NCBI GenBank assembly: GCA_030263455.1
Contig: SZOZ01000004.1
Coordinates: 62,001 to 126,000, forward strand
Source: Synechococcales cyanobacterium CNB
GTDB lineage: Bacteria; Planctomycetota; Phycisphaerae; Phycisphaerales; UBA1924
DNA length: 64,000 nt
Direction of reading: 5' to 3'
Position numbers and translations under genes: made by a program. The notes beneath the pieces are model-generated. The model made no database searches, was not told where the DNA came from, and was given only the letters and a program-made list of their open reading frames with translations. Shown here piece after piece: positions 1 through 64,000 of this stretch. Every line of letters begins with the position of its first letter. Position 1 is the stretch's first letter.

Positions 1-498
1 CCAGCCCCCCGAGGCAATGTACCCCGCGATCCGGTCGTCGCCCACGATTCCGAGAGAAACGGTGGCCGGGTCGGTGAAGAGGTCTCGCCGACCTGTGCGT
101 GGGCAAACGAGTGCCACCCCCGTCAGCACCCGGTGCGAGCCGCCCTGGAGCATCCGAATGATCCGCTCCGCGTCGGCCTCGTCGCGGGGCTGGCCGAGGA
201 GTTCCCCGTCCTTAAAGCAGAGGGTGTCGGCGGCGAGGATGACCGCGGCGTCCGCGGCGTCCGCGGCGTCGAGCGAGGCGGCGACGGAAGCCGCCTTGAG
301 GTACGCGAGCGACGCCACCCAGGCGTGTGGCGGGACGGAGCCTGGGCTGAGCAGGGCGTCGTCGATCGCGGGATCGACCGCCTCATGCGCGACGCCGTGG
401 CGTGCGAGCAGCTCGCGCCTGCGCGGCGAGGAACTGGCGAGGATCAGTCGCGGCAGCGTGGCCGGGCGAACGGGTGCGTTCGTGGATGCGCCGGCCAT
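1..498 (-). CDS. maf: Maf-like nucleotide pyrophosphatase (3' end beyond window)
   Basis: House-cleaning nucleoside triphosphate pyrophosphatase of the Maf/HAM1-like superfamily, thought to hydrolyse non-canonical or modified NTPs in the cytoplasm. The visible 166 residues begin at an ATG at 498. They carry the family's N-terminal LASSSPRRREL motif and later the ILAADTL ... LLGQP segment with the catalytic Asp. The frame is open to base 1, so the C-terminal part (usually 25-40 residues) is missing here. It is divergent from the amidase gene starting at 568, with 69 bp between them. Family assignment is firm; the exact substrate class cannot be read from the sequence. Confidence 0.85.
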   Translation of the reverse strand, partial: MAGASTNAPVRPATLPRLILASSSPRRRELLARHGVAHEAVDPAIDDALLSPGSVPPHAWVASLAYLKAASVAASLDAADAADAAVILAADTLCFKDGELLGQPRDEADAERIIRMLQGGSHRVLTGVALVCPRTGRRDLFTDPATVSLGIVGDDRIAGYIASGGW

Positions 499-529
499 CG
501 CGTGAGTGTACCGCCCGCGCTGGGCGCGG

Positions 530-560
530 TTGATCGAGAATCGGGCTGTTGCGCTACAGT
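530..560 (+). promoter_or_regulatory. Putative promoter with -10 TACAGT close to start codon
   Basis: TTGATC (530-535) and TACAGT (555-560) are separated by 19 bp. The hexamer ends 7 nt before the ATG at 568, so a transcript from it would have almost no 5' leader. No Shine-Dalgarno sequence is visible. One of a recurrent set in this window. Confidence 0.45.
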
Positions 561-567
561 TCGTCAT

Positions 568-1410
568 ATGCGCGCACACCTCGTGCAGATGGACATCGCG
601 TGGGAGGACCGACCGGCGAACTTCGCGCGGGTCGAGACGTTGCTGGACGGCGTGGACGTTCGGCCGGGCGACTTCGTGCTCCTCCCTGAGATGTTCGACT
701 CCGGGTTCTCCGTCAACGTTTCGGCGACCGCGGACAAGTCGGGCGAGACGCTGGATTTCCTGCGCCGGCTGGCGGAAGACCTCGGCGTGTACGTGCAGGG
801 CGGACGGACGGTTCACGGGTGCGGGTGCGCGAAGGCGGAGAATCGGGCCAGCGTCCTCGCGCCGAACGGCAGGCTCGTGTGTGAGTATTCGAAAATCCAC
901 CCGTTCTCTTTCGGGCGCGAGAGCGAGGCCTTCGAGGGGGGCAGGCACGTCGAGACCTGGGAGTGGCGGGCGGACGAAGAGCGGACGCTCGTCTGCCCGG
1001 CGGTCTGCTACGACCTGCGGTTCCCGGAACTCTTCCGCATCGGTGCGTTGCGCGGGGCGGAGGTTCTCGCGCTGGGGGCGAACTGGCCCGACGCACGGCA
1101 GCACCACTGGCGGGCGCTGCTCATCGCTCGGGCCATCGAGAACCAGGCGGTCGTGCTGGGCGTGAACCGCGTCGGGCGCGACCCGCACCTGAACTACATC
1201 GGCGGGACAATCGCGGTCGGGCCGAAGGGCGAGACGCTCGGCGAGTTGAAGGACGAGGAGGGCGTGTTGAGCGTGGACGTGGACGTGCAGGCCGTGCGGG
1301 AATGGAGGCGGGTGTTCCCCGCGCTGAGCGATGCCAGACTGCTCTCCGAAGAAGTCGCACGCGCAGGCTCGGAGACACGGAGAGGGGGAGCAGGCCGGGT
1401 CGGGGCGTAA
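568..1410 (+). CDS. Nitrilase-superfamily amidase (omega-amidase/YafV-like)
   Basis: Cytoplasmic carbon-nitrogen hydrolase of 280 aa, the usual length for this family. The Glu-Lys-Cys triad is visible: Glu in LLPEMFDSGFS (about residue 44), Lys in YSKIHPFS, and Cys in VCYDLRFPEL. The PEMF(D/N)xGF form and the CYDLRFPE motif are those of the omega-amidase/YafV branch, which hydrolyses alpha-keto acid monoamides such as 2-oxoglutaramate. That substrate is inferred from the family. The ATG at 568 begins directly with the conserved first beta strand (RAHLVQMDIAW); longer upstream readings have no family similarity. deoC follows 9 bp later, but with its own -10-like hexamer. Confidence 0.85.
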   Translation: MRAHLVQMDIAWEDRPANFARVETLLDGVDVRPGDFVLLPEMFDSGFSVNVSATADKSGETLDFLRRLAEDLGVYVQGGRTVHGCGCAKAENRASVLAPNGRLVCEYSKIHPFSFGRESEAFEGGRHVETWEWRADEERTLVCPAVCYDLRFPELFRIGALRGAEVLALGANWPDARQHHWRALLIARAIENQAVVLGVNRVGRDPHLNYIGGTIAVGPKGETLGELKDEEGVLSVDVDVQAVREWRRVFPALSDARLLSEEVARAGSETRRGGAGRVGA

Positions 1411-1413
1411 GAT
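1408..1413 (+). promoter_or_regulatory. -10-like TAAGAT, leaderless position
   Basis: TAAGAT overlaps the stop codon of the amidase gene and ends 6 nt before the deoC ATG (1420). No clear -35 or Shine-Dalgarno is seen. It may give deoC its own leaderless transcript. Confidence 0.35.
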
Positions 1414-1419
1414 CGAGGC

Positions 1420-2448
1420 ATGTCGAAAGGGCTAGAAGTGCCCGCCGGGCGGACGGTCGATCCGGTGATGGCGCAGCAGCGTGCGGCCTCGTTCACGAAG
1501 CGGTCGATCAAGACCACGACCAAGGCCGTCGGCCTGCGGTTGGCTCTCTCGATGGTGGACCTGACGACGCTGGAAGGGAAGGACTCGCCGGAGAAGGTGC
1601 GGAGCCTGTGCCGCAAGGCGGTGCGGCCGTTCGAGCGCGATGACGACGTGCTGGGCGAGCGGCTGCCGAGCTGCGCGGCGGTGTGTGTCTATCCGAGCAT
1701 GGTGGCGGTGGCGCGTGAGGAGTTGGAACAAGCGGACGGGCGGGACGCCCACTCCACCAGAAACGCGGTCAAGGTCGCCAGCGTGGCGACGGGGTTCCCG
1801 AGCGGGCAGTACCCGCTGAGCGTGCGTCTGCGCGACACGGAGCAGGCGATCGCGGACGGTGCTGACGAGATCGACATGGTCATCAACCGCGGCGCGTTTC
1901 TCGCGGGGCGCTACGCCGAGGTGGCGGAGGAGATCCGCGAGGTGGTCGCGGTGTGCGATGCCGGCACGGGCGGGGCCTTTCCACGCCCGGTCCATCTCAA
2001 GGTGATCCTCGAAACCGGCGAACTCGAAACGCTCGACAATGTGCGCCGCGCCAGCGATATCGCCATCGCCTGCATCCGCGACGGCGACTTCATCAAGACC
2101 AGCACCGGCAAGGTGCAGCCGGCCGCGACGATGCCCGTCACGCTGGTCATGCTCGAAGCGATCCGCGACGAGTGCCTTCGCAGCGGGCGACGGATCGGCA
2201 TGAAGCCGGCGGGCGGCATCCGCACGGCCAAGCAGGCCCTCCACTACTTGGTGATGGTGTGGGAGACGATGGGGACGGTAGGGATCGAGACCTCGCGGCA
2301 TCAAGGCGCCGAGACGGGGAAGAGCGCGTGGCTCTCGCCGGACCTGTTCCGCTTCGGCGCGAGCACGCTGGTCAACGACCTGCTCCGGCAGATCGTGAAG
2401 GAACGGACGGGCCGGTACGCGGCGGGGTACGACTTCTCGGAGGCGTAA
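1420..2448 (+). CDS. deoC: Deoxyribose-phosphate aldolase
   Basis: Class I aldolase that cleaves 2-deoxyribose 5-phosphate to glyceraldehyde 3-phosphate and acetaldehyde in deoxynucleoside catabolism. At 342 aa it is the long form of the family. Visible signatures are ADEIDMVINRGAF, LKVILETGEL, the Schiff-base lysine in GDFIKTSTGK, and the second active-site lysine in GMKPAGGIRT. The first ~70 residues precede the TIM barrel and are typical of the long, eukaryote-like DeoC group. It is close behind the amidase gene and is followed 2 bp later by a small membrane protein. The aldehyde dehydrogenase at 3113 could oxidise the acetaldehyde produced, so the four genes may form a catabolic cluster (inference). 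Confidence 0.95.
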   Translation: MSKGLEVPAGRTVDPVMAQQRAASFTKRSIKTTTKAVGLRLALSMVDLTTLEGKDSPEKVRSLCRKAVRPFERDDDVLGERLPSCAAVCVYPSMVAVAREELEQADGRDAHSTRNAVKVASVATGFPSGQYPLSVRLRDTEQAIADGADEIDMVINRGAFLAGRYAEVAEEIREVVAVCDAGTGGAFPRPVHLKVILETGELETLDNVRRASDIAIACIRDGDFIKTSTGKVQPAATMPVTLVMLEAIRDECLRSGRRIGMKPAGGIRTAKQALHYLVMVWETMGTVGIETSRHQGAETGKSAWLSPDLFRFGASTLVNDLLRQIVKERTGRYAAGYDFSEA

Positions 2449-2450
2449 CG

Positions 2451-3101
2451 GTGGACCGCGCGCCTGTCGTCGCCGTTTCGCTGCTGATCGGCGCGGCTCT
2501 GACCGTGTTCGTCGCCTGGGGGTTCGCGCTGTTCGGCACGTTCAGCAGGGGCACGCTCCACGTGAACTACGGCGGTGCTGGCCCGCCGCGACCGGAGATC
2601 GCGCCGCCCGAGGGGTGGGACGTCGCGACGTGGCGGGAGTTGCACGGCCTCGGGCTGCGCATGGACATGGTGAGTGAGCGGGAGTGGGTCGGCTCAGAAC
2701 TCATCCTGTCTCTGAACGGCGGGCCGCAACGGACGGTGACGCACTACCGCGCGGGGTTCCCGTTCCTCGCGCTGCGGTGGCTCGGCGAGGGGAGCGACGT
2801 GCCGCAGCAGAACACGACGGGTGTCGCGCGGGCGTGGTGGATGGGGATCGAAGTTGGTTTGCCCGCACGCGGTTCGGGCGTGCCGCGTGGGGGCATTGTG
2901 CCGAGGCTGCCGATCAGGCCCGCGTGGCCGGGCTTCACGCTGAACACGCTGATCTTCGGCGCAGCGGCGTGCGGAGTGATGCTCGCGGCCGGCTCGGCGT
3001 GGCGACGTCGGCGGAGAAGTCGAGGGCTATGCGTGAGGTGCGGGTACGATGTTGTCGGCCTCGCGGTCTGCCCGGAGTGTGGGGCGGAGACGGGGCGTTG
3101 A
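2451..3101 (+). CDS. Membrane protein with C-terminal zinc ribbon, unknown function
   Basis: 216 aa from a GTG 2 bp after the deoC stop; the short gap argues for co-translation. One transmembrane helix lies near residues 7-28 and a second near 165-185. The C-terminus is an Arg-rich stretch followed by a cysteine pattern C-x2-C-x9-C-x2-C (CVRCGYD ... CPEC), so the zinc ribbon would be cytoplasmic with a loop of about 130 residues outside. Small proteins of this architecture, with a CxxCGYDxxG ribbon, are common in planctomycetes and have no assigned role. I do not recognise a specific family for the extracytoplasmic part. It could be a later addition to the deoC-aldH operon. Confidence 0.7.
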   Translation: MDRAPVVAVSLLIGAALTVFVAWGFALFGTFSRGTLHVNYGGAGPPRPEIAPPEGWDVATWRELHGLGLRMDMVSEREWVGSELILSLNGGPQRTVTHYRAGFPFLALRWLGEGSDVPQQNTTGVARAWWMGIEVGLPARGSGVPRGGIVPRLPIRPAWPGFTLNTLIFGAAACGVMLAAGSAWRRRRRSRGLCVRCGYDVVGLAVCPECGAETGR

Positions 3102-3112
3102 AGGAGGCCGAC

Positions 3113-4600
3113 ATGACCCGCCAGGCCCCGACCGCGCCGCGCCGGCTGGACTTCGCTACCGAACTGACGCGGTGGGAGTACGCGGCCGCGCCGGAGACAA
3201 CGAAGGTCGAGATCGCTCCTCGCTACGGGCACTTCATCGGTGGCGAGTTCGTCGGGCCGACGGGGGGAGGCGGGCGCTTCGCGTCGATCAACCCGGCGAC
3301 CGAGCAGCCGCTGTGCGAGGTTGCGCAGGGGTCGGAGGCGGACGTGGACGCAGCGGTGCGCGCGGCGCGCGATGCGCTGCCGGCGTGGGCCGCCATGCCG
3401 GGCAGGGAGCGTGCGAAGTACGTCTACCGCATCGCGAGGCGCATCCAGGAGCGTGCCCGCGAACTGGCCGTGCTGGAGACGATGGATGGGGGCAAGCCGA
3501 TCCGTGAAAGCCGCGACGTGGACGTCCCGCTCTCGGCGGCGCACTTCTTCTACCACGCGGGATGGGCGGACAAACTGGAGTTTGCGTTCCCGGGGCATCG
3601 GCCGAGACCCGTCGGGGTCTGCGGGCAGATCATTCCGTGGAACTTCCCGCTGCTGATGGCGGCGTGGAAACTCGGGCCCGCGCTGGCGTGCGGCAACACC
3701 TGCGTGCTCAAGCCCGCGGAGACGACGCCGCTGACCGCGCTGCGGCTCGCCGAAATCTGCGCGGAGGTCGGCCTGCCGCGGGGCGTGGTGAACGTGGTGA
3801 CCGGCGACGGTCGCACGGGCGCGGCCCTCGTGAACCATCCCGGCGTGGACAAGATCGCGTTCACCGGCTCGACCGAGGTGGGCAAGAAGATCGCGTCCGC
3901 GGTGGCGGGCACGGGGAAGCGGCTGACGCTCGAACTGGGCGGAAAAAGCCCGAACATCATCTTCGAGGATGCGAGCATCGACCAGGCCGTCGAAGGGATC
4001 GTCGAGGGCATCTATTTCAACCAGGGTCACGTCTGCTGCGCGGGGAGCAGGCTGTTCGTGCAGGAATCCGTGCTTGACGAGGTGGTCGAGAAACTTCGCA
4101 TCCGCATGGCGAGCCTGCGCGTAGGCGATCCGCTGGACAAGAACACAGACGTCGGGGCGATCAACTCGAAGCAGCAGTTGGAGACGATCCGACGGTACGT
4201 CGAGGCGGGGGTGAGCGAAGGGGCACGGCTTCACGAGACCAACGGCAAACCACTCCCCGAACGCGGCTACTGGTGCAGGCCGTGCTTCTTCACGGGCGTG
4301 CAGCCGAGCCACGTGGTCGCGCGCGAGGAAATCTTCGGGCCGGTGCTGGCGGTGATGAGTTTCCGCACGCCGGAGGAGGCGATCACGCGAGCGAACAACA
4401 CGCCATACGGACTGGCCGCGGGCGTGTGGACGGACAAGGGTTCGAAGATCTTTGAGATCGCGCGGCGGCTGAAGGCAGGCGTGGTGTGGCTGAACACGTA
4501 CAACAAGTTCGACCCCGCCTCGCCGTTCGGCGGGTTCAAGGAGAGCGGGTTCGGTCGCGAGGGGGGCCTGCAGGGTTTGCGGGGGTATGTGCGGTTCTGA
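3113..4600 (+). CDS. NAD(P)-dependent aldehyde dehydrogenase
   Basis: Oxidises an aldehyde to the carboxylic acid with NAD(P)+. 495 aa, full length for the family. Visible motifs: IIPWNFPLLM and NTCVLKPAE (coenzyme binding), FTGSTEVGK (glycine motif), catalytic Glu in LELGGKSP, catalytic Cys308 in FNQGHVCCAGSR, and the terminal ESGFGREGG segment. The start is fixed by a strong Shine-Dalgarno AAGGAGG (3101-3107) 5 nt upstream, which overlaps the stop of the preceding gene. Placement after deoC suggests acetaldehyde as one substrate, although the sequence alone cannot separate betaine-aldehyde, acetaldehyde or broad-range members. Confidence 0.9.
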   Translation: MTRQAPTAPRRLDFATELTRWEYAAAPETTKVEIAPRYGHFIGGEFVGPTGGGGRFASINPATEQPLCEVAQGSEADVDAAVRAARDALPAWAAMPGRERAKYVYRIARRIQERARELAVLETMDGGKPIRESRDVDVPLSAAHFFYHAGWADKLEFAFPGHRPRPVGVCGQIIPWNFPLLMAAWKLGPALACGNTCVLKPAETTPLTALRLAEICAEVGLPRGVVNVVTGDGRTGAALVNHPGVDKIAFTGSTEVGKKIASAVAGTGKRLTLELGGKSPNIIFEDASIDQAVEGIVEGIYFNQGHVCCAGSRLFVQESVLDEVVEKLRIRMASLRVGDPLDKNTDVGAINSKQQLETIRRYVEAGVSEGARLHETNGKPLPERGYWCRPCFFTGVQPSHVVAREEIFGPVLAVMSFRTPEEAITRANNTPYGLAAGVWTDKGSKIFEIARRLKAGVVWLNTYNKFDPASPFGGFKESGFGREGGLQGLRGYVRF

Positions 4601-4698
4601 TCGCTTCAAGATCGGTTCGAGTGCGCAAGATTCGGCGGCCCACGCCCGCGCACGGGGTCCGTTGAAGCCGGTGCCGCCGTGTGCCGATAGACGGGGCG

Positions 4699-5160
4699 AT
4701 GACCACCAGCGACCCCTCGGCGGCGGCGAGCTACCTGCGGACCCGGGTGATGACCGCCCGACCTGAAGAACTCCGCCTGATGTTGCTGGACGGCGCGCTC
4801 CGATTCGCCCGGCAGGGGCGCGAGGGGCTGGAACGGAGCGATTACGAGGCGAGTTTCATGGGCCTGAGCCAGTGCCAGGACATCGTGATGGAACTGGCGA
4901 CCTCGGTACGGGCCGACCAGGACCGCACGCTGGCCGAGCGCGTGCGCGGGCTGTACCTCTATCTCTACCAGGAACTCGTGCAGGCGAGCGTCGAACGCGA
5001 CCTGACCCGCGTGGACGGCGTCATCCGCCTGCTCGAGTACGAGCGCGAAACGTGGGCGATGCTCCTCGAAAAACTCGCGGCCGAGCGGGCCGGGCATGCG
5101 ACGCAGGCGGCCGAGGTCGCTGTCGAGCCGGCGTCGCGCTCGATCAGTCTCAGCGCGTAG
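4699..5160 (+). CDS. fliS: Flagellar export chaperone FliS
   Basis: 153 aa helical protein matching FliS, which binds the C-terminal region of flagellin in the cytoplasm and prevents premature polymerisation. The N-terminal signature is SYLRTRVMTARPEELRLMLLDG, with the rest forming an amphipathic four-helix bundle. Start chosen at ATG 4699; an in-frame GTG at 4681 would add six residues. It is the only flagellar gene in the window, so it is separated from its flagellin and fliD partners. Its last 11 bp overlap the 3' end of the convergent holB gene. Residues 130-153 are Ala/Ser-rich and probably disordered. Confidence 0.8.
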   Translation: MTTSDPSAAASYLRTRVMTARPEELRLMLLDGALRFARQGREGLERSDYEASFMGLSQCQDIVMELATSVRADQDRTLAERVRGLYLYLYQELVQASVERDLTRVDGVIRLLEYERETWAMLLEKLAAERAGHATQAAEVAVEPASRSISLSA

Positions 5161-6280
5161 CGACCGCCCGCGACGCCATTTCCACGAGTTGCGCGGCGAG
5201 GTTCTCGAACACGAAGGCCAGCGGCACGTTCCGCTCGATCTGCCGCTCCGCCTCGGCGACGAGTTCGACCGCGCGGGCGCGCACTTCGGGGCGCCTCGAG
5301 GCACGCATCGCCCCGTGGTGGTGGTCGGCGACGAGGCGGAGCATGTCGGCGGCGGCGGCGACGTTCGCGGCTTCCTTGCTCGCCGACGGGTTGCGGGCCA
5401 CCATCGCGGCCGCTCGCTCGTCCACCAGTTTCGCCATCGTCGCCCCGATGGCGAGGTCGAACTTCCCGCGGTCGGCGTCGGCGAGCATCGGCGCGAGCGC
5501 CTCGTGCCACGCGGTCAGGTTGCCCTCGATCACCCGGTTCAGTACGCCCGGGCTGCCGGCGGCGTAGCGCAGCGCCCAGGCCTCGTGCTCCGGGTCGATC
5601 GCCGCACCGCCGCGCCGGAGCCACTCTCGCATGTCGGCGTCCGAAAGCGGCAGGAACGGGATGCGCTGGCAGCGGCTGCGGATCGTCGGCAGCAGTTCCT
5701 CCTCCGCGGGCGTGACCAGGATGATGACCGTGCCCTCGGGAGGCTCCTCGAGCGTCTTGAGCAGCAGGTTCTGGGCGTCGCGGCCCAGGAGGTGGGCCTC
5801 ATCCACGATGAAGACCTTGCCGACGAGCGACGGCTCGTGCAGGTTGCGCGTGCGCGTCGCCGGTTCGACGAGGAACTCCTCGGCGACGGCGAACGGGATG
5901 GTGCGCTGCTTCTGGCCGCGCACGCTCGCGTCGCGGCTGAAGGGCGTCAGTTCCTTGTTCACGACGTGCAGGTCCGGGTGCGCGCCCGCGGCGAGCAAAC
6001 GCTGCACCTGCGAGTCAGGGTCGGGCGTGCGGTCGTCGTGGGGGTCCGTGGCCGGGTCGAGGACGGCGGCGGCGAAGGCGAGCGCGGTCGTGAACTTGCC
6101 GACGCCCTCGGGGCCGTGGAAGACCCAGGCGTGATGGACTCGCCCGGAGCGCATCGCGGCCCGCAGCAACTCGACGGCGTGGGACTGCCCCAGCACGTCG
6201 CGGAGCGCAAGGGGGGGGGCGTGGGCCTGCGGGGCCATGGGCGTCTCGGCGGCGGGCTGGCGGGCGGGTCGCTTGGCCAT
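5150..6280 (-). CDS. holB: DNA polymerase III, delta-prime-like clamp-loader subunit
   Basis: AAA+ clamp-loader subunit, 376 aa. Conserved parts are GPEGVGKFTTALA (P-loop region), VFIVDEAHLLGRDAQNLLLKTLEEPP (Walker B and sensor region, two adjacent segments) and RSRCQRIPF (the SRC motif). Start ATG 6280 is preceded by a TACCCT hexamer 5 nt upstream. The zinc-module cysteines found in gamma/tau and most delta-prime proteins (C-x8-C-x2-C-x2-C) are absent: the region before AGAHPDLHVV is Asp/Pro-rich with no cysteine. The Lys in the P-loop suggests nucleotide binding may be retained, unlike E. coli delta-prime. A dnaX-like role is less likely given the absence of a C-terminal tau region. Confidence 0.85.
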   Translation of the reverse strand: MAKRPARQPAAETPMAPQAHAPPLALRDVLGQSHAVELLRAAMRSGRVHHAWVFHGPEGVGKFTTALAFAAAVLDPATDPHDDRTPDPDSQVQRLLAAGAHPDLHVVNKELTPFSRDASVRGQKQRTIPFAVAEEFLVEPATRTRNLHEPSLVGKVFIVDEAHLLGRDAQNLLLKTLEEPPEGTVIILVTPAEEELLPTIRSRCQRIPFLPLSDADMREWLRRGGAAIDPEHEAWALRYAAGSPGVLNRVIEGNLTAWHEALAPMLADADRGKFDLAIGATMAKLVDERAAAMVARNPSASKEAANVAAAADMLRLVADHHHGAMRASRRPEVRARAVELVAEAERQIERNVPLAFVFENLAAQLVEMASRAVATR

Positions 6281-6285
6281 GCCGG

Positions 6286-6291
6286 AGGGTA
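6286..6291 (-). promoter_or_regulatory. -10-like TACCCT, leaderless position
   Basis: On the minus strand TACCCT ends 5 nt before the holB ATG. It is G/C-rich and so weaker evidence than the other members of this set. Confidence 0.25.
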
Positions 6292-6303
6292 GGAGGGCGG
6301 GCC

Positions 6304-7719
6304 TCAGACGCCCCGCAGTTTGTTGATGCCGTTGTGGGCGGCGACCTTGTAGCACTCGGCGAGTGTTGGATAGTTGAAGACGGCGTTGACGAAGTAATCG
6401 GCGGTGGCGTTGAATGCCATGGCGCACTGGCCGATGTGGACGAGTTCGGTCGCGCCGGTGCCGATGATGTGCACGCCGAGCACGGCCCGCGAGTCCTGGT
6501 GGATGAGCATCTTGAGCATGCCGATCTCGTCGCCGAGGAGTTGGCCGCGTGCGATCTCGCGGTATTGAGCGACGCCGGCCTCGTAGGGAATCTCCTGCTC
6601 GGTGAGCGCCTCTTCTGTCCAGCCGACCATCGAGATTTCGGGGATGGCGTAGATGCCGTAGGGCAGGTGCCCGCTGACGACCTCGCAGCGCTCGCCGAAC
6701 ATCTGGCAGACTGCGAGGCGTCCCTGCTCCATGCTCGTCGAGGCGAGGGCGGGGAAGCCGATGACGTCGCCGCAGGCGTAGACGTGCGGGACAGGCGTGC
6801 GGTAGTGCTTGTCCACGGCGATTCGGCCGCGGTTGTCGGGCTTGAGGCCGGCGTGCTCAAGCCCCAGGTCGTCGGTCGCGCCCTGGCGGCCGATGGCGTA
6901 GAGGAGGCAGTCGGCGCGGAGGGTTTTCCCGCTTTCGAGCACGGCCTCGACCATCACTCGGTCGGCGGAGCGCGCCCCCGGGGGCGCCTCGATGGTGCGC
7001 ACGGAGACGACCTTCTCCCCGAGCCGGAGCGTGAGTCCGTTCTGGCGCAGGTGGTACTGCAGGGCCTCGATGATCTCGCCGTCGGCGAAGTCGAGCAGGC
7101 GCGACCGGCCCTCGATGAGCGTGACCTTCACTCCCAGGGCGGAGAGCATGGAGGCGTACTCGACGCCGATCACCCCGCCGCCGACCACGAGCATGGAGTG
7201 CGGCAGAAAGGGAAGCCGGACAAGTTCGTCGGAGGTGACGACGGTGCGGTCGTCGAAGGGGATGTTCGCAGGGCGGGCCGGGACGGTGCCGACGGCGATC
7301 AGGAAGTGGTCGGCGGCGAGGCGTTGCGAACCTGTCGGCCCGGCGACCTCGACCGTGTGCGGATCGGCGAAGCGGGCGTGCCCGGTGATGACCGAGACGC
7401 CGTTGGAAGCGAGTTGCTGCTGGAGGATACGGATCTCGGCCTCGATGACGCGGTCGGCAGCGGCCTGGATGGCCCGGAAGGTCGCGTTGCGTGCTTCGAG
7501 AAAGTCCTGCACGAGCGGGGTTGCGGAGACGCGGCCACCGGCGCGGAGGATCGCCTCGCGCAGGGCCTTGGAGGGAATGGTGCCGGTGTTCACGCCCGCG
7601 CCGCCGACGACGGTCTTGCGCTCGACGATGCAGGCGCGCTTGCCGAGCTTGGCTGCCTGGATGGCAGCCCGCGTCCCCGCTGGTCCGGAGCCGATGATGC
7701 ACAGGTCGTAGCGGTTCAT
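6304..7719 (-). CDS. sthA: Soluble pyridine nucleotide transhydrogenase
   Basis: FAD-containing flavoprotein disulfide reductase-family enzyme that transfers hydride between NADPH and NAD+ in the cytoplasm. 471 aa. N-terminal FAD-binding motif CIIGSGPAGTRAA, then GVNTGTIPSKALRE. The redox-active CxxxxC pair of lipoamide dehydrogenase is replaced here (one Cys position is Thr), which is the hallmark of SthA/UdhA. The second nucleotide-binding motif is VVGGGVIGVEYA and the C-terminal dimerisation domain contains HIIGTGATELVHIGQ. Divergent from alaS, with 116 bp between start codons. It lies only 23 bp upstream of holB, but the two functions are unrelated. Confidence 0.92.
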   Translation of the reverse strand: MNRYDLCIIGSGPAGTRAAIQAAKLGKRACIVERKTVVGGAGVNTGTIPSKALREAILRAGGRVSATPLVQDFLEARNATFRAIQAAADRVIEAEIRILQQQLASNGVSVITGHARFADPHTVEVAGPTGSQRLAADHFLIAVGTVPARPANIPFDDRTVVTSDELVRLPFLPHSMLVVGGGVIGVEYASMLSALGVKVTLIEGRSRLLDFADGEIIEALQYHLRQNGLTLRLGEKVVSVRTIEAPPGARSADRVMVEAVLESGKTLRADCLLYAIGRQGATDDLGLEHAGLKPDNRGRIAVDKHYRTPVPHVYACGDVIGFPALASTSMEQGRLAVCQMFGERCEVVSGHLPYGIYAIPEISMVGWTEEALTEQEIPYEAGVAQYREIARGQLLGDEIGMLKMLIHQDSRAVLGVHIIGTGATELVHIGQCAMAFNATADYFVNAVFNYPTLAECYKVAAHNGINKLRGV

Positions 7720-7804
7720 GTCTGCTTCCGCTCGGGCGATGGTTCAGTGGGATCGGCGCGCGGGTGCAGCGTACCCCAGAATCGGTGTGGTTCGCGGGCA
7801 TCCC

Positions 7805-7810
7805 TACAAT
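7805..7810 (+). promoter_or_regulatory. -10-like TACAAT upstream of alaS
   Basis: TACAAT lies 25 nt before the alaS ATG (7836), leaving room for a short leader carrying the Shine-Dalgarno GGGAG (7823-7827). No good -35 is visible. Confidence 0.4.
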
Positions 7811-7835
7811 GCGGCCCGACTCGGGAGTTCCCCGC

Positions 7836-10721
<2,886 letters not shown>

Positions 10722-10733
10722 TCGGGGCGGACC

Positions 10734-11072
10734 ATGGCACGACGGCCGGGCGAGCCGCCGGAACTGCCCGAGGAGTTGAGGCCGAGGTCTCCTCTGCCAC
10801 GGCCGAGTGAACCCGCGCCCAAGCGGGCGGTCTCCGCTCTCGGCCCGATCGCGGCGGTGGGCACGCTGGGGACGGAGTTCGTGGCGGCGGTCGGGCTGCT
10901 CGCCCTGGGCGGGTGGTGGCTGGACGGCAAGGTCGGGACGGCCCCGGTGCTCACGCTCGTGGGCATGGCCCTGGGCCTGACCATCGGCACCTGGCGGCTG
11001 ATGCGGGCGGTCAGGGAACTCAACAAACCCCGCGGCAAGGGGCATGGCGGGAGCGGGTCCGCGAAGGCTTGA
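10734..11072 (+). CDS. atpZ: AtpZ/AtpI-family small membrane protein
   Basis: 112 aa with a Pro/Arg-rich cytoplasmic N-terminus (about 40 residues) and two transmembrane helices near 43-62 and 72-90, the usual shape of AtpZ/AtpI proteins encoded at the head of F-type ATP synthase operons. These proteins are proposed to help c-ring assembly or to carry Mg2+/Ca2+. The gene begins 12 bp after alaS, so transcription may read through from the synthetase gene. The assignment rests mainly on topology and position ahead of atpB. Confidence 0.7.
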   Translation: MARRPGEPPELPEELRPRSPLPRPSEPAPKRAVSALGPIAAVGTLGTEFVAAVGLLALGGWWLDGKVGTAPVLTLVGMALGLTIGTWRLMRAVRELNKPRGKGHGGSGSAKA

Positions 11073-11191
11073 AAGGTGAGGGCGATCGCTCGCCGGGGGT
11101 GAGGGTGGCTGCTATTCTTCCCGTCCTACGGGACTGGCTGCGGCGTCATGGGAATCGCCGGGCCGAACCCCGAGGGGTTTCGGACGACACC

Positions 11192-11626
11192 ATGACCGCG
11201 AGCGCCTCCCAACCGACGGTGCGGCTGCCCCTGCCGAGACTCGGCGCGGCCGTTGCGCTCGGAACGCTGGCCGGCGCGGGGCTTGCGGCCTTGGTCTGGA
11301 TGCTCGTCGGCGAAGAGGGCGCGACGCGAGCCGTGATGCTGGCCACGATCGTCTGCCTCGCGGCAGGCGTGGCGGGGCTGGTGCCGGCGTGGCTCGCGGG
11401 TGAGCGGAGCGTGATGGCGGCGACGGCGAGCGTGATCGCGGGCACGACGCTGCGCATGGCTGCCGCGGTCGGCCTGGGATGGGCGGTCTACTCGGCCCAG
11501 GGGCTTGAGAAACTGCCGTTCTGGACCGCGCTGCTCGCGGCGCAGGCGGGAGCGCTGGCGGCTGAGACGAAGGTTGCGGCGGGCGTGGGTCGGCGGCTCG
11601 GCGCCGGGGAGAAGAGCGGGTCATGA
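11192..11626 (+). CDS. ATP synthase subunit I-like membrane protein
   Basis: 144 aa with four predicted membrane helices (about residues 18-42, 45-66, 73-95 and 103-125). It overlaps the next gene in an ATGA arrangement (start of atpB at 11623), so the two are translationally coupled. A four-helix protein at this place is usually the AtpI/subunit I type c-ring assembly factor. Sequence identity is too low by eye to be certain. An A/T-rich TATTCT (11112-11117) about 75 nt upstream could be a -10 element for the atp genes. Confidence 0.6.
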   Translation: MTASASQPTVRLPLPRLGAAVALGTLAGAGLAALVWMLVGEEGATRAVMLATIVCLAAGVAGLVPAWLAGERSVMAATASVIAGTTLRMAAAVGLGWAVYSAQGLEKLPFWTALLAAQAGALAAETKVAAGVGRRLGAGEKSGS

Positions 11627-12549
11627 GCGCGTTGCTGACGCTGGCTGCGGACAACCCGATCTCGCACGTCATCGACCACCCGCTGTGGGTCGTGGACGGG
11701 TGGTGGCTGTGGTCGGCGAACATGACGAACCTCGTCATTTCCGCGGCGATCCTGCTGATCCTCGGGCCGTACGTGGCGAACAAGATCGCGACCGGGCCTG
11801 AGAGCGAGGGCAACGACCGTTACCTGACGAAGAACGCGTTCGCGAGCATGATCGAGGTGATCTGCACCTACCTGCGCGACACGACGATCAGGCCGCTCCT
11901 GCACGAGCGGACGGACAAGTACCTGCCCTTCCTGCTGACGGCGTTCTTCTTCATTCTGGTGAACAACCTGATCGGGCTGGTGCCGCTGCTGGACATCCAC
12001 AACCTGACGTTCAAGGGGCTGGCGGAGCGGCACCTGGCGTGGGTCGGCGGGACGGCGACGCAGAACCTGTGGATCACGGGGGCGATGGCGCTCATCTCGG
12101 CGATCGTGTTCAACATCGGCGGGCTGCGGAGCCTGGGCGTGAAGGGCTACATGGCCCACATGACCGGCGGCGTGCCGATGAAGCCGGTGTTCCTGCCGGT
12201 CATTCTGCTGGTGGTGGTGATCGAACTGGCGGGCGCGCTGCTCATCAAGCCGGCCGCGCTCGCCATCCGTCTCATGGCGAACATGACGGCCGGGCACATC
12301 CTGCTGGCGGTGCTGCTCGGGTTCCCGGCGGCGGCGTTCGCGGGCGGCTGGGCGCTGGGCGTGCCCGTGACGCTGGTGGCGGGCCTGGGCGCGATCGCGG
12401 TGTACCTGCTCGAAATCTTCGTCGCGCTGCTGCAGGCGTTCGTGTTCATGTTCCTGACGACCGTCTTCATCAGCCAGCTGATGCCGCACGGCCATCACGA
12501 CGGGGAGCACGAGCACGGGGAGGGGCAGGCGCACGCGGCGGCGCACTGA
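11623..12549 (+). CDS. atpB: F0F1 ATP synthase subunit a
   Basis: Membrane stator subunit forming the proton half-channels next to the c-ring. 308 aa with five or six helices. The essential arginine is Arg216 in LAIRLMANMTAGH, and the helix with NNLIGLVPL is also characteristic. The C-terminal ~20 residues are His/Glu-rich (HGHHDGEHEHGEG), possibly metal-binding or simply disordered. Start ATG 11623 overlaps the stop of the preceding gene. Followed by 107 bp and then atpE. Confidence 0.95.
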   Translation: MSALLTLAADNPISHVIDHPLWVVDGWWLWSANMTNLVISAAILLILGPYVANKIATGPESEGNDRYLTKNAFASMIEVICTYLRDTTIRPLLHERTDKYLPFLLTAFFFILVNNLIGLVPLLDIHNLTFKGLAERHLAWVGGTATQNLWITGAMALISAIVFNIGGLRSLGVKGYMAHMTGGVPMKPVFLPVILLVVVIELAGALLIKPAALAIRLMANMTAGHILLAVLLGFPAAAFAGGWALGVPVTLVAGLGAIAVYLLEIFVALLQAFVFMFLTTVFISQLMPHGHHDGEHEHGEGQAHAAAH

Positions 12550-12608
12550 GGGGAACGGGTCTGATCGTCGGGGTGTCTCGGCGTCGTGTGCCGGACAGGC
12601 CCCATTGA

Positions 12609-12980
<372 letters not shown>

Positions 12981-13075
12981 CGCGACGCGGAACGACATTC
13001 CCCGTGCGCCGGCCGAAGGGGCGGCGCGCGGATTCGAGTTTTCGATCACAACCGCCCTGGCGCGGGAGATGACCC

Positions 13076-13681
13076 ATGGAACGATTGGTGCGTGCGGCGG
13101 CGATGGCGGGGATGGCGATGATGCCGGCGGTCGCGTTCGCGGCGGGCGACGAGGCCCACGCGGCCAAGGGCGAGCCGAGCGTGATCCACGCCCCGAACGC
13201 GGGCGTGATGTCCGGCATCATGGCCGTCGTCGTGTTCCTTCTCGTGTACATGATCCTCGCCACGAAGGTCTGGCCGAAGATCGCCAAGGGCCTGAAGGAC
13301 CGCGAGGAGAAGATCCGCGAGGAGATCGCGGCGGCGGAGGCTGCACGCCAGCAGGCCGCGGACGCGCTGGCGATGTACCAGCAGAGCCTGGCCGAAGCGC
13401 GGGCCGAGGCCCAGAAGATGCTCGACGAGACCCGTGCGCAGCAGCAGAAGCTGGCCGCGGAACTGAAGGCGAAGGCGGACGCCGAGCTCGGGCAGATGCG
13501 CGAGAAGGCGCTGCGGGACATCGAGGGCGCGAAGCGCGCCGCCCTCAACGAGGTCTACGCCGACGCGGCGAGCCTCGCGGCGATGGTCGCGTCGAAGATT
13601 CTGCGGCGCGAGATCAACGCCGCGGACCACCAGGCGTTCGTGGACGAGTCGCTCGCGGAGCTCGAGTCGGTCCGCTCGTGA
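13076..13681 (+). CDS. atpF: F0F1 ATP synthase subunit b with signal-like N-terminus
   Basis: Peripheral-stalk subunit, 201 aa. After a signal-peptide-like start (residues 1-23, ending AVAFA-AG) comes a single membrane helix (about 44-64), then a long charged coiled coil rich in Ala, Glu, Lys and Gln that would reach the F1 head. As with the c subunit, the N-terminal extension suggests a mature N-terminus on the outer face. The Shine-Dalgarno is GGGAGA 7 nt before ATG 13076. Lies between atpE (95 bp) and atpH (22 bp). Confidence 0.92.
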   Translation: MERLVRAAAMAGMAMMPAVAFAAGDEAHAAKGEPSVIHAPNAGVMSGIMAVVVFLLVYMILATKVWPKIAKGLKDREEKIREEIAAAEAARQQAADALAMYQQSLAEARAEAQKMLDETRAQQQKLAAELKAKADAELGQMREKALRDIEGAKRAALNEVYADAASLAAMVASKILRREINAADHQAFVDESLAELESVRS

Positions 13682-13703
13682 AGCGGCGAGGAAGGATGCG
13701 GCG

Positions 13704-14324
13704 ATGCCCCTGATCGAATCCAAGCCCGACGCCGTGGCGAACACCTACGCCCGCAGCCTCTTCGAGATGGCCGAGGCGGAGGGCGGGCGCGAGAAGACCG
13801 AGTCGATCCTCGACCAGCTGGAGGATGTGCTGGAGATGGCCCGCTCGGACGGGCAGTTCGGCGAGTTCCTCGCCTCGCGCGTGCTGGGGGTGAAGGCCCG
13901 CGAGGGCGCGCTGCGGCGCATCTTCGAGGGCCGGTGCGACGACCTGCTCCTCCGGTTCCTGCTCGTGCTGAACATGAAGGAGCGGCTCGGGCACCTGCCC
14001 GCGATCGTCGCGGCCTACGACGCGATCGTGCAGGAGCGCTTCGGCCGCGTCGAAGTGGACGTCTTCACCGCCGCCCCCGTGAGCGCGAACGAGCTGGCCG
14101 CGGTGCGTGACCGGCTCGGCCGCGCCCTGAAGAAGGACGTCGTGGTCCACCCCTACGTGGACGAGTCCATCATCGGCGGCATCCGGTTCCGCATCGGCGA
14201 TCAGCTCGTGGACGCCTCGGTGGCGACGCGCCTGCGCCGCATGCGCGAGCAGCTGGCCTCGCGCGGGGCGGCCGCGGTGCGCGGCAACGCGGCGCGGATC
14301 ATCGACAACCAGGGCGGCGCGTAA
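13704..14324 (+). CDS. atpH: F0F1 ATP synthase subunit delta
   Basis: OSCP/delta subunit linking the peripheral stalk to the alpha subunits. 206 aa. N-terminal helical domain begins ANTYARSLFEMAE, and the C-terminal part carries the family motif DESIIGGIRFRIGDQLVDASV. Its start is 22 bp after atpF. In most operons atpA, atpG, atpD and atpC follow at once; here pgk follows instead, so the catalytic F1 genes must lie elsewhere. Confidence 0.93.
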   Translation: MPLIESKPDAVANTYARSLFEMAEAEGGREKTESILDQLEDVLEMARSDGQFGEFLASRVLGVKAREGALRRIFEGRCDDLLLRFLLVLNMKERLGHLPAIVAAYDAIVQERFGRVEVDVFTAAPVSANELAAVRDRLGRALKKDVVVHPYVDESIIGGIRFRIGDQLVDASVATRLRRMREQLASRGAAAVRGNAARIIDNQGGA

Positions 14325-14369
14325 CGCGCGCCCGGCGCGGACGACCTGCACGGACGAGGAGGCACAGGG

Positions 14370-15575
14370 ATGGCGAAGAAGAGCGTCGGGGCCGTCGAGG
14401 TCGCCGGCAAGCGTGTGCTCGTGCGCGTGGACTTCAACGTGCCGATCGACGGCGGGGTGATCGGCGACGACCGCCGTATCCGCGAGGCCCTGCCCACGAT
14501 CAGGTCCGTCATCGACCGCGGCGGGCGGGCGGTGCTGATCTCGCACCTCGGCCGACCCGAGGGCAGGGGCTACGAGGAGGCGTTCTCGCTGCGTCCCGTC
14601 GCGGCGCGGCTGGGCGAGCTGCTCGGCAGGCCGGTCGCGTTCCCCTCGCAGGACTGCACCGACGAGGCCGCGCTCAACGCCGTCAACACGATGAAGGACG
14701 GCGAGGTCGTGCTGCTCGAGAACCTGCGGTTCCACAGGGGCGAGAAGGACGGCGACGCGGCGTTCGCCGGGCGGCTCGCGCTGCTGGGCGACGTGTACGT
14801 CAACGACGCCTTCGGCACCTGCCACCGCGCGGACGCCTCGATGGTCGCGCTGCCGCGCGCGATGCAGGGCCGGCCGCGCGTGGTCGGGTTCCTGGTCGAG
14901 AAGGAGATCCGCTACCTGAGCGACGCCCTGCGCGCCCCGGCCAAGCCCTTCGTGGTCGTGCTGGGGGGGGCGAAGGTCTCGGACAAGATCGGCGCGGTGG
15001 GCCACTTGCTGCCGAAGTGCGACGCGCTCCTGATCGGCGGGGCGATGGCGTACACCTTCCTGCGCGCGCTGGGGCGGCAGGTGGGCGAGAGCCGCGTCGA
15101 GGAGAAGTTCGTCGCCGAGGCGAAGCGGATGGTCGAGGAGGCCGCGCGGCTGAAGTGCGACCTGCACCTGCCGGAGGACCACGTCTGCTCGACGCAGTTC
15201 GCCGAGACCTCGGGGCAGGTCGAGGTGCAGCGCGAGCACGTCAAGCCCGGCTTCATGGGGCTGGACATCGGCCCGTCGACGCAGGCGACGTTCGCCCGAG
15301 TGCTCCGCGGCGCGAAGACGATCGTCTGGAACGGGCCGATGGGCGTCTTCGAGTGGATGCCCTTCCGCGTCGGCACGCAGCAGGTGGCCCGCGCCATCGC
15401 GGACGCGACGGCCGCCGGCGCGACGAGCATCGTCGGCGGAGGCGACACGGCCGCCGCGGTCGAGCGGTTCAGGCTCGCCGACAGGATGTCGCACGTCTCG
15501 ACGGGGGGCGGGGCGAGCCTCGAGATGCTCGAGGGCAGGCGGTTCGAGAGCGTGGACCTGCTCGACGAGGCGTAG
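14370..15575 (+). CDS. pgk: Phosphoglycerate kinase
   Basis: Glycolytic enzyme interconverting 1,3-bisphosphoglycerate + ADP and 3-phosphoglycerate + ATP in the cytoplasm. 401 aa, normal length. Motifs: RVDFNVPIDGG, SHLGRPEG, FGTCHRADAS, VVLGGAKVSDKI, TIVWNGPMGVFE and the C-terminal IVGGGDTAAAVERF. A strong Shine-Dalgarno GAGGAGG precedes ATG 14370. It is 45 bp downstream of atpH and may be in the same transcript, which would link substrate-level and oxidative ATP production. Confidence 0.97.
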   Translation: MAKKSVGAVEVAGKRVLVRVDFNVPIDGGVIGDDRRIREALPTIRSVIDRGGRAVLISHLGRPEGRGYEEAFSLRPVAARLGELLGRPVAFPSQDCTDEAALNAVNTMKDGEVVLLENLRFHRGEKDGDAAFAGRLALLGDVYVNDAFGTCHRADASMVALPRAMQGRPRVVGFLVEKEIRYLSDALRAPAKPFVVVLGGAKVSDKIGAVGHLLPKCDALLIGGAMAYTFLRALGRQVGESRVEEKFVAEAKRMVEEAARLKCDLHLPEDHVCSTQFAETSGQVEVQREHVKPGFMGLDIGPSTQATFARVLRGAKTIVWNGPMGVFEWMPFRVGTQQVARAIADATAAGATSIVGGGDTAAAVERFRLADRMSHVSTGGGASLEMLEGRRFESVDLLDEA

Positions 15576-15588
15576 GCTTGGCCACGCC

Positions 15589-17370
15589 ATGAGCCTCCGC
15601 CCGCCGGTGCGCGACGTGCTGGTGCTCGCCGCCCTGTGCGCGGTGGTGTTCTTCCTGGGCCTCTCCACGCACGGGCTGACCAACTGGCAGGAGGCGCAGC
15701 GCGCCCTCGTCGCCCGCGAGATGCACGACCGCGGCGCGTGGATCGTGCCGACGGTGCACGGCCGGCCGTACCTCGCCAAGCCGCCGCTGGTCTACTGGGC
15801 GCCGATGGCCCTCGCGCGGCTGACGGGCACGCGCCCGGGCGAGTGGCACCTGCGCGCGACGGTCGCGATGGCGATGTCGCTGGGCGTGGTGGGCGTCTAC
15901 CTGCTCGGGCGCCGGATGCTGCACGAGCGCGACGCGGGCGAAGGGGCGAGCCTCGGCGGGCGGGCGTGGGCGCAGCACGCGGCGTGGTGGGCGGCTCTGT
16001 TCCTCGGCACGGGCATCCTCTCGGTGCGCTCCGGGCGCATCGGCGAACTCGACGCGATCCTCGTCCCATTCGTCGTCGGCGCGGTCTGGGCGATCGACGC
16101 CGCGTGGCGTTCGCACCGCGAGCGTTCGCGCACGGCTTGGGGGGCGGTGTCGGCGGCGTGCATGTGCGCCGCGGGGGCCGCGCTCACGAAGGGGCCGCCG
16201 GGGCTGCTCGTCATCGGGCTGGCCGGCTACGGCGGGATCGCGCTGCGCTGCGCCGTCGAGCACGCGCCCCGGGGCGCGCGCGCGTGGGGCGTGGTCGCGG
16301 CCTGCGCGCTGGCGGCCGCCGCGGCGGTGGCGGCGACGCGGGCCGACGAGGTGCGGTCGTTCGGAGACGCGGCCGGCCTCGCGCTGATGACGGCGTGCGT
16401 CGCGCTGCCGGCCGCGCTGGTCGGCGCGCTGGCCCGCCCCGCGCCGCTGCGGGCGTGCATCGCCGCGTTTGCGCGCACACACCCGGTCGGCGTGCTGGGC
16501 GTGGGCGCGGCCGCGCTGTGGGCGTGGGGGCGGGCGGTGACGGCGCGCATCGGGCCGGAGGCGGTGCGGGACGCGCTCGAGCTCGAAGCCTCGGAGAACC
16601 TGCAGCTCTTCGTGCCCGAGGCCCCGCTGGCCTATCTCGAAGCGGCGGCCTACGGCGTCGGCCTCGGCTCGATCGCCGCGCTCGCCGGGCTGGTGTGGCT
16701 GGTGCGCGACCGCGTGCGTCCGACGCCGGGATTGTGCGTGGTGATCGCGTGGGTCGTGCTGGGCGCGTGCGGGTTCGCCGCGCTGAGCAAGGGCGTGCCG
16801 CGCTACCTGACGCCGGTCTGGCCGGGCGTCGCGCTGCTGGGGGGGGCGTGGATGGCCTCGGCGGTGCGCGACTTCGCGTGGGGGGGGGCGCTGGCGCGCG
16901 CCGCCGCGGTCGCGGTCGCGGTCATGGCCGCGGCGCAGGGGGCGTGGTACGGCTACGGGCGCGAGTGGGCGGAGGCGGAGCGCTCGCCGCGGGCGTTCGT
17001 CGCCGCGCTGCGCGGGCCGGGGCTGCTGGTCGATCCGTCGCGGCTGGCATCGGTGGACTTCTGGCACCCGGCGGTGGAGTACTACGCGGGCACGCGCGTC
17101 GAGCCGTACTTCGACGCCGGGCCGGAGACGCGGTACCCGTTCGGCGCGCCCCTCCCGCTGGCCGCGCTGGTCGAGCGCGTGCGCGCCGAGGGGCCGTGGA
17201 CGGTGCTGGTGCGGGCCGCGCCGCACGCCGACGCCGCGCCGGGCGACCCGCTCGAGCGGCTGCGCGCCGCCGGGCTGGAGGTGACGCCGCTGCCGGTCGC
17301 CGCGCCCTTCGAGATCGACTACGGGCGGACGGGCGTGCTGGCGGTTCGCGTCCGCGCGGCGGCCCCGTGA
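15589..17370 (+). CDS. ArnT/PMT-like membrane glycosyltransferase
   Basis: 593 aa polytopic protein (about 11-12 helices) of the GT-C class, which uses polyprenyl-phosphate sugars and acts on the outer face of the cytoplasmic membrane. The first loop contains [14 protein letters not shown], corresponding to the acidic-residue (D)E...AREM motif of the ArnT/PMT group, followed by [11 protein letters not shown]. The C-terminal ~130 residues (after residue 460) form a soluble domain. 13 bp after pgk. Acceptor unknown; protein or lipid glycosylation are both possible. Two runs of 8 and 9 G (16839-16846, 16880-16888) sit inside the frame. Confidence 0.75.
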
Positions 17371-17388
17371 CCCGCGACCCCCACGGCC

Positions 17389-17544
17389 CCCCACGAGCGG
17401 GCGCGTGACCCCTACGAGCGGGCGCGTGACCCCCACGAGCGGGCGCATGACCCCCACGAGCGGGCGCATGACCCCCACGAGCGGGCGCATGACCCCCACG
17501 AGCGGGCGCATGACCCCCACGAGCGCCCACGAGCGGGCGCATGC
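17389..17544. repeat. 21-bp tandem repeat array
   Basis: Six head-to-tail units of 21 bp (consensus CCCCACGAGCGGGCGCATGAC) run from 17389 to 17514. Units 1 and 2 differ at one or two positions. An 11-bp partial unit and one more near-complete unit end at 17544. The period is a multiple of three, so the array can be read as a 7-residue repeat in several frames, but no frame shows a start signal or family similarity. It lies between a glycosyltransferase gene and a coiled-coil protein gene. There are no spacers, so it is not a CRISPR. Confidence 0.9.
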
Positions 17545-17577
17545 CCAGGACGCGCCGACCCGTGCCCGACCCCCACG

Positions 17578-17608
17578 GACCCGTGCCCGAGGCGCGCGGG
17601 CACGGGTC
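17578..17608 (+). terminator. Perfect 12-bp hairpin, possible terminator
   Basis: GACCCGTGCCCG (17578-17589), a 7-nt loop, then the exact complement CGGGCACGGGTC (17597-17608). No T run follows, so a Rho-independent terminator is only a possibility. The upstream copy of the left arm at 17557-17568 could pair with the same right arm, giving two mutually exclusive structures. Confidence 0.4.
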
Positions 17609-17688
17609 CGAGGCGCATGGGCGCACGCTCGCGAGGGTCGGACGTGGGTTTCAGCCCCGCGCACTGAAGCCGGGGGCGGATCGGCCCG

Positions 17689-18366
17689 ATGGCAACCCCC
17701 ATGCGCGTCCTCCCCAAGTCGGACTCACGCCTGATCGACTTCCTCGCCGCCCACCTCGACGGGTGGGAGGCCGACCCCGGGGCCATCGGCCTGACGGCCG
17801 CCGAGGTGGCCGCCCTCCGCACGCTGTACGAGTCGGCCTCGTCGGCGCGGACGGCCGCGCAGGAGGCCCGCGACGCGGCCCGGGCCGCGACGGCCTCGTT
17901 CCGCGAGGCGGCCTCGACGGCCCGGCGCCGCACGGCGGCGGCGGTGGCGCGGATCAAGGCGGCGGCGGCCGACGACCCCGAGGTCTACGCGGCGGCGGCG
18001 ATCCCCGCGCCGCGTCCGCCCTCGCCCGCGCCCGCGCCGGGCGTGCCCTACCGCTTCCGGACGACGCTGCGCCAGGACGGGACGGTGGGGCTGCGCTGGT
18101 CGTGCGCCACGCCGCCGGGGCTGGGGGGGACGGTCTACGAGGTGGCGCGGTCGCTCGGGGGTGGGCCGTTCGAGACGCTCGGCGTCGCGGGCGGGCGTGC
18201 CTTCACCGACGAGACGCTCCCGCCGGGCGGAGGGGGGGGCGAGACGGTCTACCGCGTGCGGGCCCTGCGCAGCACGGGCCGCGGCGATCCCGCGCTGCAC
18301 GCGGTCCTCTTCGGGTCCGCGCGGGACGCGCCGCGCGCCGAAACGACGGCCCGCCGCGCGGCGTGA
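17689..18366 (+). CDS. Coiled-coil plus fibronectin-III-like protein, unknown function
   Basis: 225 aa. Residues 35-100 are very Ala/Arg-rich (AAQEARDAARAATAS, then ARRRTAAAVARIKAA) and should form a long helix or coiled coil. After a Pro-rich linker (PAPRPPSPAPAP) the C-terminal ~95 residues look like a single fibronectin type III-like beta-sandwich: GLRWSCATPPG, YEVARSLGGGPFETLG, then ETVYRVRALRS near the end. No signal peptide. Two starts are possible, ATG 17689 and ATG 17701. I do not recognise a named family. Helix-plus-FN3 proteins of this size are seen in planctomycetes without known role. Confidence 0.6.
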   Translation: MATPMRVLPKSDSRLIDFLAAHLDGWEADPGAIGLTAAEVAALRTLYESASSARTAAQEARDAARAATASFREAASTARRRTAAAVARIKAAAADDPEVYAAAAIPAPRPPSPAPAPGVPYRFRTTLRQDGTVGLRWSCATPPGLGGTVYEVARSLGGGPFETLGVAGGRAFTDETLPPGGGGGETVYRVRALRSTGRGDPALHAVLFGSARDAPRAETTARRAA

Positions 18367-18407
18367 GCACGGCGCGCGGCCGACCGCTCCCCCACGGTCG
18401 CGGCCCG

Positions 18408-19889
18408 TCACGCGTACGGGTCGTAGGCGGGGAACTTCACGCCCTCGAGGAACTTCGCGTAGTGCTGGTTGCGCCCGGCCGAGGTGGTGTAGAGCGGGCG
18501 GTTCACCTGGTCGTACGAGAGCGTGCGGACGGTGCGTCGGCTCTTGTGGAACTCGTTGCAGGCGTCGTCCCACTCCAGGCCCAGGAACTCGATGATGCGC
18601 GGGAACTCGGTCTCGGGGTCGTTCACGAGCCGCTCGTAGTGCACGTCGAGGATCGGCACGTCCAGCGACGACTTCCAGTGCTCCATCATGCGCATCGACT
18701 GCTCCCACGCGGCGACGACCCAGTCGATCCGCGTCGTCCACGGGTGCATCCGGTTGTTGAACCCGCCCATGAAGCAGCTGACGGCCACGTCGCGCGGGTC
18801 GCGGATGGCGTGGATGATGCGCGTCCTCGGGAAGAGCCGCGCGATCAGCCCGACCAGCCGGTTGTTCCCCAGCGACTTGTTCACGATGCGCTCGGCCGTC
18901 GGCGCGAGCCTGCGCACCTCGCGGACGTACCTCTCCGCGACCTGCGTCCACCTGCGGCTGTTGAACGGGCCGAAACTCTCGGGCGGCTCGAGGTCCGGGT
19001 TCCACGCGGCGGCAAGCTCGATGGCGAAGCGGTCGATGGTGTCGAGCTCACCCACGCCCGCCGCCCGGGGGTGGGCGTCGATGATCTGGTCGATGAGGCT
19101 GGTGCCGCTGCGGGGCATCCCGGCGACAAAGACCGGCACCTCGCTGGCGCAGGAACTGATGGGGAACTTCGCCATCTTCTCGCGCGACCAGTGCGTCATC
19201 AGGGCCGTCACCTGCTCGCGGTAGACCTCGGGGTCGAAGGGGAGGGCCTCGAACCTGTTCGCTTCCTCCGCCGAGCGGAACGCGCCCTCGTAGTCCTTCG
19301 CCTTGTCGCAGGCCTTGGCCCGGGTGTAGAGCAGGCCGCACCGACGCCGCTCGTCGGGCTGGTGGTTGGCGATCAGGTCGTCGATGACGCCGATCGCCTC
19401 CTCGTAACGCTTCTGCTGGATGAGGAGCTTGGCCCACTCGGCCAGGATGGGCGCCTCGGCCTGGCGGTCCTGCTGCTTCGCTCGCTCGAGCAGCGGCTCC
19501 ACGACGGCGAGCGACTCGTCGTACCGGCCCGCCTCCTCGAGCGAGCCGGCCTTCGTCGCCAGGGCCAGCACGTTGCCGGGGGCGAGTTCGAGGGCGCGAT
19601 CGCACATCCGCACCGCCTCGTCCGTCTCGCCGCGCAGGCGGTGAGCGCGGGCGATCAGGAGCGCGGCGCCCGGGTTCGGGAGCAGCCGCATCGAGCGTTC
19701 GCCGTACTCCAGGGCGGCGTCGATTTCGAACCGCACCTCGTGGACGATGCCCATGTAATAAAGCATCTCCGCGTCGGGCCTCCCCCGCTGCACGGCCTCT
19801 TGGAGCAGTTCCTCGGCGATCACCCACTGCTGGGCATTGACGGCCTGACGGATGGCGTGGATGCGCTGGGATTGGCCCTGGATGATCAT
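18408..19889 (-). CDS. TPR-repeat sulfotransferase family protein
   Basis: 493 aa. Residues 1-240 form about six TPR-like helical repeats; residues 250-493 are a PAPS-dependent sulfotransferase domain. The 5'-phosphosulfate-binding loop is FVAGMPRSGTSLIDQIIDAHP (about 254-274) and the 3'-phosphate-binding region is RTRIIHAIRDPRDVAVSCF. Later HYERLVNDPETEFPRIIEFLG is typical of the Sulfotransfer_3 type. The acceptor is unknown; TPR-sulfotransferase fusions in bacteria are often linked to tyrosine or glycan sulfation. ATG 19889 follows GGCAGGA; a longer in-frame reading to 20045 has no family similarity. Confidence 0.8.
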   Translation of the reverse strand: MIIQGQSQRIHAIRQAVNAQQWVIAEELLQEAVQRGRPDAEMLYYMGIVHEVRFEIDAALEYGERSMRLLPNPGAALLIARAHRLRGETDEAVRMCDRALELAPGNVLALATKAGSLEEAGRYDESLAVVEPLLERAKQQDRQAEAPILAEWAKLLIQQKRYEEAIGVIDDLIANHQPDERRRCGLLYTRAKACDKAKDYEGAFRSAEEANRFEALPFDPEVYREQVTALMTHWSREKMAKFPISSCASEVPVFVAGMPRSGTSLIDQIIDAHPRAAGVGELDTIDRFAIELAAAWNPDLEPPESFGPFNSRRWTQVAERYVREVRRLAPTAERIVNKSLGNNRLVGLIARLFPRTRIIHAIRDPRDVAVSCFMGGFNNRMHPWTTRIDWVVAAWEQSMRMMEHWKSSLDVPILDVHYERLVNDPETEFPRIIEFLGLEWDDACNEFHKSRRTVRTLSYDQVNRPLYTTSAGRNQHYAKFLEGVKFPAYDPYA

Positions 19890-20045
19890 CGTCCTGCCCG
19901 ACTCGCCGTTGCCTGCGGGCGCGCCGCACACGCGATGCGGCCGGCGCCCGGGATAAGAGTGCGGTGCGCCGGTCCGAGCGCCCGCGGGCGAATCGTAGAC
20001 GCGGGCACGCGCGCGTGCCGGGCGCGACGGGGGTTGTGGAAACAA

Positions 20046-20071
20046 CCCGACCCGGCTTTCACCGGGTCGGG
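20046..20071 (-). terminator. Rho-independent terminator
   Basis: Ten-base-pair perfect stem (CCCGACCCGG / CCGGGTCGGG) with a 6-nt loop. On the minus strand it is followed by TTGTTT (20045-20040). It lies 80 bp beyond the stop of the PEP-CTERM gene at 20154, which it should terminate. Confidence 0.75.
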
Positions 20072-20153
20072 CTTGAGCGTGTGTTGTTCACGCCTGCGAT
20101 TCTCTCACCCGCGGCGCAAGCCGGGAGCGGGAGTCCGCCGGCGTGCCGTGCCG

Positions 20154-20840
20154 TCAGCGACGGCGACGGGTGGCGACCAGGCCGCCGAGGGCCAGGAGCG
20201 CCGCGCTGCTCGGGGCGGGCACGAGGTAGGTGCAGACCTTCCGCTGGACGCCTTCCGCGCCGCCGCCGGCGTCGAAGATGTCGATGCGGGTGATCCCGTT
20301 GCCGAGGACGCCGAGGTTCGCGCCGAACGCGCCGCCGACGTTCACGTTGTTGTAGGCGGTGGAGCCGTTGGAGTCATAGACCGTGATGTTGACGGACGCG
20401 CCGCCGACGACGGTGAGAGCGTTGAACTCAACGGCCTGCACGCCCGCGCCGGAGAAGTCCATGCGGAACGCGTCGACGAAGTAGTTCGCCAGGAGGGCGT
20501 TGTGCGGGTTGCCGAAGCCGTAGTGCGGCCCGAGGGTGGCGATGTTGTAGAAGTAGTTCGCCGCGTTCACGGTGTTGAACGAGTGCGTGGCGTAGACGGT
20601 GCCGGGGCTGACCGGTCCGTTGCCCGCGCTGGTCACCGGCCCCTTGATGCCAATGAGCGGGTAGCTGGCGTCCTTGGTGAAGTCAGAGCAGCCCTCGAGG
20701 ATGAGGCCGGCCTTGGCCGCGGCCCAGCCGCCGGGGTTCTGGTCGATGTTGAAGAGCTGCGCCGAAGCGGGGGCAGCGAGTCCCGCCGAGAGGATCGTGC
20801 CGCCGAAGAGGCACTGTGCGCTGCGAGTCACATTTCTCAT
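20154..20840 (-). CDS. PEP-CTERM sorting-domain secreted protein
   Basis: 228 aa. Signal peptide (residues 1-28, ending PASA-Q), a beta-rich body, and a C-terminal sorting tail (VPAPSSAAL ... VATRRRR) of Pro-Ala-Pro, hydrophobic helix and Arg cluster. In PEP-CTERM systems an exosortase recognises this tail. No exosortase is in the window. The body includes Asn-rich segments such as TVNAANYFYNI; no enzyme motif seen. ATG 20840 has AGGAG about 10 nt upstream. Probably a cell-surface or extracellular-matrix protein. Confidence 0.75.
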   Translation of the reverse strand: MRNVTRSAQCLFGGTILSAGLAAPASAQLFNIDQNPGGWAAAKAGLILEGCSDFTKDASYPLIGIKGPVTSAGNGPVSPGTVYATHSFNTVNAANYFYNIATLGPHYGFGNPHNALLANYFVDAFRMDFSGAGVQAVEFNALTVVGGASVNITVYDSNGSTAYNNVNVGGAFGANLGVLGNGITRIDIFDAGGGAEGVQRKVCTYLVPAPSSAALLALGGLVATRRRR

Positions 20841-21647
20841 TGTCTCGTCACTCCTATACGAATCCACACGAACCACCCGCATGGGGTGATGCCCCCGACA
20901 ACGCGTCCGAGGCAGTCTGTCTCCGAACCAAGTCGCCAGCATCCCAGCGCCTGCGGCGAACGAAGTCGCCTCAACAACCGCTGGAGCCTCGCGTGGAGGC
21001 TGGCGCATGCACCACGGGCAAAGATCGACTTATCTCTCTCCGACTGTCAGTCTCTCTCAATCCGCCACAAACCGAGCGGTACTCACCGGACGAAAGTACC
21101 GGATGCCCGATCCCCGTGTCAAGCCCGGTTCGTTCCAAAAACACTTTTTCCTGCACGCCCGCCGTTCGGGGGGAATCAAGCCTTCGGCTGCGGCCATCCG
21201 GCAGTGCGAGACAGGAGTACCGGCCCAGCCCGTCGATCCGCACACGGCACGAACTCAACACCCCATTCTCGCATCCGATGCCCAGTCCCTGGCTCGGCAC
21301 AGCCCGACGAACGATCGGCGGGTTCTCCAGGTCCCCCCATCGACACAACTGCGGCGTCGATCCCCGAGTTCAGGTGCCGTCCACTGTGCATACTCCGAAC
21401 GATCGTGTCCCGAGCAAATCCGGCGGATTCCCCTTGATTCGCGCCTTCAAAGCAGGGATATTGCCCCATGAACGAACGGGCAATCCCCCTCGTTCTGAGG
21501 AGTTTGTGCGTTTCGATGGATGCGCGGGCATGTCCGAGGCCCCGACACCCAGCGGGCGTCGGCCGAGGCACCCCTCTGGAGCGCGACGGTGCGTCGCGCG
21601 GGGGTCGCCGGAGCGCGAGTCACCGGAGCGCGGAAGGAGATTGAGAC
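20841..21647. other. 807-bp divergent intergenic region
   Basis: Lies between two divergent PEP-CTERM genes and is less G/C-rich than its surroundings. It contains TATAGG on the minus strand near the 20840 gene. An imperfect hairpin with a 7-bp stem, ATTGCCC/GGGCAAT, sits at 21455-21487. A perfect 8-bp stem, GCGCGACG/CGTCGCGC, sits at 21581-21599 just upstream of the next gene. No frame has coding character, and no known RNA family was recognised. Its length is unusual for this compact region. Confidence 0.5.
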
Positions 21648-22409
21648 ATGAGGAGTCTCGTCGTGGTCAGCGCGCTCGCGCTGACGGGAAGCATGGCGAT
21701 GGCTGACATCGCGGAGCCGGTCTCCGTGGTCAACTACGCCAAGTACAACCTGACGACCGGCAAGGTCAAAGTCGGCGGCGGGGGCCACCGCACCCACCAG
21801 ATCGCGTGGGACAGCACGAACCAGACCGGGTTCTTCTCGAACCGCGTCAGCACCCAATGGGTCGTGGACTGGGGCGATGTTCCCGCAGGCAATCTCGTGC
21901 TGAACACGGTGGACGGGTTCCAGATCGGCTACGCGACCAACAGCACCGTGCCCGTGGACATCGAGGTCCGATTCTACGAGAACGGCAACGGGTTCAACGA
22001 CGTCTCGAACCAGGTGGCCGCGTTCCTCCTCACGGGCCTGCCCGGCTCAAACACCGGCGGCGTTCAGGCCTGGATCGTTGACGTGAACCTGGGATCCTCG
22101 GCGTTCATCATGAACGGACCGGACAAGGATTCCATCCCCGGCCAGGACTTCGAGTACTCCTACAACATGGCCAACCGCGGCAACGCCACCAGCATGGGAC
22201 CGCTGATCTCGACCGGCGGTCACGGGCAGGAGGACGCCTTCGACCGCTACGACGGCGGGCCGCAAGGCTCCGGCACGTACGCGGGCACCTTCTTCTTCGG
22301 CGGGAACCCCTTCGCGCAGTTCCACATGCGTCTCTACACGATCCCGGCGCCAGGCTCGCTCGCCCTCGTCGGGCTGGGCGGGCTGCTCGCCGCTCGTCGC
22401 CGTCGCTGA
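21648..22409 (+). CDS. PEP-CTERM sorting-domain secreted protein
   Basis: 253 aa. Signal peptide about residues 1-19 (ending MAMA-D), a beta-rich extracellular body rich in Asn, Gly, Ser and Thr, and a C-terminal sorting tail (IPAPGSLALVGLGG then LAARRRR). No catalytic motif seen. The Shine-Dalgarno AAGGAGA (21634-21640) lies 7 nt before ATG 21648. A clear terminator follows at 22456. The tail is almost the same as in the 20154 and 28145 proteins, which suggests all three use one exosortase-type sorting machinery encoded elsewhere. Confidence 0.78.
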   Translation: MRSLVVVSALALTGSMAMADIAEPVSVVNYAKYNLTTGKVKVGGGGHRTHQIAWDSTNQTGFFSNRVSTQWVVDWGDVPAGNLVLNTVDGFQIGYATNSTVPVDIEVRFYENGNGFNDVSNQVAAFLLTGLPGSNTGGVQAWIVDVNLGSSAFIMNGPDKDSIPGQDFEYSYNMANRGNATSMGPLISTGGHGQEDAFDRYDGGPQGSGTYAGTFFFGGNPFAQFHMRLYTIPAPGSLALVGLGGLLAARRRR

Positions 22410-22455
22410 CGACGACTCCGGCAGACCGAGGACGGGGCGTCCCTCTCCGAGTACG

Positions 22456-22494
22456 CACGAACCCGCCCGACCCGGCGGGTTCGTGTTGTTATTC
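22456..22494 (+). terminator. Rho-independent terminator
   Basis: Perfect 12-bp stem CACGAACCCGCC / GGCGGGTTCGTG with a 6-nt loop, followed by TTGTTATT. Serves the PEP-CTERM gene ending at 22409 and separates it from the convergent gene ending at 22489. Confidence 0.85.
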
Positions 22495-23031
22495 ATGTCG
22501 GAGAGCGCGCATGCCCCGCGCTTGTCGCGACCGGTTCAGGCGTTCGAGCGCGGGAGGATGCGCCGCGACGAGCCGGACGATCTGCGTCGGCGTGCATCCG
22601 AGCCGAACGGCCGCCTGCTTCACGTCCAGGCCGCACGCCTCCACGACGTCGAGCGCCTCGGCGAGCATGGCCGGGTAGTCAGGGTGCCGCGAGTTGCACG
22701 CGATGCGACCGTCCGTGCCGCAGCGCGAGAGCCAGAGCGCGGTGCGGCACTCCCCGCGCGGCACCGCGGCGCGGTGCTCCGTGGCCAGGATCAGACGCAA
22801 CCTCCGCAACGCCACGCGCCGGTTCTCCTCCGCACTGCGGCGTTCCGACGCCTGCGCTGACAGCCCCGTGGGCGTGTGGGTCAGGATCACGAGGGTCTGG
22901 ACTCTGTTGCGGTGCTGCCCGCCAGGTCCGCTGCTGCGCCCTCGCCCGAGCGAGCACTGTCGCAGCAGAACATCCGGGTCAAGGGATGCCGGATGGTGCG
23001 AAACTCGCGGCTTCGACGGTGGTTCCGGCAT
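22489..23031 (-). CDS. GGQ-domain (RF-1-like) protein, ArfB/peptide-release type
   Basis: 180 aa. The catalytic GGQ loop is present as SSGPGGQHRNRVQT near residue 35, in an RF-1 domain context (LVILTHTPTGLSAQASERRSA) like ArfB/ICT1 and stand-alone release-factor domains that hydrolyse peptidyl-tRNA on ribosomes. The codon-recognition domains of RF1/RF2 are absent. The C-terminal ~75 residues are not the short basic ArfB tail. They include a helix-turn-helix-like segment (DVKQAAVRLGCTPTQIVRLV), so this may be a distinct planctomycetal variant. Start chosen at ATG 23031; a GTG at 23040 is also possible. The SD is weak. Confidence 0.65.
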   Translation of the reverse strand: MPEPPSKPRVSHHPASLDPDVLLRQCSLGRGRSSGPGGQHRNRVQTLVILTHTPTGLSAQASERRSAEENRRVALRRLRLILATEHRAAVPRGECRTALWLSRCGTDGRIACNSRHPDYPAMLAEALDVVEACGLDVKQAAVRLGCTPTQIVRLVAAHPPALERLNRSRQARGMRALRHE

Positions 23032-23049
23032 ATGGCGCACCGTGAAAGG

Positions 23050-23844
23050 TCAGTCCGGATCGGCACGTGCCGCGCGGGCGCGCGCCAGGTCCGCCTCGGT
23101 CATCGTCCAGAGACGCTCGACCAGCGCGAAGCCCCGCGGGTCATGCCGACGGAGTTGCGGGCGTGTGAACGGGAAGTAGTCGTTGAGCCCGAAGTACGCC
23201 TCTGTCAGTTCGGCGAAGTACTCCTGCGGGTTGTTCGCGGCGTAGGCACGCGCGGGCGATCCGTCCGCCGCGAGGTTGTGGGCGACCGCCTCGTACAGGC
23301 CCTCGGCCATCGCGCTTTCGTAGGCCGCGCGGACATCCGGGTGGTCGTAGCCGAGCGCGTGGTGGTAGGCGTGCGCGAACTCGTGGAGCGTCATGAACGG
23401 CTGGTTCCGCCGCCACTCGAGAAAGTCCCGAGCGTTCACGACCTCGATGCCGCCGGCCTTCTCACGGAGCAGGCCGTGGGCCGCGAGCCACTGCGGCGAG
23501 GGGTGGTAGCACATGCCCCGCCCGCTCATGCCGCCCGGGACGGCCGCGCCCTGGGCCTCGACCCAGACCGTGACCGTGCGCAGGAACGCGAGTTGCGGCA
23601 ACGCGACCGATCGTTCCACCATCGACAGGTCGTGCTCGAGACTGACAAGCGTGTCTCGCACGAGCGTGTCGTCGGTCAGCAACGCACGGTTGACCATCAC
23701 GCTGAAGCCCCGGATTGAACGGGCCTCGTAGTTATCGATGGACTCGTGGCACCCGCCCGTGCGCTGGGGTTGTGCCGCCAGCGGGTTGGGCGTGACGGAC
23801 GAGAACGTCAGCGCGGCCAGAAGGAGCAGTGAACGGGCAACCAT
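23050..23844 (-). CDS. Secreted putative zinc metallopeptidase
   Basis: 264 aa with a signal peptide (about 1-24, LAAQPQ). The zinc signature HEFAHAYHH (HExxH) lies near residue 152. About 45 residues later comes EYFAELTEAYFG, giving a third Glu ligand as in gluzincins. This HExxH ... EYFAE pattern is that of anthrax-lethal-factor-like (ATLF) domains and of basic-secretory-protein-like peptidases. Activity and substrate are inferred. ATG 23844 follows GGAGAG by 8 nt, 15 bp after the tsaD stop, so the two are probably co-transcribed. Confidence 0.65.
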   Translation of the reverse strand: MVARSLLLLAALTFSSVTPNPLAAQPQRTGGCHESIDNYEARSIRGFSVMVNRALLTDDTLVRDTLVSLEHDLSMVERSVALPQLAFLRTVTVWVEAQGAAVPGGMSGRGMCYHPSPQWLAAHGLLREKAGGIEVVNARDFLEWRRNQPFMTLHEFAHAYHHALGYDHPDVRAAYESAMAEGLYEAVAHNLAADGSPARAYAANNPQEYFAELTEAYFGLNDYFPFTRPQLRRHDPRGFALVERLWTMTEADLARARAARADPD

Positions 23845-23859
23845 GCGATGACTCTCCGG

Positions 23860-24924
23860 TCAATGCGACGTTGTCGGTACCGCGGACAGGTCGAGGCCGT
23901 GCCGCACGCCCGCGGCGAGCAGGGCATGACCCAGCCCGGCGATCATCGCGGCGTTGTCGAGGCAGAACCGCGCGGGCGGCAGTCGCAGTTCCAGCCCCTC
24001 GCCGGCCGCGAACGAGGCCAGCTCGGCCCGAAGGCGCGTGTTGGCGGTCACGCCGCCGCCGGTGAGCAGCGATCGGCAAGGCCCGCGCACTCGCAGACCG
24101 GCGAGGGCGCGCCGGAGTTTCAGCACGACCGCTTCGCACGCCGCCCGCTGGAACGACGCCGCCAGGTCCGCGCGGTCGCGCTCGGTGAGAACGGGCGGAG
24201 TCACCCGCCCGCCCGGGCCGGGCACGCCGCGCACGGCGTAGAGGAGCGCGGTCTTCAGGCCGGAGAACGAGAAGTCGAGGGAATCGCGGGCGAGGCGTGC
24301 GATCGGGAAGTCGTGGGCGTGATCGTTCGCGCCGGGCGTGCGTGCGAGAGCGTCGATCGCCGGCCCGCCCGGGTAGGGCAGGCCGAGGATCGTGGCGGCC
24401 TTGTCGAAGGCTTCGCCGAGGGCGTCGTCAATGGTCGCGCCGAGGCGCGCGAGCGCGACCGGAGACTCAATCGAATAGATGGAGGTGTGCCCGCCGGAGA
24501 CGACGAGTCCGATCGCCGGGAACAGAGCGTGCGTGTCGCCGCCTGCCGCGTTCCCCTCGTGCAGCAGGCCGGCGTACAGGTGCGCGTGAACGTGATCCAC
24601 GCCGACAAGCGGGACGCGGAGCGACCAGGCGAGCGCCTTGGCCGCGGCCACCCCCACGACGAGCGATCCGATCAGGCCGGGGCGATATCCGACGGCCACC
24701 GCGTCGAGGTCGGCGAGCGCGACGCCCGCCTCGCGCAGCGCGGCGCGAACCACGGGCGTGATGCGCTCGACGTGCGCACGGCTCGCGATCTCCGGCACGA
24801 CGCCCGCGTACTCCGCGTGCAGGTCGTGCTGCGAGGCGACCACGCTCGACCGGACGCGCGTGCCGTCCTCGACGATCGCGGCGGCGGTCTCATCGCACGA
24901 TGTTTCCAGGCCGAGCAGCAGCAT
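23860..24924 (-). CDS. tsaD: tRNA N6-adenosine threonylcarbamoyltransferase
   Basis: Transfers the threonylcarbamoyl group to A37 of ANN-decoding tRNAs, together with TsaB and TsaE. 354 aa. Motifs: LGLETSCDETAAA at the N-terminus, the metal-binding HVHAH near residue 110, VVSGGHTSIYSI, and LTGGGVTANTRLR. Full length. Located 65 bp after the S41 protease gene on the same strand. The tRNA-Thr gene in this window is one substrate class. Confidence 0.96.
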   Translation of the reverse strand: MLLLGLETSCDETAAAIVEDGTRVRSSVVASQHDLHAEYAGVVPEIASRAHVERITPVVRAALREAGVALADLDAVAVGYRPGLIGSLVVGVAAAKALAWSLRVPLVGVDHVHAHLYAGLLHEGNAAGGDTHALFPAIGLVVSGGHTSIYSIESPVALARLGATIDDALGEAFDKAATILGLPYPGGPAIDALARTPGANDHAHDFPIARLARDSLDFSFSGLKTALLYAVRGVPGPGGRVTPPVLTERDRADLAASFQRAACEAVVLKLRRALAGLRVRGPCRSLLTGGGVTANTRLRAELASFAAGEGLELRLPPARFCLDNAAMIAGLGHALLAAGVRHGLDLSAVPTTSH

Positions 24925-24989
24925 GACGGGTCAGTCATCGGGCGCTGGGCACCGGGCACCAGCGAGAGCGGGAAGAACGGGAGGGTGAG

Positions 24990-26615
24990 TCATTCGGCGG
25001 GTTCGAGGGGGGCGTCGAGCAGCCAGCGTTCGAGATCGTCGGCCGTGATCCGCATGCGGACGACACGGTTGCCCTCGGGGTCGAAGAGTTCGAGCGTACC
25101 GCCCGTGAGTTCGACGTCGTCGGGCCAGAGATCGCGCTGGGCACGAGCGGCGGCGTCGGGCACACCGGTCTCGATCGCAGCGATGCGCCTTTCGAGTCGG
25201 CCGAGTTCGCGGAGCATCACGTCGCGCGTCCGCTGGATGCGGCGGAGTTCGTCGAGCGCGATCGCCTCGCGCTCCGGGCCGGGCTGGCCGGTCCGCTCCC
25301 ACTCGCCGGTGTCGATCCGTGCCTGCACGGCACGCAACGCTGCGGCGAGTTGCGGATCGCGCAGACGGTCCACGATCGTGGCGGGATCGGACCAATCGCC
25401 CTCGCCGTTGGCGCGGATGACGTCTTCCTCGCGGCGCACGCGGAGCAGGTCGGACACCTGCTCCGTCGAGAGCGGCATGTAGAAGCCCGGCGTCGGATCG
25501 ACGCCCCACTCGACGGAGGTGTCGGTTCGTTGCAGGCTTCGCCCGGAGGGCAGGTAGTAGCCCTGCTCCGTGATCTTGAGTTGCGCGCCATTTCCGTTCG
25601 GCAGGGTGATGACCGACTGCACGCTGCCCTTGCCCACCGAGCGTGTGCCGAGCACGACGGCACGGCCGTTCTCCTGGAGCGCTCCCGCGAGCACCTCGCT
25701 GGCGGATGCGCTCGCCTCGTTGAGCAGGATGATGACGGGAAAATCGGGCAGCGTGCCCTGGGCGCGCGCGGTGGCGACCTCCTCCGGGTGCGCCCTGCCG
25801 CGTGTCGACACGATGACGCCTTCCTTGAGGAACATGTCCGCGAGAGCGATCGCTTCGCCGAGAACGCCGCCGGGGTTCCATCGCAGGTCAAGGACGAGGC
25901 CGCCCAGTTCACCGCGTTCCGCGCCGTGCTGCAGCAGCACCTCTCCGATCGTGCGTGCGCAACCGGGATTGAACTGCGTGAGCCAGACGTACACGATGCC
26001 GCGGTCGGGGTCGATGAGGTGCTGCCACTCGCCCTCCGCGCCGCGTCGATGGAAGCCCTTGACGGGGAGTGTCTTGATCTGGTCGCGGACGACGGTGACG
26101 CCGAAGCGCTCGCCCGCGCGTTCAACGGTCAACTCGACCGACGTGCCGGGCTGTCCGGTCAGGACGTCGACACTGTCCTGGGCGGTCTTGCCGAAGGTGG
26201 ACTCGCCGTTGATCTCGACGATGCGGTCGTCGGGCATGAGGCCTGCCCGGAAGGCGGGCGAGCCTTCGAGCGGCGTGACGATCGTGAGCCAGCCGTCGCG
26301 GACGATGACCTGCGCCCCGATGCCGACGTACTCGCCTGTCAGGGCCTTCTCGAACTCGCGCACGTCGCGCGGCGGGACGTAGACCGTGAATGGGTCATTG
26401 AGCGACTCGATCATGCCGTCGATGGCGGCCCGCTGCAGCGTCGCGGCGTCCACCGGCTCGACGTAGCGGGTGGTCAGGATGTGCTTGACATCGATGAGCG
26501 GGTCGAAGAACTCGTAGTCGCCGCCCATCTGGGCGATGCGGAGCGTCGAGCCGAGCACGGCGACGCCGAGAATGGCGACCAGCGCGACCTGCACGAACAC
26601 GCGAACCTTTGGCAC
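24990..26615 (-). CDS. S41-family C-terminal processing protease
   Basis: 541 aa. An N-terminal membrane anchor (residues 6-24), then a PDZ domain (about 95-175, YVGIGAQVIV ... GLMPDDRIVEING), then the S41 catalytic domain. The Ser is in NEASASASEVLAGAL and the Lys in TRSVGKGSVQ, with LPSGRSLQ further on. Such enzymes cleave C-terminal tails of exported proteins. About 150 C-terminal residues beyond the catalytic core, including a region predicted helical, are an addition relative to a minimal CtpA. GTG 26615 follows AAGGGAG. Divergent from hflX. Confidence 0.88.
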   Translation of the reverse strand: MPKVRVFVQVALVAILGVAVLGSTLRIAQMGGDYEFFDPLIDVKHILTTRYVEPVDAATLQRAAIDGMIESLNDPFTVYVPPRDVREFEKALTGEYVGIGAQVIVRDGWLTIVTPLEGSPAFRAGLMPDDRIVEINGESTFGKTAQDSVDVLTGQPGTSVELTVERAGERFGVTVVRDQIKTLPVKGFHRRGAEGEWQHLIDPDRGIVYVWLTQFNPGCARTIGEVLLQHGAERGELGGLVLDLRWNPGGVLGEAIALADMFLKEGVIVSTRGRAHPEEVATARAQGTLPDFPVIILLNEASASASEVLAGALQENGRAVVLGTRSVGKGSVQSVITLPNGNGAQLKITEQGYYLPSGRSLQRTDTSVEWGVDPTPGFYMPLSTEQVSDLLRVRREEDVIRANGEGDWSDPATIVDRLRDPQLAAALRAVQARIDTGEWERTGQPGPEREAIALDELRRIQRTRDVMLRELGRLERRIAAIETGVPDAAARAQRDLWPDDVELTGGTLELFDPEGNRVVRMRITADDLERWLLDAPLEPAE

Positions 26616-26649
26616 GGCGTACTCCCTTCGATGCCGCGGCGGGCGCGTG

Positions 26650-26655
26650 ATTCTA
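26650..26655 (-). promoter_or_regulatory. -10-like TAGAAT for the S41 protease gene
   Basis: On the minus strand TAGAAT lies 34 nt before the GTG at 26615, with the Shine-Dalgarno AAGGGAG in between. It is a conventional leadered promoter, in contrast to hflX on the other strand. Confidence 0.4.
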
Positions 26656-26680
26656 CGGTCGTGAGCGGCGCGGCGCGTGC

Positions 26681-26686
26681 TAAACT
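26681..26686 (+). promoter_or_regulatory. -10-like TAAACT, leaderless position; decides hflX start
   Basis: TAAACT ends 5 nt before the GTG at 26692. The other in-frame GTG (26677) lies upstream of the hexamer, so a transcript from here would begin at or near 26692. Confidence 0.45.
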
Positions 26687-26691
26687 TGCCC

Positions 26692-28080
26692 GTGCCGGAA
26701 CCACGGGAAAGAACGTCGCTCGGCGTGCAGGCGGAGCGTGCCGTGCTGGCGGCGGTCCGGCTGCCTGAGTCGCGCTACGACCGGGCCGACCCGTTCGGCG
26801 AACTGCGTGCCCTCGCCGAGCAGGCCGGCGCGGTCGTCGTGGGCGAGATGAGCCAGAGCCTCGACCGGCCCATCCCGGGCACCTACATGGGCACGGGCAA
26901 GGTGCGCGAACTCAAGGGGCTGTGCGAGCGCCTCGGAGCGACCACCGTCATCTTCGACCACGATCTCTCTCCGCGACAGATCGCCAACATCGAGCAGGAA
27001 GTCGAGCGCAAGGTCATCGACCGCTCCGAACTCATCCTCGACATCTTCGCCGCCCGCGCTACCACGCACGAAGCCCGGCTCCAGGTCGAACTGGCGCAGC
27101 TGGAGTACACCTACCCCCGACTGCGCGCCATGTGGGACCACCTCGAACGCATCGTCGGACGCGGCGGGATCGGCGGCGTGGGCACACGCGGCCCCGGCGA
27201 GCAGCAGCTGGAGATCGACCGCCGACTCGTGCAGCGACGGCGCCTCGCCCTGCAGCGCGAACTGGACGAAATCCAGGGACGCAAACGCCGCGCCGTGCGC
27301 AAGCGCAACGAAGAGCACTTCACCGTCGGACTGGTCGGCTACACGAACGCCGGCAAGAGCACGCTCTTCAACACGCTCACCGCGGGCGGAGCGTACGCGG
27401 ACGACCGCCTCTTCGCCACCCTGATGACGCGCACCCGCGAATGGGCGGTCGAGGGCGGCCTGCGGGTGATGCTCTCGGACACGGTCGGGTTCGTCCGCGA
27501 CCTGCCGCACAACCTCATCGCTTCGTTCCGGGCCACGCTCGAAGAGGCGACGCACGCGGACCTCCTGCTCATCGTGCTGGACGTCTCCGATCCCGCGGCG
27601 GAGCACCAACTCGGCGTCGTCGAGCGGACGCTGGACGACCTCTTCGCGGAGGTGCGTCGCCACGAGGAACGCGACGGAAACACTCAGTGGCGTGCACCCC
27701 AGCGGCTGCTGCTCCTCAACAAGGCCGACCGCCTGCGCGACAACTCCGAGCCGCTCGTCTGGCAACGCAAGCGGCCCGGTGCAATCGCGCTCTGCGCCCT
27801 GCCCGGCCCAGACGGCAGGCCGCGCCTCGGTGCGGACGAACTCGCCTCGGCGGTTGCCCTCGCGGCACGGGGGGGGGAGCGCGAAGTGCTCGTCACGCTG
27901 CCGAGCACGGACGCGCGGGCCGTGCACCTCGTCGAGACCGAGGGGCGCGTGCTGGACCGGTCGTACAACGACTCGGAGGTCACGCTCCGCGCGCGCCTCG
28001 GCGAGCGGCAACTCGTCCGCCTCCGGGCTGCCGCCCCAGGCGTGCGGATCGCCGATGCCCTTGACTTGCGCCGCGCATGA
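26692..28080 (+). CDS. hflX: Ribosome-associated GTPase HflX
   Basis: GTPase that binds the 50S subunit and splits stalled ribosomes, notably under heat stress. 462 aa. N-terminal HflX domain with LSPRQIANIEQ and DRSELILDIFAARA, the signature GGVGTRGPGEQQLE, then the G domain: G1 [12 protein letters not shown]2/G3 FATLMTRT and LSDTVGFVRDLP, G4 LLNKADRL. GTG 26692 is preferred over GTG 26677 because of the -10-like hexamer between them. A 9-nt G run (27869-27877) lies in the coding region. A hairpin follows the stop at 28084. Confidence 0.93.
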   Translation: MPEPRERTSLGVQAERAVLAAVRLPESRYDRADPFGELRALAEQAGAVVVGEMSQSLDRPIPGTYMGTGKVRELKGLCERLGATTVIFDHDLSPRQIANIEQEVERKVIDRSELILDIFAARATTHEARLQVELAQLEYTYPRLRAMWDHLERIVGRGGIGGVGTRGPGEQQLEIDRRLVQRRRLALQRELDEIQGRKRRAVRKRNEEHFTVGLVGYTNAGKSTLFNTLTAGGAYADDRLFATLMTRTREWAVEGGLRVMLSDTVGFVRDLPHNLIASFRATLEEATHADLLLIVLDVSDPAAEHQLGVVERTLDDLFAEVRRHEERDGNTQWRAPQRLLLLNKADRLRDNSEPLVWQRKRPGAIALCALPGPDGRPRLGADELASAVALAARGGEREVLVTLPSTDARAVHLVETEGRVLDRSYNDSEVTLRARLGERQLVRLRAAAPGVRIADALDLRRA

Positions 28081-28083
28081 CAA

Positions 28084-28107
28084 CGCCGCCCACACGAACG
28101 GGCGGCG
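28084..28107. terminator. Bidirectional hairpin between convergent genes
   Basis: CGCCGCCC, an 8-nt loop, and GGGCGGCG, just after the hflX stop and 37 bp from the convergent PEP-CTERM gene. On the minus strand it is followed by TTGTC; there is no T run on the plus strand. Confidence 0.5.
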
Positions 28108-28144
28108 CTGGCTGAGTGACCACGCGCAGGATCTCGGCACGCGA

Positions 28145-28774
28145 TCAGCGACGGCGGCGAGCGGCGGACGCCAGCCCGAGGCCCAGCAGAGCGATCGACG
28201 CGGGAGCCGGGATGTAAGTTCCCGGATTGCCGAGGTCGCCGCCTGCCGAGAACCACGACCCCTGCACATCGCCGATGAACGAGAGCGACCACTGGTAGAC
28301 GTCGTTGGCGCCGAGAGCGGCGTTCGAGTTCGGGTTGCCGCTGATCGTCTGGGTGCGGATGGTGCCTGGGAAGGCCTGATCGCCGTAGGTGAAGCGGTCC
28401 ACGAGGTTGCCGCCGGAGTCGTAGAGATTGATCTCGTCGTTGCGCCCGAGGTTATTGGTGTAAGGCCCGAGAACAGTGACGCCGGAGAGGCCCCAATCGG
28501 CGATGAACGCCGCGGGAGAGACCTCGGTGATGATGAAGCTCTCCCCCGGCATCAGGGTGCCCGCGCCCGAAAGGTCAAACACGCCGGGCAGGCGGCTGTC
28601 GTCGTCGTAGGACCATCCCGTCATATCGACGGGAACATTGCCGATGTTGGTGAACTCGACGAACTCGCCGAGATTACCGGAGTACATCCACTCAGTGATG
28701 CGGACGTTGCTGGCGCAGGCCGCGGAGGCGATGCCGGCCGCGAGAACGGTCGCCATCATCTTCATCTTCGTCAT
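28145..28774 (-). CDS. PEP-CTERM protein with lamin-tail domain
   Basis: 209 aa. Signal peptide about residues 1-21 (ending ACA-S). The body matches a lamin-tail (LTD) immunoglobulin-like domain: RITEWMYSGNLGEFVEFTNIG, MTGWSYDDD, GESFIITE, GRNDEINLYDSGGNLVDRFTYGD. The C-terminal sorting tail is IPAPASIALLGLG then AARRRR. Extracellular or surface-anchored; the LTD fold mediates binding to DNA, protein or glycan in other proteins, target unknown here. ATG 28774 is followed by two more in-frame ATGs at 28768 and 28762, and an AGAGAG lies just before the first. Confidence 0.8.
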   Translation of the reverse strand: MTKMKMMATVLAAGIASAACASNVRITEWMYSGNLGEFVEFTNIGNVPVDMTGWSYDDDSRLPGVFDLSGAGTLMPGESFIITEVSPAAFIADWGLSGVTVLGPYTNNLGRNDEINLYDSGGNLVDRFTYGDQAFPGTIRTQTISGNPNSNAALGANDVYQWSLSFIGDVQGSWFSAGGDLGNPGTYIPAPASIALLGLGLASAARRRR

Positions 28775-29067
28775 CTCTCTTTGCTCCCATGCTGAACTGC
28801 GGTCGCCACCGACCCGCCGACCCGCGCGGGCCCGTCGCGTACCCGTGGCAGTGACGCAGCGTAGAACGGGGTTCGTTTCGCACGGATTGGCGTTCCGCTA
28901 AGGTCCTGACAAAAAGCGCGGACCCCGCGTGCTCGACGCTCACGCACCCGGAGTCTTAGCCGAGTCTTTGCGCCGCCTTGATCCGGGACAACGCTCGCAC
29001 GTCCATACTTTCGACACATGCCGCGTGGGCATCGTCGCTCGCGCTGCCGTTCGAGGGGACACGGTTC

Positions 29068-30021
29068 ATGGCGTACACGCAGCCTTCCCGTTCGGGCTTC
29101 ACGCTCATCGAACTGCTCGTCGTCATCGCGATCATCGCGCTACTGATCGGCCTGCTCCTGCCGGCGCTCGGGCAGGCGCGCGAGGTGGCGCGTCAGGCCG
29201 TGTGCGCGAGCAACCTGCGCCAGATCGGCGTTGCGTTCACCTCGTACGCGGGCTCCTGGAAGGGAACGTACGGCTCAGGCCCCTGGGACAACCGCACGAA
29301 CCGGGGCTACGGACCTGCCGACGAGGCCGGTTGGGTCGCGGACATGGTGAACGGCGAGTACGGCAGGCCGGGCGAGATGCTCTGCCCCAGCCTGCCCGCG
29401 AAGTTCAGCCAGAACCTCATCATGGAACGGCTGAACGACAAGCCGTTCAAGCCGTTCACCGAAGAGGAGCGCGACCTGCTGATCCAGCGCGGCTTCAACA
29501 CCAACTACACGCAGTCCTGGTACATGGGCCTCACCGAGCTGCGATACCCGCGCGGCGGAGAAGGCGTGCCGTTTCCCGACACGAAGAACCCCAAGGACTG
29601 CGTCGGCCCGCTGAACGATCGGTACATGGTGATGGCGCCTCCCGATGCCGTCCCACTCATGGCCGACGCCAGAACCGACACGCTCTCGGGAAACGACCAG
29701 ATCACCTACAAGGGCCAGAAGTATCCCGCCGTCAAGCAGATGACCGACGGGCCAGTCATCGATCCCGCAACGAAGTGGTTCGCCTGGCAGAACTACACCG
29801 ACTTCGGACCCGCACACGGCAAGGGCGCGATGAGCATCTCAAAGAAGGGACACGATCGCGTCATCGGCAACTTCGCCTTCGCCGACGGGCACGTCGATTC
29901 CTTCCGCGACATCAACGGCGACAAGGAGTTCGGGGGCAGGCTGCAAGGCGGCGAGTACACATACCCGGATCTCGAAGGCAGGGTGTTCGGGGGGATTCTC
30001 TCCTCGGGCAGATACCGCTGA
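29068..30021 (+). CDS. Pseudopilin-type (DUF1559/H-X9-DG-like) protein
   Basis: 317 aa. The N-terminus is a type IV pilin/type II secretion prepilin sequence: short basic leader, [19 protein letters not shown], with cleavage expected before Phe and conserved Glu at +5. The extracellular domain ends with [15 protein letters not shown], the H-x-DG type motif of the large planctomycetal prepilin-like families. It is a probable minor pseudopilin or surface protein processed by a prepilin peptidase (not in the window). ATG 29068 follows GAGGGGAC. The dockerin-type gene starts 29 bp downstream, so the two probably form an operon. Confidence 0.85.
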
Positions 30022-30050
30022 GTCACCACCAAACCAGAGGAGAGGATCAC

Positions 30051-31373
30051 ATGCTCAGAACTCGCGTTCCCGCGGCACTCGTCCTGGCCTTCATGGGCGG
30101 TGCTGCCCAAGCCCAGGTCGTCATCAACGAGGTGTTCGAGAATCCTCCGGGCAGCGTGGATGAGTACTGGGAATACATCGAACTCTACGGCTACCCCGGC
30201 GCCAGCCTCGACGGGTACGTCATCGCCCTGCTCAAGGGCGGTGCGGACCTCAACGGCAACGGCATCCCCGACCGACCTTCCGAGATCGACGAGTGCTTCG
30301 CCCTCGACGGATACAGCATCGGCTCCAACGGACTCTTCGTGCTCTACAACGATACCGGCGGGTTCAGTTTCATCCCCGACCTCGTCGCTCCCGAAACCGC
30401 GATCGCAGGCTTCATCGCCACGCACGTCCCCACGACGGACACCCCCGGCAAGCTCGCCAACGACGATTCCTCGACCTACGTACTTCTCCGCCGCAGACCC
30501 GCGGACCAGCCTTACGGCACTTCATGGCGCAAGGATGTCGATCCCGACGAGAACTGGGACAGCCGCATCGACTTCGGCCCGCCCTACCAGCCGTGGGGCC
30601 GCAGGCTCGAGCCGTACCAGATGGTCGACGATATCGCCTGGTCGCACAACGCCGGCAAGGAGTACGTCCGCAGCAGCCAGGACGAGATCTCCGAGACGCC
30701 CGGCTACAACCCCGACGCGATCGTCCGGCTCGCCTACCGCGACACCAACCCAGGCCCGCAGCCCCGGCGCGCCGACGAGGAATGGGTGCACGGCGACGTG
30801 GTCTCGGTCCCCGACATGCTCTTCGACTCGGCCCGCGTCAACGGACCCACGGGCGTCGATCTCACCGGCTTCGGGCTCACTCCCGGCCGTTTCAACGACA
30901 AGGCCGGTGTCGCTCAGTTCCGCTACGTCATCGGCGACATCAACTTCGACGGCGCAGCCGACCGGCTCGATCACTGCCTCGCCGTGTCGCTCCTGGGCGC
31001 AACGCTCGACGACCAGACGCTCATGGTCCACGACAACGGCACGAAAAACGATCCCTCAGACGACTTCGAATACACCGGCTGGAAGTGGCAGGGCCGCGAT
31101 TTCAACAGTGTCCACGCCCTCATGCACATGGATGTGAACGACGGTGCCGGCTTCACGAACGCCGAATGGGTAACGCAAGCCGATGTCGCGGCAGTGCTCG
31201 CCCTCATCTGCATCGCCGACTGGAATGCCGACGGCGTCGTGAACACCCTCGACTTCATCGGCTTCCTCAACGCCTACACCGCCGGCGATCCCTGCGCCGA
31301 TGTGGACGGCACCGGCACCGTCAACACGATCGACGTGCTGACCTTCCTGAACGCCTTCGTCGGCGGGTGCTGA
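30051..31373 (+). CDS. Secreted protein with GC-type dockerin-like C-terminus
   Basis: 440 aa. Signal peptide about residues 1-22 (GAAQA-Q). The start of the mature part (VVINEVFENPPGSVDEYWEYIEL) resembles a lamin-tail-like beta domain. The last ~55 residues hold two Ca2+-binding dockerin-like loops, DWNADGVVNTLDFIGFLNAY and DVDGTGTVNTIDVLTFLNAF, ending GGC. This is the planctomycetal GC-type dockerin anchor. An extra copy-like segment is at DINFDGAADRLDH. No enzyme motif seen. ATG 30051 has GAGGAGAGGA upstream. Pairing with a pseudopilin suggests export or display by a type II/IV pilus-like system (inference). Confidence 0.75.
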   Translation: MLRTRVPAALVLAFMGGAAQAQVVINEVFENPPGSVDEYWEYIELYGYPGASLDGYVIALLKGGADLNGNGIPDRPSEIDECFALDGYSIGSNGLFVLYNDTGGFSFIPDLVAPETAIAGFIATHVPTTDTPGKLANDDSSTYVLLRRRPADQPYGTSWRKDVDPDENWDSRIDFGPPYQPWGRRLEPYQMVDDIAWSHNAGKEYVRSSQDEISETPGYNPDAIVRLAYRDTNPGPQPRRADEEWVHGDVVSVPDMLFDSARVNGPTGVDLTGFGLTPGRFNDKAGVAQFRYVIGDINFDGAADRLDHCLAVSLLGATLDDQTLMVHDNGTKNDPSDDFEYTGWKWQGRDFNSVHALMHMDVNDGAGFTNAEWVTQADVAAVLALICIADWNADGVVNTLDFIGFLNAYTAGDPCADVDGTGTVNTIDVLTFLNAFVGGC

Positions 31374-31445
31374 GCGCCGCTGCAGCCATCAGTGCCCCCA
31401 CGCGCGCTCAAGCCGCCTGCCAACCGCCGCCGGTGATCCCACACT

Positions 31446-31478
31446 CGCCCCTAGTGCTGCCGCCAGGGGCGTTTGTTT
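31446..31478 (+). terminator. Rho-independent terminator
   Basis: Stem CGCCCCT / AGGGGCG (31446-31452 and 31465-31471), 12-nt loop, then TTTGTTT. It is 73 bp after the dockerin-type gene. Confidence 0.75.
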
Positions 31479-31529
31479 CACAAGCCCGGATCTGCCACAC
31501 CCTCGAACCGATCCCCACGACGCCCTGAC

Positions 31530-31558
31530 TGGACAATCGACCCCGAGGCCCGGATACT
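31530..31558 (+). promoter_or_regulatory. Promoter of tRNA-Thr
   Basis: TGGACA (31530-31535, five of six -35 positions) and GATACT (31553-31558, four of six -10 positions) with a 17-bp spacer. Start of transcription would be near 31565, about 25 nt before the tRNA. Confidence 0.6.
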
Positions 31559-31589
31559 TCCTCTCCGCGGCGGCCTCCGTCGCCCGACC

Positions 31590-31662
31590 GCCACCTTAGC
31601 TCAGTCGGTAGAGCGGCGCTTTCGTAAAGCGCAGGTCCGGGGTTCGAGTCCCCGAGGTGGCT
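31590..31662 (+). tRNA. tRNA-Thr (anticodon CGU)
   Basis: 73 nt with a complete cloverleaf: acceptor stem GCCACCT/AGGTGGC, D arm GCTC/GAGC, anticodon stem GCGCT/AGCGC with loop TTCGTAA (anticodon CGT at 31623-31625, reading ACG), and T arm CGGGG/CCCCG with loop TTCGAGT. Discriminator base T at 31662; the 3' CCA is not encoded. No intron. Confidence 0.97.
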
Positions 31663-31729
31663 CTTTGCTGAGGCTTGGGATGGGTGGCAGAGGCTTGGTG
31701 CGCCGCGTCCGATCGCCGCCAGCCGACTC

Positions 31730-33724
31730 TCACCGGCCCGGGAGGTACTGGTCCATCCAGTCGTCCTGCCGCAGCACGGCCGCGCGGTTGCGGCGGGCGA
31801 ACGCCTCGCCGCGGCGCTGCGCGAGGCGCATCAAGGCGTGTGCTGAGCGGATGTGCGAGAGTTCTTCCGCCTGGGTGCGCCGGAGCAGCACGGGCGCGAG
31901 GTCGCGGGCGTGTTGGATCACGAGTTCGTCTTCGAGCGAGCAAAAGACCTGGGCCGAGCCGGGGTCGCCCTGCCGGCCGGCGCGCCCGATGAACTGGCGG
32001 TCGATGCGCTTCGCGGCGTGCATCTCGGTGAGCAGGACGTGGAGCCCGCCTGCGGCGCGAGCGGCGGGTTCGAGCACGATGTCCGTGCCGCGGCCGGCCA
32101 TGTTCGTGGCGACGGTGATCGGCGCGGGTGATTCGTTGGTCGCGCCGCGCCCGGCGTGTGCGATCAGCTCTGCCTCTTCCTTGTCGTGCAGGGCGTTGAG
32201 GACGACGTGCGGCAGGCCGCGCTGCGTCAGCCGTTCGCTGAGCAGTTCGCTCGCCGCGATCGACCGTGTGCCGACGAGAATCGGCCGGCCCGCTTCGTGT
32301 ACGGCTTCGATCGATTCGACGATCGCCGACCACTTCGCCTGCGCCGTGCGGAAGATGCGCCGCGGCCACTGCTCACGGATGACCGGCCTGTTCGTCGGCA
32401 CGACGACGACGGGCAGCGAGTAGACGTGCTCGATCTCGCCGGTCGCGTCGGCGGCGGTGCCCGTCATACCGCAGAGGAACGGGTAGCTGCGGAAGAACCG
32501 CTGGAAACTCATGCGGGCGAGCGTCTCGCGGTCGGCGGTGACGGTCAACCCTTCCTTCGCCTCCACCGCCTGGTGCAGGCCGTGCTCCCAGGACCGGTCC
32601 GGGAGGAACCGGCCTGTGTACTCGTCCACGATGACGACCCGGCCGTCGACGACGTGGTAGTGCTGCCCGTGGCGGTAGCAGTGGCGTGCAACGAGCGCCT
32701 GCCGGACGAGTTCCTCCGCGCGGCGCGTCGCCCGCCAGATCGGCTGGTCCAGCCCCTGGAACATCTGCGACAGGCGGTGCTCGCCGCGACTCTTGAGTTC
32801 GGCGCGCCTGCGGAGATAGTCGATCTTGTAGTCCGGCCCTTCGTCGAGTTTCGCGGCCATCGCGGCGGCCTGCTGGTAGACCTCGGACATATCGTCCTCA
32901 CGCCGGCTTCGCGCGATGATGAGCGGAACAACGCCCTCATCGATCAGCACCGCGTCCGCCTCGTCCACCAGCGCGGCCTGCAGCCCGGGCACCAGCGGCC
33001 CGCCCGCATCGCCCGAGAGCATCAATCGCTGCCGACCGGCCCACGCGCTGTTCAGTTCGCCCAGGCGGATCTGGTCGCGCAGATAGTCGGCGGTGATCTG
33101 CTTCGGCGTGCCGTAGACGATCGCGCGGGCGTAGACGTCGAACCGCGCGGCGGAGTCCATCTCCTGCTGGATCGCGCCGACGTCCAGGCCGCAGCGGCGG
33201 TAGACCGGCCGCCGGCTCTCCGCGTCGCGTCGCGCGAGGTAGTCGTTCACGGTGAAAACGTGCAGGTGTCTGCGTCGCCACGCGATGAGCGGAGCCGCGA
33301 TGGAGCCGGTCAGCGTCTTGCCCTCGCCCGTGAGCATCTCGATGACGCGCCCGTGATAGAGGGCGAGCGCGCCCATCAACTGCACGACGAACGCCTCCTC
33401 CCCCGTTTCGCGGCGTGCGGCCTCACGCACCAGCGCCATGCCGCGCCGCACCAGCGCATCATCGGCCCGTCCGCGTACGAACCGCTCGCGCGCTTCACGG
33501 ATGTTGTCCTCGAGAGCCGCTTCTGAGAGCGCACGGATCGGCGGCGCGAGGTCATCGATCAGCTCGGCCTGCCGGATGAACCATGCGCGCCGAACGCGCA
33601 ACTGTCGGGCCTTCACGCCCGCGCGCACGGCCAGTCCGTCGAGGCCCTTGTGGACCTCGGGCCGACGCCTCCGCGAACGAACGGCCTCGAACAATGCGTG
33701 ATATCGCGTGACTGCCTGGGACAT
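31730..33724 (-). CDS. SecA-like ATPase lacking the SecA C-terminal region
   Basis: 664 aa against about 830-950 for housekeeping SecA. Order: N-terminal helices; NBD1 with Walker A LTGEGKTLTG (131-140) and Walker B LVDEADAVLIDEG (252-264); a short preprotein cross-linking-like insert (about 225-375, including VDGRVVIVDEYTGRFLPDR); NBD2 with FLCGMTGTA (417-423), ATNMAGRGTDIV (539-550) and FIGRAGRQGDPGSAQ (578-592). It ends after the first part of the helical scaffold (DDWMDQYLP). The helical-wing region, second scaffold helix and C-terminal zinc tail are absent. ATPase motifs are intact. Last gene of the HlyD/M50 operon, 22 bp after the M50 gene. Probably an accessory motor for that system rather than the cell's main SecA (inference). 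Confidence 0.85.
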   Translation of the reverse strand: MSQAVTRYHALFEAVRSRRRRPEVHKGLDGLAVRAGVKARQLRVRRAWFIRQAELIDDLAPPIRALSEAALEDNIREARERFVRGRADDALVRRGMALVREAARRETGEEAFVVQLMGALALYHGRVIEMLTGEGKTLTGSIAAPLIAWRRRHLHVFTVNDYLARRDAESRRPVYRRCGLDVGAIQQEMDSAARFDVYARAIVYGTPKQITADYLRDQIRLGELNSAWAGRQRLMLSGDAGGPLVPGLQAALVDEADAVLIDEGVVPLIIARSRREDDMSEVYQQAAAMAAKLDEGPDYKIDYLRRRAELKSRGEHRLSQMFQGLDQPIWRATRRAEELVRQALVARHCYRHGQHYHVVDGRVVIVDEYTGRFLPDRSWEHGLHQAVEAKEGLTVTADRETLARMSFQRFFRSYPFLCGMTGTAADATGEIEHVYSLPVVVVPTNRPVIREQWPRRIFRTAQAKWSAIVESIEAVHEAGRPILVGTRSIAASELLSERLTQRGLPHVVLNALHDKEEAELIAHAGRGATNESPAPITVATNMAGRGTDIVLEPAARAAGGLHVLLTEMHAAKRIDRQFIGRAGRQGDPGSAQVFCSLEDELVIQHARDLAPVLLRRTQAEELSHIRSAHALMRLAQRRGEAFARRNRAAVLRQDDWMDQYLPGR

Positions 33725-33746
33725 GGGTCACTTCGTCATTCTGTCT

Positions 33747-35921
33747 TCACACGTTCACCTTGCCCTGCACCAGTTTGTGCAGGCGGTCGATCCACTGCCA
33801 CGCGAGCGGGGTGCGTGGCAGCGTGAACCGCAGCCGCACCCGCTCACCGGGCATCCCCGTCCACTGCCCGGCCTGCGCGGGCAGCGGCTCGACGTGCATC
33901 ACGAACTGCGGGTTTGTCGCGACAAGCCCCGTGTTGTCGTCCTTGGCGGTCGCGACCGAGCCTCCGCCGCCGTACCCGAGCGACGGGTGCGGCAGGCGGG
34001 TCTGCCCCGCCTCCAAAACCTTGACGACGCGCCCGGGCACCGTGTCGCCTGCACGCGAGAGGAACCGCACCTCGACGCGGTAACGCTCCTGCCCGAGCGC
34101 ATAGTGCCAGTCGGCGTCCTGCTGCTTGAGCAAGGCGGTCACGCGAACGCGCGATTCGTCAACGACACGGCAGACCGGCTCGCCGCGCTTTGCGAACGAG
34201 CCGACGAGCGCCGCCGGGTCCGCCGAGACGACGCGGCCGTCGTGGGGCGCGCGAACGATGAGTTTTTCGATCTCTTTCCGCAGGTAATCGGCCTGCCCGC
34301 CGAGCGTGTCGATGCGCTGGCGCGCGACCTGGGCCGTTGCCGTGCTGCCTCTGCCCATCGCCTGCTGCTCGATGCTCTCCATCTCGGCGATCCGGGCCGT
34401 GACGATGGCGAGGCGTGCCCGCAACTCATCGCTGCGGAGCGTGACGATCGGTTCGCCGGCGCGGACCGCGTCGCCGATGCGGACGTGCGCCTCCTCGACG
34501 AACCCGTCGGCACCGAAGAAGACGCCGGTGGATGCCTCGCTCTCGACGACGCCCGTAGCGCGCCTGTGGTCGGGCATGGGCACAAGGCCGACCGCACCGA
34601 GACCGACGGCGATCATCGCCAGGCTGGTCGCGATCGCCCGCGGCCGGAAGTCGGCGAGCGACGGGTGGCTCGCCAGCCAGTGGACGAACTTGCCGACGGG
34701 CAGGATGAACCACATGCCCGCCGTCCAGATCGCCAGCACCAGCCCGATGGCGAAGAGTTTGCCCATCACGTAGAGCGTGATCGAGAAGAACAGGAAGATG
34801 CGGTAGGCGAGCGCGAGGATGCCGTAGGTGTAGAGGATGGCCGTCTCGCCGCGCTGGCTGCTCGGGGGCGTCTCGTTCTTCATCCTGTAGACGCGGGTCT
34901 TGAAGAAGTGTTTGAGCTGGTTCATCGACCGCTGCATGAGGTTGGGCACCTCGAGCAGGTCGGCGAGAATGAAGTAGCCGTCGAAGCGCATGAGCGGGTT
35001 GGCGTTGAAGAGGATGGTGGACACCGACGCCGTGAAGATGGCGTTGTACGCGATCTGATGCACCAACGAGCCGGGCTGTGTATTCAGCCATACGAGCGCA
35101 GCGATCGACGCCACGAACAACTCGAAGATCATCCCCCCCGCGCCGACCGCGATTCGCTTCCACTTGCTGGCGAAGGACCAGGCGGCCGAGGCATCGACGT
35201 AGGGTGCCGGGAAGAGGACGAGCAGCATGAAGCCGAACTCCGGCACCTGCCCGCCGAACCGCTTGCAGATGACGCCGTGCCCCGTCTCGTGAATCGCCTT
35301 CGTCACGATGAACACGACGACGAGCCAAGGCCACAGCGTCGGGTCGCGGTAGACGTCTTCCGCCTGTCCGAGCAGGGCTTCCCAGTGCGGTGCGAGCTGC
35401 ACGAGCGCGAACAGCACGAAGGCCAGCCACGCGAAGAAGCCCCACTTGTTCAGCACCGGCCGCAGGATCGGCTCGATCCATGCGAGGTAACGGTCCGGGT
35501 TGAAGACCCGGATGCGGAAGTACATGATGCCGATCGCCTGCTGGGCCGCCTTCTGCCCGAGCCGCTTGCGCCCGCGCCGCAGGAGCTGCTCCGTCTCGGG
35601 GGTCACGTCCGCGGCCAGCAGGTTCGAGTTGTACAACTGGCTGATGAGCTGGATCACCTCGCCCTGGGTCGGCGCGGCGTCGCCGTGGCGTTCGAGGCAC
35701 GCCTGCCAGATCTCCTCCACGGTGCGTGAGCCGTCGAACAGGCCGACGAACTCATGCGCGATCGGATTCAGCCGATAGAACTGGTTGCTGGAGGGGTCGC
35801 GCACGACGTGCCAGCGCCGACCGCGGTAGTGCTGGCGCGTGATCTGCACGTGCGGCCGCAGCCGGGGCTTCATCGCCCGCACGCGGTGCCAGAAGGGGGA
35901 GAATGTCGGGCGTTCGCTCAA
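33747..35921 (-). CDS. PqqD-like / M50 site-2 protease / HlyD fusion membrane protein
   Basis: 724 aa. Residues 24-105 are a PqqD-like winged helix (RRE-type peptide-binding fold; YRLNPIAHEFVGLFDG). Residues 160-450 are a polytopic M50 metalloprotease: zinc motif HETGH at 211-215 and NPLMRFDGYF at 308-317 (the N-P-x4-D-G motif). Residues 455-720 are an HlyD/biotinyl-lipoyl-like periplasmic adaptor with a helical hairpin (about 500-550). This matches the 'putative peptide zinc metalloprotease' type seen with bacteriocin and peptide export. The start appears to be TTG 35921, with a TGA directly upstream in frame and TGAGG nearby; ATG at residue 17 is an alternative. 108 bp after the GAF-HlyD gene. 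Confidence 0.85.
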   Translation of the reverse strand: MSERPTFSPFWHRVRAMKPRLRPHVQITRQHYRGRRWHVVRDPSSNQFYRLNPIAHEFVGLFDGSRTVEEIWQACLERHGDAAPTQGEVIQLISQLYNSNLLAADVTPETEQLLRRGRKRLGQKAAQQAIGIMYFRIRVFNPDRYLAWIEPILRPVLNKWGFFAWLAFVLFALVQLAPHWEALLGQAEDVYRDPTLWPWLVVVFIVTKAIHETGHGVICKRFGGQVPEFGFMLLVLFPAPYVDASAAWSFASKWKRIAVGAGGMIFELFVASIAALVWLNTQPGSLVHQIAYNAIFTASVSTILFNANPLMRFDGYFILADLLEVPNLMQRSMNQLKHFFKTRVYRMKNETPPSSQRGETAILYTYGILALAYRIFLFFSITLYVMGKLFAIGLVLAIWTAGMWFILPVGKFVHWLASHPSLADFRPRAIATSLAMIAVGLGAVGLVPMPDHRRATGVVESEASTGVFFGADGFVEEAHVRIGDAVRAGEPIVTLRSDELRARLAIVTARIAEMESIEQQAMGRGSTATAQVARQRIDTLGGQADYLRKEIEKLIVRAPHDGRVVSADPAALVGSFAKRGEPVCRVVDESRVRVTALLKQQDADWHYALGQERYRVEVRFLSRAGDTVPGRVVKVLEAGQTRLPHPSLGYGGGGSVATAKDDNTGLVATNPQFVMHVEPLPAQAGQWTGMPGERVRLRFTLPRTPLAWQWIDRLHKLVQGKVNV

Positions 35922-36029
35922 GGGGATGCCTCAAAATGCCGAGCGGTCAAGCGGAGCCGGAACACATGAGATTGATGGCACGACTGGATCACTTTCGCTA
36001 TTCGGCTGTTTGCCGCTTGGTCATTTGTC

Positions 36030-38033
36030 CTACCACCACAGCCACAACCTCACCGTGTCCCTGATCCGCCGGGTGCCGATGTCGAGCAGCGTGCGCCGGC
36101 CGGTGTCGAACTTCGCCAGCCCTTCCATGCCCGGTCGCATCCAGGGGGCGGTCTCGGTCAGACGCACGCGGACCTCGAAGGCGTTGCGTCCCTCCTCCGG
36201 CGTCGCCAAAGGCACGATGCGCTCCATCTCGAACCCGAACCGGGTGTCGGGCTTGGCCTTCGTCGCGAGGTCGTGCCGTGCCGCGCCGCTCTCCCGACCA
36301 GCGGCCTCCATGATGAGCGCGATGTCGCGGTCGTCCACTCGCGCGACGCCGATCATGTCGTCGAGCGGAGCGATCTCGAAGAGCGCCTGCCCCGTCTGCA
36401 CCGACGAGCCGATCCGCTCCTCCAGTTCGCCAGCGAGGATCGTCCCTGCGATCGGCGCCCGCACCACGGCCCGCTCGATCTTCGTCGCCAGGAGGTCTAC
36501 CTCGGCCTGTGCGGCATCTGCCTGCGCCTCGGCCTGCTGCACCTCGGCCTGCTTGCCCTGAGCGCGGGCGTTGTCAGCGCGCTTGAGCGCCTCGCGCCGA
36601 CGGTTCTCCGCTTCGAGTATCTGCAGGCGCAGTTCGACCGTGTCCAGTTCCAGCAGCACGTCGCCGGCTGCGACGCGTGCCCCAGGGCGGATCTCGTCCG
36701 GCAGCGCGGCGATGATGCCGTCGAACGGTGCGGAGATCGTCCGCTTGTGCCTCGGTTCGAGCGTGATCGGCGCCTCGACGCGGTAGGGCACGCGAACGAA
36801 CGTGACGAGGATGGCGATCGCCATCACGGTCACGCCCGCCAGTTTCCACGCCGTGTGCTTCGGACCGACGAGCCACTCGCCCGCGCGGAGTGTCGCGTCC
36901 CAGGTGCGCAGCGCGAGGTTGCGGTCGTTGAGCCGCTTGAGCCGCAGCACCGGCGCGACGAGGTCCATCGTGCTCTGGAGCAGCTCGATCGTCGCGGGGT
37001 CGATCCGTCCTTCGCCGCTCGTCTCGACCGTCACGACGCCCGCGGCGTCCTCGTCGATGCGCAGCGGCAGCGAGCAGACCTTCAGTTTCGCGTCCGATGA
37101 CGCCAACTCCCGGTGCGCGTGCGTGATCGCCTGCGCCAGCAGCACGTCGGCGACCTCGCCGGCCTCGCCCCGTTCCGGAGGGGGGGGGTGCATCACCGGC
37201 TGCTCCTGGTCGAAGCACTCGTCCATCGCGGCTTCGAGCTTCTGGACCATCGCCATTCGCCGGTCCACGTGCTCGGTGTCGCTGATGGCCACGACCTTCA
37301 CGCTCGCCCCTTCGCCGCCGCGGCCGATGCCCTTCGCCCATCCGACCGCGACACGATCGACGCCCAGCTGGCGAGAGAGATCGTTCGCCAGTTGCATCGC
37401 CGCCCCCTTGAAGTTCGGCGTCGCGTTCAGCGATGCGATCAGCCGCGTCGCCAGGTCCAGGGCGGCGCCGGCGGCGCGCGTCCGGCGCAACGCCTGCCGC
37501 GCTCCGTGCGCATGAACGTAGCCGCACAGCACCTCGACCAGCGCCAGGGTCGTCTGCAACGCGGCCCGCGACCGCCCTTCGAGAAGGAGCGTGATGACGT
37601 GCCGCACGACCGGCGCAGGCCCCTCAGGCGTGCCCGACGCCAGCGGCACCGCGACGAGATAGCCCTTGTGGTCCGAGTCGTAGAAGGGGCTGTCGGCCTC
37701 GAGGCCGTAGACCTCGATCCTGTTCGCGGTGGCCGCCGCTCGTGCTCCGCCACGGACGTCGATCTCACGCTCGACCGCGCCCTCGGGCAGCGTCCCTCCC
37801 TGGGCGTCGGAAGGGGGGGGCCAGACCATGACGGGCCGCGGCTCCGGCTCGCCCGAGCCGCCCTCGTCCCCGCTCACGCCCACGGTGAAGAGCACGGCCT
37901 GGCGCGCCCCGGCCGCCTGGGCGAGCACTGCCATCAGGCGCATCAAAAACGTGCGGTCGTCCGGCGCTGGCGCGGAGAGTTCCGCCACCACGCGCTGCCA
38001 GCCTGGCGCTCGCAACTTCGACAGGTCGATCAC
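36030..38033 (-). CDS. GAF-like sensor domains fused to an HlyD-type adaptor
   Basis: 667 aa. Residues 1-390 are cytoplasmic and contain one or two GAF-like domains (LASGTPEGPAPVVRHVITLL; later NDLSRQLGVDRVAVGW ... VCSLPLRIDEDAAGVVTVE). One transmembrane helix lies at about 396-413. Residues 416-667 are a periplasmic membrane-fusion (HlyD) domain: lipoyl-like TISAPFDGIIAALP, an Ala/Gln/Glu coiled-coil hairpin (about 470-520), then APIAGTIL. GTG 38033 overlaps the stop of the upstream adaptor gene by 4 bp (GTGA), so translation is coupled. A cytoplasmic GAF sensor on an adaptor is unusual and suggests that ligand binding inside tunes the export complex. Runs of 9 and 8 G (37180-37188, 37813-37820) lie in frame. 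Confidence 0.8.
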   Translation of the reverse strand: MIDLSKLRAPGWQRVVAELSAPAPDDRTFLMRLMAVLAQAAGARQAVLFTVGVSGDEGGSGEPEPRPVMVWPPPSDAQGGTLPEGAVEREIDVRGGARAAATANRIEVYGLEADSPFYDSDHKGYLVAVPLASGTPEGPAPVVRHVITLLLEGRSRAALQTTLALVEVLCGYVHAHGARQALRRTRAAGAALDLATRLIASLNATPNFKGAAMQLANDLSRQLGVDRVAVGWAKGIGRGGEGASVKVVAISDTEHVDRRMAMVQKLEAAMDECFDQEQPVMHPPPPERGEAGEVADVLLAQAITHAHRELASSDAKLKVCSLPLRIDEDAAGVVTVETSGEGRIDPATIELLQSTMDLVAPVLRLKRLNDRNLALRTWDATLRAGEWLVGPKHTAWKLAGVTVMAIAILVTFVRVPYRVEAPITLEPRHKRTISAPFDGIIAALPDEIRPGARVAAGDVLLELDTVELRLQILEAENRRREALKRADNARAQGKQAEVQQAEAQADAAQAEVDLLATKIERAVVRAPIAGTILAGELEERIGSSVQTGQALFEIAPLDDMIGVARVDDRDIALIMEAAGRESGAARHDLATKAKPDTRFGFEMERIVPLATPEEGRNAFEVRVRLTETAPWMRPGMEGLAKFDTGRRTLLDIGTRRIRDTVRLWLWW

Positions 38034-38974
38034 GGCGCTGCCTCCCCCCTCGTCGCGCGTGCCGCGCGGCCTGGCACGATCCGCTCCCGCCACTCCGCGC
38101 TCGGCTCGGTGAAGCGAACCCAGCACGCCAGGCCGGGCACGAGATGCTCGGGGTTCGGCACCTCGACGCGGACGCGCCGCGTGCCGCTGGCCGCGTCCAC
38201 GGTCGGCGCGACCTCCGAGACGGTGCCGAGATACACGCGCTGGTCGCGCGCCACCGGCATCAGCACCCACGCCGGGTCGCCGACTTTCAGCCCGAGTTCG
38301 AGCGTCTGGTCCGCCGGCGCGGGCACATCGATCTCCAGCGGATCGACGGACACGATGCGCACGACCGGATCGCCCTCGCGCACGGACTGGCCCTCGTCCA
38401 CGAGCACCTGGTCCACCACGCCGTCCCACGGCGCGCGCAGGCTGAACTTCGCCACCCTCGCCTCGGCTCTGTCTGCCTGCAGACGAGAGAGCGTCTGGTT
38501 GAACAACTGGAGGTCGAGGTCGATCTCCGCCGTCTCGCTCGCCACACGGGCGCGGTCGTACTCCGCCTGCGACAACCCGCCGCGCCGGAAGACCTCGTCG
38601 GCGCGATCGAACTCCAGCCTCGCCAGTTCCGTCTGCTTGCGGGCGCGCTGCACGGGCAGTTCGGTCTCGGCGCGCTCGCGCTGGAAGCGCGCCTCGGCGA
38701 TGTCCTCGCTGTCGTCGCCGCGAACGAGCAGGTCGCCCGCGGCCACCCGCTGCCCGCCGACCACGGCGACCTCCGCCACGCTCGTAGACAGAGAGAAGCC
38801 CATCACCGCGTCGCGGCTCGGTTTCGTGACCGCCCGCTCGCCGCCGAACGAACGCACCGTCGCCGACTCAGCCGCGGGCTGAGGCGACGGCACAATCGAC
38901 GCCGCGCACACCACCGCGACCGACACCAGACCGATCACCGCGGCAACTCGCCGCCTGACAACAGGTGGACTCAT
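38030..38974 (-). CDS. HlyD/RND-type periplasmic adaptor subunit
   Basis: 314 aa. A short N-terminus and one membrane helix/signal anchor (residues 8-28), then a membrane-fusion protein: lipoyl half MGFSLSTSVAEVAVVGGQRVAAGDLLV, a coiled-coil hairpin (about 95-165, ETELPVQRARKQTELARLEF), the second lipoyl half LRAPWDGVVDQVLVDEGQSV, and a beta-barrel domain. First gene of the four-gene operon. ATG 38974 is preferred (GAAGAAAG upstream); ATG 38992 is in frame. Unlike typical adaptors, no inner-membrane pump or outer-membrane channel gene lies beside it. Confidence 0.85.
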   Translation of the reverse strand: MSPPVVRRRVAAVIGLVSVAVVCAASIVPSPQPAAESATVRSFGGERAVTKPSRDAVMGFSLSTSVAEVAVVGGQRVAAGDLLVRGDDSEDIAEARFQRERAETELPVQRARKQTELARLEFDRADEVFRRGGLSQAEYDRARVASETAEIDLDLQLFNQTLSRLQADRAEARVAKFSLRAPWDGVVDQVLVDEGQSVREGDPVVRIVSVDPLEIDVPAPADQTLELGLKVGDPAWVLMPVARDQRVYLGTVSEVAPTVDAASGTRRVRVEVPNPEHLVPGLACWVRFTEPSAEWRERIVPGRAARATRGEAAP

Positions 38975-39114
38975 GGGAGTGCTTTCTTCCATAAGGAGGA
39001 GCCGTCGTTCCCGGCGTTGGCCGGAGGGATGGGCCGCGGTGTGGTCGTCGGCCCTGGGGCTCCCGCACGGTGGGCTAGGAGGTCTACGCCCCGCCACCGG
39101 GGCCGGTTCCCGCC

Positions 39115-39121
39115 TATCGTA
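39115..39121. promoter_or_regulatory. Overlapping divergent -10-like elements
   Basis: TATCGT on the plus strand (39115-39120, towards the DegT gene) and TACGAT on the minus strand (39121-39116, towards the HlyD/M50/SecA-like operon) overlap. Divergent transcription from one site would link the two units. -35 elements are unclear. Confidence 0.35.
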
Positions 39122-39182
39122 GCCCTCAGGCCGCCCATCCGAGGCTGCTCCCCCCACCACATCGGCAGAACGGAGTCCCCCG

Positions 39183-40364
39183 GTGTCCACACCCGTGATG
39201 CACGCCACCCGACCCGCCGGCCGCCTCGCACTGAACGGCGGCACGCCGGTCAGCACGACCCCTGTCCCCTTCATGAAGCCCCAGCTCCACCGGGCCGACA
39301 TCGACGCCGCCATCGCCGTGCTCGAGTCCGGGATGCTCCGCGCCGCCGCTCGCTGCGAGGAACTCGAACGACGTTTCGCGGAGATGTCCGACGCCCGACA
39401 CGGGCTGACCTGCTCCAACGGCACGACCGCGCTGCAACTCGCGTACGGCGCGCTCTTCTCTGCCGGCGACGAGATCCTCGTCCCCGCCTGGACCTACATC
39501 GCCACCGTGAGCATGGTTGTCGCGGCCGGCTGCACCCCCGTCTTCGTGGATTGCCGCGAGGACACCTTCCAGATGGACCCTGCGGACGCGGCCCGCAAGG
39601 TCACGCCGCGCACCCGAGGCATCGCGGCTACGCACCTCTACGGGTGCCCGGTGGACGTTGACGCCTTCCAGTCGATCGCCGCGAAGCACGGCCTGCGGGT
39701 CGTGTACGACGCCGCGCAGTCGCACCTCGCGCGCTACGGCGGGCACGGCATCGGCGCGTTCGGCGACGCTGTCACCTACTCCTTCTACGCCACCAAGAAC
39801 CTCGGCACAGGCGAGGGCGGGCTGCTCACCGTGAATGACGATGCCCTCGCCCGAGAGATCGGCCTGCTGCGCTCGCACGGCGAGACGGAAAAGTACCTGC
39901 ACGAGCGAGTCGGCTTCAACTACCGCATGAACGACATCACCGGCGCGATCGGGTGCTCGCGCCTCGACCGTCTGCCCGCGGAGACCGCCGCCCGCCAGTC
40001 CGCGGCCGGTCGGTTCGATTCGATCCTGGCCGACATCGACGGGCTGGCGGCGCCGACGGTCACACCGAAGGCCGAGGCCGTGTGGCACCTCTACACGGTG
40101 AAGATGGACCTGTCGCGTTTCACCTGCACCCGCGACGAGTTCTGCGCCGCGCTGAAGGCCGAGGGCGTGCCGACCGCCGTTCACTACCCGCGTGCGACAG
40201 TGGACCAGCCCGCCCTGGCCCCGTGGAACAGGCACGACACGCCGGTCGCGAGTTCACTCTCCGCCCGGGTTTTCTGCCTGCCCATGCACCACGCGCTGAC
40301 GGAGGAGCACTTCCGCGTGATCGAGGGATCGCTGCGGAAGGTGGCCGAGGCATTCCGAGCGTAG
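39183..40364 (+). CDS. DegT/DnrJ/EryC1/StrS-family PLP aminotransferase
   Basis: 393 aa. Sugar aminotransferase or dehydratase-like enzyme of aspartate aminotransferase fold. Visible: HGLTCSNGTTALQLA (PLP phosphate binding), VPAWTYIATVSMVV, DAAQSHLARYGG, and the PLP-binding Lys in SFYATKNLGTGEGG; later GFNYRMNDITGAIG. Such enzymes usually aminate keto sugars for glycan or antibiotic synthesis. GTG 39183 follows CGGAG by 7 nt. It is divergent from the HlyD/M50 operon and followed by a decayed gene. No sugar-nucleotide pathway neighbour identifies the substrate. Confidence 0.88.
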   Translation: MSTPVMHATRPAGRLALNGGTPVSTTPVPFMKPQLHRADIDAAIAVLESGMLRAAARCEELERRFAEMSDARHGLTCSNGTTALQLAYGALFSAGDEILVPAWTYIATVSMVVAAGCTPVFVDCREDTFQMDPADAARKVTPRTRGIAATHLYGCPVDVDAFQSIAAKHGLRVVYDAAQSHLARYGGHGIGAFGDAVTYSFYATKNLGTGEGGLLTVNDDALAREIGLLRSHGETEKYLHERVGFNYRMNDITGAIGCSRLDRLPAETAARQSAAGRFDSILADIDGLAAPTVTPKAEAVWHLYTVKMDLSRFTCTRDEFCAALKAEGVPTAVHYPRATVDQPALAPWNRHDTPVASSLSARVFCLPMHHALTEEHFRVIEGSLRKVAEAFRA

Positions 40365-40394
40365 ACCTGAATCGCACGGCCGCCGGTGTTCTCC

Positions 40395-40400
40395 TATGAT
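40395..40400 (+). promoter_or_regulatory. -10-like TATGAT, leaderless position
   Basis: TATGAT (five of six consensus bases) ends 6 nt before TTG 40407, the start of a short disrupted reading frame. Confidence 0.4.
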
Positions 40401-40406
40401 TCGCCC

Positions 40407-40616
40407 TTGGATGCGAGGCGCTTCCCCACTCCGGAACGCGAGTGCGTCAGCGAAGCGATGGCGAAAGCGCTCCAGCGCAAGACACCCGAGGAACGACCCG
40501 CCATGCTCGACGGGATGATGTGATGTTCCGCCCGGAGCATGATCGAAGACGCGCACCTCCATCGCGGGATCGACCGATCCGGCCTCCACGAGCAATGGCC
40601 GAGTGTGGAGGACGGC
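40407..40616 (+). pseudogene. Small gene interrupted by an in-frame TGA
   Basis: Frame from TTG 40407 reads a plausible 38-residue N-terminus (FPTPERECVSEAMAKALQRK, then TPEERPAMLDGMM) and stops at TGA 40521-40523. The same frame then continues as CSARSMIEDAHLHRGIDRSG ... WPSVEDG to TGA near 40614. The ERPAMLDGM-x-CSARSMI pattern resembles small helical proteins in which a Trp precedes (R/x)SAR, so TGG>TGA is the likely change. The rest seems degenerate. A very short functional peptide or recoding cannot be excluded. Family not named with confidence. Confidence 0.4.
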
Positions 40617-40644
40617 TGATCGGCCACGACCTCGTGACGGGAAG

Positions 40645-41619
40645 TCAGCGCGCCGCCAGTCCCACCAGCAGCGCGACCCCCTCCGTGTGGTCCACGACGA
40701 GGCTGGTATCCGCCGGCACGAGTACAACGCCGCCCGCCTTCACGGGCAGGTCGCCGACCGTGATGCGCCCGGCGGCGCAGATCACGACGGTGCACGCCCC
40801 GGCAACTCGCGTCGTGCCCCGCCCCGCCGCCGTCACCGAATAGATCGCGGTCGAAGCCATCGGCATCGTGCCCTCGCCGAAGAACTTCACTGCGCGCGGC
40901 GCGGGCTTGAAGTCGATGCACGCCATCGCCTGCTCGACGTGCAGTTCTCGCCCCGCCCGACCGTACTCCTTCGCCCAGTCGTACACCCGGAACGTGGTGT
41001 CGCTCGGGGTCTGCACTTCGGCCACCAGCACGCCCGCACCGAGCGCGTGCACCGTGCCGCTGGGGAGGTTGTGGCACTCGCCGGGCACGGCGGGGACCGC
41101 TTCCAGCAACTGCACCACACCTTCGCCCTGTCCGCGCCGCAGCGCCCGCTCGAAATCCGCCCGCGCGACGCCCCGCTTTACGCCCTTGTAGATCACGCTC
41201 CCGAGATCGGCCTCCAGCACATACCAGCACTCCGTCTTGAGGTGCGCGCCGGGGTGCTCGCGGGCGTACTCCGGCGAAGGGTGTACCTGCACGCTCAGGT
41301 GCTCGCGCGCGTCGAGGAACTTCACGAGCAGCGGAAAACCGCCGTCCGGGGCGGGGCGCGCCGTACCCAGCAGCCCGCGTCCCCACGCCTCCATTGCGTC
41401 GTGCAGCGTTCGCCCTGCCAACGTGCCCGAAGCGATCATCGAGCGGGCTTCGCCCCCCCCACCCCCCGACGCGCTCGTTGTTGCCAGATCCGCGACCTCC
41501 CACGACTCGCCCACGAGCGCGCCCTCTGGCAGCGATTTGCCGTACCGCGCGAGGCGGCGACCGCCCCAGACCTTTTCCTTCAGGATCGGCTCGAACGTGA
41601 GCGGGTAGGGCGCGGTCAT
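40645..41619 (-). CDS. manA: Mannose-6-phosphate isomerase, class I type
   Basis: 324 aa zinc enzyme interconverting mannose 6-phosphate and fructose 6-phosphate. The N-terminus (LTFEPILKEKVWGGRRLA) is that of the short ManA/YvyI branch. Metal-ligand motifs: FLDAREHLSVQVHPSPEYA, ECWYVLEAD, and HNLPSGTVHALGAG. A C-terminal cupin-like beta barrel follows. ATG 41619 overlaps the stop of the FabZ-like gene (ATGA), so the two are coupled. C-runs occur in the Gly-rich loop ASGGGGGEA. Mannose activation for glycans fits the nearby DegT aminotransferase. Confidence 0.9.
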   Translation of the reverse strand: MTAPYPLTFEPILKEKVWGGRRLARYGKSLPEGALVGESWEVADLATTSASGGGGGEARSMIASGTLAGRTLHDAMEAWGRGLLGTARPAPDGGFPLLVKFLDAREHLSVQVHPSPEYAREHPGAHLKTECWYVLEADLGSVIYKGVKRGVARADFERALRRGQGEGVVQLLEAVPAVPGECHNLPSGTVHALGAGVLVAEVQTPSDTTFRVYDWAKEYGRAGRELHVEQAMACIDFKPAPRAVKFFGEGTMPMASTAIYSVTAAGRGTTRVAGACTVVICAAGRITVGDLPVKAGGVVLVPADTSLVVDHTEGVALLVGLAAR

Positions 41620-42212
41620 GGCTGCCCGGTGATCGACCCGCGGAACGGGCCGAGCGCGATGCCGCTCGCCCGTGCCTCGAATGTCGGCTGCCCGTCCACG
41701 ACGCCTTGCACATCGCTCGTGAACCGCCTCCGCCCGATCTTGTGCTCCTGGCACAGGATCAGCAGCGTGTCGCCGGGAGACACGCTCTTGCGGAAGACGC
41801 AACTCTCGATGCGCAGGAACGCGGCCAGTTGCGGCTCGGTCTGCCGGACGTTGAAGAGGTACGCGGCGAGCTGCGCCGCCGTCTCGACCATGAGCACGCC
41901 CGGCAGCATCGGTCGGCCTGGGAAGTGCCCGGCCACCCAGAACTCGTCGTCGCGCACGCGTTTCACGCCGACCGCGCGCGTCTTCGTTTCATTCTGCCAC
42001 AGGACACCGTCGAGTTGGAGCATCGTCCCTCGGTGTGGGAGGTATCGCTCGAGTCCGGCGCGATCGACGATGGTCCGGTCGAGATTCAGCCCCGACAGGT
42101 CGAACAGGAGGCCGTCCTGGTTCACCTCGGGCGATGCACCACGGGCGTCCTCGGAGGCGTCCACGGCTGGTCTCGCCCCAAGCGTCGTGGTGTCAGGAGG
42201 GCTTCCCGGCAT
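41616..42212 (-). CDS. FabZ/FabA-like 3-hydroxyacyl-ACP dehydratase
   Basis: 198 aa hot-dog-fold protein. The catalytic pair is visible: His in VAGHFPGRPMLPGVLMVE and the Glu in that same stretch. PHRGTMLQLDG matches the FabZ start. A conserved N-terminal segment (LFDLSGLNLDRTIVDRAGLERY) precedes the hot-dog domain. Start chosen at ATG 42212, which overlaps the end of the Hc1 gene by 20 bp; a GTG at 42125 would still keep the whole domain. Either fatty-acid synthesis or another ACP-dependent pathway. It may not be the main FabZ, because no other fab gene is nearby. Confidence 0.8.
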   Translation of the reverse strand: MPGSPPDTTTLGARPAVDASEDARGASPEVNQDGLLFDLSGLNLDRTIVDRAGLERYLPHRGTMLQLDGVLWQNETKTRAVGVKRVRDDEFWVAGHFPGRPMLPGVLMVETAAQLAAYLFNVRQTEPQLAAFLRIESCVFRKSVSPGDTLLILCQEHKIGRRRFTSDVQGVVDGQPTFEARASGIALGPFRGSITGQP

Positions 42213-42375
42213 CGCGGAGTTCCAGGATCTGCTTGCGAACCTCTTGGGCCGCTTCCTTGATCTGCTGCATGGCTTGCCGGGCGCGGGTGCCGGCCGCCTT
42301 GTTTCCACCTTCGGCCTTCTCGATGTCGTCCTGCGCCTCGGCGACGAGTTTCTTGAGGTGTTCGAATGCTTCCAC
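42193..42375 (-). CDS. Histone H1-like nucleoprotein (Hc1 family)
   Basis: 60 aa. After VEAFEHLKKLVAEAQDD comes the diagnostic GGNKAAGTRARQAMQQIKE, as in the N-terminal domain of chlamydial Hc1. Here the Lys/Ala-rich DNA-binding tail is missing, so only the helical domain remains. The start GTG 42375 gives the usual Hc1-type beginning; the frame is open further upstream (to 42510) but that part has no similarity. Its 3' end overlaps the FabZ-like gene. Probably a small chromosome-associated protein; DNA binding is inferred from the family. Confidence 0.75.
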   Translation of the reverse strand: MEAFEHLKKLVAEAQDDIEKAEGGNKAAGTRARQAMQQIKEAAQEVRKQILELRDAGKPS

Positions 42376-42539
42376 GGCCTCGCGCCCCTGCTGCTGGGCG
42401 ACCCGGCGTCGGACGCCGGGACGCGTGCGTGCGGTTCGACCTCGGACCCCCGAGGATACCGGCAGGCCCCCGGGCCTGCCCGGCCACAGCATACCCCTTC
42501 CGACAGGCACAAGGGGTCAAAAACCGGCATCGCCCGGTC

Positions 42540-43595
42540 TCAGCGGGTGATCTGCGGCAGGACGCGCTCGATGATTCCCAGGGCCGCAGCCGCATAGGCC
42601 GGGGTTCCCTCGTGGGCGGCTACTCCGGGAACGCAGCCGGCCATCAGAACCCGTCGGATCGATGCCAGCGTTCCGTAGTCCCCATCTGTACGCAACCCAA
42701 GTTCTCGTCGGCACTTAGCGAGTGTTGAGACCGGCTTGATCCCATCCAGACGATCCTCGTGCCCCCAGAACTGGCGCTCCAGGTAGACCGCGTCCTCCAC
42801 CCAGGATCCCGCGTGGACGAACGCAAGGTCCAGCAGCACGCACGGCCCGGGGCGGCCGTCACTGCCCGACCGTCGCATCGCATTGCCGGGGTGGAGGTCG
42901 CCATGACACCAGGTGTCCAAGGGCCTCGCCCGCCACGCTGCCTCGAGCATCGGCAAGGCTCGCTGCACCTTCTTCAACGCCTCGTTCCAGCGCTGGGCGT
43001 CACCGATCTCGACCTCGTGTGCCCGCAGGGCCTCGCGCGATCGGGCGATCAGCGATCCCCAGTCACGCTCCGGGGGCGGCCCCTCAACCGGCCTGGCCTG
43101 CTCGGCGAGAGCATGGAAGCGGGCAGCTGTACGAAGAAGCTCCTCGATCGCAGCCCGGTCGATCGCGTGCGAAAGCGTGTGCCCGTCGAGACGTTCCATC
43201 ACGAGCCAGCCGAGGTCATACCCGTCCAGCGAGTTCCCGCCCGTCACCACACGGGGAACGGGTCGCTCGTGGGCAGGCGTCGGCATCGTGTCCGTTTCCG
43301 CTGCGCCAAGCAGCATCGCCCAGCGGTGCTCGCGCGGGCCGACCGGGAGTTTCACCACAACCGGCAGGGTGCGCCCATCGCGCTCCGTCCACTGCGCGAA
43401 GCCCGTTGCCGCGCCGCCCCGCTGCCACGTGGAACGGAACCACTCGATCTCGCCGAGACGCCCGCCGCACGCCTCTCGCAATGCCGGAGCGAGTGCGGCG
43501 GCCAGCGTCTGCGGGTCGCCCACCGGGCTGGGGCTGGACGGTCCTCCGCTCATCGGATCGGCGCGTTCTCCCACGGCGGTCGGCACCGCCGCCAT
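42540..43595 (-). CDS. APH/choline-kinase-like phosphotransferase
   Basis: 351 aa of the aminoglycoside-phosphotransferase/kinase-like fold. Motifs: LVMERLDGHTLSHAI (hinge region), the catalytic loop WCHGDLHPGNAM, and the metal-binding Asp in CVLLDLAFVH (DxD/DFG-like position). The N-terminal Lys in VVVKLPVGPREHRW would bind ATP. Substrate unknown; these proteins phosphorylate sugars, amino alcohols or antibiotics. Start ATG 43595 overlaps the rsmA stop by one base (TGATG), so translation is coupled. An internal ATG (MSGGPSSP) is an alternative start. Not evidence of resistance by itself. Confidence 0.8.
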   Translation of the reverse strand: MAAVPTAVGERADPMSGGPSSPSPVGDPQTLAAALAPALREACGGRLGEIEWFRSTWQRGGAATGFAQWTERDGRTLPVVVKLPVGPREHRWAMLLGAAETDTMPTPAHERPVPRVVTGGNSLDGYDLGWLVMERLDGHTLSHAIDRAAIEELLRTAARFHALAEQARPVEGPPPERDWGSLIARSREALRAHEVEIGDAQRWNEALKKVQRALPMLEAAWRARPLDTWCHGDLHPGNAMRRSGSDGRPGPCVLLDLAFVHAGSWVEDAVYLERQFWGHEDRLDGIKPVSTLAKCRRELGLRTDGDYGTLASIRRVLMAGCVPGVAAHEGTPAYAAAALGIIERVLPQITR

Positions 43596-44437
43596 CACGC
43601 TACACGGTTCGTGCCGTTCCGCACAACCTCTGCGCGGAACATCTCCAGCACCGCCTCGGGAGGCAGGCTCTCTGCCCTGTCCGAGGTCCGGACGCCCTCC
43701 GGCCAGGGGAAGTCGCGTCCGAGAACCGAGCCGATCTGCTTGCGTCGCTGGGCAAACAGCCTTTGGCAGAAGTCGGCCAGGGCACGCGTGTCCAGCGACG
43801 GAGCGTCGGGGTTGCGCTCGATCGCCACCATCGCGCTGGTCACCTCCGGCCGCGGCCAGAAGCACTCCGGGGCGAGCGCCGCAACAGTCCGCACGCGTGC
43901 GAGCAACGACGCGACCACCGCCAACGGCCCGTACGCCTTCGACCCCGGGCGCGCTGCCAGCCGATCCGCGACCTCCCGCTGGATCGTCGCGAACATCGCG
44001 CGGCACTCGGGATGATCCACGAGCAGCGTGAGCATGAGCGGCGTCGCGCTGCCGTAAGGCAGGTTCGCGACGAGCGTGAACGGGCGACCCGCGAGCGCAC
44101 CCGCCAGCGCGCCCGAGAGCGCTCGCTTGCCCTCCAGGCAGTCGCCCTCGACCAGCGTGAACCTCGCTTCGTTTCCGAGCCGATTCCGAAGCAAGCCGGC
44201 CAACCCGCGGTCCAGCTCGCAGGCGATGACCTCGCAGCCGCGCGCCAGCAACTCCTCCGTCAGCGTCCCCGTGCCCGGCCCGACCTCGAGCACGAGGTCG
44301 CCCGCTCCGACGCCCGACTCATCGACGAGCCGACGGAGCAGGTTGTGATCGATCAGAAAGTTCTGCCCGAGCGCGTGGCGCGGCGAGAGTCCGCGCGAGG
44401 CGAGGAGTCCGCGGATCTCGGAGAGCGTTTGGGGCAC
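43595..44437 (-). CDS. rsmA: 16S rRNA dimethyladenosine transferase
   Basis: KsgA/RsmA dimethylates A1518 and A1519 of 16S rRNA in late 30S assembly. 280 aa. Motifs: GQNFLIDHNLLRRL, SAM-binding VLEVGPGTGTLTEELL, the EGD acidic motif, and catalytic NLPYGSATPLML. GTG 44437 is chosen because a TACAAT hexamer ends 5 nt before it and because PQTLSEIRGLL is the usual KsgA start; a longer reading to 44479 adds 14 unlikely residues. The HAD-hydrolase gene stops 35 bp upstream. Confidence 0.95.
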   Translation of the reverse strand: MPQTLSEIRGLLASRGLSPRHALGQNFLIDHNLLRRLVDESGVGAGDLVLEVGPGTGTLTEELLARGCEVIACELDRGLAGLLRNRLGNEARFTLVEGDCLEGKRALSGALAGALAGRPFTLVANLPYGSATPLMLTLLVDHPECRAMFATIQREVADRLAARPGSKAYGPLAVVASLLARVRTVAALAPECFWPRPEVTSAMVAIERNPDAPSLDTRALADFCQRLFAQRRKQIGSVLGRDFPWPEGVRTSDRAESLPPEAVLEMFRAEVVRNGTNRVA

Positions 44438-44442
44438 GACGC

Positions 44443-44448
44443 ATTGTA
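44443..44448 (-). promoter_or_regulatory. -10-like TACAAT, leaderless position; decides rsmA start
   Basis: TACAAT (minus strand) ends 5 nt before GTG 44437, so the mRNA would start at or within a few bases of the codon. No Shine-Dalgarno is seen. Confidence 0.5.
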
Positions 44449-44472
44449 CGATCGGGGCACGAACGCACGCGA

Positions 44473-45384
44473 TCACCACTCACCCCAGAGCACCCGCTCC
44501 ACCGCCCACGCGACGCCGTCCTCGGCGTTCGAGCGGGTGATGCGTGCCGCAGCAGCTCGCACGTCCGGGATGGCGTTGCCCATCGCCACGCCGAGGCCAG
44601 CGCCGCGGATCATGGTCAGGTCGTTCACCTGGTCGCCGATGGCGCAGATGCGCGAGGCGCCGATGCCGCGCTCGTCGGCGAGGTGCCGGATCGCCGACCA
44701 TTTGTCCGCCCGCGCGTCGAAGAGTTCGAGGATGTGGACGGCGTCGGGGTCCGACGCTTTCTCCGCCTCCACCACCGCCGGAAAGTTGTGGTAGCAGACC
44801 AGCCCGCCGAACTCGGCCCGCACGACCGCCTCGACGCCCTGCAGCGAGGCCGGTCGCGCGCACGCCCCGACGCGCACCGTGTGATCCGGGTGCTCGTCCT
44901 CCGCGATCGAACGGGCCAGCCGCACGTTCACGCACATCGTCTCGAACCACCACTGCGTGGTCGGGTCCAGCGCGTGCTGCTGCTCTCCGGTGACGACGAG
45001 GTAGTCGTATCCCGCCGCGTGCCGGTCTTTGAGCACGAGCGCGGCGTGCCCGTGGTCGAGGATCGCATCCACCAGCCGCGAGGAGAGCGTCGGGTGCATG
45101 GGGAACCGGTGGAGCGTGGCCTCGGTGCGCGGGCAGGCGATCATCGACCCGCCCGCGACGACCACCGGCTCCTCCTGCCCGATCGCTCGCAACGCAAACT
45201 GCGACTCCGCCAGCCCGCGCCCGGTACAGACCGTGACGGCCACGCCCGCCTCGCGCGCCCTTGCGATCGCCTCTGCGTTGCGCGCGCTGACGCGCCCCGC
45301 GGGGTCGAGCAGCGTGCCGTCGAGGTCGATCGCGAGCATGTCGTAGCGGCGCACGCCCGATGGTAGCGGGCGCGGCGCGGTCAC
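44473..45384 (-). CDS. Cof-type HAD-superfamily hydrolase
   Basis: 303 aa sugar-phosphate phosphatase-like enzyme. Motif I DLDGTLLDPAGRV with the nucleophile Asp, motif II TVCTGRG, motif III Lys in ADKWSAIRHLA, and motif IV GDQVNDLTMI; the C2B cap lies between motifs II and III. Start GTG 45384 overlaps the stop of the diguanylate cyclase gene by 4 bp (GTGA). Substrate cannot be told from sequence. Confidence 0.88.
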   Translation of the reverse strand: MTAPRPLPSGVRRYDMLAIDLDGTLLDPAGRVSARNAEAIARAREAGVAVTVCTGRGLAESQFALRAIGQEEPVVVAGGSMIACPRTEATLHRFPMHPTLSSRLVDAILDHGHAALVLKDRHAAGYDYLVVTGEQQHALDPTTQWWFETMCVNVRLARSIAEDEHPDHTVRVGACARPASLQGVEAVVRAEFGGLVCYHNFPAVVEAEKASDPDAVHILELFDARADKWSAIRHLADERGIGASRICAIGDQVNDLTMIRGAGLGVAMGNAIPDVRAAAARITRSNAEDGVAWAVERVLWGEW

Positions 45385-46751
45385 TCCGTCGAGCCGCCGT
45401 CGCGAAGTTTGAGCGCGCCCGGCCCGAGCGTGATGACGTTCTTCCCCGCCTCCTTGCTCTCCAGCGCGAGGCGGTCGGCGCGGTCGAGCAGTTTCTCAGC
45501 GGTCGAGCCGTCCCACGGGAAGGTCGCCAGCCCTCCCGAGATGGTGAGCGTGCCGGGAGCCAGCCCGGCGAGTTTCGGGAATCGGCACGAGTGGACCTGT
45601 CGCTGGAAGCGCTCGGCGATGTCGAAGACCGAGGCCGGGTGGCGGCTTCCGGGGTCGCGCGGGCCGTGCGGCTCGTAGAAGATCACCGCGAACTCATCGC
45701 CGCCGATGCGGCAGACACGGTCGGTCGGCCGCACGACGCTCGTGAGCATCCGCACGGTCTCGCGGAGAATCTCGTCGCCCGCGCCGTGCCCGTGCTTGTC
45801 GTTGAACTGCTTGAAGTTGTCGATGTCGAACACGAGCACGGTGAGCGAACGCCGCGCCTCGCGGGCGCGGTCGATCGCAACCGTCAGGAACCGGTCGAAG
45901 TAGCGTCGATTCCACGCCCCGGTGACCGGGTCGCGGAACGCGGCCTGTCGCAGTTCGGCGAGTTGCGACGAAAGGCGAAGCCACAGCCCGAGCCAGGCCG
46001 CGTGCGGACGCAACTCTTCGGGTGTGGCCGTCGCGCTTCGCAGCGCGCCCGCCGGCGCGCCGCCCGCGCCCGCAGGCACGAGCGCGACGGCACCGGCCGC
46101 GTCGCGCTCCGCGCCAGGTGGGATGAACTCGACGTCAGCTCTCCCCGTTCGATCACGGATCAGCGCGAGGCCCTCAGCGAGCGGCTCCCCGCCGCGAAGC
46201 AGCCGCTCGACCATCGGCGCATCGCCGACGGGGCGCTCCGATCCGGCCGCGAGCAGGGCATCGACGATCGGGTCGATCGCGCTCTCCGCTCGCACGCGCT
46301 CGCGATCGCCGTCGTCCGTGGGCGTCTTCCCGTTCGACGATGCCGCACGCAGCATCTCGCGCAGCGTCTGCCCCGTAGCGCCCGCCTCAACCACGCCGTC
46401 GTACAGCCCCGCCTGCGGGCTGCCCGCCCCAACGCGGAACACCCGCACGCACGGATCGATCAGGCGCAGGCCGGCGAGGAAGTTCGGCAGGTTGTCGCCG
46501 CGCGACGCCGAGTCCCCGTTCACCGACGGCTCAGCGTCCGGCGCGACGACCACCACTGCCGCCGAGGGGCTGCGATCGTCGATCGGGTCGCTCAGTTCGC
46601 CGATGGCGTCGAGCGGCGTGCGAGCGCGGATGACCTCGATGCCTGGGTCCAGCCGGAGGCGCGCGTCGAGGCCGGTCCGGCCGACCAGGATCACTCGCAA
46701 CTCGGGGGACTCAGGGGCCACCTGCCACTCCCGCACTCGACCTGGACGCAC
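45381..46751 (-). CDS. GGDEF diguanylate cyclase with non-classical N-terminus
   Basis: 456 aa. Makes cyclic di-GMP. The active-site motif is GGDEF at 350-354 in CRIGGDEFAVIFYE, and the inhibitory I-site RPTD (341-344) lies five residues upstream, so product inhibition is likely. N-terminal 130 residues have a receiver-like alternation (RVILVGRTG, AAVVVVAPD) but no phosphoacceptor Asp pattern is clear, and residues 160-250 look like a GAF-like or unknown domain. No membrane segment. GTG 46751 is 2 bp after the stop of the 46754 gene. Coupled to the HAD gene downstream. Confidence 0.9.
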   Translation of the reverse strand: MRPGRVREWQVAPESPELRVILVGRTGLDARLRLDPGIEVIRARTPLDAIGELSDPIDDRSPSAAVVVVAPDAEPSVNGDSASRGDNLPNFLAGLRLIDPCVRVFRVGAGSPQAGLYDGVVEAGATGQTLREMLRAASSNGKTPTDDGDRERVRAESAIDPIVDALLAAGSERPVGDAPMVERLLRGGEPLAEGLALIRDRTGRADVEFIPPGAERDAAGAVALVPAGAGGAPAGALRSATATPEELRPHAAWLGLWLRLSSQLAELRQAAFRDPVTGAWNRRYFDRFLTVAIDRAREARRSLTVLVFDIDNFKQFNDKHGHGAGDEILRETVRMLTSVVRPTDRVCRIGGDEFAVIFYEPHGPRDPGSRHPASVFDIAERFQRQVHSCRFPKLAGLAPGTLTISGGLATFPWDGSTAEKLLDRADRLALESKEAGKNVITLGPGALKLRDGGSTE

Positions 46752-46753
46752 CT

Positions 46754-47302
46754 TCAGCGACCGCGCTGCGCGTCCCCGGTGGGTTCATCGGCCAACAGCA
46801 TCGCCAACTCTTCTTCGGTCAGGAGCGTCCGGGCGTTCGGCATCGAATCGGGTTCGGGGGAGGATTTCTGCCCGTTTGCTCCCGGCGTCGCCGCCGATGC
46901 CCCGGCGAGAGTTCCGGACAACCGCAGCGGCGCGCCGGACGCAGGTGCCGGGGCGGGGTGAACAAAAGTCACCGGCTTCGGCCTCGGTGACTCGACCACG
47001 GTGAGCGAGTCCGGGTTGCCCGCTCGGAATGCCCAGCAGACCGCAGCCGGGACGAAGCGAACAGCCGCGGCAACCACGCGATCCCAATCCGGCAACGAGT
47101 CCGGCTCGACCAGTACAAGCACAGGGCGCGGGTGTCCGGCCGACTTGCTCATGCGCAACAGCCGGGCGAAGGCCGCGTAGGGACCGATTTCCGCCGTCGG
47201 CTCGATCCCGCGGCGCCGAAGGGCCTCCAGCAGCGCGGCCGGCGGACGGACACGCGGAGCGTGCCAGAGCACGCAAGGCGGCGATGAACGCGGACCCTCC
47301 AT
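46754..47302 (-). CDS. Conserved-context hypothetical protein upstream of the cyclase
   Basis: 182 aa, soluble, no family recognised. Residues 1-95 show an alpha/beta pattern (LLEALRRRGIEPTAE, PVLVLVEPDSL, AAVCWAF), like a degenerate receiver domain. A Pro/Ala/Ser-rich linker follows, and a short acidic tail (LLTEEELAMLLADEP). ATG 47302 is chosen because TACACT ends 6 nt upstream; an in-frame GTG at 47320 lies beyond it. It sits 2 bp before the diguanylate cyclase gene and could supply a sensory or partner function to it (inference). Confidence 0.65.
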   Translation of the reverse strand: MEGPRSSPPCVLWHAPRVRPPAALLEALRRRGIEPTAEIGPYAAFARLLRMSKSAGHPRPVLVLVEPDSLPDWDRVVAAAVRFVPAAVCWAFRAGNPDSLTVVESPRPKPVTFVHPAPAPASGAPLRLSGTLAGASAATPGANGQKSSPEPDSMPNARTLLTEEELAMLLADEPTGDAQRGR

Positions 47303-47308
47303 GCCCCC

Positions 47309-47314
47309 AGTGTA
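47309..47314 (-). promoter_or_regulatory. -10-like TACACT, leaderless position
   Basis: TACACT (minus strand) ends 6 nt before ATG 47302, supporting that start over the upstream GTG. It probably drives the three-gene unit down to the HAD hydrolase. Confidence 0.45.
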
Positions 47315-47377
47315 CGGCACGCCGCCCGTGAAACAATCGACAGTGACAGTGGACGTGAAGAAGGGAGTCCAAGGTGT

Positions 47378-48481
47378 TCAGGAATGGAACAGGGCTTCGG
47401 CAACCCGGGCTGCTCCGTCCACGGGTCCGAGGTCGGCCAGGGCGGTGCGCATGGCATCGCGTCGGCCCGCGTCGCGCAGGAGGTCGGCGAGCGCTACGCC
47501 CGCCGTCGTCATGTTGCGTGATGGTTCGATCAGGTCGGCCGCGATGACCGCGCCGCCGGCCCTTTCGAGCGGCTCGGCGTTGTGCCGCTGGTGCTGATCC
47601 CGGTGGTAGGGGAAGGGCATGAAGATCGTGGGCACTCGATTCGCCCACACCTCGGCGACCGTGCCCGCGCCTGCCCGCGCGACGGCCAGATCGGCCGCGC
47701 CCCACGCCATGCCCATCGGGTTGATGAAGTCCACTACGCGCGCCGGCACGCCCGCCCGCACGTACGCCTCGCGCACCGCGTCGCCGTCTTTCGGGCCTGT
47801 CTGGTGAAGCGCCTGCCAGCCAGCCAGGTCATTCGCACGCTCGCGCACGAACTCGGCCATGAACAGGTTGATGCTGCTCGCCCCCTGGCTCGCACCCGTC
47901 ACGAGCAGTGTGGGGCGGTGGGGGTCCAGACCGAGCGAGCGTCGGCACGAGGCACGATCGCCCGGCGCGAGGGCGGCTCTCCGAACAACCGGTGCGATCG
48001 AGGCCCAGCCGACGTGCGCGTCGCGTCCTGCGTTCAACACCCGCGCGGCATGGCGCGCCAGCCAGCGGTTCGCCTTCCCCGGCGGCGTGTCGAGGTTCAG
48101 CAGCGTCACCGGGCACCGTTCGACGCGGGCGGCCTGCACCGACGGCGCGCTCACGAACCCGCCGGTGCACAGGACACGCACGCTGGCGCACTCGTCTCGC
48201 GCGCGCCGGATGGCGGCACGCGCGGTTCGGACCGACGCTCCCCACGACCCGATGAACCGCGCCATCGCAACAGGGCGCATCGCCGGAGTGGCGATGGGCA
48301 GCGGAACGAACTCGACCCCCTCGCCCTCCAGGATCGCTCGATCCACGCCCCGCGACGAGCACAGGAACAGCGCTCGCACCTCGCCCCCGACACGCTCTCG
48401 GAGCCGTTCGAGCACGGCGAGCGAAGGGTACAGGTGCCCGCCCGTTCCCCCCCCCGCGAAGATGAAGCCGGGCGTGTTCAT
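47378..48481 (-). CDS. murG: UDP-GlcNAc transferase MurG
   Basis: Adds N-acetylglucosamine to lipid I to make lipid II at the inner face of the membrane. 367 aa. Motifs: FAGGGTGGHLYPSLAVL, GGFVSAPSVQAA, the donor-binding VTGASQGASSINLF, and AGAGTVAEVWANRVPTIFMPFPY. 41 bp downstream of ftsW, outside a full mur/fts cluster. A TTCAAT hexamer 7 nt before the ATG is a weak -10 candidate. A 9-nt C run is at 48447-48455. Presence with ftsW implies that this organism makes peptidoglycan. Confidence 0.95.
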   Translation of the reverse strand: MNTPGFIFAGGGTGGHLYPSLAVLERLRERVGGEVRALFLCSSRGVDRAILEGEGVEFVPLPIATPAMRPVAMARFIGSWGASVRTARAAIRRARDECASVRVLCTGGFVSAPSVQAARVERCPVTLLNLDTPPGKANRWLARHAARVLNAGRDAHVGWASIAPVVRRAALAPGDRASCRRSLGLDPHRPTLLVTGASQGASSINLFMAEFVRERANDLAGWQALHQTGPKDGDAVREAYVRAGVPARVVDFINPMGMAWGAADLAVARAGAGTVAEVWANRVPTIFMPFPYHRDQHQRHNAEPLERAGGAVIAADLIEPSRNMTTAGVALADLLRDAGRRDAMRTALADLGPVDGAARVAEALFHS

Positions 48482-48522
48482 GCTGCGGATTGAATGGGAG
48501 CAGGGATCGAGGGATCAAGGCA

Positions 48523-49752
48523 TCAGGGCATCGAGGGAACGGCCTCCGCGTCGGCCTGCTCCTCGTCGTCGGCGGCGGGCACCGGCTGCGTGCGGTCCAT
48601 CGCCGCGAGCAACCCCAGCGCGGCCGCCGTCAGCACCCAGCCCGTCCCGCCCGACGAGAGCAGAGGCAGCGCGATCCCCTTCGTCGGCCCGAGTCCGGTG
48701 ACGACGGCGAGATTGATGATCGCCTGCAGGCCGACCGTCGCCAGCACCCCGATGCCGAGGAGCTTCAGGAAGGGCGATCGCTCGCGCCGGACGATCACCA
48801 CCCCCGTGACGAGCAGGCAGGCGTACAGCCCGACCACGAGCGCTGCGCCGGCGATGCCGAGTTCCTCGCAGATGATGGCGAAGAGGAAGTCGGTCTGATC
48901 CTCGGGCAGGTAGCCGAACTTTTGGATGCCGTGCCCAAGCCCGCGCCCCCATCCCTGGCCCCCCGCGACGGCCGCCATCGACTGGATCATGTGGTAGCCG
49001 GACCCCTGCGGATCGGCGAAGGGGTCGAGAAACGCCGTGAGTCTCCGCACCCGGTAGGGGCTGACGACGATCGCGCCGGCGATGCACAGCAGGCCGACCG
49101 GCACAAAGCACGCGAAGTGCAGCAGCCTCGCCCCGCCCGCGAGCAGCACGACGCTCGCGGCCGCGGCTATCAGGACGCCCGTGCCGAGGTCTTCGAGGAC
49201 CACAAGACCGGCGACGACACCGGTGAGCACGAGCGCTGGAAAGAGGCCGAACCAGAACCGCGGCATGAGGGCCGCCCGCTGGGTCGCGAGCCACGCCATC
49301 AGCCCGATCAGCCCCCACTTGGCGATCTCGGAGGGCTGCACCGACAGGCCGCCGGCGATCGGCAGCGCGATCCAGCGCGATGAGGCGTTCACTTCCCGTC
49401 CGAGGCCCGGCACGTAGACCAGACCGAGCACGCAAACCAGGCCGAGCGTGACCAAACCCGCGGCCACAAGGCCGCGATCGGGAGGGCAATGGGCAGTGGA
49501 CCGTGGGCAAAGGACATCGGAGGGACCAAAGAACCGTCGGACCGGTGCGAAGGCCGCCGCCGCGAACGCGCCGCAGGCGACGAGCATGTAGACGGTTGAG
49601 CGGGACAGGATGATCGACCGCGGCGTGATGCCGTCCGCGTCCACCTCGGCCCCGATGGGCGAGACCGCCATCCCCGCCGAGTTGACCATCACCACGCCCA
49701 GCGTGAGCAGGGCGAGCACACAGATGGCGATCGTCTGGCCGGCGCGGAGCAT
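48523..49752 (-). CDS. ftsW: SEDS-family cell-division/elongation glycosyltransferase
   Basis: 409 aa with about ten membrane helices. SEDS proteins polymerise lipid II into glycan strands. Motifs: SSRWIALPIAGGLSVQPSEIAKW, and later EDQTDFLFAIICEELGI and the C-terminal GIALPLLSSGGTG. Adjacency to murG favours FtsW over RodA, as does GLSVQPSEIAKWG; the two are hard to separate by eye. Residues 65-90 carry a short non-typical insert (CPRSTAHCPPDRG). Confidence 0.9.
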   Translation of the reverse strand: MLRAGQTIAICVLALLTLGVVMVNSAGMAVSPIGAEVDADGITPRSIILSRSTVYMLVACGAFAAAAFAPVRRFFGPSDVLCPRSTAHCPPDRGLVAAGLVTLGLVCVLGLVYVPGLGREVNASSRWIALPIAGGLSVQPSEIAKWGLIGLMAWLATQRAALMPRFWFGLFPALVLTGVVAGLVVLEDLGTGVLIAAAASVVLLAGGARLLHFACFVPVGLLCIAGAIVVSPYRVRRLTAFLDPFADPQGSGYHMIQSMAAVAGGQGWGRGLGHGIQKFGYLPEDQTDFLFAIICEELGIAGAALVVGLYACLLVTGVVIVRRERSPFLKLLGIGVLATVGLQAIINLAVVTGLGPTKGIALPLLSSGGTGWVLTAAALGLLAAMDRTQPVPAADDEEQADAEAVPSMP

Positions 49753-49819
49753 GACGTGACTCTGTTATCGGGAGACCCGCCGCAAACCCTGCAACGGCGC
49801 GCCGCGGCCCCGCGTCGGC

Positions 49820-51511
49820 TCAGCGGACGACCGCCAGCGGCACACGGCGGTCCAGGTCCGCCACGGGCCGGGCGATCAGGTCGTACCCGTCGCTCCCCAC
49901 CACCACGCACCGCACCAGTTCGCCGGGGCTGAGCGGCGAGCCGGAGAGCACGTACGTCACCGCGTCGATCTGCGGGGCCTGAAACCTCGCTCGTGCTCGG
50001 TACCAGTGGCCGGATGTCCGCTGTTCACCGCCCATCGCCCACTGTCCGTCCACGAGCACGTCAAGCCGTACCCCCGTCGCCGCCGGCCGGTTCGGGTCGA
50101 ACTTCGCGGCGAGGGCGGCCGCTCGCTCGAACGCGATCCGTTGCTGGAGCAGCAGAACCTCCGCTTTGCGACGGGTCTTCACCTCGGCCGCGACGGCGAG
50201 CGCGGGGTCTCCCTCCATCGTGCCCGCCGGCGTGCCGTCCTCTCGCGAATACTCGAACACTCCCACCGCGTCGAAGGCCGACTCTTCCACGAAGGCCAGC
50301 AGGTCGCGGTGGTCGTCCTCGGACTCGCCCGGGAAGCCGCTGATGAAGGTCGTGCGGATGGCGATACCGGGCACGCGCTCGCGGAGCATGCGGATGAGAC
50401 GCCGCTGCTGCTCCGCCGTCACGTGGCGGCGCATCGCAGCGAGCATGCGGTCCGAGCCGTGCTGGAGGGGGATGTCGATGTATGGCAGCACGCGGCCTCG
50501 TGCGCACACCTCGGCGAAGGCGTCGATGAACTCGTCGCGGAAGTTGGAGGGGTAGGCGTACATGAGCCGGATCCACGCCGATCCGGCCGTCTCTTCCGCC
50601 GCCCGGTCGAGGGCGTCGAGCAGCGCGGGCAGCCCGGCCTCGAATCGTCCCATGCCCGGCCGCCACCCGCCCCCGAGGTCGTCGCCGTAACTCGTCGTGT
50701 CCTGCCCGATGAGGTTCAGTTCGAACGCGCCGTCGGTCAGCAGTTCGCGGGCCTCGGCGACGCACCGCTCGATCGGCTTGGACCGCATCTTGCCGCGGAT
50801 GCCGGGGATGGTGCAGAACGCGCAGTTCTGGTTGCAGCCCTCGCTGATGCGCAGGTAGGCGTAGTGCCGCGGGGTGAGGCGCAGACGGGCCGAGTCGTCC
50901 TCGAAGTACCCGACTCCCCTGCCGTCCTTCCCATTCACCGTCAGGCCGACGGTGTTGCGTCCCCGCTCCTTCGCGGCCTGGAGCGCGTTGGCTGCGATCC
51001 AGTACGGTGGCCGCTCTTCGCCGATGTCCTGGCGCGCCGCGCCGGTGCCTCGCACGGCCTCGACGATGCGGTCGCGATCGAAGACGCCGATCATCGCGTC
51101 GATGCCCGGCGCCCACTCGAGCATCTTCGCCCTGTGCCGCTGCACGAGGCACCCCGCAACGATCACGCGCTTCACCATGCCGCGCTGCTTCGCGCGCACG
51201 GCGTCGCGGATGACGCCGAGCGATTCCTGCTTGGACGCTTCGAGGAACCCGCATGTGTTGATGACGACCGCGTCCGCCGGCTCGATGCCGTCCTCGACCG
51301 GCCCGCCCCCCTCGACCGAGAGCGCGTCGTCGTGCCCCCAGTCGTGCGCGGAGGGGTCGTAGGAGACCGGGATCAGCCCATCCTCGGCGAGCAGGCCGAG
51401 CATCTTCTCGGAGTCCACGAGGTTTTTGGGGCACCCCAGGCTCACGAACGAGACCGTTCGCACGCCCGGATCGGCCGCGGTCTTTCGGGATGTGCGAGCG
51501 CCTCGGGGCAT
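49820..51511 (-). CDS. rimO: Ribosomal protein S12 methylthiotransferase RimO
   Basis: Radical-SAM enzyme that methylthiolates Asp88 of ribosomal protein S12. 563 aa against about 440 typically, with extra segments after residue 40 (YDPSAHDWGHDDALS) and near residue 185. N-terminal FVSLGCPKNLVDSEKMLG is RimO-like rather than MiaB-like. The second iron-sulfur cluster is in SEGCNQNCAFCTIPGIRGKM (CxxxCxxC). FPGESEDDHRDLLAFVEE and the C-terminal TRAM domain are present. ATG 51511 follows a TACAGT hexamer by 9 nt. Confidence 0.93.
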   Translation of the reverse strand: MPRGARTSRKTAADPGVRTVSFVSLGCPKNLVDSEKMLGLLAEDGLIPVSYDPSAHDWGHDDALSVEGGGPVEDGIEPADAVVINTCGFLEASKQESLGVIRDAVRAKQRGMVKRVIVAGCLVQRHRAKMLEWAPGIDAMIGVFDRDRIVEAVRGTGAARQDIGEERPPYWIAANALQAAKERGRNTVGLTVNGKDGRGVGYFEDDSARLRLTPRHYAYLRISEGCNQNCAFCTIPGIRGKMRSKPIERCVAEARELLTDGAFELNLIGQDTTSYGDDLGGGWRPGMGRFEAGLPALLDALDRAAEETAGSAWIRLMYAYPSNFRDEFIDAFAEVCARGRVLPYIDIPLQHGSDRMLAAMRRHVTAEQQRRLIRMLRERVPGIAIRTTFISGFPGESEDDHRDLLAFVEESAFDAVGVFEYSREDGTPAGTMEGDPALAVAAEVKTRRKAEVLLLQQRIAFERAAALAAKFDPNRPAATGVRLDVLVDGQWAMGGEQRTSGHWYRARARFQAPQIDAVTYVLSGSPLSPGELVRCVVVGSDGYDLIARPVADLDRRVPLAVVR

Positions 51512-51520
51512 CAGATGAGG

Positions 51521-51526
51521 ACTGTA
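51521..51526 (-). promoter_or_regulatory. -10-like TACAGT upstream of rimO
   Basis: On the minus strand TACAGT ends 9 nt before ATG 51511, allowing a leader of only a few nucleotides. Confidence 0.4.
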
Positions 51527-51551
51527 GGCCCCGGCCGGGAAACCACGGCGT

Positions 51552-52037
51552 TCACGAGACGATCGGCGCGACAGGCCGAGGCTCAGTCGCCAGCCCCGCC
51601 ATGCCCTCTGCCGGGTAGTGCCGCTTCAGAGCGGCCACGAAGGCGTCCCGCTCCGCGGTCACCAGGTACACCGCGCCAGCCAGGCGCCAGCCGACGAACT
51701 TCAGGGCACGCGGCAACGCCTCGCGCGTCGTGCAGACGACCAGCTCGCCGTCCTCGAACCGCAGCGGCAGCACCGAGAACTGCCACGCCTGCCGACGCTC
51801 GACCAGCGAGAGCGCCTCGAGGTCGATCGCCTCCGCCAGCGGGTCGATCCGCGGTGCGACCGCCGCGTACTGCTCCGCCCATGCCTCCTCGACCAAGCCA
51901 GGATCAAGCCCGAACATGTCCTCGGCGAGGGCGCCGAAGGGCCTGCCCCGCGTGCGCTGCGCTTCCAGCACGCGGTCGCGCTGTTCGGGACTGAGCAGAC
52001 CGCGAGCCACCAGCAGATCACCGAGTCGGAGCGTCAT
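51552..52037 (-). CDS. Stand-alone MshEN/GspE-N-terminal-like domain protein
   Basis: 161 aa. Residues 1-60 (RLGDLLVARGLLSPEQRDRVLEAQ ... PFGALA, in two parts) match the N-terminal domain of type II secretion/type IV pilus ATPases (GspE/PilB, MshEN). Residues 60-150 give the following beta/alpha half (VLPLRFEDGELVVCTT). No ATPase domain follows. MshEN domains of this type can bind cyclic di-GMP, so a regulator for the pseudopilin system or for another target is plausible. GGGGAGA precedes ATG 52037. Confidence 0.75.
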   Translation of the reverse strand: MTLRLGDLLVARGLLSPEQRDRVLEAQRTRGRPFGALAEDMFGLDPGLVEEAWAEQYAAVAPRIDPLAEAIDLEALSLVERRQAWQFSVLPLRFEDGELVVCTTREALPRALKFVGWRLAGAVYLVTAERDAFVAALKRHYPAEGMAGLATEPRPVAPIVS

Positions 52038-52250
52038 GGATGTCTCCCCTGCCGGCCAGCGCCGGCGATGGCTCAGGCATCGACACGGCGAGCGGACGGG
52101 GCGAGCGTGGAGGCACATCGCACGCCAATCTCATGCCGACCGCGATCCATGCGCGGAAAGGATCGGCTGGGGGAGCGTGGTCGAGCGTTCGGGCTGTGCG
52201 GGCGACCACTCCAAATCGGCAGGCGAGTCCGCTTGACAGGTGCGCCGCCC

Positions 52251-52604
52251 TCACGCTGCCGGCTCGACCGTTGAGCTCAGGCCCCTCGCTCGGAGCCGCT
52301 CTCGGTAGAACTCCGCCCGCTCGAAGTGCGCCACCAGCACCACTGCCCGGCCGCGTGCGCTCGCCTCGTGCATCACGCTCTTGGCCTCTTCCGCATCCAG
52401 CGGCGTCGAGTCCGTGATCGCACGGATCACGAAGCGTGCGTCGTGCGCGTTGTCGTGCAGGAGCATCAGGTTGTAGGGCGGGAGCCGGTCCAGCCTTCGC
52501 GGTCCGGACGCTGCCGCGTTGTCGCGTGCTGCGCCGAGGTTCTTCGCGATCTGACGCTTGCGGGCCTGCTCTTCTCGATCCGGTTCGTCGGCCTGACGAC
52601 TCAT
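52251..52604 (-). CDS. clpS: ClpS-like protease adaptor
   Basis: 117 aa. The ClpS fold is recognisable: PYNLMLLHDNAHDARFVIRA, then DAEEAKSVMHEASARGRAVV and FERAEFYRERLRARGLSSTVEPAA. ClpS delivers N-degron substrates to ClpA/ClpC with ClpP. N-terminal ~45 residues are charged (EPDREEQARKRQIAK) and probably flexible. ATG 52604 is fixed by AGGAGGGG (52612-52619). The canonical Asn-Asp in the substrate pocket is here His-Asp-Asn, so binding properties may differ. Two clpP genes lie 5 kb away. Confidence 0.75.
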   Translation of the reverse strand: MSRQADEPDREEQARKRQIAKNLGAARDNAAASGPRRLDRLPPYNLMLLHDNAHDARFVIRAITDSTPLDAEEAKSVMHEASARGRAVVLVAHFERAEFYRERLRARGLSSTVEPAA

Positions 52605-53004
52605 GGCGTTCCCCTCCTGGGCGCCGGGGCGTTCGGCCTTCTGCAAACCTATCACGAGATCGGACCGACGCCACCCCGCTCATCAGAATGTCCAGGGCCG
52701 CGACCCTTCCGACTCACTCGCAAGCCCGACCCGCCCAAGGGGTTATGACTCGGTGGTGCGCCTAGGCCCGTCCTCCGCGCGCCCGTCCGGGAACCGATCG
52801 TCAAGAACGTCGTATAACCTGCTGTCCCGATGATGCTTCGGGCCGACTCCGGCCGCCGGATGACGGGGCAGTTTCTCAGCAGTTCGGCGTGCAACGGGTG
52901 GTCAGAGGCGAGCGCGGGCTGTCCGTATGCGCGCTCGCGCGCCGTCATGCACGCTTTCTCCTCCAGCGACCCGTCCCGCCCAACGGTGGGCGGGTCGCGT
53001 TTCC
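52605..53004. other. 400-bp gap with an uncertain small frame and a hairpin
   Basis: Between mnmE and the ClpS-like gene. It contains a hairpin CCCGCCC/GGGCGGG (52975-52994) just after the mnmE stop. There is also an open frame on the minus strand from ATG 52948 to 52652 (98 codons) preceded by a good GGAGGAG. Its second half has poor codon bias and no family similarity, so it is not called a gene. TATAAC at 52815-52820 is the only other signal seen. Confidence 0.35.
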
Positions 53005-54336
53005 CTACTTGCCCACGCAGAACGACGCGAACACACGCCCGATCACGTCGTCCGGCGTCACGCGACCCGTCAACTCCCCGATCGCGTCCAACGCTGCCCG
53101 CAACGCATCCGCTACCAGTTCCGGCGCGCCGAGAGAGCGCGAATCGTTCGTGACGAGTGTGCCAGCCTCCTCCAGTCCGCGCAGCGTGAGCGCCAGCGCA
53201 CGCCTGTGACGCGACAGCAGCGATCCCGTCGGCACGCCGACCGAGTCCGCGATCGCCCGGCGAAGCGGCCCCAGATTCCAGCCGTCGAGTGCGCACACCG
53301 GCAGCCCGCCGTGTTCGCTCCCCGGAAGGTCCGCCTTCGTGCGCACACGAATGACGGGAACTGCAGCGGGCACGTCTTCGATCGGCGCGTACCGGCCCGT
53401 GGGGTCGCAGTGGATGATCGCGTCCGCGGCACGGAGCGCGGCCCGCGCCGCGCGCTGGGCTTCGGCGTCGATCGGCCCGTGTGTCGCCGCATCCAGGCCC
53501 GGCAGGTCGAGCAGGTCCACGCCGGGCGCGCCCGGCGCATCCGGAGAGAGGTCCAGCGGCTCGCGCAGCACGTCGCGGGTCGTGCCGGGCACGTCGCTCA
53601 CAACCGCGCGGCGCCGCCCCAACAGGGCGTTGAAAAGGGTGCTTTTTCCCGCGTTTGGCGGGCCGACGAGCGCGGCCGCGGCCCGGTCCGAGCCGCGCAG
53701 GCTCGCGGGCGATTCGCCGTGCAGTTCGCCGCCGATCTCGGCGACGAGCGCGCTCAGCCGGTCGATCAGGTCGGCCGGCGCGATCGGCACCACGTGCTCC
53801 TGGTCGGCGAAGTCCACGCCCGCCTCGACGAGCGCGAGGAGCGTTGCGATCTCGTCCGCCCATTCGCGGTAGCGCTCACCCGTGCAGCCGCTGAGCAGCC
53901 GCCTGGCCGCGTCGAGGTCTTCGGCCGTGCGTGCGGCGATCGTCGCCGCGACGCCCTCCGCCTGCGCGATCGTGAGCCGACCGTTCATGTACGCCCGTGC
54001 CGAGAACTCGCCCGGCTCGGCCAGCCGCACCCCGTCCTGCGCGAGCAACCGCGCGAGCGTCCGTTCGACCAGCGCGGGGTTGCCGGGGAGTTGCACTTCG
54101 GCCGCATCCTCGCCCGTGTACGACGCCGGCGCGACGAACCGCAGCACGAGGCACGGGATCATCAGCCGATCCGCGACGCGGAGCGAGCATGCGTGCACCC
54201 CCGCGGACAACGGCGGCACCTCCGCGACGACGCCCGAGAGCGCACGCTCCACCCCGGGCCCCGAGAGGCGCACGATCGCCCTCGCCGACCGCCCGTGCGG
54301 CGAAGCGACCGCGACGATGACGTCTCCCGTGCGCAC
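53005..54336 (-). CDS. mnmE: tRNA modification GTPase MnmE
   Basis: With MnmG it makes carboxymethylaminomethyl-uridine at tRNA wobble U34. 443 aa. N-terminal formyl-THF-binding domain, then a helical domain with the inserted G domain: [16 protein letters not shown] (G1), VPGTTRDVL (G2) and DLPGLD (G3). The C-terminus is CVGK, retaining the catalytic Cys of the C-[ILV]-G-K signature. GTG 54336 is 19 bp after yidC. The yidC-mnmE order is the conserved one near many bacterial origins, though jag, rnpA and rpmH are not here. Confidence 0.95.
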
Positions 54337-54355
54337 GCCCGATCATTGGCCTTGC

Positions 54356-56686
54356 TCAGCGCCGCTTCTTGTAGCGTCGCGTCGTGTCGTCCGGCCGGTC
54401 CCGCCCGGCACGCGGATCGACGCGCCTCGCTCCCGCGGCGCCCTGTCTCGCGGCCTCCTGCTTCGCTCGCTGCTGCTCCGCGATCTCCTGCAGCCTCGCC
54501 ATGAAGCCCGTCTTCTTGCCGCTCTTCTTCGCCTTGATCTTGTCGAGGTCGAGCAGCCCGTGCTTCTCGCAGTGCGCCCTGATCCACCGGCTCTCGAAGA
54601 TGCCGAGCGTGGAGTTCGTGATGAAGTAGAGCGAAAGCCCGCTCGGCGCGTTGTACATGAACACGGGGAACATCACCACCGACACGATCCGCATGATCTT
54701 CTGCTGCTGCTCCTGCTCCGGCGTCATCGCGGCCGAGGGGGGCGGCGTGAGGTACTTCTGGTGCACATAGAACACCACGCCGAGCAGCAGCGGCAGGATG
54801 TTCAACGAACTGATCGCGCCCATCAGCGGGATCGTGAAGAGCGTGCGACCGAAGTAGATCGCCCGGTCCGGCTCCGACAGGTCGCCCAGGAACGACCACT
54901 GCGCACCCGTCATCGCCTGAAAGACGCCGAAGAACGCCGGCTCGTGCCGGAGTTCGATCGCGAAGTAGAGCGTCGCGTACAGCGCGATCCAGACCGGGCT
55001 TTGCAGGAAGAGCGGCAGGCACCCGAGGAAGCCGGCCGGGCTGACGCCCTCCTCGCGCCACAACCGGGCCATCTCCTGCTGCATGCGCTGCTTGTCGTTG
55101 CGGAACTTCTCCTGGATCGCCTTCTGCTTCGGGGCGAGTCCCTGCATCTGCTTGCCGAACCGCTGCATCCTGATCTGCGCGAACCGCGTCACGGGGTGAA
55201 GGATCGTGCGCACGACCACCACGAGGAAGATGATCGCCAGGCCCCAGTCGTGCGTCAGGGAGTGCAGCAGCCTCATCAGCGAGAGGAGCGGCTCCGTCAG
55301 CCAGGCGAAGGTGCACGCCGCGCACATCCCGCCGAAGTTGAACACCACGATCCGGTCGATCCCCAGCGCGGCTGCCATCGGGTGGGCACGGATGATCGGC
55401 CGGCTCAGCGGCCCCGCATACAGCCCGAGGTCCACCGCCGCAGCGCCCCCCGCCGGCACGACCTGCTCGCGCAGCGCGAGCGACAGCACCATCGCGGGGT
55501 CCGTGCCGCCCGTGTTGAGCACCACGCGGTCGATGCGCTCCACAGCATCGAAGGTCTTGCGCGGCATCGCGGCGGAGAGGTCGATGACCGGATGCATGAC
55601 GACGCCGAAGTACCGGTTCGTCATCCCTGTCCAGACGAGCTCGTAGGACTTCTCGGCCGCGCGGTCGTTCGGCCACAGGGGAGAGGGCAGCGTCTCCGGG
55701 TACAGACCGGTCTGCTTGTCGCGCGTCCCGAGCGCCTTCGCACGGGGCCAGAGGAAGTCGCTCGCGGCGACAAACTGCCGGGCCGGATCGACCGCGGGTG
55801 CGGCCAGGTACCCGAACCGCACGCGCCGCTTGTCACCGCCGTAGCCGAGGTGGTCTTCCGGCAGGTCGCCCGGACCAAACACCCGCAGCCGCACGCGCAT
55901 GGCCCTTTCGGTCAGGTTCTCGACCCGTTGGCTCAGCAGCACGTCGTTCGCGTTCTCGGCCAGCGTATAGCGCCGCTCGACGCGCAGGACGCGCCGCCCC
56001 TCGGCATCCACCACGAACGCCTCGAAGCGGCCAGGCTCTCCTTCCGACACCTGCCGCCACAGCGGACGCACCGCGTCCGCCAGCGGCACGAGCACGCCGT
56101 CCACTTCCACCGCAAGCGCGGCCATGGGCGCGATCGCGGCGGTCCGCGTCACCGCGTTCCCCTGCGCATCCACGCCTGCCCACGTCACGCGCCGCTCCGC
56201 CTGCAACTCGACGAAGTGCTCGTCCGCGACAGGCTCGCGCTTGCGCGCCGCCCGATCCGTCTTGATCGAATCCAACTGGTCCGCGAGGCGAAGCGACCGC
56301 ACGCCCGCCCCGAGCGTCGTGAACTCAAGCCGCATCTCGTAGGGCGAGTCGTAGCCAAGCCCGCCCAAGGGGGCGAATGACGACGCCAGCGGATCGCCTT
56401 CGAACGACTCGGCACGAAGCCCAGTCGGCGCCACGACCGTCTCGGCCTGCGGAGGAGCGGGTGGCGAGGCCACATCGGTCGGCGCCGGCGTGTCCGTCGC
56501 CACAGGTGGGGCCTGCTCGCGCACCGCCTCCTGAGCCGCCTGCTGCTCGACCTGCGCCTGCGCGGCCTGCCTCGCCGCTCGCTGGTTCGCCGTGTTCCGC
56601 GCCACCGCGATCATCACACCGATGCCGGCGACCATCACGACCAGCGGCACCATGATCCTGAGCGGTTTGTTGCGGGGCGGCGGCAT
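54356..56686 (-). CDS. yidC: Membrane protein insertase YidC
   Basis: Inserts and folds inner-membrane proteins with or without Sec, including ATP synthase subunit c. 776 aa, long for the family. Residue 10-30 is the first membrane helix, residues ~50-440 a large periplasmic domain, and the C-terminal ~290 residues the Oxa1-like core (DWGLAIIFLVVVVRTILHPV, then GFLGCLPLFLQSPVWIALY). A cytoplasmic tail is Lys/Arg-rich (KKSGKKTG ... YKKRR). A TATCGT -10-like element lies 40 nt upstream of the ATG and GAGGAGG follows it. Confidence 0.95.
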   Translation of the reverse strand: MPPPRNKPLRIMVPLVVMVAGIGVMIAVARNTANQRAARQAAQAQVEQQAAQEAVREQAPPVATDTPAPTDVASPPAPPQAETVVAPTGLRAESFEGDPLASSFAPLGGLGYDSPYEMRLEFTTLGAGVRSLRLADQLDSIKTDRAARKREPVADEHFVELQAERRVTWAGVDAQGNAVTRTAAIAPMAALAVEVDGVLVPLADAVRPLWRQVSEGEPGRFEAFVVDAEGRRVLRVERRYTLAENANDVLLSQRVENLTERAMRVRLRVFGPGDLPEDHLGYGGDKRRVRFGYLAAPAVDPARQFVAASDFLWPRAKALGTRDKQTGLYPETLPSPLWPNDRAAEKSYELVWTGMTNRYFGVVMHPVIDLSAAMPRKTFDAVERIDRVVLNTGGTDPAMVLSLALREQVVPAGGAAAVDLGLYAGPLSRPIIRAHPMAAALGIDRIVVFNFGGMCAACTFAWLTEPLLSLMRLLHSLTHDWGLAIIFLVVVVRTILHPVTRFAQIRMQRFGKQMQGLAPKQKAIQEKFRNDKQRMQQEMARLWREEGVSPAGFLGCLPLFLQSPVWIALYATLYFAIELRHEPAFFGVFQAMTGAQWSFLGDLSEPDRAIYFGRTLFTIPLMGAISSLNILPLLLGVVFYVHQKYLTPPPSAAMTPEQEQQQKIMRIVSVVMFPVFMYNAPSGLSLYFITNSTLGIFESRWIRAHCEKHGLLDLDKIKAKKSGKKTGFMARLQEIAEQQRAKQEAARQGAAGARRVDPRAGRDRPDDTTRRYKKRR

Positions 56687-56774
56687 GGCTGAACGCGCGG
56701 AGCCTCCTCAGCGTCGGCAGGGGGCAACGATAGCCGGTCGTTCCGATCCCGGCGGGCCGGATTCCGCCCGCCCT

Positions 56775-57551
56775 TCACCGGCCTTCGTAGAGCCGGTCCC
56801 CCAGCCAGTCGTGCAGCGACGGGATCGCCTTGATCTTCTTCGCCGTCACGTCCACGTTGTACTCGACACGAACGAACTGCGCCCGGTCGGGGTGCAGCAC
56901 CACGTAACTCGCGCGCGGGTCGTGGTCGCGCGGCTGACCCACCGACCCGACGTTGATGATCGCCTTCTCCTCCTCCGCGAAGGTGTACGTCATCTCACCC
57001 AGTTCCGCGGGCGGGTAGAAGTCCGGCTCGTTCGTGAACACTCCCGGCACGTGCGTGTGCCCGACCAGGCACAACCGGTCCACGCGCTCGAACACGGCCT
57101 CCAGCTTGTCCGGGCTGGCGATCGCGTCGTCCGGAAAGATGTACTCGTTGATCGGGCGGCGTGGCGAGCCGTGCACCGCCAGGATCGGCGTGCTCCCGTC
57201 CGGCGGCGTCTCCACCACGCGCACCCGCAGCCGCCCCAGAAACTCATAGCGTTCAGCCCGTAACGCCGGGTCCGGCTCGCTGTCGAACTGCTCTCGCGTC
57301 CAGTACGCCGCCTGCTCCGCGCCCGGGTTGAAGTTCGTGGGCTCGTAGAGCACGCCGAAGTCGTGGTTGCCCATGAGCGACCACACGCAACGCCGGCGGA
57401 CCATGTCCACGCATTCGAGCGGGTCCGGCCCGTAGCCCACGATGTCCCCCAGGCAGATGATGCGCTCGATGCCGCGCGAGTCGATGTCCGCCAGCACCGC
57501 CCGCAGGGCTTCGGCGTTGGCGTGGATGTCGCTGATGACGGCGGTAAGCAC
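56775..57551 (-). CDS. YfcE-type metallophosphoesterase
   Basis: 258 aa calcineurin-like phosphoesterase. Metal-ligand motifs in order: ISDIHANAEAL, GDIVGYGPDPLE, MGNHDFG, VHGSPRRP and LVGHTHVPG. It resembles the YfcE/MJ0936-like group, which can hydrolyse cyclic nucleotides or phosphodiesters; physiological substrate unknown. GTG 57551 begins with TAVISDIHAN, the usual start. A longer in-frame reading to 57701 is not conserved. Divergent from clpP. Confidence 0.88.
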   Translation of the reverse strand: MLTAVISDIHANAEALRAVLADIDSRGIERIICLGDIVGYGPDPLECVDMVRRRCVWSLMGNHDFGVLYEPTNFNPGAEQAAYWTREQFDSEPDPALRAERYEFLGRLRVRVVETPPDGSTPILAVHGSPRRPINEYIFPDDAIASPDKLEAVFERVDRLCLVGHTHVPGVFTNEPDFYPPAELGEMTYTFAEEEKAIINVGSVGQPRDHDPRASYVVLHPDRAQFVRVEYNVDVTAKKIKAIPSLHDWLGDRLYEGR

Positions 57552-57613
57552 GGCTGGCTTTCTCGGCGCCCGCTCTCGGGGGTGTGCCCCGGGGCCTCCG
57601 GGGGCAGGCGGGC

Positions 57614-57619
57614 ATCGTA
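57614..57619 (-). promoter_or_regulatory. -10-like TACGAT for the phosphoesterase gene
   Basis: Minus-strand TACGAT 62 nt before GTG 57551; leadered promoter. Part of a 243-bp divergent region shared with clpP. Confidence 0.35.
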
Positions 57620-57732
57620 GGGAACCCCCACCGGATCGGCAATCGGCCCAAAGCCGCGGGGCGTTCGGGCCGATCGTGGATGGGGGCAGACCTGGCCGCA
57701 CGGGGCGCGGTGGCGATGCGCACCGACGGCCC

Positions 57733-57738
57733 TAGCAT
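57733..57738 (+). promoter_or_regulatory. -10-like TAGCAT for the clpP operon
   Basis: TAGCAT lies 56 nt before ATG 57795, with the Shine-Dalgarno GGAGGAAG (57782-57789) between them. No clear -35. Confidence 0.35.
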
Positions 57739-57794
57739 GCCCCCACGAATGCCGCACGCGCGGCCACACGACCACACGCGGGGAGGAAGCACCG

Positions 57795-58388
57795 ATGCCG
57801 GCCGCAGGGATCACCTACCAGCGCACGCGAGAGATGACCATCGAGGAACTCCTCCTCGAGAACCGCATCGTCTTCCTCGCCAGCGACATCAACCATGTCT
57901 CCGCCTCGCGCGTGATGATGCAGATGCACTACCTCGAACACCAGAAACGCGGGCAGGAGATCAACTTCTACATCAAAAGCCCGGGCGGCAGCGTCGACGA
58001 CACCCTCGCCATCTATGACACCATGCGCCTCATCTCCTCGCCGGTCGCCACGTACTGCATCGGCTACGCCTACTCTGGCGCGGCCCTGCTCGTCACCGCG
58101 GGCGTCAAGGGACGGCGCTTCATCCTGCCCCACGCCAAGATCATGATCCACCAGCCCTACGGCGGCGTGACCGGGCAGGCCGAGGACATCCGCATCCAGG
58201 CCGAGCAGATCATCAAGGCCAAGCGGCAACTCAACGAAATCTTCTCCCGCCACACCGGGCAGGACGTCGAGCAGATCCGCCGCGACGCCGAACGCGACAA
58301 GTTCTTCTCAGCAGAGGAAGCGGTCGCCTACGGCCTGGTGGACGAGGTCCTCAAGGAACCGCCCAAGGAAGCCAACGTCGCCCGCTGA
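57795..58388 (+). CDS. clpP: ATP-dependent Clp protease proteolytic subunit, first copy
   Basis: 197 aa serine protease subunit. Catalytic triad Ser94 ([11 protein letters not shown]), His119 (MIHQPYGG) and Asp168 ([11 protein letters not shown]). The Ser context is YSG instead of the usual ASMG, so the Met after the nucleophile is Gly here. [11 protein letters not shown] is the oxyanion-loop Gly-Gly. Followed 56 bp later by a second clpP, so the two may form mixed rings. A GGAGGAAG Shine-Dalgarno precedes ATG 57795. Confidence 0.93.
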
Positions 58389-58444
58389 CCCGGCCCCGCA
58401 ACTCCGTACGACCCATCCAACGCACCGAGAGCAGGACACGCCAC

Positions 58445-59071
58445 ATGTCGAGTTACCTGGTCCCCATCGTCATCGAGAAGACCTCACGCGGCGAACGGTC
58501 GTACGACATCTACTCACGCCTGCTGAAGGACCGCATCATCTTCCTCGGCGGCCCGATCATGGACGAGATGGCGAACCTCGTCGTCGCTCAGCTGCTCTTC
58601 CTCGCCAACGAAGACCCCAAGAGCGACATTCATCTTTACGTGAACTCGCCGGGCGGCAGCGTCACCGCCGGACTCGGCATTCTCGACACCATGAACTTCA
58701 TCGCCCCCGACGTCTGCACCTACATCATCGGGCAGGCCGCCAGCATGGGCTCCGTGCTCGCCTGCTCCGGCGCGAAGGGAAAGCGCTACGCCCTGCCCAA
58801 CGCACGCAACCTGCTGCACCAGCCGCTCCTTTCGGGCGTCATGGAGGGCCAGGCGACCGACATCGAGATCGAAGCCCGAGAGATGCTCCGCCTGCGAGAC
58901 CGCATCTACGAGGTCTACGTGCAGGCCACCGGACAGCCGCGACCGCGCATCGAGGAAGACCTCGACCGCAACAAGTGGCTCGACGAGAAGGAAATGCTTG
59001 CCTACGGCCTCATCGACGCCGTGCTGGAATCCATGCCCCAGCACCGGCGCGAACATCACGACGACGAGTAA
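58445..59071 (+). CDS. clpP: ATP-dependent Clp protease proteolytic subunit, second copy
   Basis: 208 aa. Canonical triad: Ser100 ([12 protein letters not shown]), His125 (NLLHQPLL) and Asp174 ([12 protein letters not shown]). The N-terminus [29 protein letters not shown] is that of typical ClpP. The C-terminus is unusually long and His/Asp-rich ([11 protein letters not shown]). ATG 58445 follows GAGCAGGAC. Together with the first copy and the ClpS-like protein, the window holds three parts of a Clp system, but no ClpA/C/X ATPase. Confidence 0.95.
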
Positions 59072-59201
59072 CGCACCCGCAACCGCTCCCGCGTGCGATC
59101 GCATCGCCCGCACTCGAACACGACCGCGATGTTCGACGTGAATCCCGGGATTCGCTCCGCTCGTCCCGGGCGTGATCGCTGCAAGAAGAATCTTCTCCTC
59201 G

Positions 59202-60488
59202 TCAGGGCAGCGCGAATCGTGCGCACATTGCCCGCACGTCCTCGCGCACCTTCGCGCACACGCTCGCCTCGCCCGCCGCGCCGAGCACTCCGTCGATGAA
59301 CTCCGCGACCGTCGCCATGTCGTTCTCGCGCAGGCCGCGCGTGGTGATGGCGGGCGTGCCGAGGCGCAGCCCGCTGGTCACGCGGGGCGGGCGCGGGTCT
59401 TGCGGGATGCCGTTCTTGTTCGTGATGATGCCCGCCGATTCGAGCCATTTTTCCGCGTCCGCGCCGGTAAGGTTCTGGTCTCGCGTGCGCAGGTCCACGA
59501 GCATCAGGTGGTTGTCCGTGCCGCCGCTGGTGATGCGGTAGCCGCGTTCGCGGAGCGCGCCCGCGAGCGCCTTGGCGTTGCGTACCACGCGCCCCTGGTA
59601 CGCCTTGAACTCCGGTCGTAGCGCCTCGCCGAATGCCACCGCCTTCGCGAACACCACGTGCATCAGCGGCCCGCCCTGCATTCCCGGGAAGACGGCCCGG
59701 TCGATCTTCCTGGCGATCTCCTCGTCGTTCGTCAGGATCAGCCCGCCGCGCGGCCCGCGCAGCGTCTTGTGCGTCGTCGTCGTCACCACGTGGCAGTGTG
59801 GGAAGGGGGAGGGGTGCTCGCCGCTCGCCACCAGCCCCGCGATGTGCGCCACGTCCGCCATGAGCATCGCCCCGCACCTGTCCGCGATCTCTCGGAACCG
59901 CGCGAAGTCGATCACGCGCGGATACGCCGAATACCCGCACATGAGCAGCTTGGGCCGGTGCTCCATGCACAGGGTCTCGGCCGCGTCGTAGTCGATCTGC
60001 TCGAAGCGCGGGTGGGCCGGGTCGTAGTGCAGCGGGTAGAAGACCGGGTTGAACCACTTGCCGCTCAGGTTCACCTTCAGCCCGTGCGAGAGATGCCCCC
60101 CGTCCGCCAGCACCAGCGAGGCGAACGTGTCCCCCGGCTGGAGCAGCGCGAGGAAGACGGCTGCGTTTGCCTGCGCCCCCGAGTGCGGCTGCACATTCGC
60201 GAACCGGCATCCGAAGAGCTGCTTCGCCCGCTCGCGCGCGAGCTCCTCAGCCTGGTCGTGGTAGACGCACCCGCCGTAGTACCGCGCCCCCGGGTAGCCC
60301 TCGGCGTACTTGTTCGTGAAGCACGTCCCCATCGCGTGCATCACGGCGGGCGAGACGTGGTTCTCGCTGGCGATCAGTTCGAGCGTCGTCGCCTGGCGCT
60401 CCTGCTCACGCGCGAGGATTGCGGCCGCCTCCGGGTCACGCTCGCGCAGCAGCCCGAGCACACTGTCGGCAATGGAGTCGTGGGACAT
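59202..60488 (-). CDS. glyA: Serine hydroxymethyltransferase
   Basis: PLP enzyme making glycine and methylene-THF from serine and THF. 428 aa. Motifs: [29 protein letters not shown], and the PLP Lys in [16 protein letters not shown]. Start ATG 60488 is preceded by TATCAT 6 nt upstream. Convergent with the clpP operon across a 130-bp gap that contains only short palindromes (AGAAG-AAT-CTTCT near 59184). Confidence 0.97.
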
Positions 60489-60494
60489 GTGTGG

Positions 60495-60500
60495 ATGATA
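60495..60500 (-). promoter_or_regulatory. -10-like TATCAT, leaderless position
   Basis: TATCAT (minus strand) ends 6 nt before the glyA ATG at 60488; no Shine-Dalgarno is seen. One of the clearest members of the leaderless set. Confidence 0.5.
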
Positions 60501-60527
60501 CGGACGGCATTCACCGTGAGAGCCGGC

Positions 60528-61433
60528 TCATCCCACGTCCCCTGCCAGCGCCAGCGGACGCACCATGCCCGCCGCCTCCTCGGCACGCGGCGGGTCCGCC
60601 AGGTCGATCGGCAGATAGACGCCCCTCGCATGGTCGCTGTTCAGCACCACCACACACGGCGGCACGATCAGAACCCCGTTGTCCGCCTTCTCGTGCCCCA
60701 GCACGAACAGCCCCACCCCCCACCGCTCGACCAGGTCCTCCAACTGCTCGGCGTCGTACCCGCGACCCCACACCATCACGTGCGCAGAGCCACGCCGCGG
60801 CTGGAAATCGTCGTCCGTCAGGTCTCGGTCGAGGATCGTCGCGTCGAACCGCGCCATGCCCTCCGGCCCGGGCAGGCTGTGGGCGCAGAGCACGTCTCCG
60901 CGAGGGCCGCAGCAGCGCAACGCGATCGGCATCGACCGGATGAACCGCTCGACCGCCCGCGCCACTCGCTCCCACTCGCCGCCGAAGACGTACTCGAGGC
61001 CGTCGTTGAAAGCGTCCACGCACCGCACGCCGTCCTTGACGATCCCCGCCCCGATGATCTGGCTCAACTCGTGGTTGGCGAGCAGGGCGTGCACACGCTC
61101 CGGGAACTCTGCCTTCAACTGCGCCACCCGGGCCAGCGCGCGGTAACTGAAGTCCAGCCCGTTCACAAGCCGGTCTGCGTGGATGACCTCGTGCAGCGTC
61201 AGGTGCGGCCCCGGCTCGCCCGCGGAAGCCGCGTGGTCCATCCTTGCCGCCTCGACCAGCCGCTCCAGATGGAATGGGTTGTCGTGCAGATCACCCGTGG
61301 CGACCAGCGTGCCTGGGGCTTCGATCACGTCGATCGACCTGCGGCGGCAACGGGCGTCGCGGTTGGATTCCGCGCCCCGCTCGAAGAGGCGGCAGACCGC
61401 GTCCGGGTCCTGGAGGTCGGGAGCGCGGAGGAT
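60528..61433 (-). CDS. PP2A/Ser-Thr-phosphatase-like metallophosphoesterase
   Basis: About 301 aa. Calcineurin-like fold: VATGDLHDNPFHLERL (GDxHDN), FVLGHEKADNGV, LLANHELSQI (GNHE-like), and CAHSLPGPEG. Placed right after the Ser/Thr kinase gene, so it may reverse that kinase's phosphorylation. The start is uncertain. GAGGAGG lies 7 nt before an ATC codon at 61433 and the coding look begins there, but ATC starts are rare. The next in-frame GTG is 61328, which would cut 35 N-terminal residues yet leave the phosphatase core. Confidence 0.75.
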   Translation of the reverse strand: MLRAPDLQDPDAVCRLFERGAESNRDARCRRRSIDVIEAPGTLVATGDLHDNPFHLERLVEAARMDHAASAGEPGPHLTLHEVIHADRLVNGLDFSYRALARVAQLKAEFPERVHALLANHELSQIIGAGIVKDGVRCVDAFNDGLEYVFGGEWERVARAVERFIRSMPIALRCCGPRGDVLCAHSLPGPEGMARFDATILDRDLTDDDFQPRRGSAHVMVWGRGYDAEQLEDLVERWGVGLFVLGHEKADNGVLIVPPCVVVLNSDHARGVYLPIDLADPPRAEEAAGMVRPLALAGDVG

Positions 61434-61435
61434 CG

Positions 61436-62338
61436 CTAGTCCTCCTCGTCGTCGATCGCCTGCGCGGCCATCGCGGTCGCCGCGTGCAGGATGCCCCGGA
61501 CCAGGTTCAGCCGGTCCTGGACCTCCTTCATCGACTCCGGGCGCTTCTCGGGGTCGATCTCGACGCACTGCATGATCAGGTCGTTCAGTTTCGGGTGGAT
61601 GCGCGGGTTCAGTTCGATCGCGGGCTTCGGCTTCGCCACCAGGTTGTCATCCAGTGAACCGACGAGTGAGTCCCCCTTGGCCAGAGCGGTCGGGATGTGC
61701 TGCCTCGTCAGCACCCAGTACATCGTCGCGCCGAGGTTGTAGATGTCCGTCTTGGGCGTGATCGCGCGCCGATGCACCTGCTCCGGGGCGATGTAGTCGG
61801 GCGTGCCCTGGATCCGCGGCTTGATCGTCCCCGACGAGCAGGACTGCCCGAGGTCGATGATCTTCACCACGCCGCCCTCGGACACCACGATGTTGTTTGG
61901 CTTCATGTCCGCGTGGACGAACCCGCGCCCGTGCATGTGGGCCATCGCCGCCGCGGCCTGCTCGAAGATGGCGCACGCCTCCTCGAAGGTGTGGGGCGGG
62001 TGGCGGTCGAGGCTCACCCCGTCCACGAACTCCATGACGAGGTACAACTCCTTGACCGCAAGGAACGACCCCTTCTTGATCAGCCGTTCGATCTTGCGGA
62101 TGCCGGGGTGGTCCAGCTGGCGGGCGACCTTGTACTCCATCTCGGCCTGGTCGAGGAACCGTTGGTCCTTGTCCGTCTGCTTCTCAACGTGCTTGAGCGC
62201 GACGATCTGCTTGGTCTTGGGGTCCTGGACGAGGTAGATGACGGACGCAGCCCCGCGTCCGATCTCGGACAGCACGCGGTAGCCCTCGACGACGTCGCCC
62301 TTCTTCTTCACCGGCACAGATGAGGTGTCCTCTGCCAT
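61436..62338 (-). CDS. Cytoplasmic Ser/Thr protein kinase (Hanks type)
   Basis: 300 aa kinase domain with almost nothing else. GRGAASVIYLV (Gly loop), Lys in IVALKHVEKQ, hinge LVMEFVDGVSLDRH, catalytic loop GFVHADMKPNNIVV (HAD-MKPNN in place of HRD-LKPEN), DLG in VKIIDLGQSC in place of DFG, and GTPDYIAPEQVH. No membrane helix or PASTA domain. The two changes in the catalytic and metal-binding loops are conservative enough for activity. TAG stop is followed 2 bp later by the probable start of the phosphatase gene. Confidence 0.9.
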   Translation of the reverse strand: MAEDTSSVPVKKKGDVVEGYRVLSEIGRGAASVIYLVQDPKTKQIVALKHVEKQTDKDQRFLDQAEMEYKVARQLDHPGIRKIERLIKKGSFLAVKELYLVMEFVDGVSLDRHPPHTFEEACAIFEQAAAAMAHMHGRGFVHADMKPNNIVVSEGGVVKIIDLGQSCSSGTIKPRIQGTPDYIAPEQVHRRAITPKTDIYNLGATMYWVLTRQHIPTALAKGDSLVGSLDDNLVAKPKPAIELNPRIHPKLNDLIMQCVEIDPEKRPESMKEVQDRLNLVRGILHAATAMAAQAIDDEED

Positions 62339-62572
62339 CGTCGAACCCCCGCGACGAACGGGGGCCGCTCCTCCGAAACCCCGCCGGACGACAGACCGGC
62401 GGTATGCCTAGTGCCCGGACGCCGCCCCGAAGACGACCCGGATCGGCCCGTGGGGCAGAGGGCGGCGTATTCGCGGCCGCCGCTCGCGGGCGACCGGACC
62501 CGATCTTAGCAGCAACCCCGCCCCCCGTGCGGCTGAGTGTTCGCTGGTCGGAGATACGAGAGCAATCCCGTG

Positions 62573-63229
62573 TCAGCGACGGGCGTCTACCTGCTCGCGG
62601 AAGGCCGCTGCGGGGAAGAGACGACCCGGCCCGCCCGAGGGCGAAACATCCGACGCGAAGACGATCCGCTCCGGCGGGATGCCCAGGTCCCGGGCCAGCA
62701 CGCTGACGAGTTCGACCAGCCGCGACATCTGGGCGTCGGAAAAGGATCGCCTGTCGCCGTTGCCGACGAGGCAGATGCCGATGGCGTGCTGGTTGTACCA
62801 GTCGGCGTTCGGGCCGCCGGTGTGTGCGCCGGGCTGTTGTTCGAGCCAGCGGTAGCCGACGTGGATCTCGCCGTCGGAGAGGCCGTTGCCGTTGCCGATG
62901 ACGAAGTGGTACCCGAGGCCGCGGAGATTCCGGGCCTTGTGCTCCTGGTCGATCGAAGCCGCGGTGCCGAAGGGCGAGCCGGATTGCTCGATGACGATGG
63001 CCTGCCAGCGTGCCCTGTCCAGCGGCTGCCGGGGCGCGAGGATGACCTCCATCGAGGCGGGGCCGGTCGCGGCAGCGAGGGCGGGGAGCGTCATGCCATC
63101 AAACCGCGGAGCCGGGCCGCCGTCCAGCGCGAGCAGCGCACCGCTGACGCCGGTCATCGCGGCGAGCAGCGACAGCCACACCGTCTTCGAGCGGCGGCTC
63201 ATGCGGGTCGTGCTGCGTTCGGCCTTCAT
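62573..63229 (-). CDS. PGRP/amidase_2-like protein without zinc ligands
   Basis: 218 aa. An N-terminal membrane anchor or signal (about 12-28, VWLSLLAAMTGVSGALL), then a peptidoglycan-recognition/N-acetylmuramoyl-L-alanine amidase fold: WQAIVIEQSGSP, LGYHFVIGNGNGLSDGEI, and YNQHAIGICLVGNGD. The zinc sites of active enzymes are changed. The first His is Glu (IVIEQ for IVIHH), and the C-terminal H...C pair is lost (VFASDVSPSGGPG for HRDVxPxxCPG). It is therefore probably a non-catalytic peptidoglycan-binding protein. ATG 63229 follows GAGGGG; an upstream in-frame GTG at 63244 is also possible. Confidence 0.75.
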   Translation of the reverse strand: MKAERSTTRMSRRSKTVWLSLLAAMTGVSGALLALDGGPAPRFDGMTLPALAAATGPASMEVILAPRQPLDRARWQAIVIEQSGSPFGTAASIDQEHKARNLRGLGYHFVIGNGNGLSDGEIHVGYRWLEQQPGAHTGGPNADWYNQHAIGICLVGNGDRRSFSDAQMSRLVELVSVLARDLGIPPERIVFASDVSPSGGPGRLFPAAAFREQVDARR

Positions 63230-63364
63230 GCCCCTCGGCTCCACGTCACCGATGCATCATCGGCAAAGACTACCAAACGATCGGGCCTGCGGCGTGTGTT
63301 TCGTTGGAAATCGCGCGTTATCGACGCGAGTTTTTGACGGTCGCGAGGAACGGAGATCGCCCGC

Positions 63365-63634
63365 TCACTCAGCCGCAAGCAATCGCCCGCGCAGGTTGGG
63401 GATGCGCCGACCGAACTCGTCCTCTAGGTATTGCGGTGGGTACTGTCCGCGCACCAAGTCGTAGCGGCTGTACTGGCTCCGGGGGTCGCGAGCGTTGATC
63501 GGAGACTGGTGGCACGCCGAAAGCCAGAGGGCCGAAAGACCGAAAAAAAACGTCCAAACCACGAGCGGCCGCCGCGAACCGGCCGCGCCGAGTCTGCGCC
63601 GCGAGACGAGATGGTCGTGTGTGCCCGTCGCCAT
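63365..63634 (-). CDS. Small lipoprotein
   Basis: 89 aa. A basic N-terminus, a hydrophobic segment (WTFFFGLSALWL) and a lipobox LSAC, with Cys at about residue 41, indicating lipidation and outer or inner membrane anchoring. The mature part is about 48 residues (SQYSRYDLVRGQYPPQYLED, then EFGRRIPNLRGR), with no known family. The long basic leader before the hydrophobic core suggests that the true start may be internal. Preceded by a 142-bp gap. Confidence 0.65.
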   Translation of the reverse strand: MATGTHDHLVSRRRLGAAGSRRPLVVWTFFFGLSALWLSACHQSPINARDPRSQYSRYDLVRGQYPPQYLEDEFGRRIPNLRGRLLAAE

Positions 63635-63776
63635 AACGAACGCCGGCAGTCTACCACCCAGAAGTCCGGGTGGCGGCTGCCGGCTGTCCGTTCGGAGAGA
63701 AACAGCAGGGAGGAGTCAGGAAGAGCGCTGCGGCTCTCCCCGGAGTACGAGCGATGACACCTCGGCGTTCGCGTCC

Positions 63777-64000
63777 TCAGACTGGTTTCTGAAACCGGGG
63801 GACCGACGGATCAACCAGCCGTCCATCCGGGCCGAGAATCAACTCTCCGTTCCCGATCATTTGCCGAACGGCTTCGTATATCGCCACCGACGCCGCGTTC
63901 GCGAGATTCAGCGATCGCTCACCCGCCAGCATCGGGATTGACAACAAGCGTTCGACGCGCGGCGCAAGGATCGACTCGGGCAGCCCGGTGCTCTCGCGGC
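63777..64000 (-). CDS. TrmL/SpoU-type RNA 2'-O-methyltransferase (5' end beyond window)
   Basis: Only the last 74 codons are present. The visible motif-3 region SIPMLAGERSLNLANAASVAIYEAVRQ, read in two parts, matches SPOUT 2'-O-methyltransferases, closest to tRNA(cytidine-34/uridine) TrmL or TrmH-type enzymes (usual form R.PM.....SLN.. NA..V..YE..RQ). An extension of about 25 residues (ELILGPDGRLVDPSVPRFQ) follows the motif. The stop TGA is at 63779-63777. Confidence 0.75.
   Translation of the reverse strand, partial: RESTGLPESILAPRVERLLSIPMLAGERSLNLANAASVAIYEAVRQMIGNGELILGPDGRLVDPSVPRFQKPV

Follow-up and report, generated by a model that had tools for sequence, protein, structure and literature searches.

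Which machine is served by a HlyD-type adaptor that carries two GAF folds ahead of its single membrane helix, and what do these folds contribute to it? The protein is encoded by the second gene (gene 2) of an operon in the window, i.e. the whole stretch of 64,000 nucleotides that was analysed. The operon runs leftward and comprises genes for a HlyD-type adaptor (gene 1), the tandem-GAF/HlyD adaptor (gene 2, the subject of this report), a PqqD-M50-HlyD protein (gene 3) and a truncated SecA-like ATPase (gene 4). The sequence-only reading had placed a GAF sensor, fused through one helix to a HlyD adaptor, at 36030..38033. These coordinates are right, and the gene lies on the minus strand, with a GTG start at 38033, preceded by a purine-rich stretch and overlapping the end of gene 1 by 4 bases, and a stop at 36030. 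The predicted protein has 667 aa, and analysis of the open reading frame, Pfam, hydropathy and AlphaFold2 modelling confirmed that about 390 N-terminal residues are followed by one helix and a HlyD domain. Pfam matches were obtained for GAF (PF01590) at residues 214-360 (26.7 bits, cut-off 22.4), for HlyD_3 (57.2 bits) and for HlyD_D23 (34.8 bits). The sole stretch with a 19-residue hydropathy mean above 1.6 had starts at residues 394-401, and the AlphaFold2 model contained a helix here, giving a predicted membrane helix at about residues 394-412 (36798..36854, minus strand). The model, calculated from 33 aligned sequences including that of the window, had a mean pLDDT of 83.4 and a pTM of 0.51. 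Behind the membrane helix it showed a complete adaptor (36036..36794, minus strand) with a hairpin of two 27-residue helices (residues 466-492 and 495-521). Structural alignment, together with Foldseek, matched this MacA-like part, from about residue 415 to 650, with MacA, MexA and ZneB. Pfam, the model and the structural alignment agreed on the layout of HlyD/RND adaptors, i.e. a membrane helix followed by barrel-sandwich, hairpin and beta-barrel. From this family layout and the absence of a signal peptide, the N-terminus would be expected inside the cell. The part of the earlier interpretation that stood is thus a cytoplasmic GAF region fused through one helix to a periplasmic adaptor. The GAF-helix-HlyD architecture is regular in the adaptor family, as it could be aligned across 33 sequences, including that of the window. 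Four alignments were used, with 19 (A1), 33 (A2), 29 (A3) and 14 (A4) rows; the homologue from locus L024, whose GAF part has a broken frame, was omitted from A2.

The GAF-like features noted earlier are real, and structure prediction of the N-terminal region, which had been proposed as a check, showed the GAF topology twice. The first GAF fold comprises residues about 26-170 (37524..37958), the second residues about 206-370 (36924..37418), and a long helix of residues 172-203 (37425..37520) connects them, all on the minus strand. Residues 5-381 of the model aligned to the tandem GAFs of PDE5A, PDE6, PDE2A and the cyanobacterial CyaB2 with Z scores of 13.7-16.6, at rmsd values of 8-12.5 A that make the relative placement of both GAFs unreliable. 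The second GAF alone aligned to 3ci6 with a Z score of 15.6 and an rmsd of 3.2 A over 150 residues. In the Pfam scan of gene 2 the first GAF region gave no GAF match, so that this domain is identified by its predicted fold, supported by structural alignment. PF01590 was matched at E values of 0.01 or better in all 14 N-terminal regions of alignment A4; a Thalassospira homologue of similar length outside this alignment (L049) showed no Pfam GAF match at E 0.1. In alignments of 41 and 33 sequences, the first GAF was poorly and the second strongly conserved. The polar residues S251, R258, E272, D275, Q276, R325, T335 and E337 of the second GAF were kept in a fraction of at least 0.8 of 41 aligned sequences, and E254 reached 0.76 in the same alignment and at least 0.9 among 33. 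G231, E272, D275 and P323 were invariant in the 33 aligned sequences.

Cyclic nucleotides had been suggested as ligands of the GAF region. The NKFDE motif is the signature of cyclic-nucleotide-binding GAFs; the gene 2 protein lacks even the NK dipeptide, and a looser NKFDE-type pattern gave no match in it, and this assignment was therefore dropped. A profile of the GAF region compared with PDB sequences gave weak and mixed matches (best E 0.026), and no family was assigned. The conserved polar residues of the second GAF would fit a ligand other than a cyclic nucleotide, or a protein contact. It is possible, though somewhat short of an even chance, that a small intracellular ligand binds to the tandem GAF and thereby switches an exporter, one of the GAFs acting as the sensor while the signal passes along the long helix and via the membrane helix to the adaptor. 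Two GAF folds with a long helix between them are likewise found in the ligand-gated phosphodiesterases PDE2/5/6 and in CyaB2, and conservation of polar residues in the second GAF is in line with such a switch. A common fold does not, however, establish function; PDE2/5/6 and CyaB2 differ from gene 2 by the NKFDE signature and by an effector that is a cyclase or phosphodiesterase and not an adaptor, and the poor conservation of the first GAF and the weak, mixed PDB matches also argue against ligand switching.

Gene 1 (38030..38974, minus strand; start at 38974 or 38992) encodes a short RND/HlyD-type adaptor (TIGR01730, 116 bits, cut-off 94.9). In the 724 aa encoded by gene 3 (33747..35921, minus strand), Pfam, NCBIfam and AlphaFold2 revealed a PqqD domain, an M50-type membrane metalloprotease and a HlyD adaptor. 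The PqqD domain, which is of a peptide-binding winged-helix type, comprises residues about 26-98 (35628..35846, minus strand; 34.9 bits, cut-off 23.4) and was modelled as three strands followed by three helices, i.e. with a PqqD-like order of elements; behind it the model showed many long helices and then the adaptor. The M50 score of 23.9 bits was under the Pfam cut-off of 27.2, with an intact HExxH (residues 211-215; 35277..35291, minus strand) that was present in 39/39 aligned sequences, as was the aspartate of an NPLxxxD motif (residues 308-315; 34977..35000, minus strand). Residues 19-404 resemble the membrane metalloproteases of daptides and epipeptides (LiaK/YydH; NF041824, NF058609) and matched NF041824 with 176 bits, but this is under the curated cut-off of 300, and gene 3 differs from these proteases by its additional HlyD adaptor. 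Gene 4 (31730..33724, minus strand; 664 aa) was identified as a truncated SecA-like ATPase by Pfam and by comparison with a solved SecA. The best match to the latter stopped at residue 605 of its 778 residues, indicating that the later SecA part with the wing is missing, and no match to SecA_SW (scaffold/wing) was obtained in Pfam at E 1. The Walker A motif GEGKT (33314..33328, minus strand) is kept, each of its residues being conserved to at least 95% in 31 aligned SecA-like proteins, and the DExD and GRxxRQG motifs were conserved to the same degree.

This set of partners bears on the class of the exporter. If the adaptor served a common efflux pump for multiple drugs or for metals, with the GAF region as an odd N-terminal extension, the alignment of the HlyD part to MacA, AcrA, MexA and ZneB would be accounted for. 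This is very improbable, as Pfam detected no pump of the RND, MFS or ABC type among the four genes of the operon and the partners of the adaptor are a SecA-like and a PqqD-M50 gene. Type I secretion (HlyB-HlyD-TolC) shares HlyD adaptors, a TolC-type outer protein and very large substrates. Its motor is an ABC protein, whereas a SecA-like motor and no ABC transporter are encoded by the four genes, and its substrates carry a C-terminal signal, whereas the tag linked to the present locus is N-terminal. Since the ABC motor, a defining feature of type I secretion, is absent from the operon, the locus was not classed there.

To compare the operon with its relatives, 42 loci were assembled. A scan of species genomes yielded 34 loci; by their titles, one belongs to the Puniceicoccales and the others to several orders of Planctomycetota, and 33 of the 34 titles contain MAG. 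A plasmid search with the GAF-HlyD adaptor gave 14 records at 28-33% identity; the eight that were inspected, all from Alphaproteobacteria, make up the remainder, and the other records (H7, H8 and H10-H13) include three of Rhizobium. The order GAF-HlyD, M50, SecA-like was conserved in Planctomycetota as well as on the alphaproteobacterial plasmids. The M50 gene followed the GAF-HlyD gene in 38 of the 39 loci with room for it, and the SecA-like gene followed in 31 of the 35 loci whose downstream sequence extended for at least about 3.9 kb. Room was judged by eye; L019, L025 and L029 were excluded from the former count, and L026, L030, L041 (which shows a cut-off SecA-like piece) and L042 additionally from the latter. 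Both genes were missing from the Terrarubrum locus L054, an adjacent SecA-like gene was also missing from L021, L046 and L049, and the SecA-like gene of L031 was split over two frames. The short HlyD gene varied in position: it preceded the GAF gene, came after the SecA-like one or lay on the opposite strand beside a TolC-type gene. A DUF3467 gene was present in 13/42 loci and a TolC-type gene in 10/42 (phmmer), and Pfam OEP was found in all five of the latter that were tested.

The same gene set has been described before. According to the main text of Kamneva, Poudel and Ward (2015; PMC4452313), a secondary SecA_DEAD locus occurs in Planctomycetes, Proteobacteria and others and consists of SecA_DEAD without the scaffold/wing domain, M50/HlyD, GAF/HlyD, HlyD and sometimes OEP, an ABC transporter being reported absent. 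The authors proposed SecA_DEAD as the ATPase, M50 as the pore and a sensory role for the GAF-HlyD protein, and termed the broader role of the locus completely unknown (PMC4452313). Methylobacterium extorquens AM1 is among the bacteria reported to have the operon of four genes (PMC4452313). Experimental backing of the locus, as far as was found, consists of reanalysed expression data. The operon in the window encodes SecA_DEAD without SecA_SW, together with M50/HlyD, GAF/HlyD and HlyD. Both the locus and the GAF-HlyD architecture are therefore already published, and the novel element is the link to LEPR-XLL giants as cargo. The tandem GAF fold, the PqqD domain and the finding that the protease motifs are intact likewise go beyond that description, in whose main text neither LEPR nor giant nor PqqD appears as a word. 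What the sequence-only reading had overlooked above all is the adaptor's place in a SecA-like export locus with a connection to these giants.

The link was seen most directly on plasmids. In all eight inspected plasmid loci, of the 14 found, a giant gene with an N-terminal motif precedes the operon. The motif, [LMFIY]EPR-x-L-[LM], was present at the annotated N-terminus of six giants; in Pseudohalocynthiibacter it was found in an unannotated open frame, and in Alisedimentitalea it lay a short way ahead of the annotated start, in the same frame. NF012209 scored above its cut-off in all four plasmid-locus giants tested. The giants beside the locus carry the Planc_extracel/LEPR-XLL motif, a planctomycete N-terminal export motif for which the profiles NF012209 (LEPR-XLL, NCBIfam) and PF07595 (Planc_extracel) exist. 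For the converse test, 72,556 plasmid records were searched with a motif query of 23 residues; all seven matches fell within the 14 adaptor-bearing records (hypergeometric 1.6e-27), the seven including the query's own record and three similar Rhizobium records that are probably close relatives. Motif and adaptor shared a strand in the three Rhizobium records and were separated by about 32 kb, with one pair spanning the record start. The query missed four inspected records carrying the motif, indicating that it is insensitive.

An ORF with the motif, 791 to >3,200 codons long, was adjacent in four of the 34 genome loci (L033, L037, L045 and L046), and an adjacent ORF in L043 carried a variant motif. 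No motif protein was found beside the operon in the window or near the locus in its closest relatives (L013-L024), most of which have long flanks; many of the other genome loci are short. A further match of the motif pattern, in an oxidoreductase frame of L047, is clearly due to chance. Elsewhere in the window's own genome, the two top motif proteins were encoded by frames 1908 and 1375 codons long and exceeded the NF012209 cut-off, the others falling below it; when N-termini were scanned alone, one of four was above the cut-off. In 14 control genomes NF012209 had no match at E 0.001 but matched seven at E 10, one of them above the cut-off, so that the weak own-genome matches are doubtful; PF07595 matched one of the 14 at E 0.001. 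DUF4347 was considered as a cargo domain and dropped after no match was obtained in the own genome, a result that is uninformative since the 14 controls showed none either.

The motif itself had been reported earlier. The sequence RRLxxExLExRxLLA is thought to be a novel N-terminal export signal (Studholme 2004, as cited in PMC8567305). The same source reports 52 motif genes in Tuwongella immobilis, of which 20 were detected, 8 of these solely as SDS-soluble material; 8 of the 10 longest proteins bear such a motif (PMC8567305). Its main text contains neither SecA nor HlyD, and the passages considered name no export machinery for the motif. Among the literature matches listed, which were mostly outside subscription journals and did not comprise preprints, none tied the LEPR-XLL motif to a SecA-like locus. 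The present association would join two loose ends, i.e. a conserved SecA-like/HlyD locus left without an assigned role in 2015, and the N-terminal export motif of very long planctomycete proteins, for which these passages gave no exporter.

The association was also examined across 244 Planctomycetota genomes, in which the presence of the locus was scored by the PqqD-M50 part of that gene alone, at E 1e-20 or better. The PqqD-M50 gene was found in 75 genomes, NF012209 in 23, PF07595 in 15 and either motif in 37. Of the 37 motif-positive genomes 33 had the M50 gene, as opposed to 42 of the 207 motif-negative ones (Fisher 8e-16, with kinship addressed by the family-level count alone); taken separately, 21/23 NF012209-positive and 13/15 PF07595-positive genomes had it. 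At the family level, the gene was present in 13/15 motif-positive families and 12/49 others (p 2.5e-5), with family labels counted by hand, 64 families taken from the highest label, and motif and gene coming from different genomes in one family (f45). Exosortase, which served as a control, was slightly enriched (24/37 motif-positive versus 94/207 motif-negative genomes, p 0.022), much more weakly than the M50 gene. In at least eight genomes a motif gene shared its strand with the M50 gene and lay 7-32 kb upstream of it, a lower bound because the input of 35 M50 rows and 25 motif rows was picked by hand; pairs at 52 kb on opposite strands (G234) and at 97 kb (G176) were left out. The four motif-positive genomes that lacked the M50 gene (G040, G087, G094 and G228) gave no convincing match in a looser search either, the best being a partial one at E 5e-5, in G228.

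Conversely, 42 of the 75 locus-positive genomes showed no motif match at the thresholds used. Either the motif models miss divergent tags, as such short models may do, or other cargo exists. In a rival view, the exported material is something different or the locus is a pathway of proteolytic signalling, and LEPR-XLL proteins merely share the same kinds of bacteria. We consider this unlikely: these 42 genomes, the lack of a motif protein beside the locus in the window's genome and the likeness of the M50 part of gene 3 to RiPP maturation proteases would be explained by it, but not the adjacency in 8/8 inspected plasmids, the 7/7 matches of the reverse plasmid test, the same-strand linkage in at least eight genomes or the much weaker result of the exosortase control. 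The locus is probably a SecA-driven exporter for LEPR-XLL giants, and we think it likely that gene 2 encodes the cytosol-facing adaptor of this dedicated export machine for giant surface proteins.

For this exporter the following course of events may be proposed. The PqqD domain encoded by gene 3 would bind the N-terminal LEPR-XLL motif of a substrate, and the truncated SecA-like ATPase of gene 4 would push the chain either through the M50 membrane domain or alongside it; the HExxH site of this domain may cut off the leader. Recognition and cleavage of the leader are probably what the PqqD and M50 parts are used for. The HlyD-type adaptors of genes 1, 2 and 3 would form a periplasmic tube to a TolC-type outer-membrane protein. 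At the cytoplasmic mouth, the tandem GAF might dock the motor or the substrate, gate the machine on a small ligand, or both. If so, a SecA-type motor would work with adaptors and TolC in place of an ABC transporter, and the adaptor would carry, in its tandem GAF, a cytosolic element for control or docking, which is unusual. Whether this amounts to a secretion pathway apart from the known numbered types, with a RiPP-type PqqD reading a LEPR-XLL leader, a wing-less SecA motor, an inner-membrane route other than SecY and gating by a tandem GAF, is put forward tentatively, as slightly less than an even bet. If locus and motif belong together, export of giant surface proteins could be tested by deletion of a single gene.

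The conserved gene order also bears on the two GAFs. They might have a structural role and tether the leader or the SecA-like ATPase to the membrane, with no ligand bound; this would compete with a sensing role and leave the proposed exporter as it is. The M50 gene after the GAF-HlyD gene in 38/39 loci, the conserved charged or polar residues E272, D275 and Q276 on one helix of the second GAF, and an operon with a soluble motor that has no ABC permease to dock on are all consistent with this, although the invariant residues of the second GAF could equally line a pocket. Such a docking role is a plausible candidate that falls not far short of evens; it was placed slightly ahead of ligand switching, and no firm choice was made between them.

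Some further observations concern the operon and its genome. An AcrA-like R-L-S hairpin tip was tried as a marker separating the three adaptors; the loose pattern occurred in 13/31 gene 1, 6/42 GAF-HlyD and 17/39 gene 3 proteins, and since many matches were visibly off the hairpin tip, the marker was abandoned. Scans for sigma-70 promoters and terminators were uninformative, with one promoter-like site (0.3 expected) and three terminator-like ones (2.6 expected). Another SecA gene was found elsewhere in the window's genome (G000:C6). TolC-type (OEP) matches were likewise observed elsewhere in this genome, in five open frames and, as a sixth, weak match, within a HlyD-type frame.

The PqqD-M50 part of the third gene of the export operon (33747-35921, minus strand), which precedes the HlyD part of its product, was closest among the NCBIfam models to the maturation proteases of daptides and epipeptides. 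This proximity in sequence hints at a common ancestry of RiPP leader processing and the exporter with the PqqD-M50 gene. At the loci of relatives, a small gene encoding a DUF3467 protein was found ahead of the GAF-HlyD gene in 13 of the 42 loci compared (L025, L028-L030, L040, L044, L047 and L049-L054).

Giant open frames carrying the LEPR-XLL motif, the N-terminal mark of the proposed cargo, were observed in several records. In the 62-kb plasmid of Pseudohalocynthiibacter (loci L061 and L051), the LEPR-XLL frame comprises 9035 codons and is still open where the record stops. A second open frame, 2547 codons in length, starts at the first base of the same record; if joined, the two frames may represent a single gene occupying more than half of the plasmid. 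The Alisedimentitalea plasmid (L057) showed the motif in frame just ahead of the annotated start of its giant gene, a start that was probably placed too far downstream. Seventeen LEPR-XLL matches were obtained in G137, a genome of the window's order, one of which sits in a frame that stays open for 10,951 codons.

The other SecA of the window's genome (G000, contig C6, 51232-52866) is part of an extended open frame (1472 codons), and the match to its DEAD domain is split into two pieces.

Three proteins in the window matched the PEP-CTERM-type C-terminal sorting signal (20154-21008, minus strand; 21648-22409, plus strand; 28145-28774, minus strand), and the same genome encodes an exosortase (contig C5, 18119-18913). 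A pseudopilin-like protein with a prepilin N-terminus is encoded at 28978-30021 (plus strand); its C-terminus showed a weak H-X9-DG match, which was under the cut-off.
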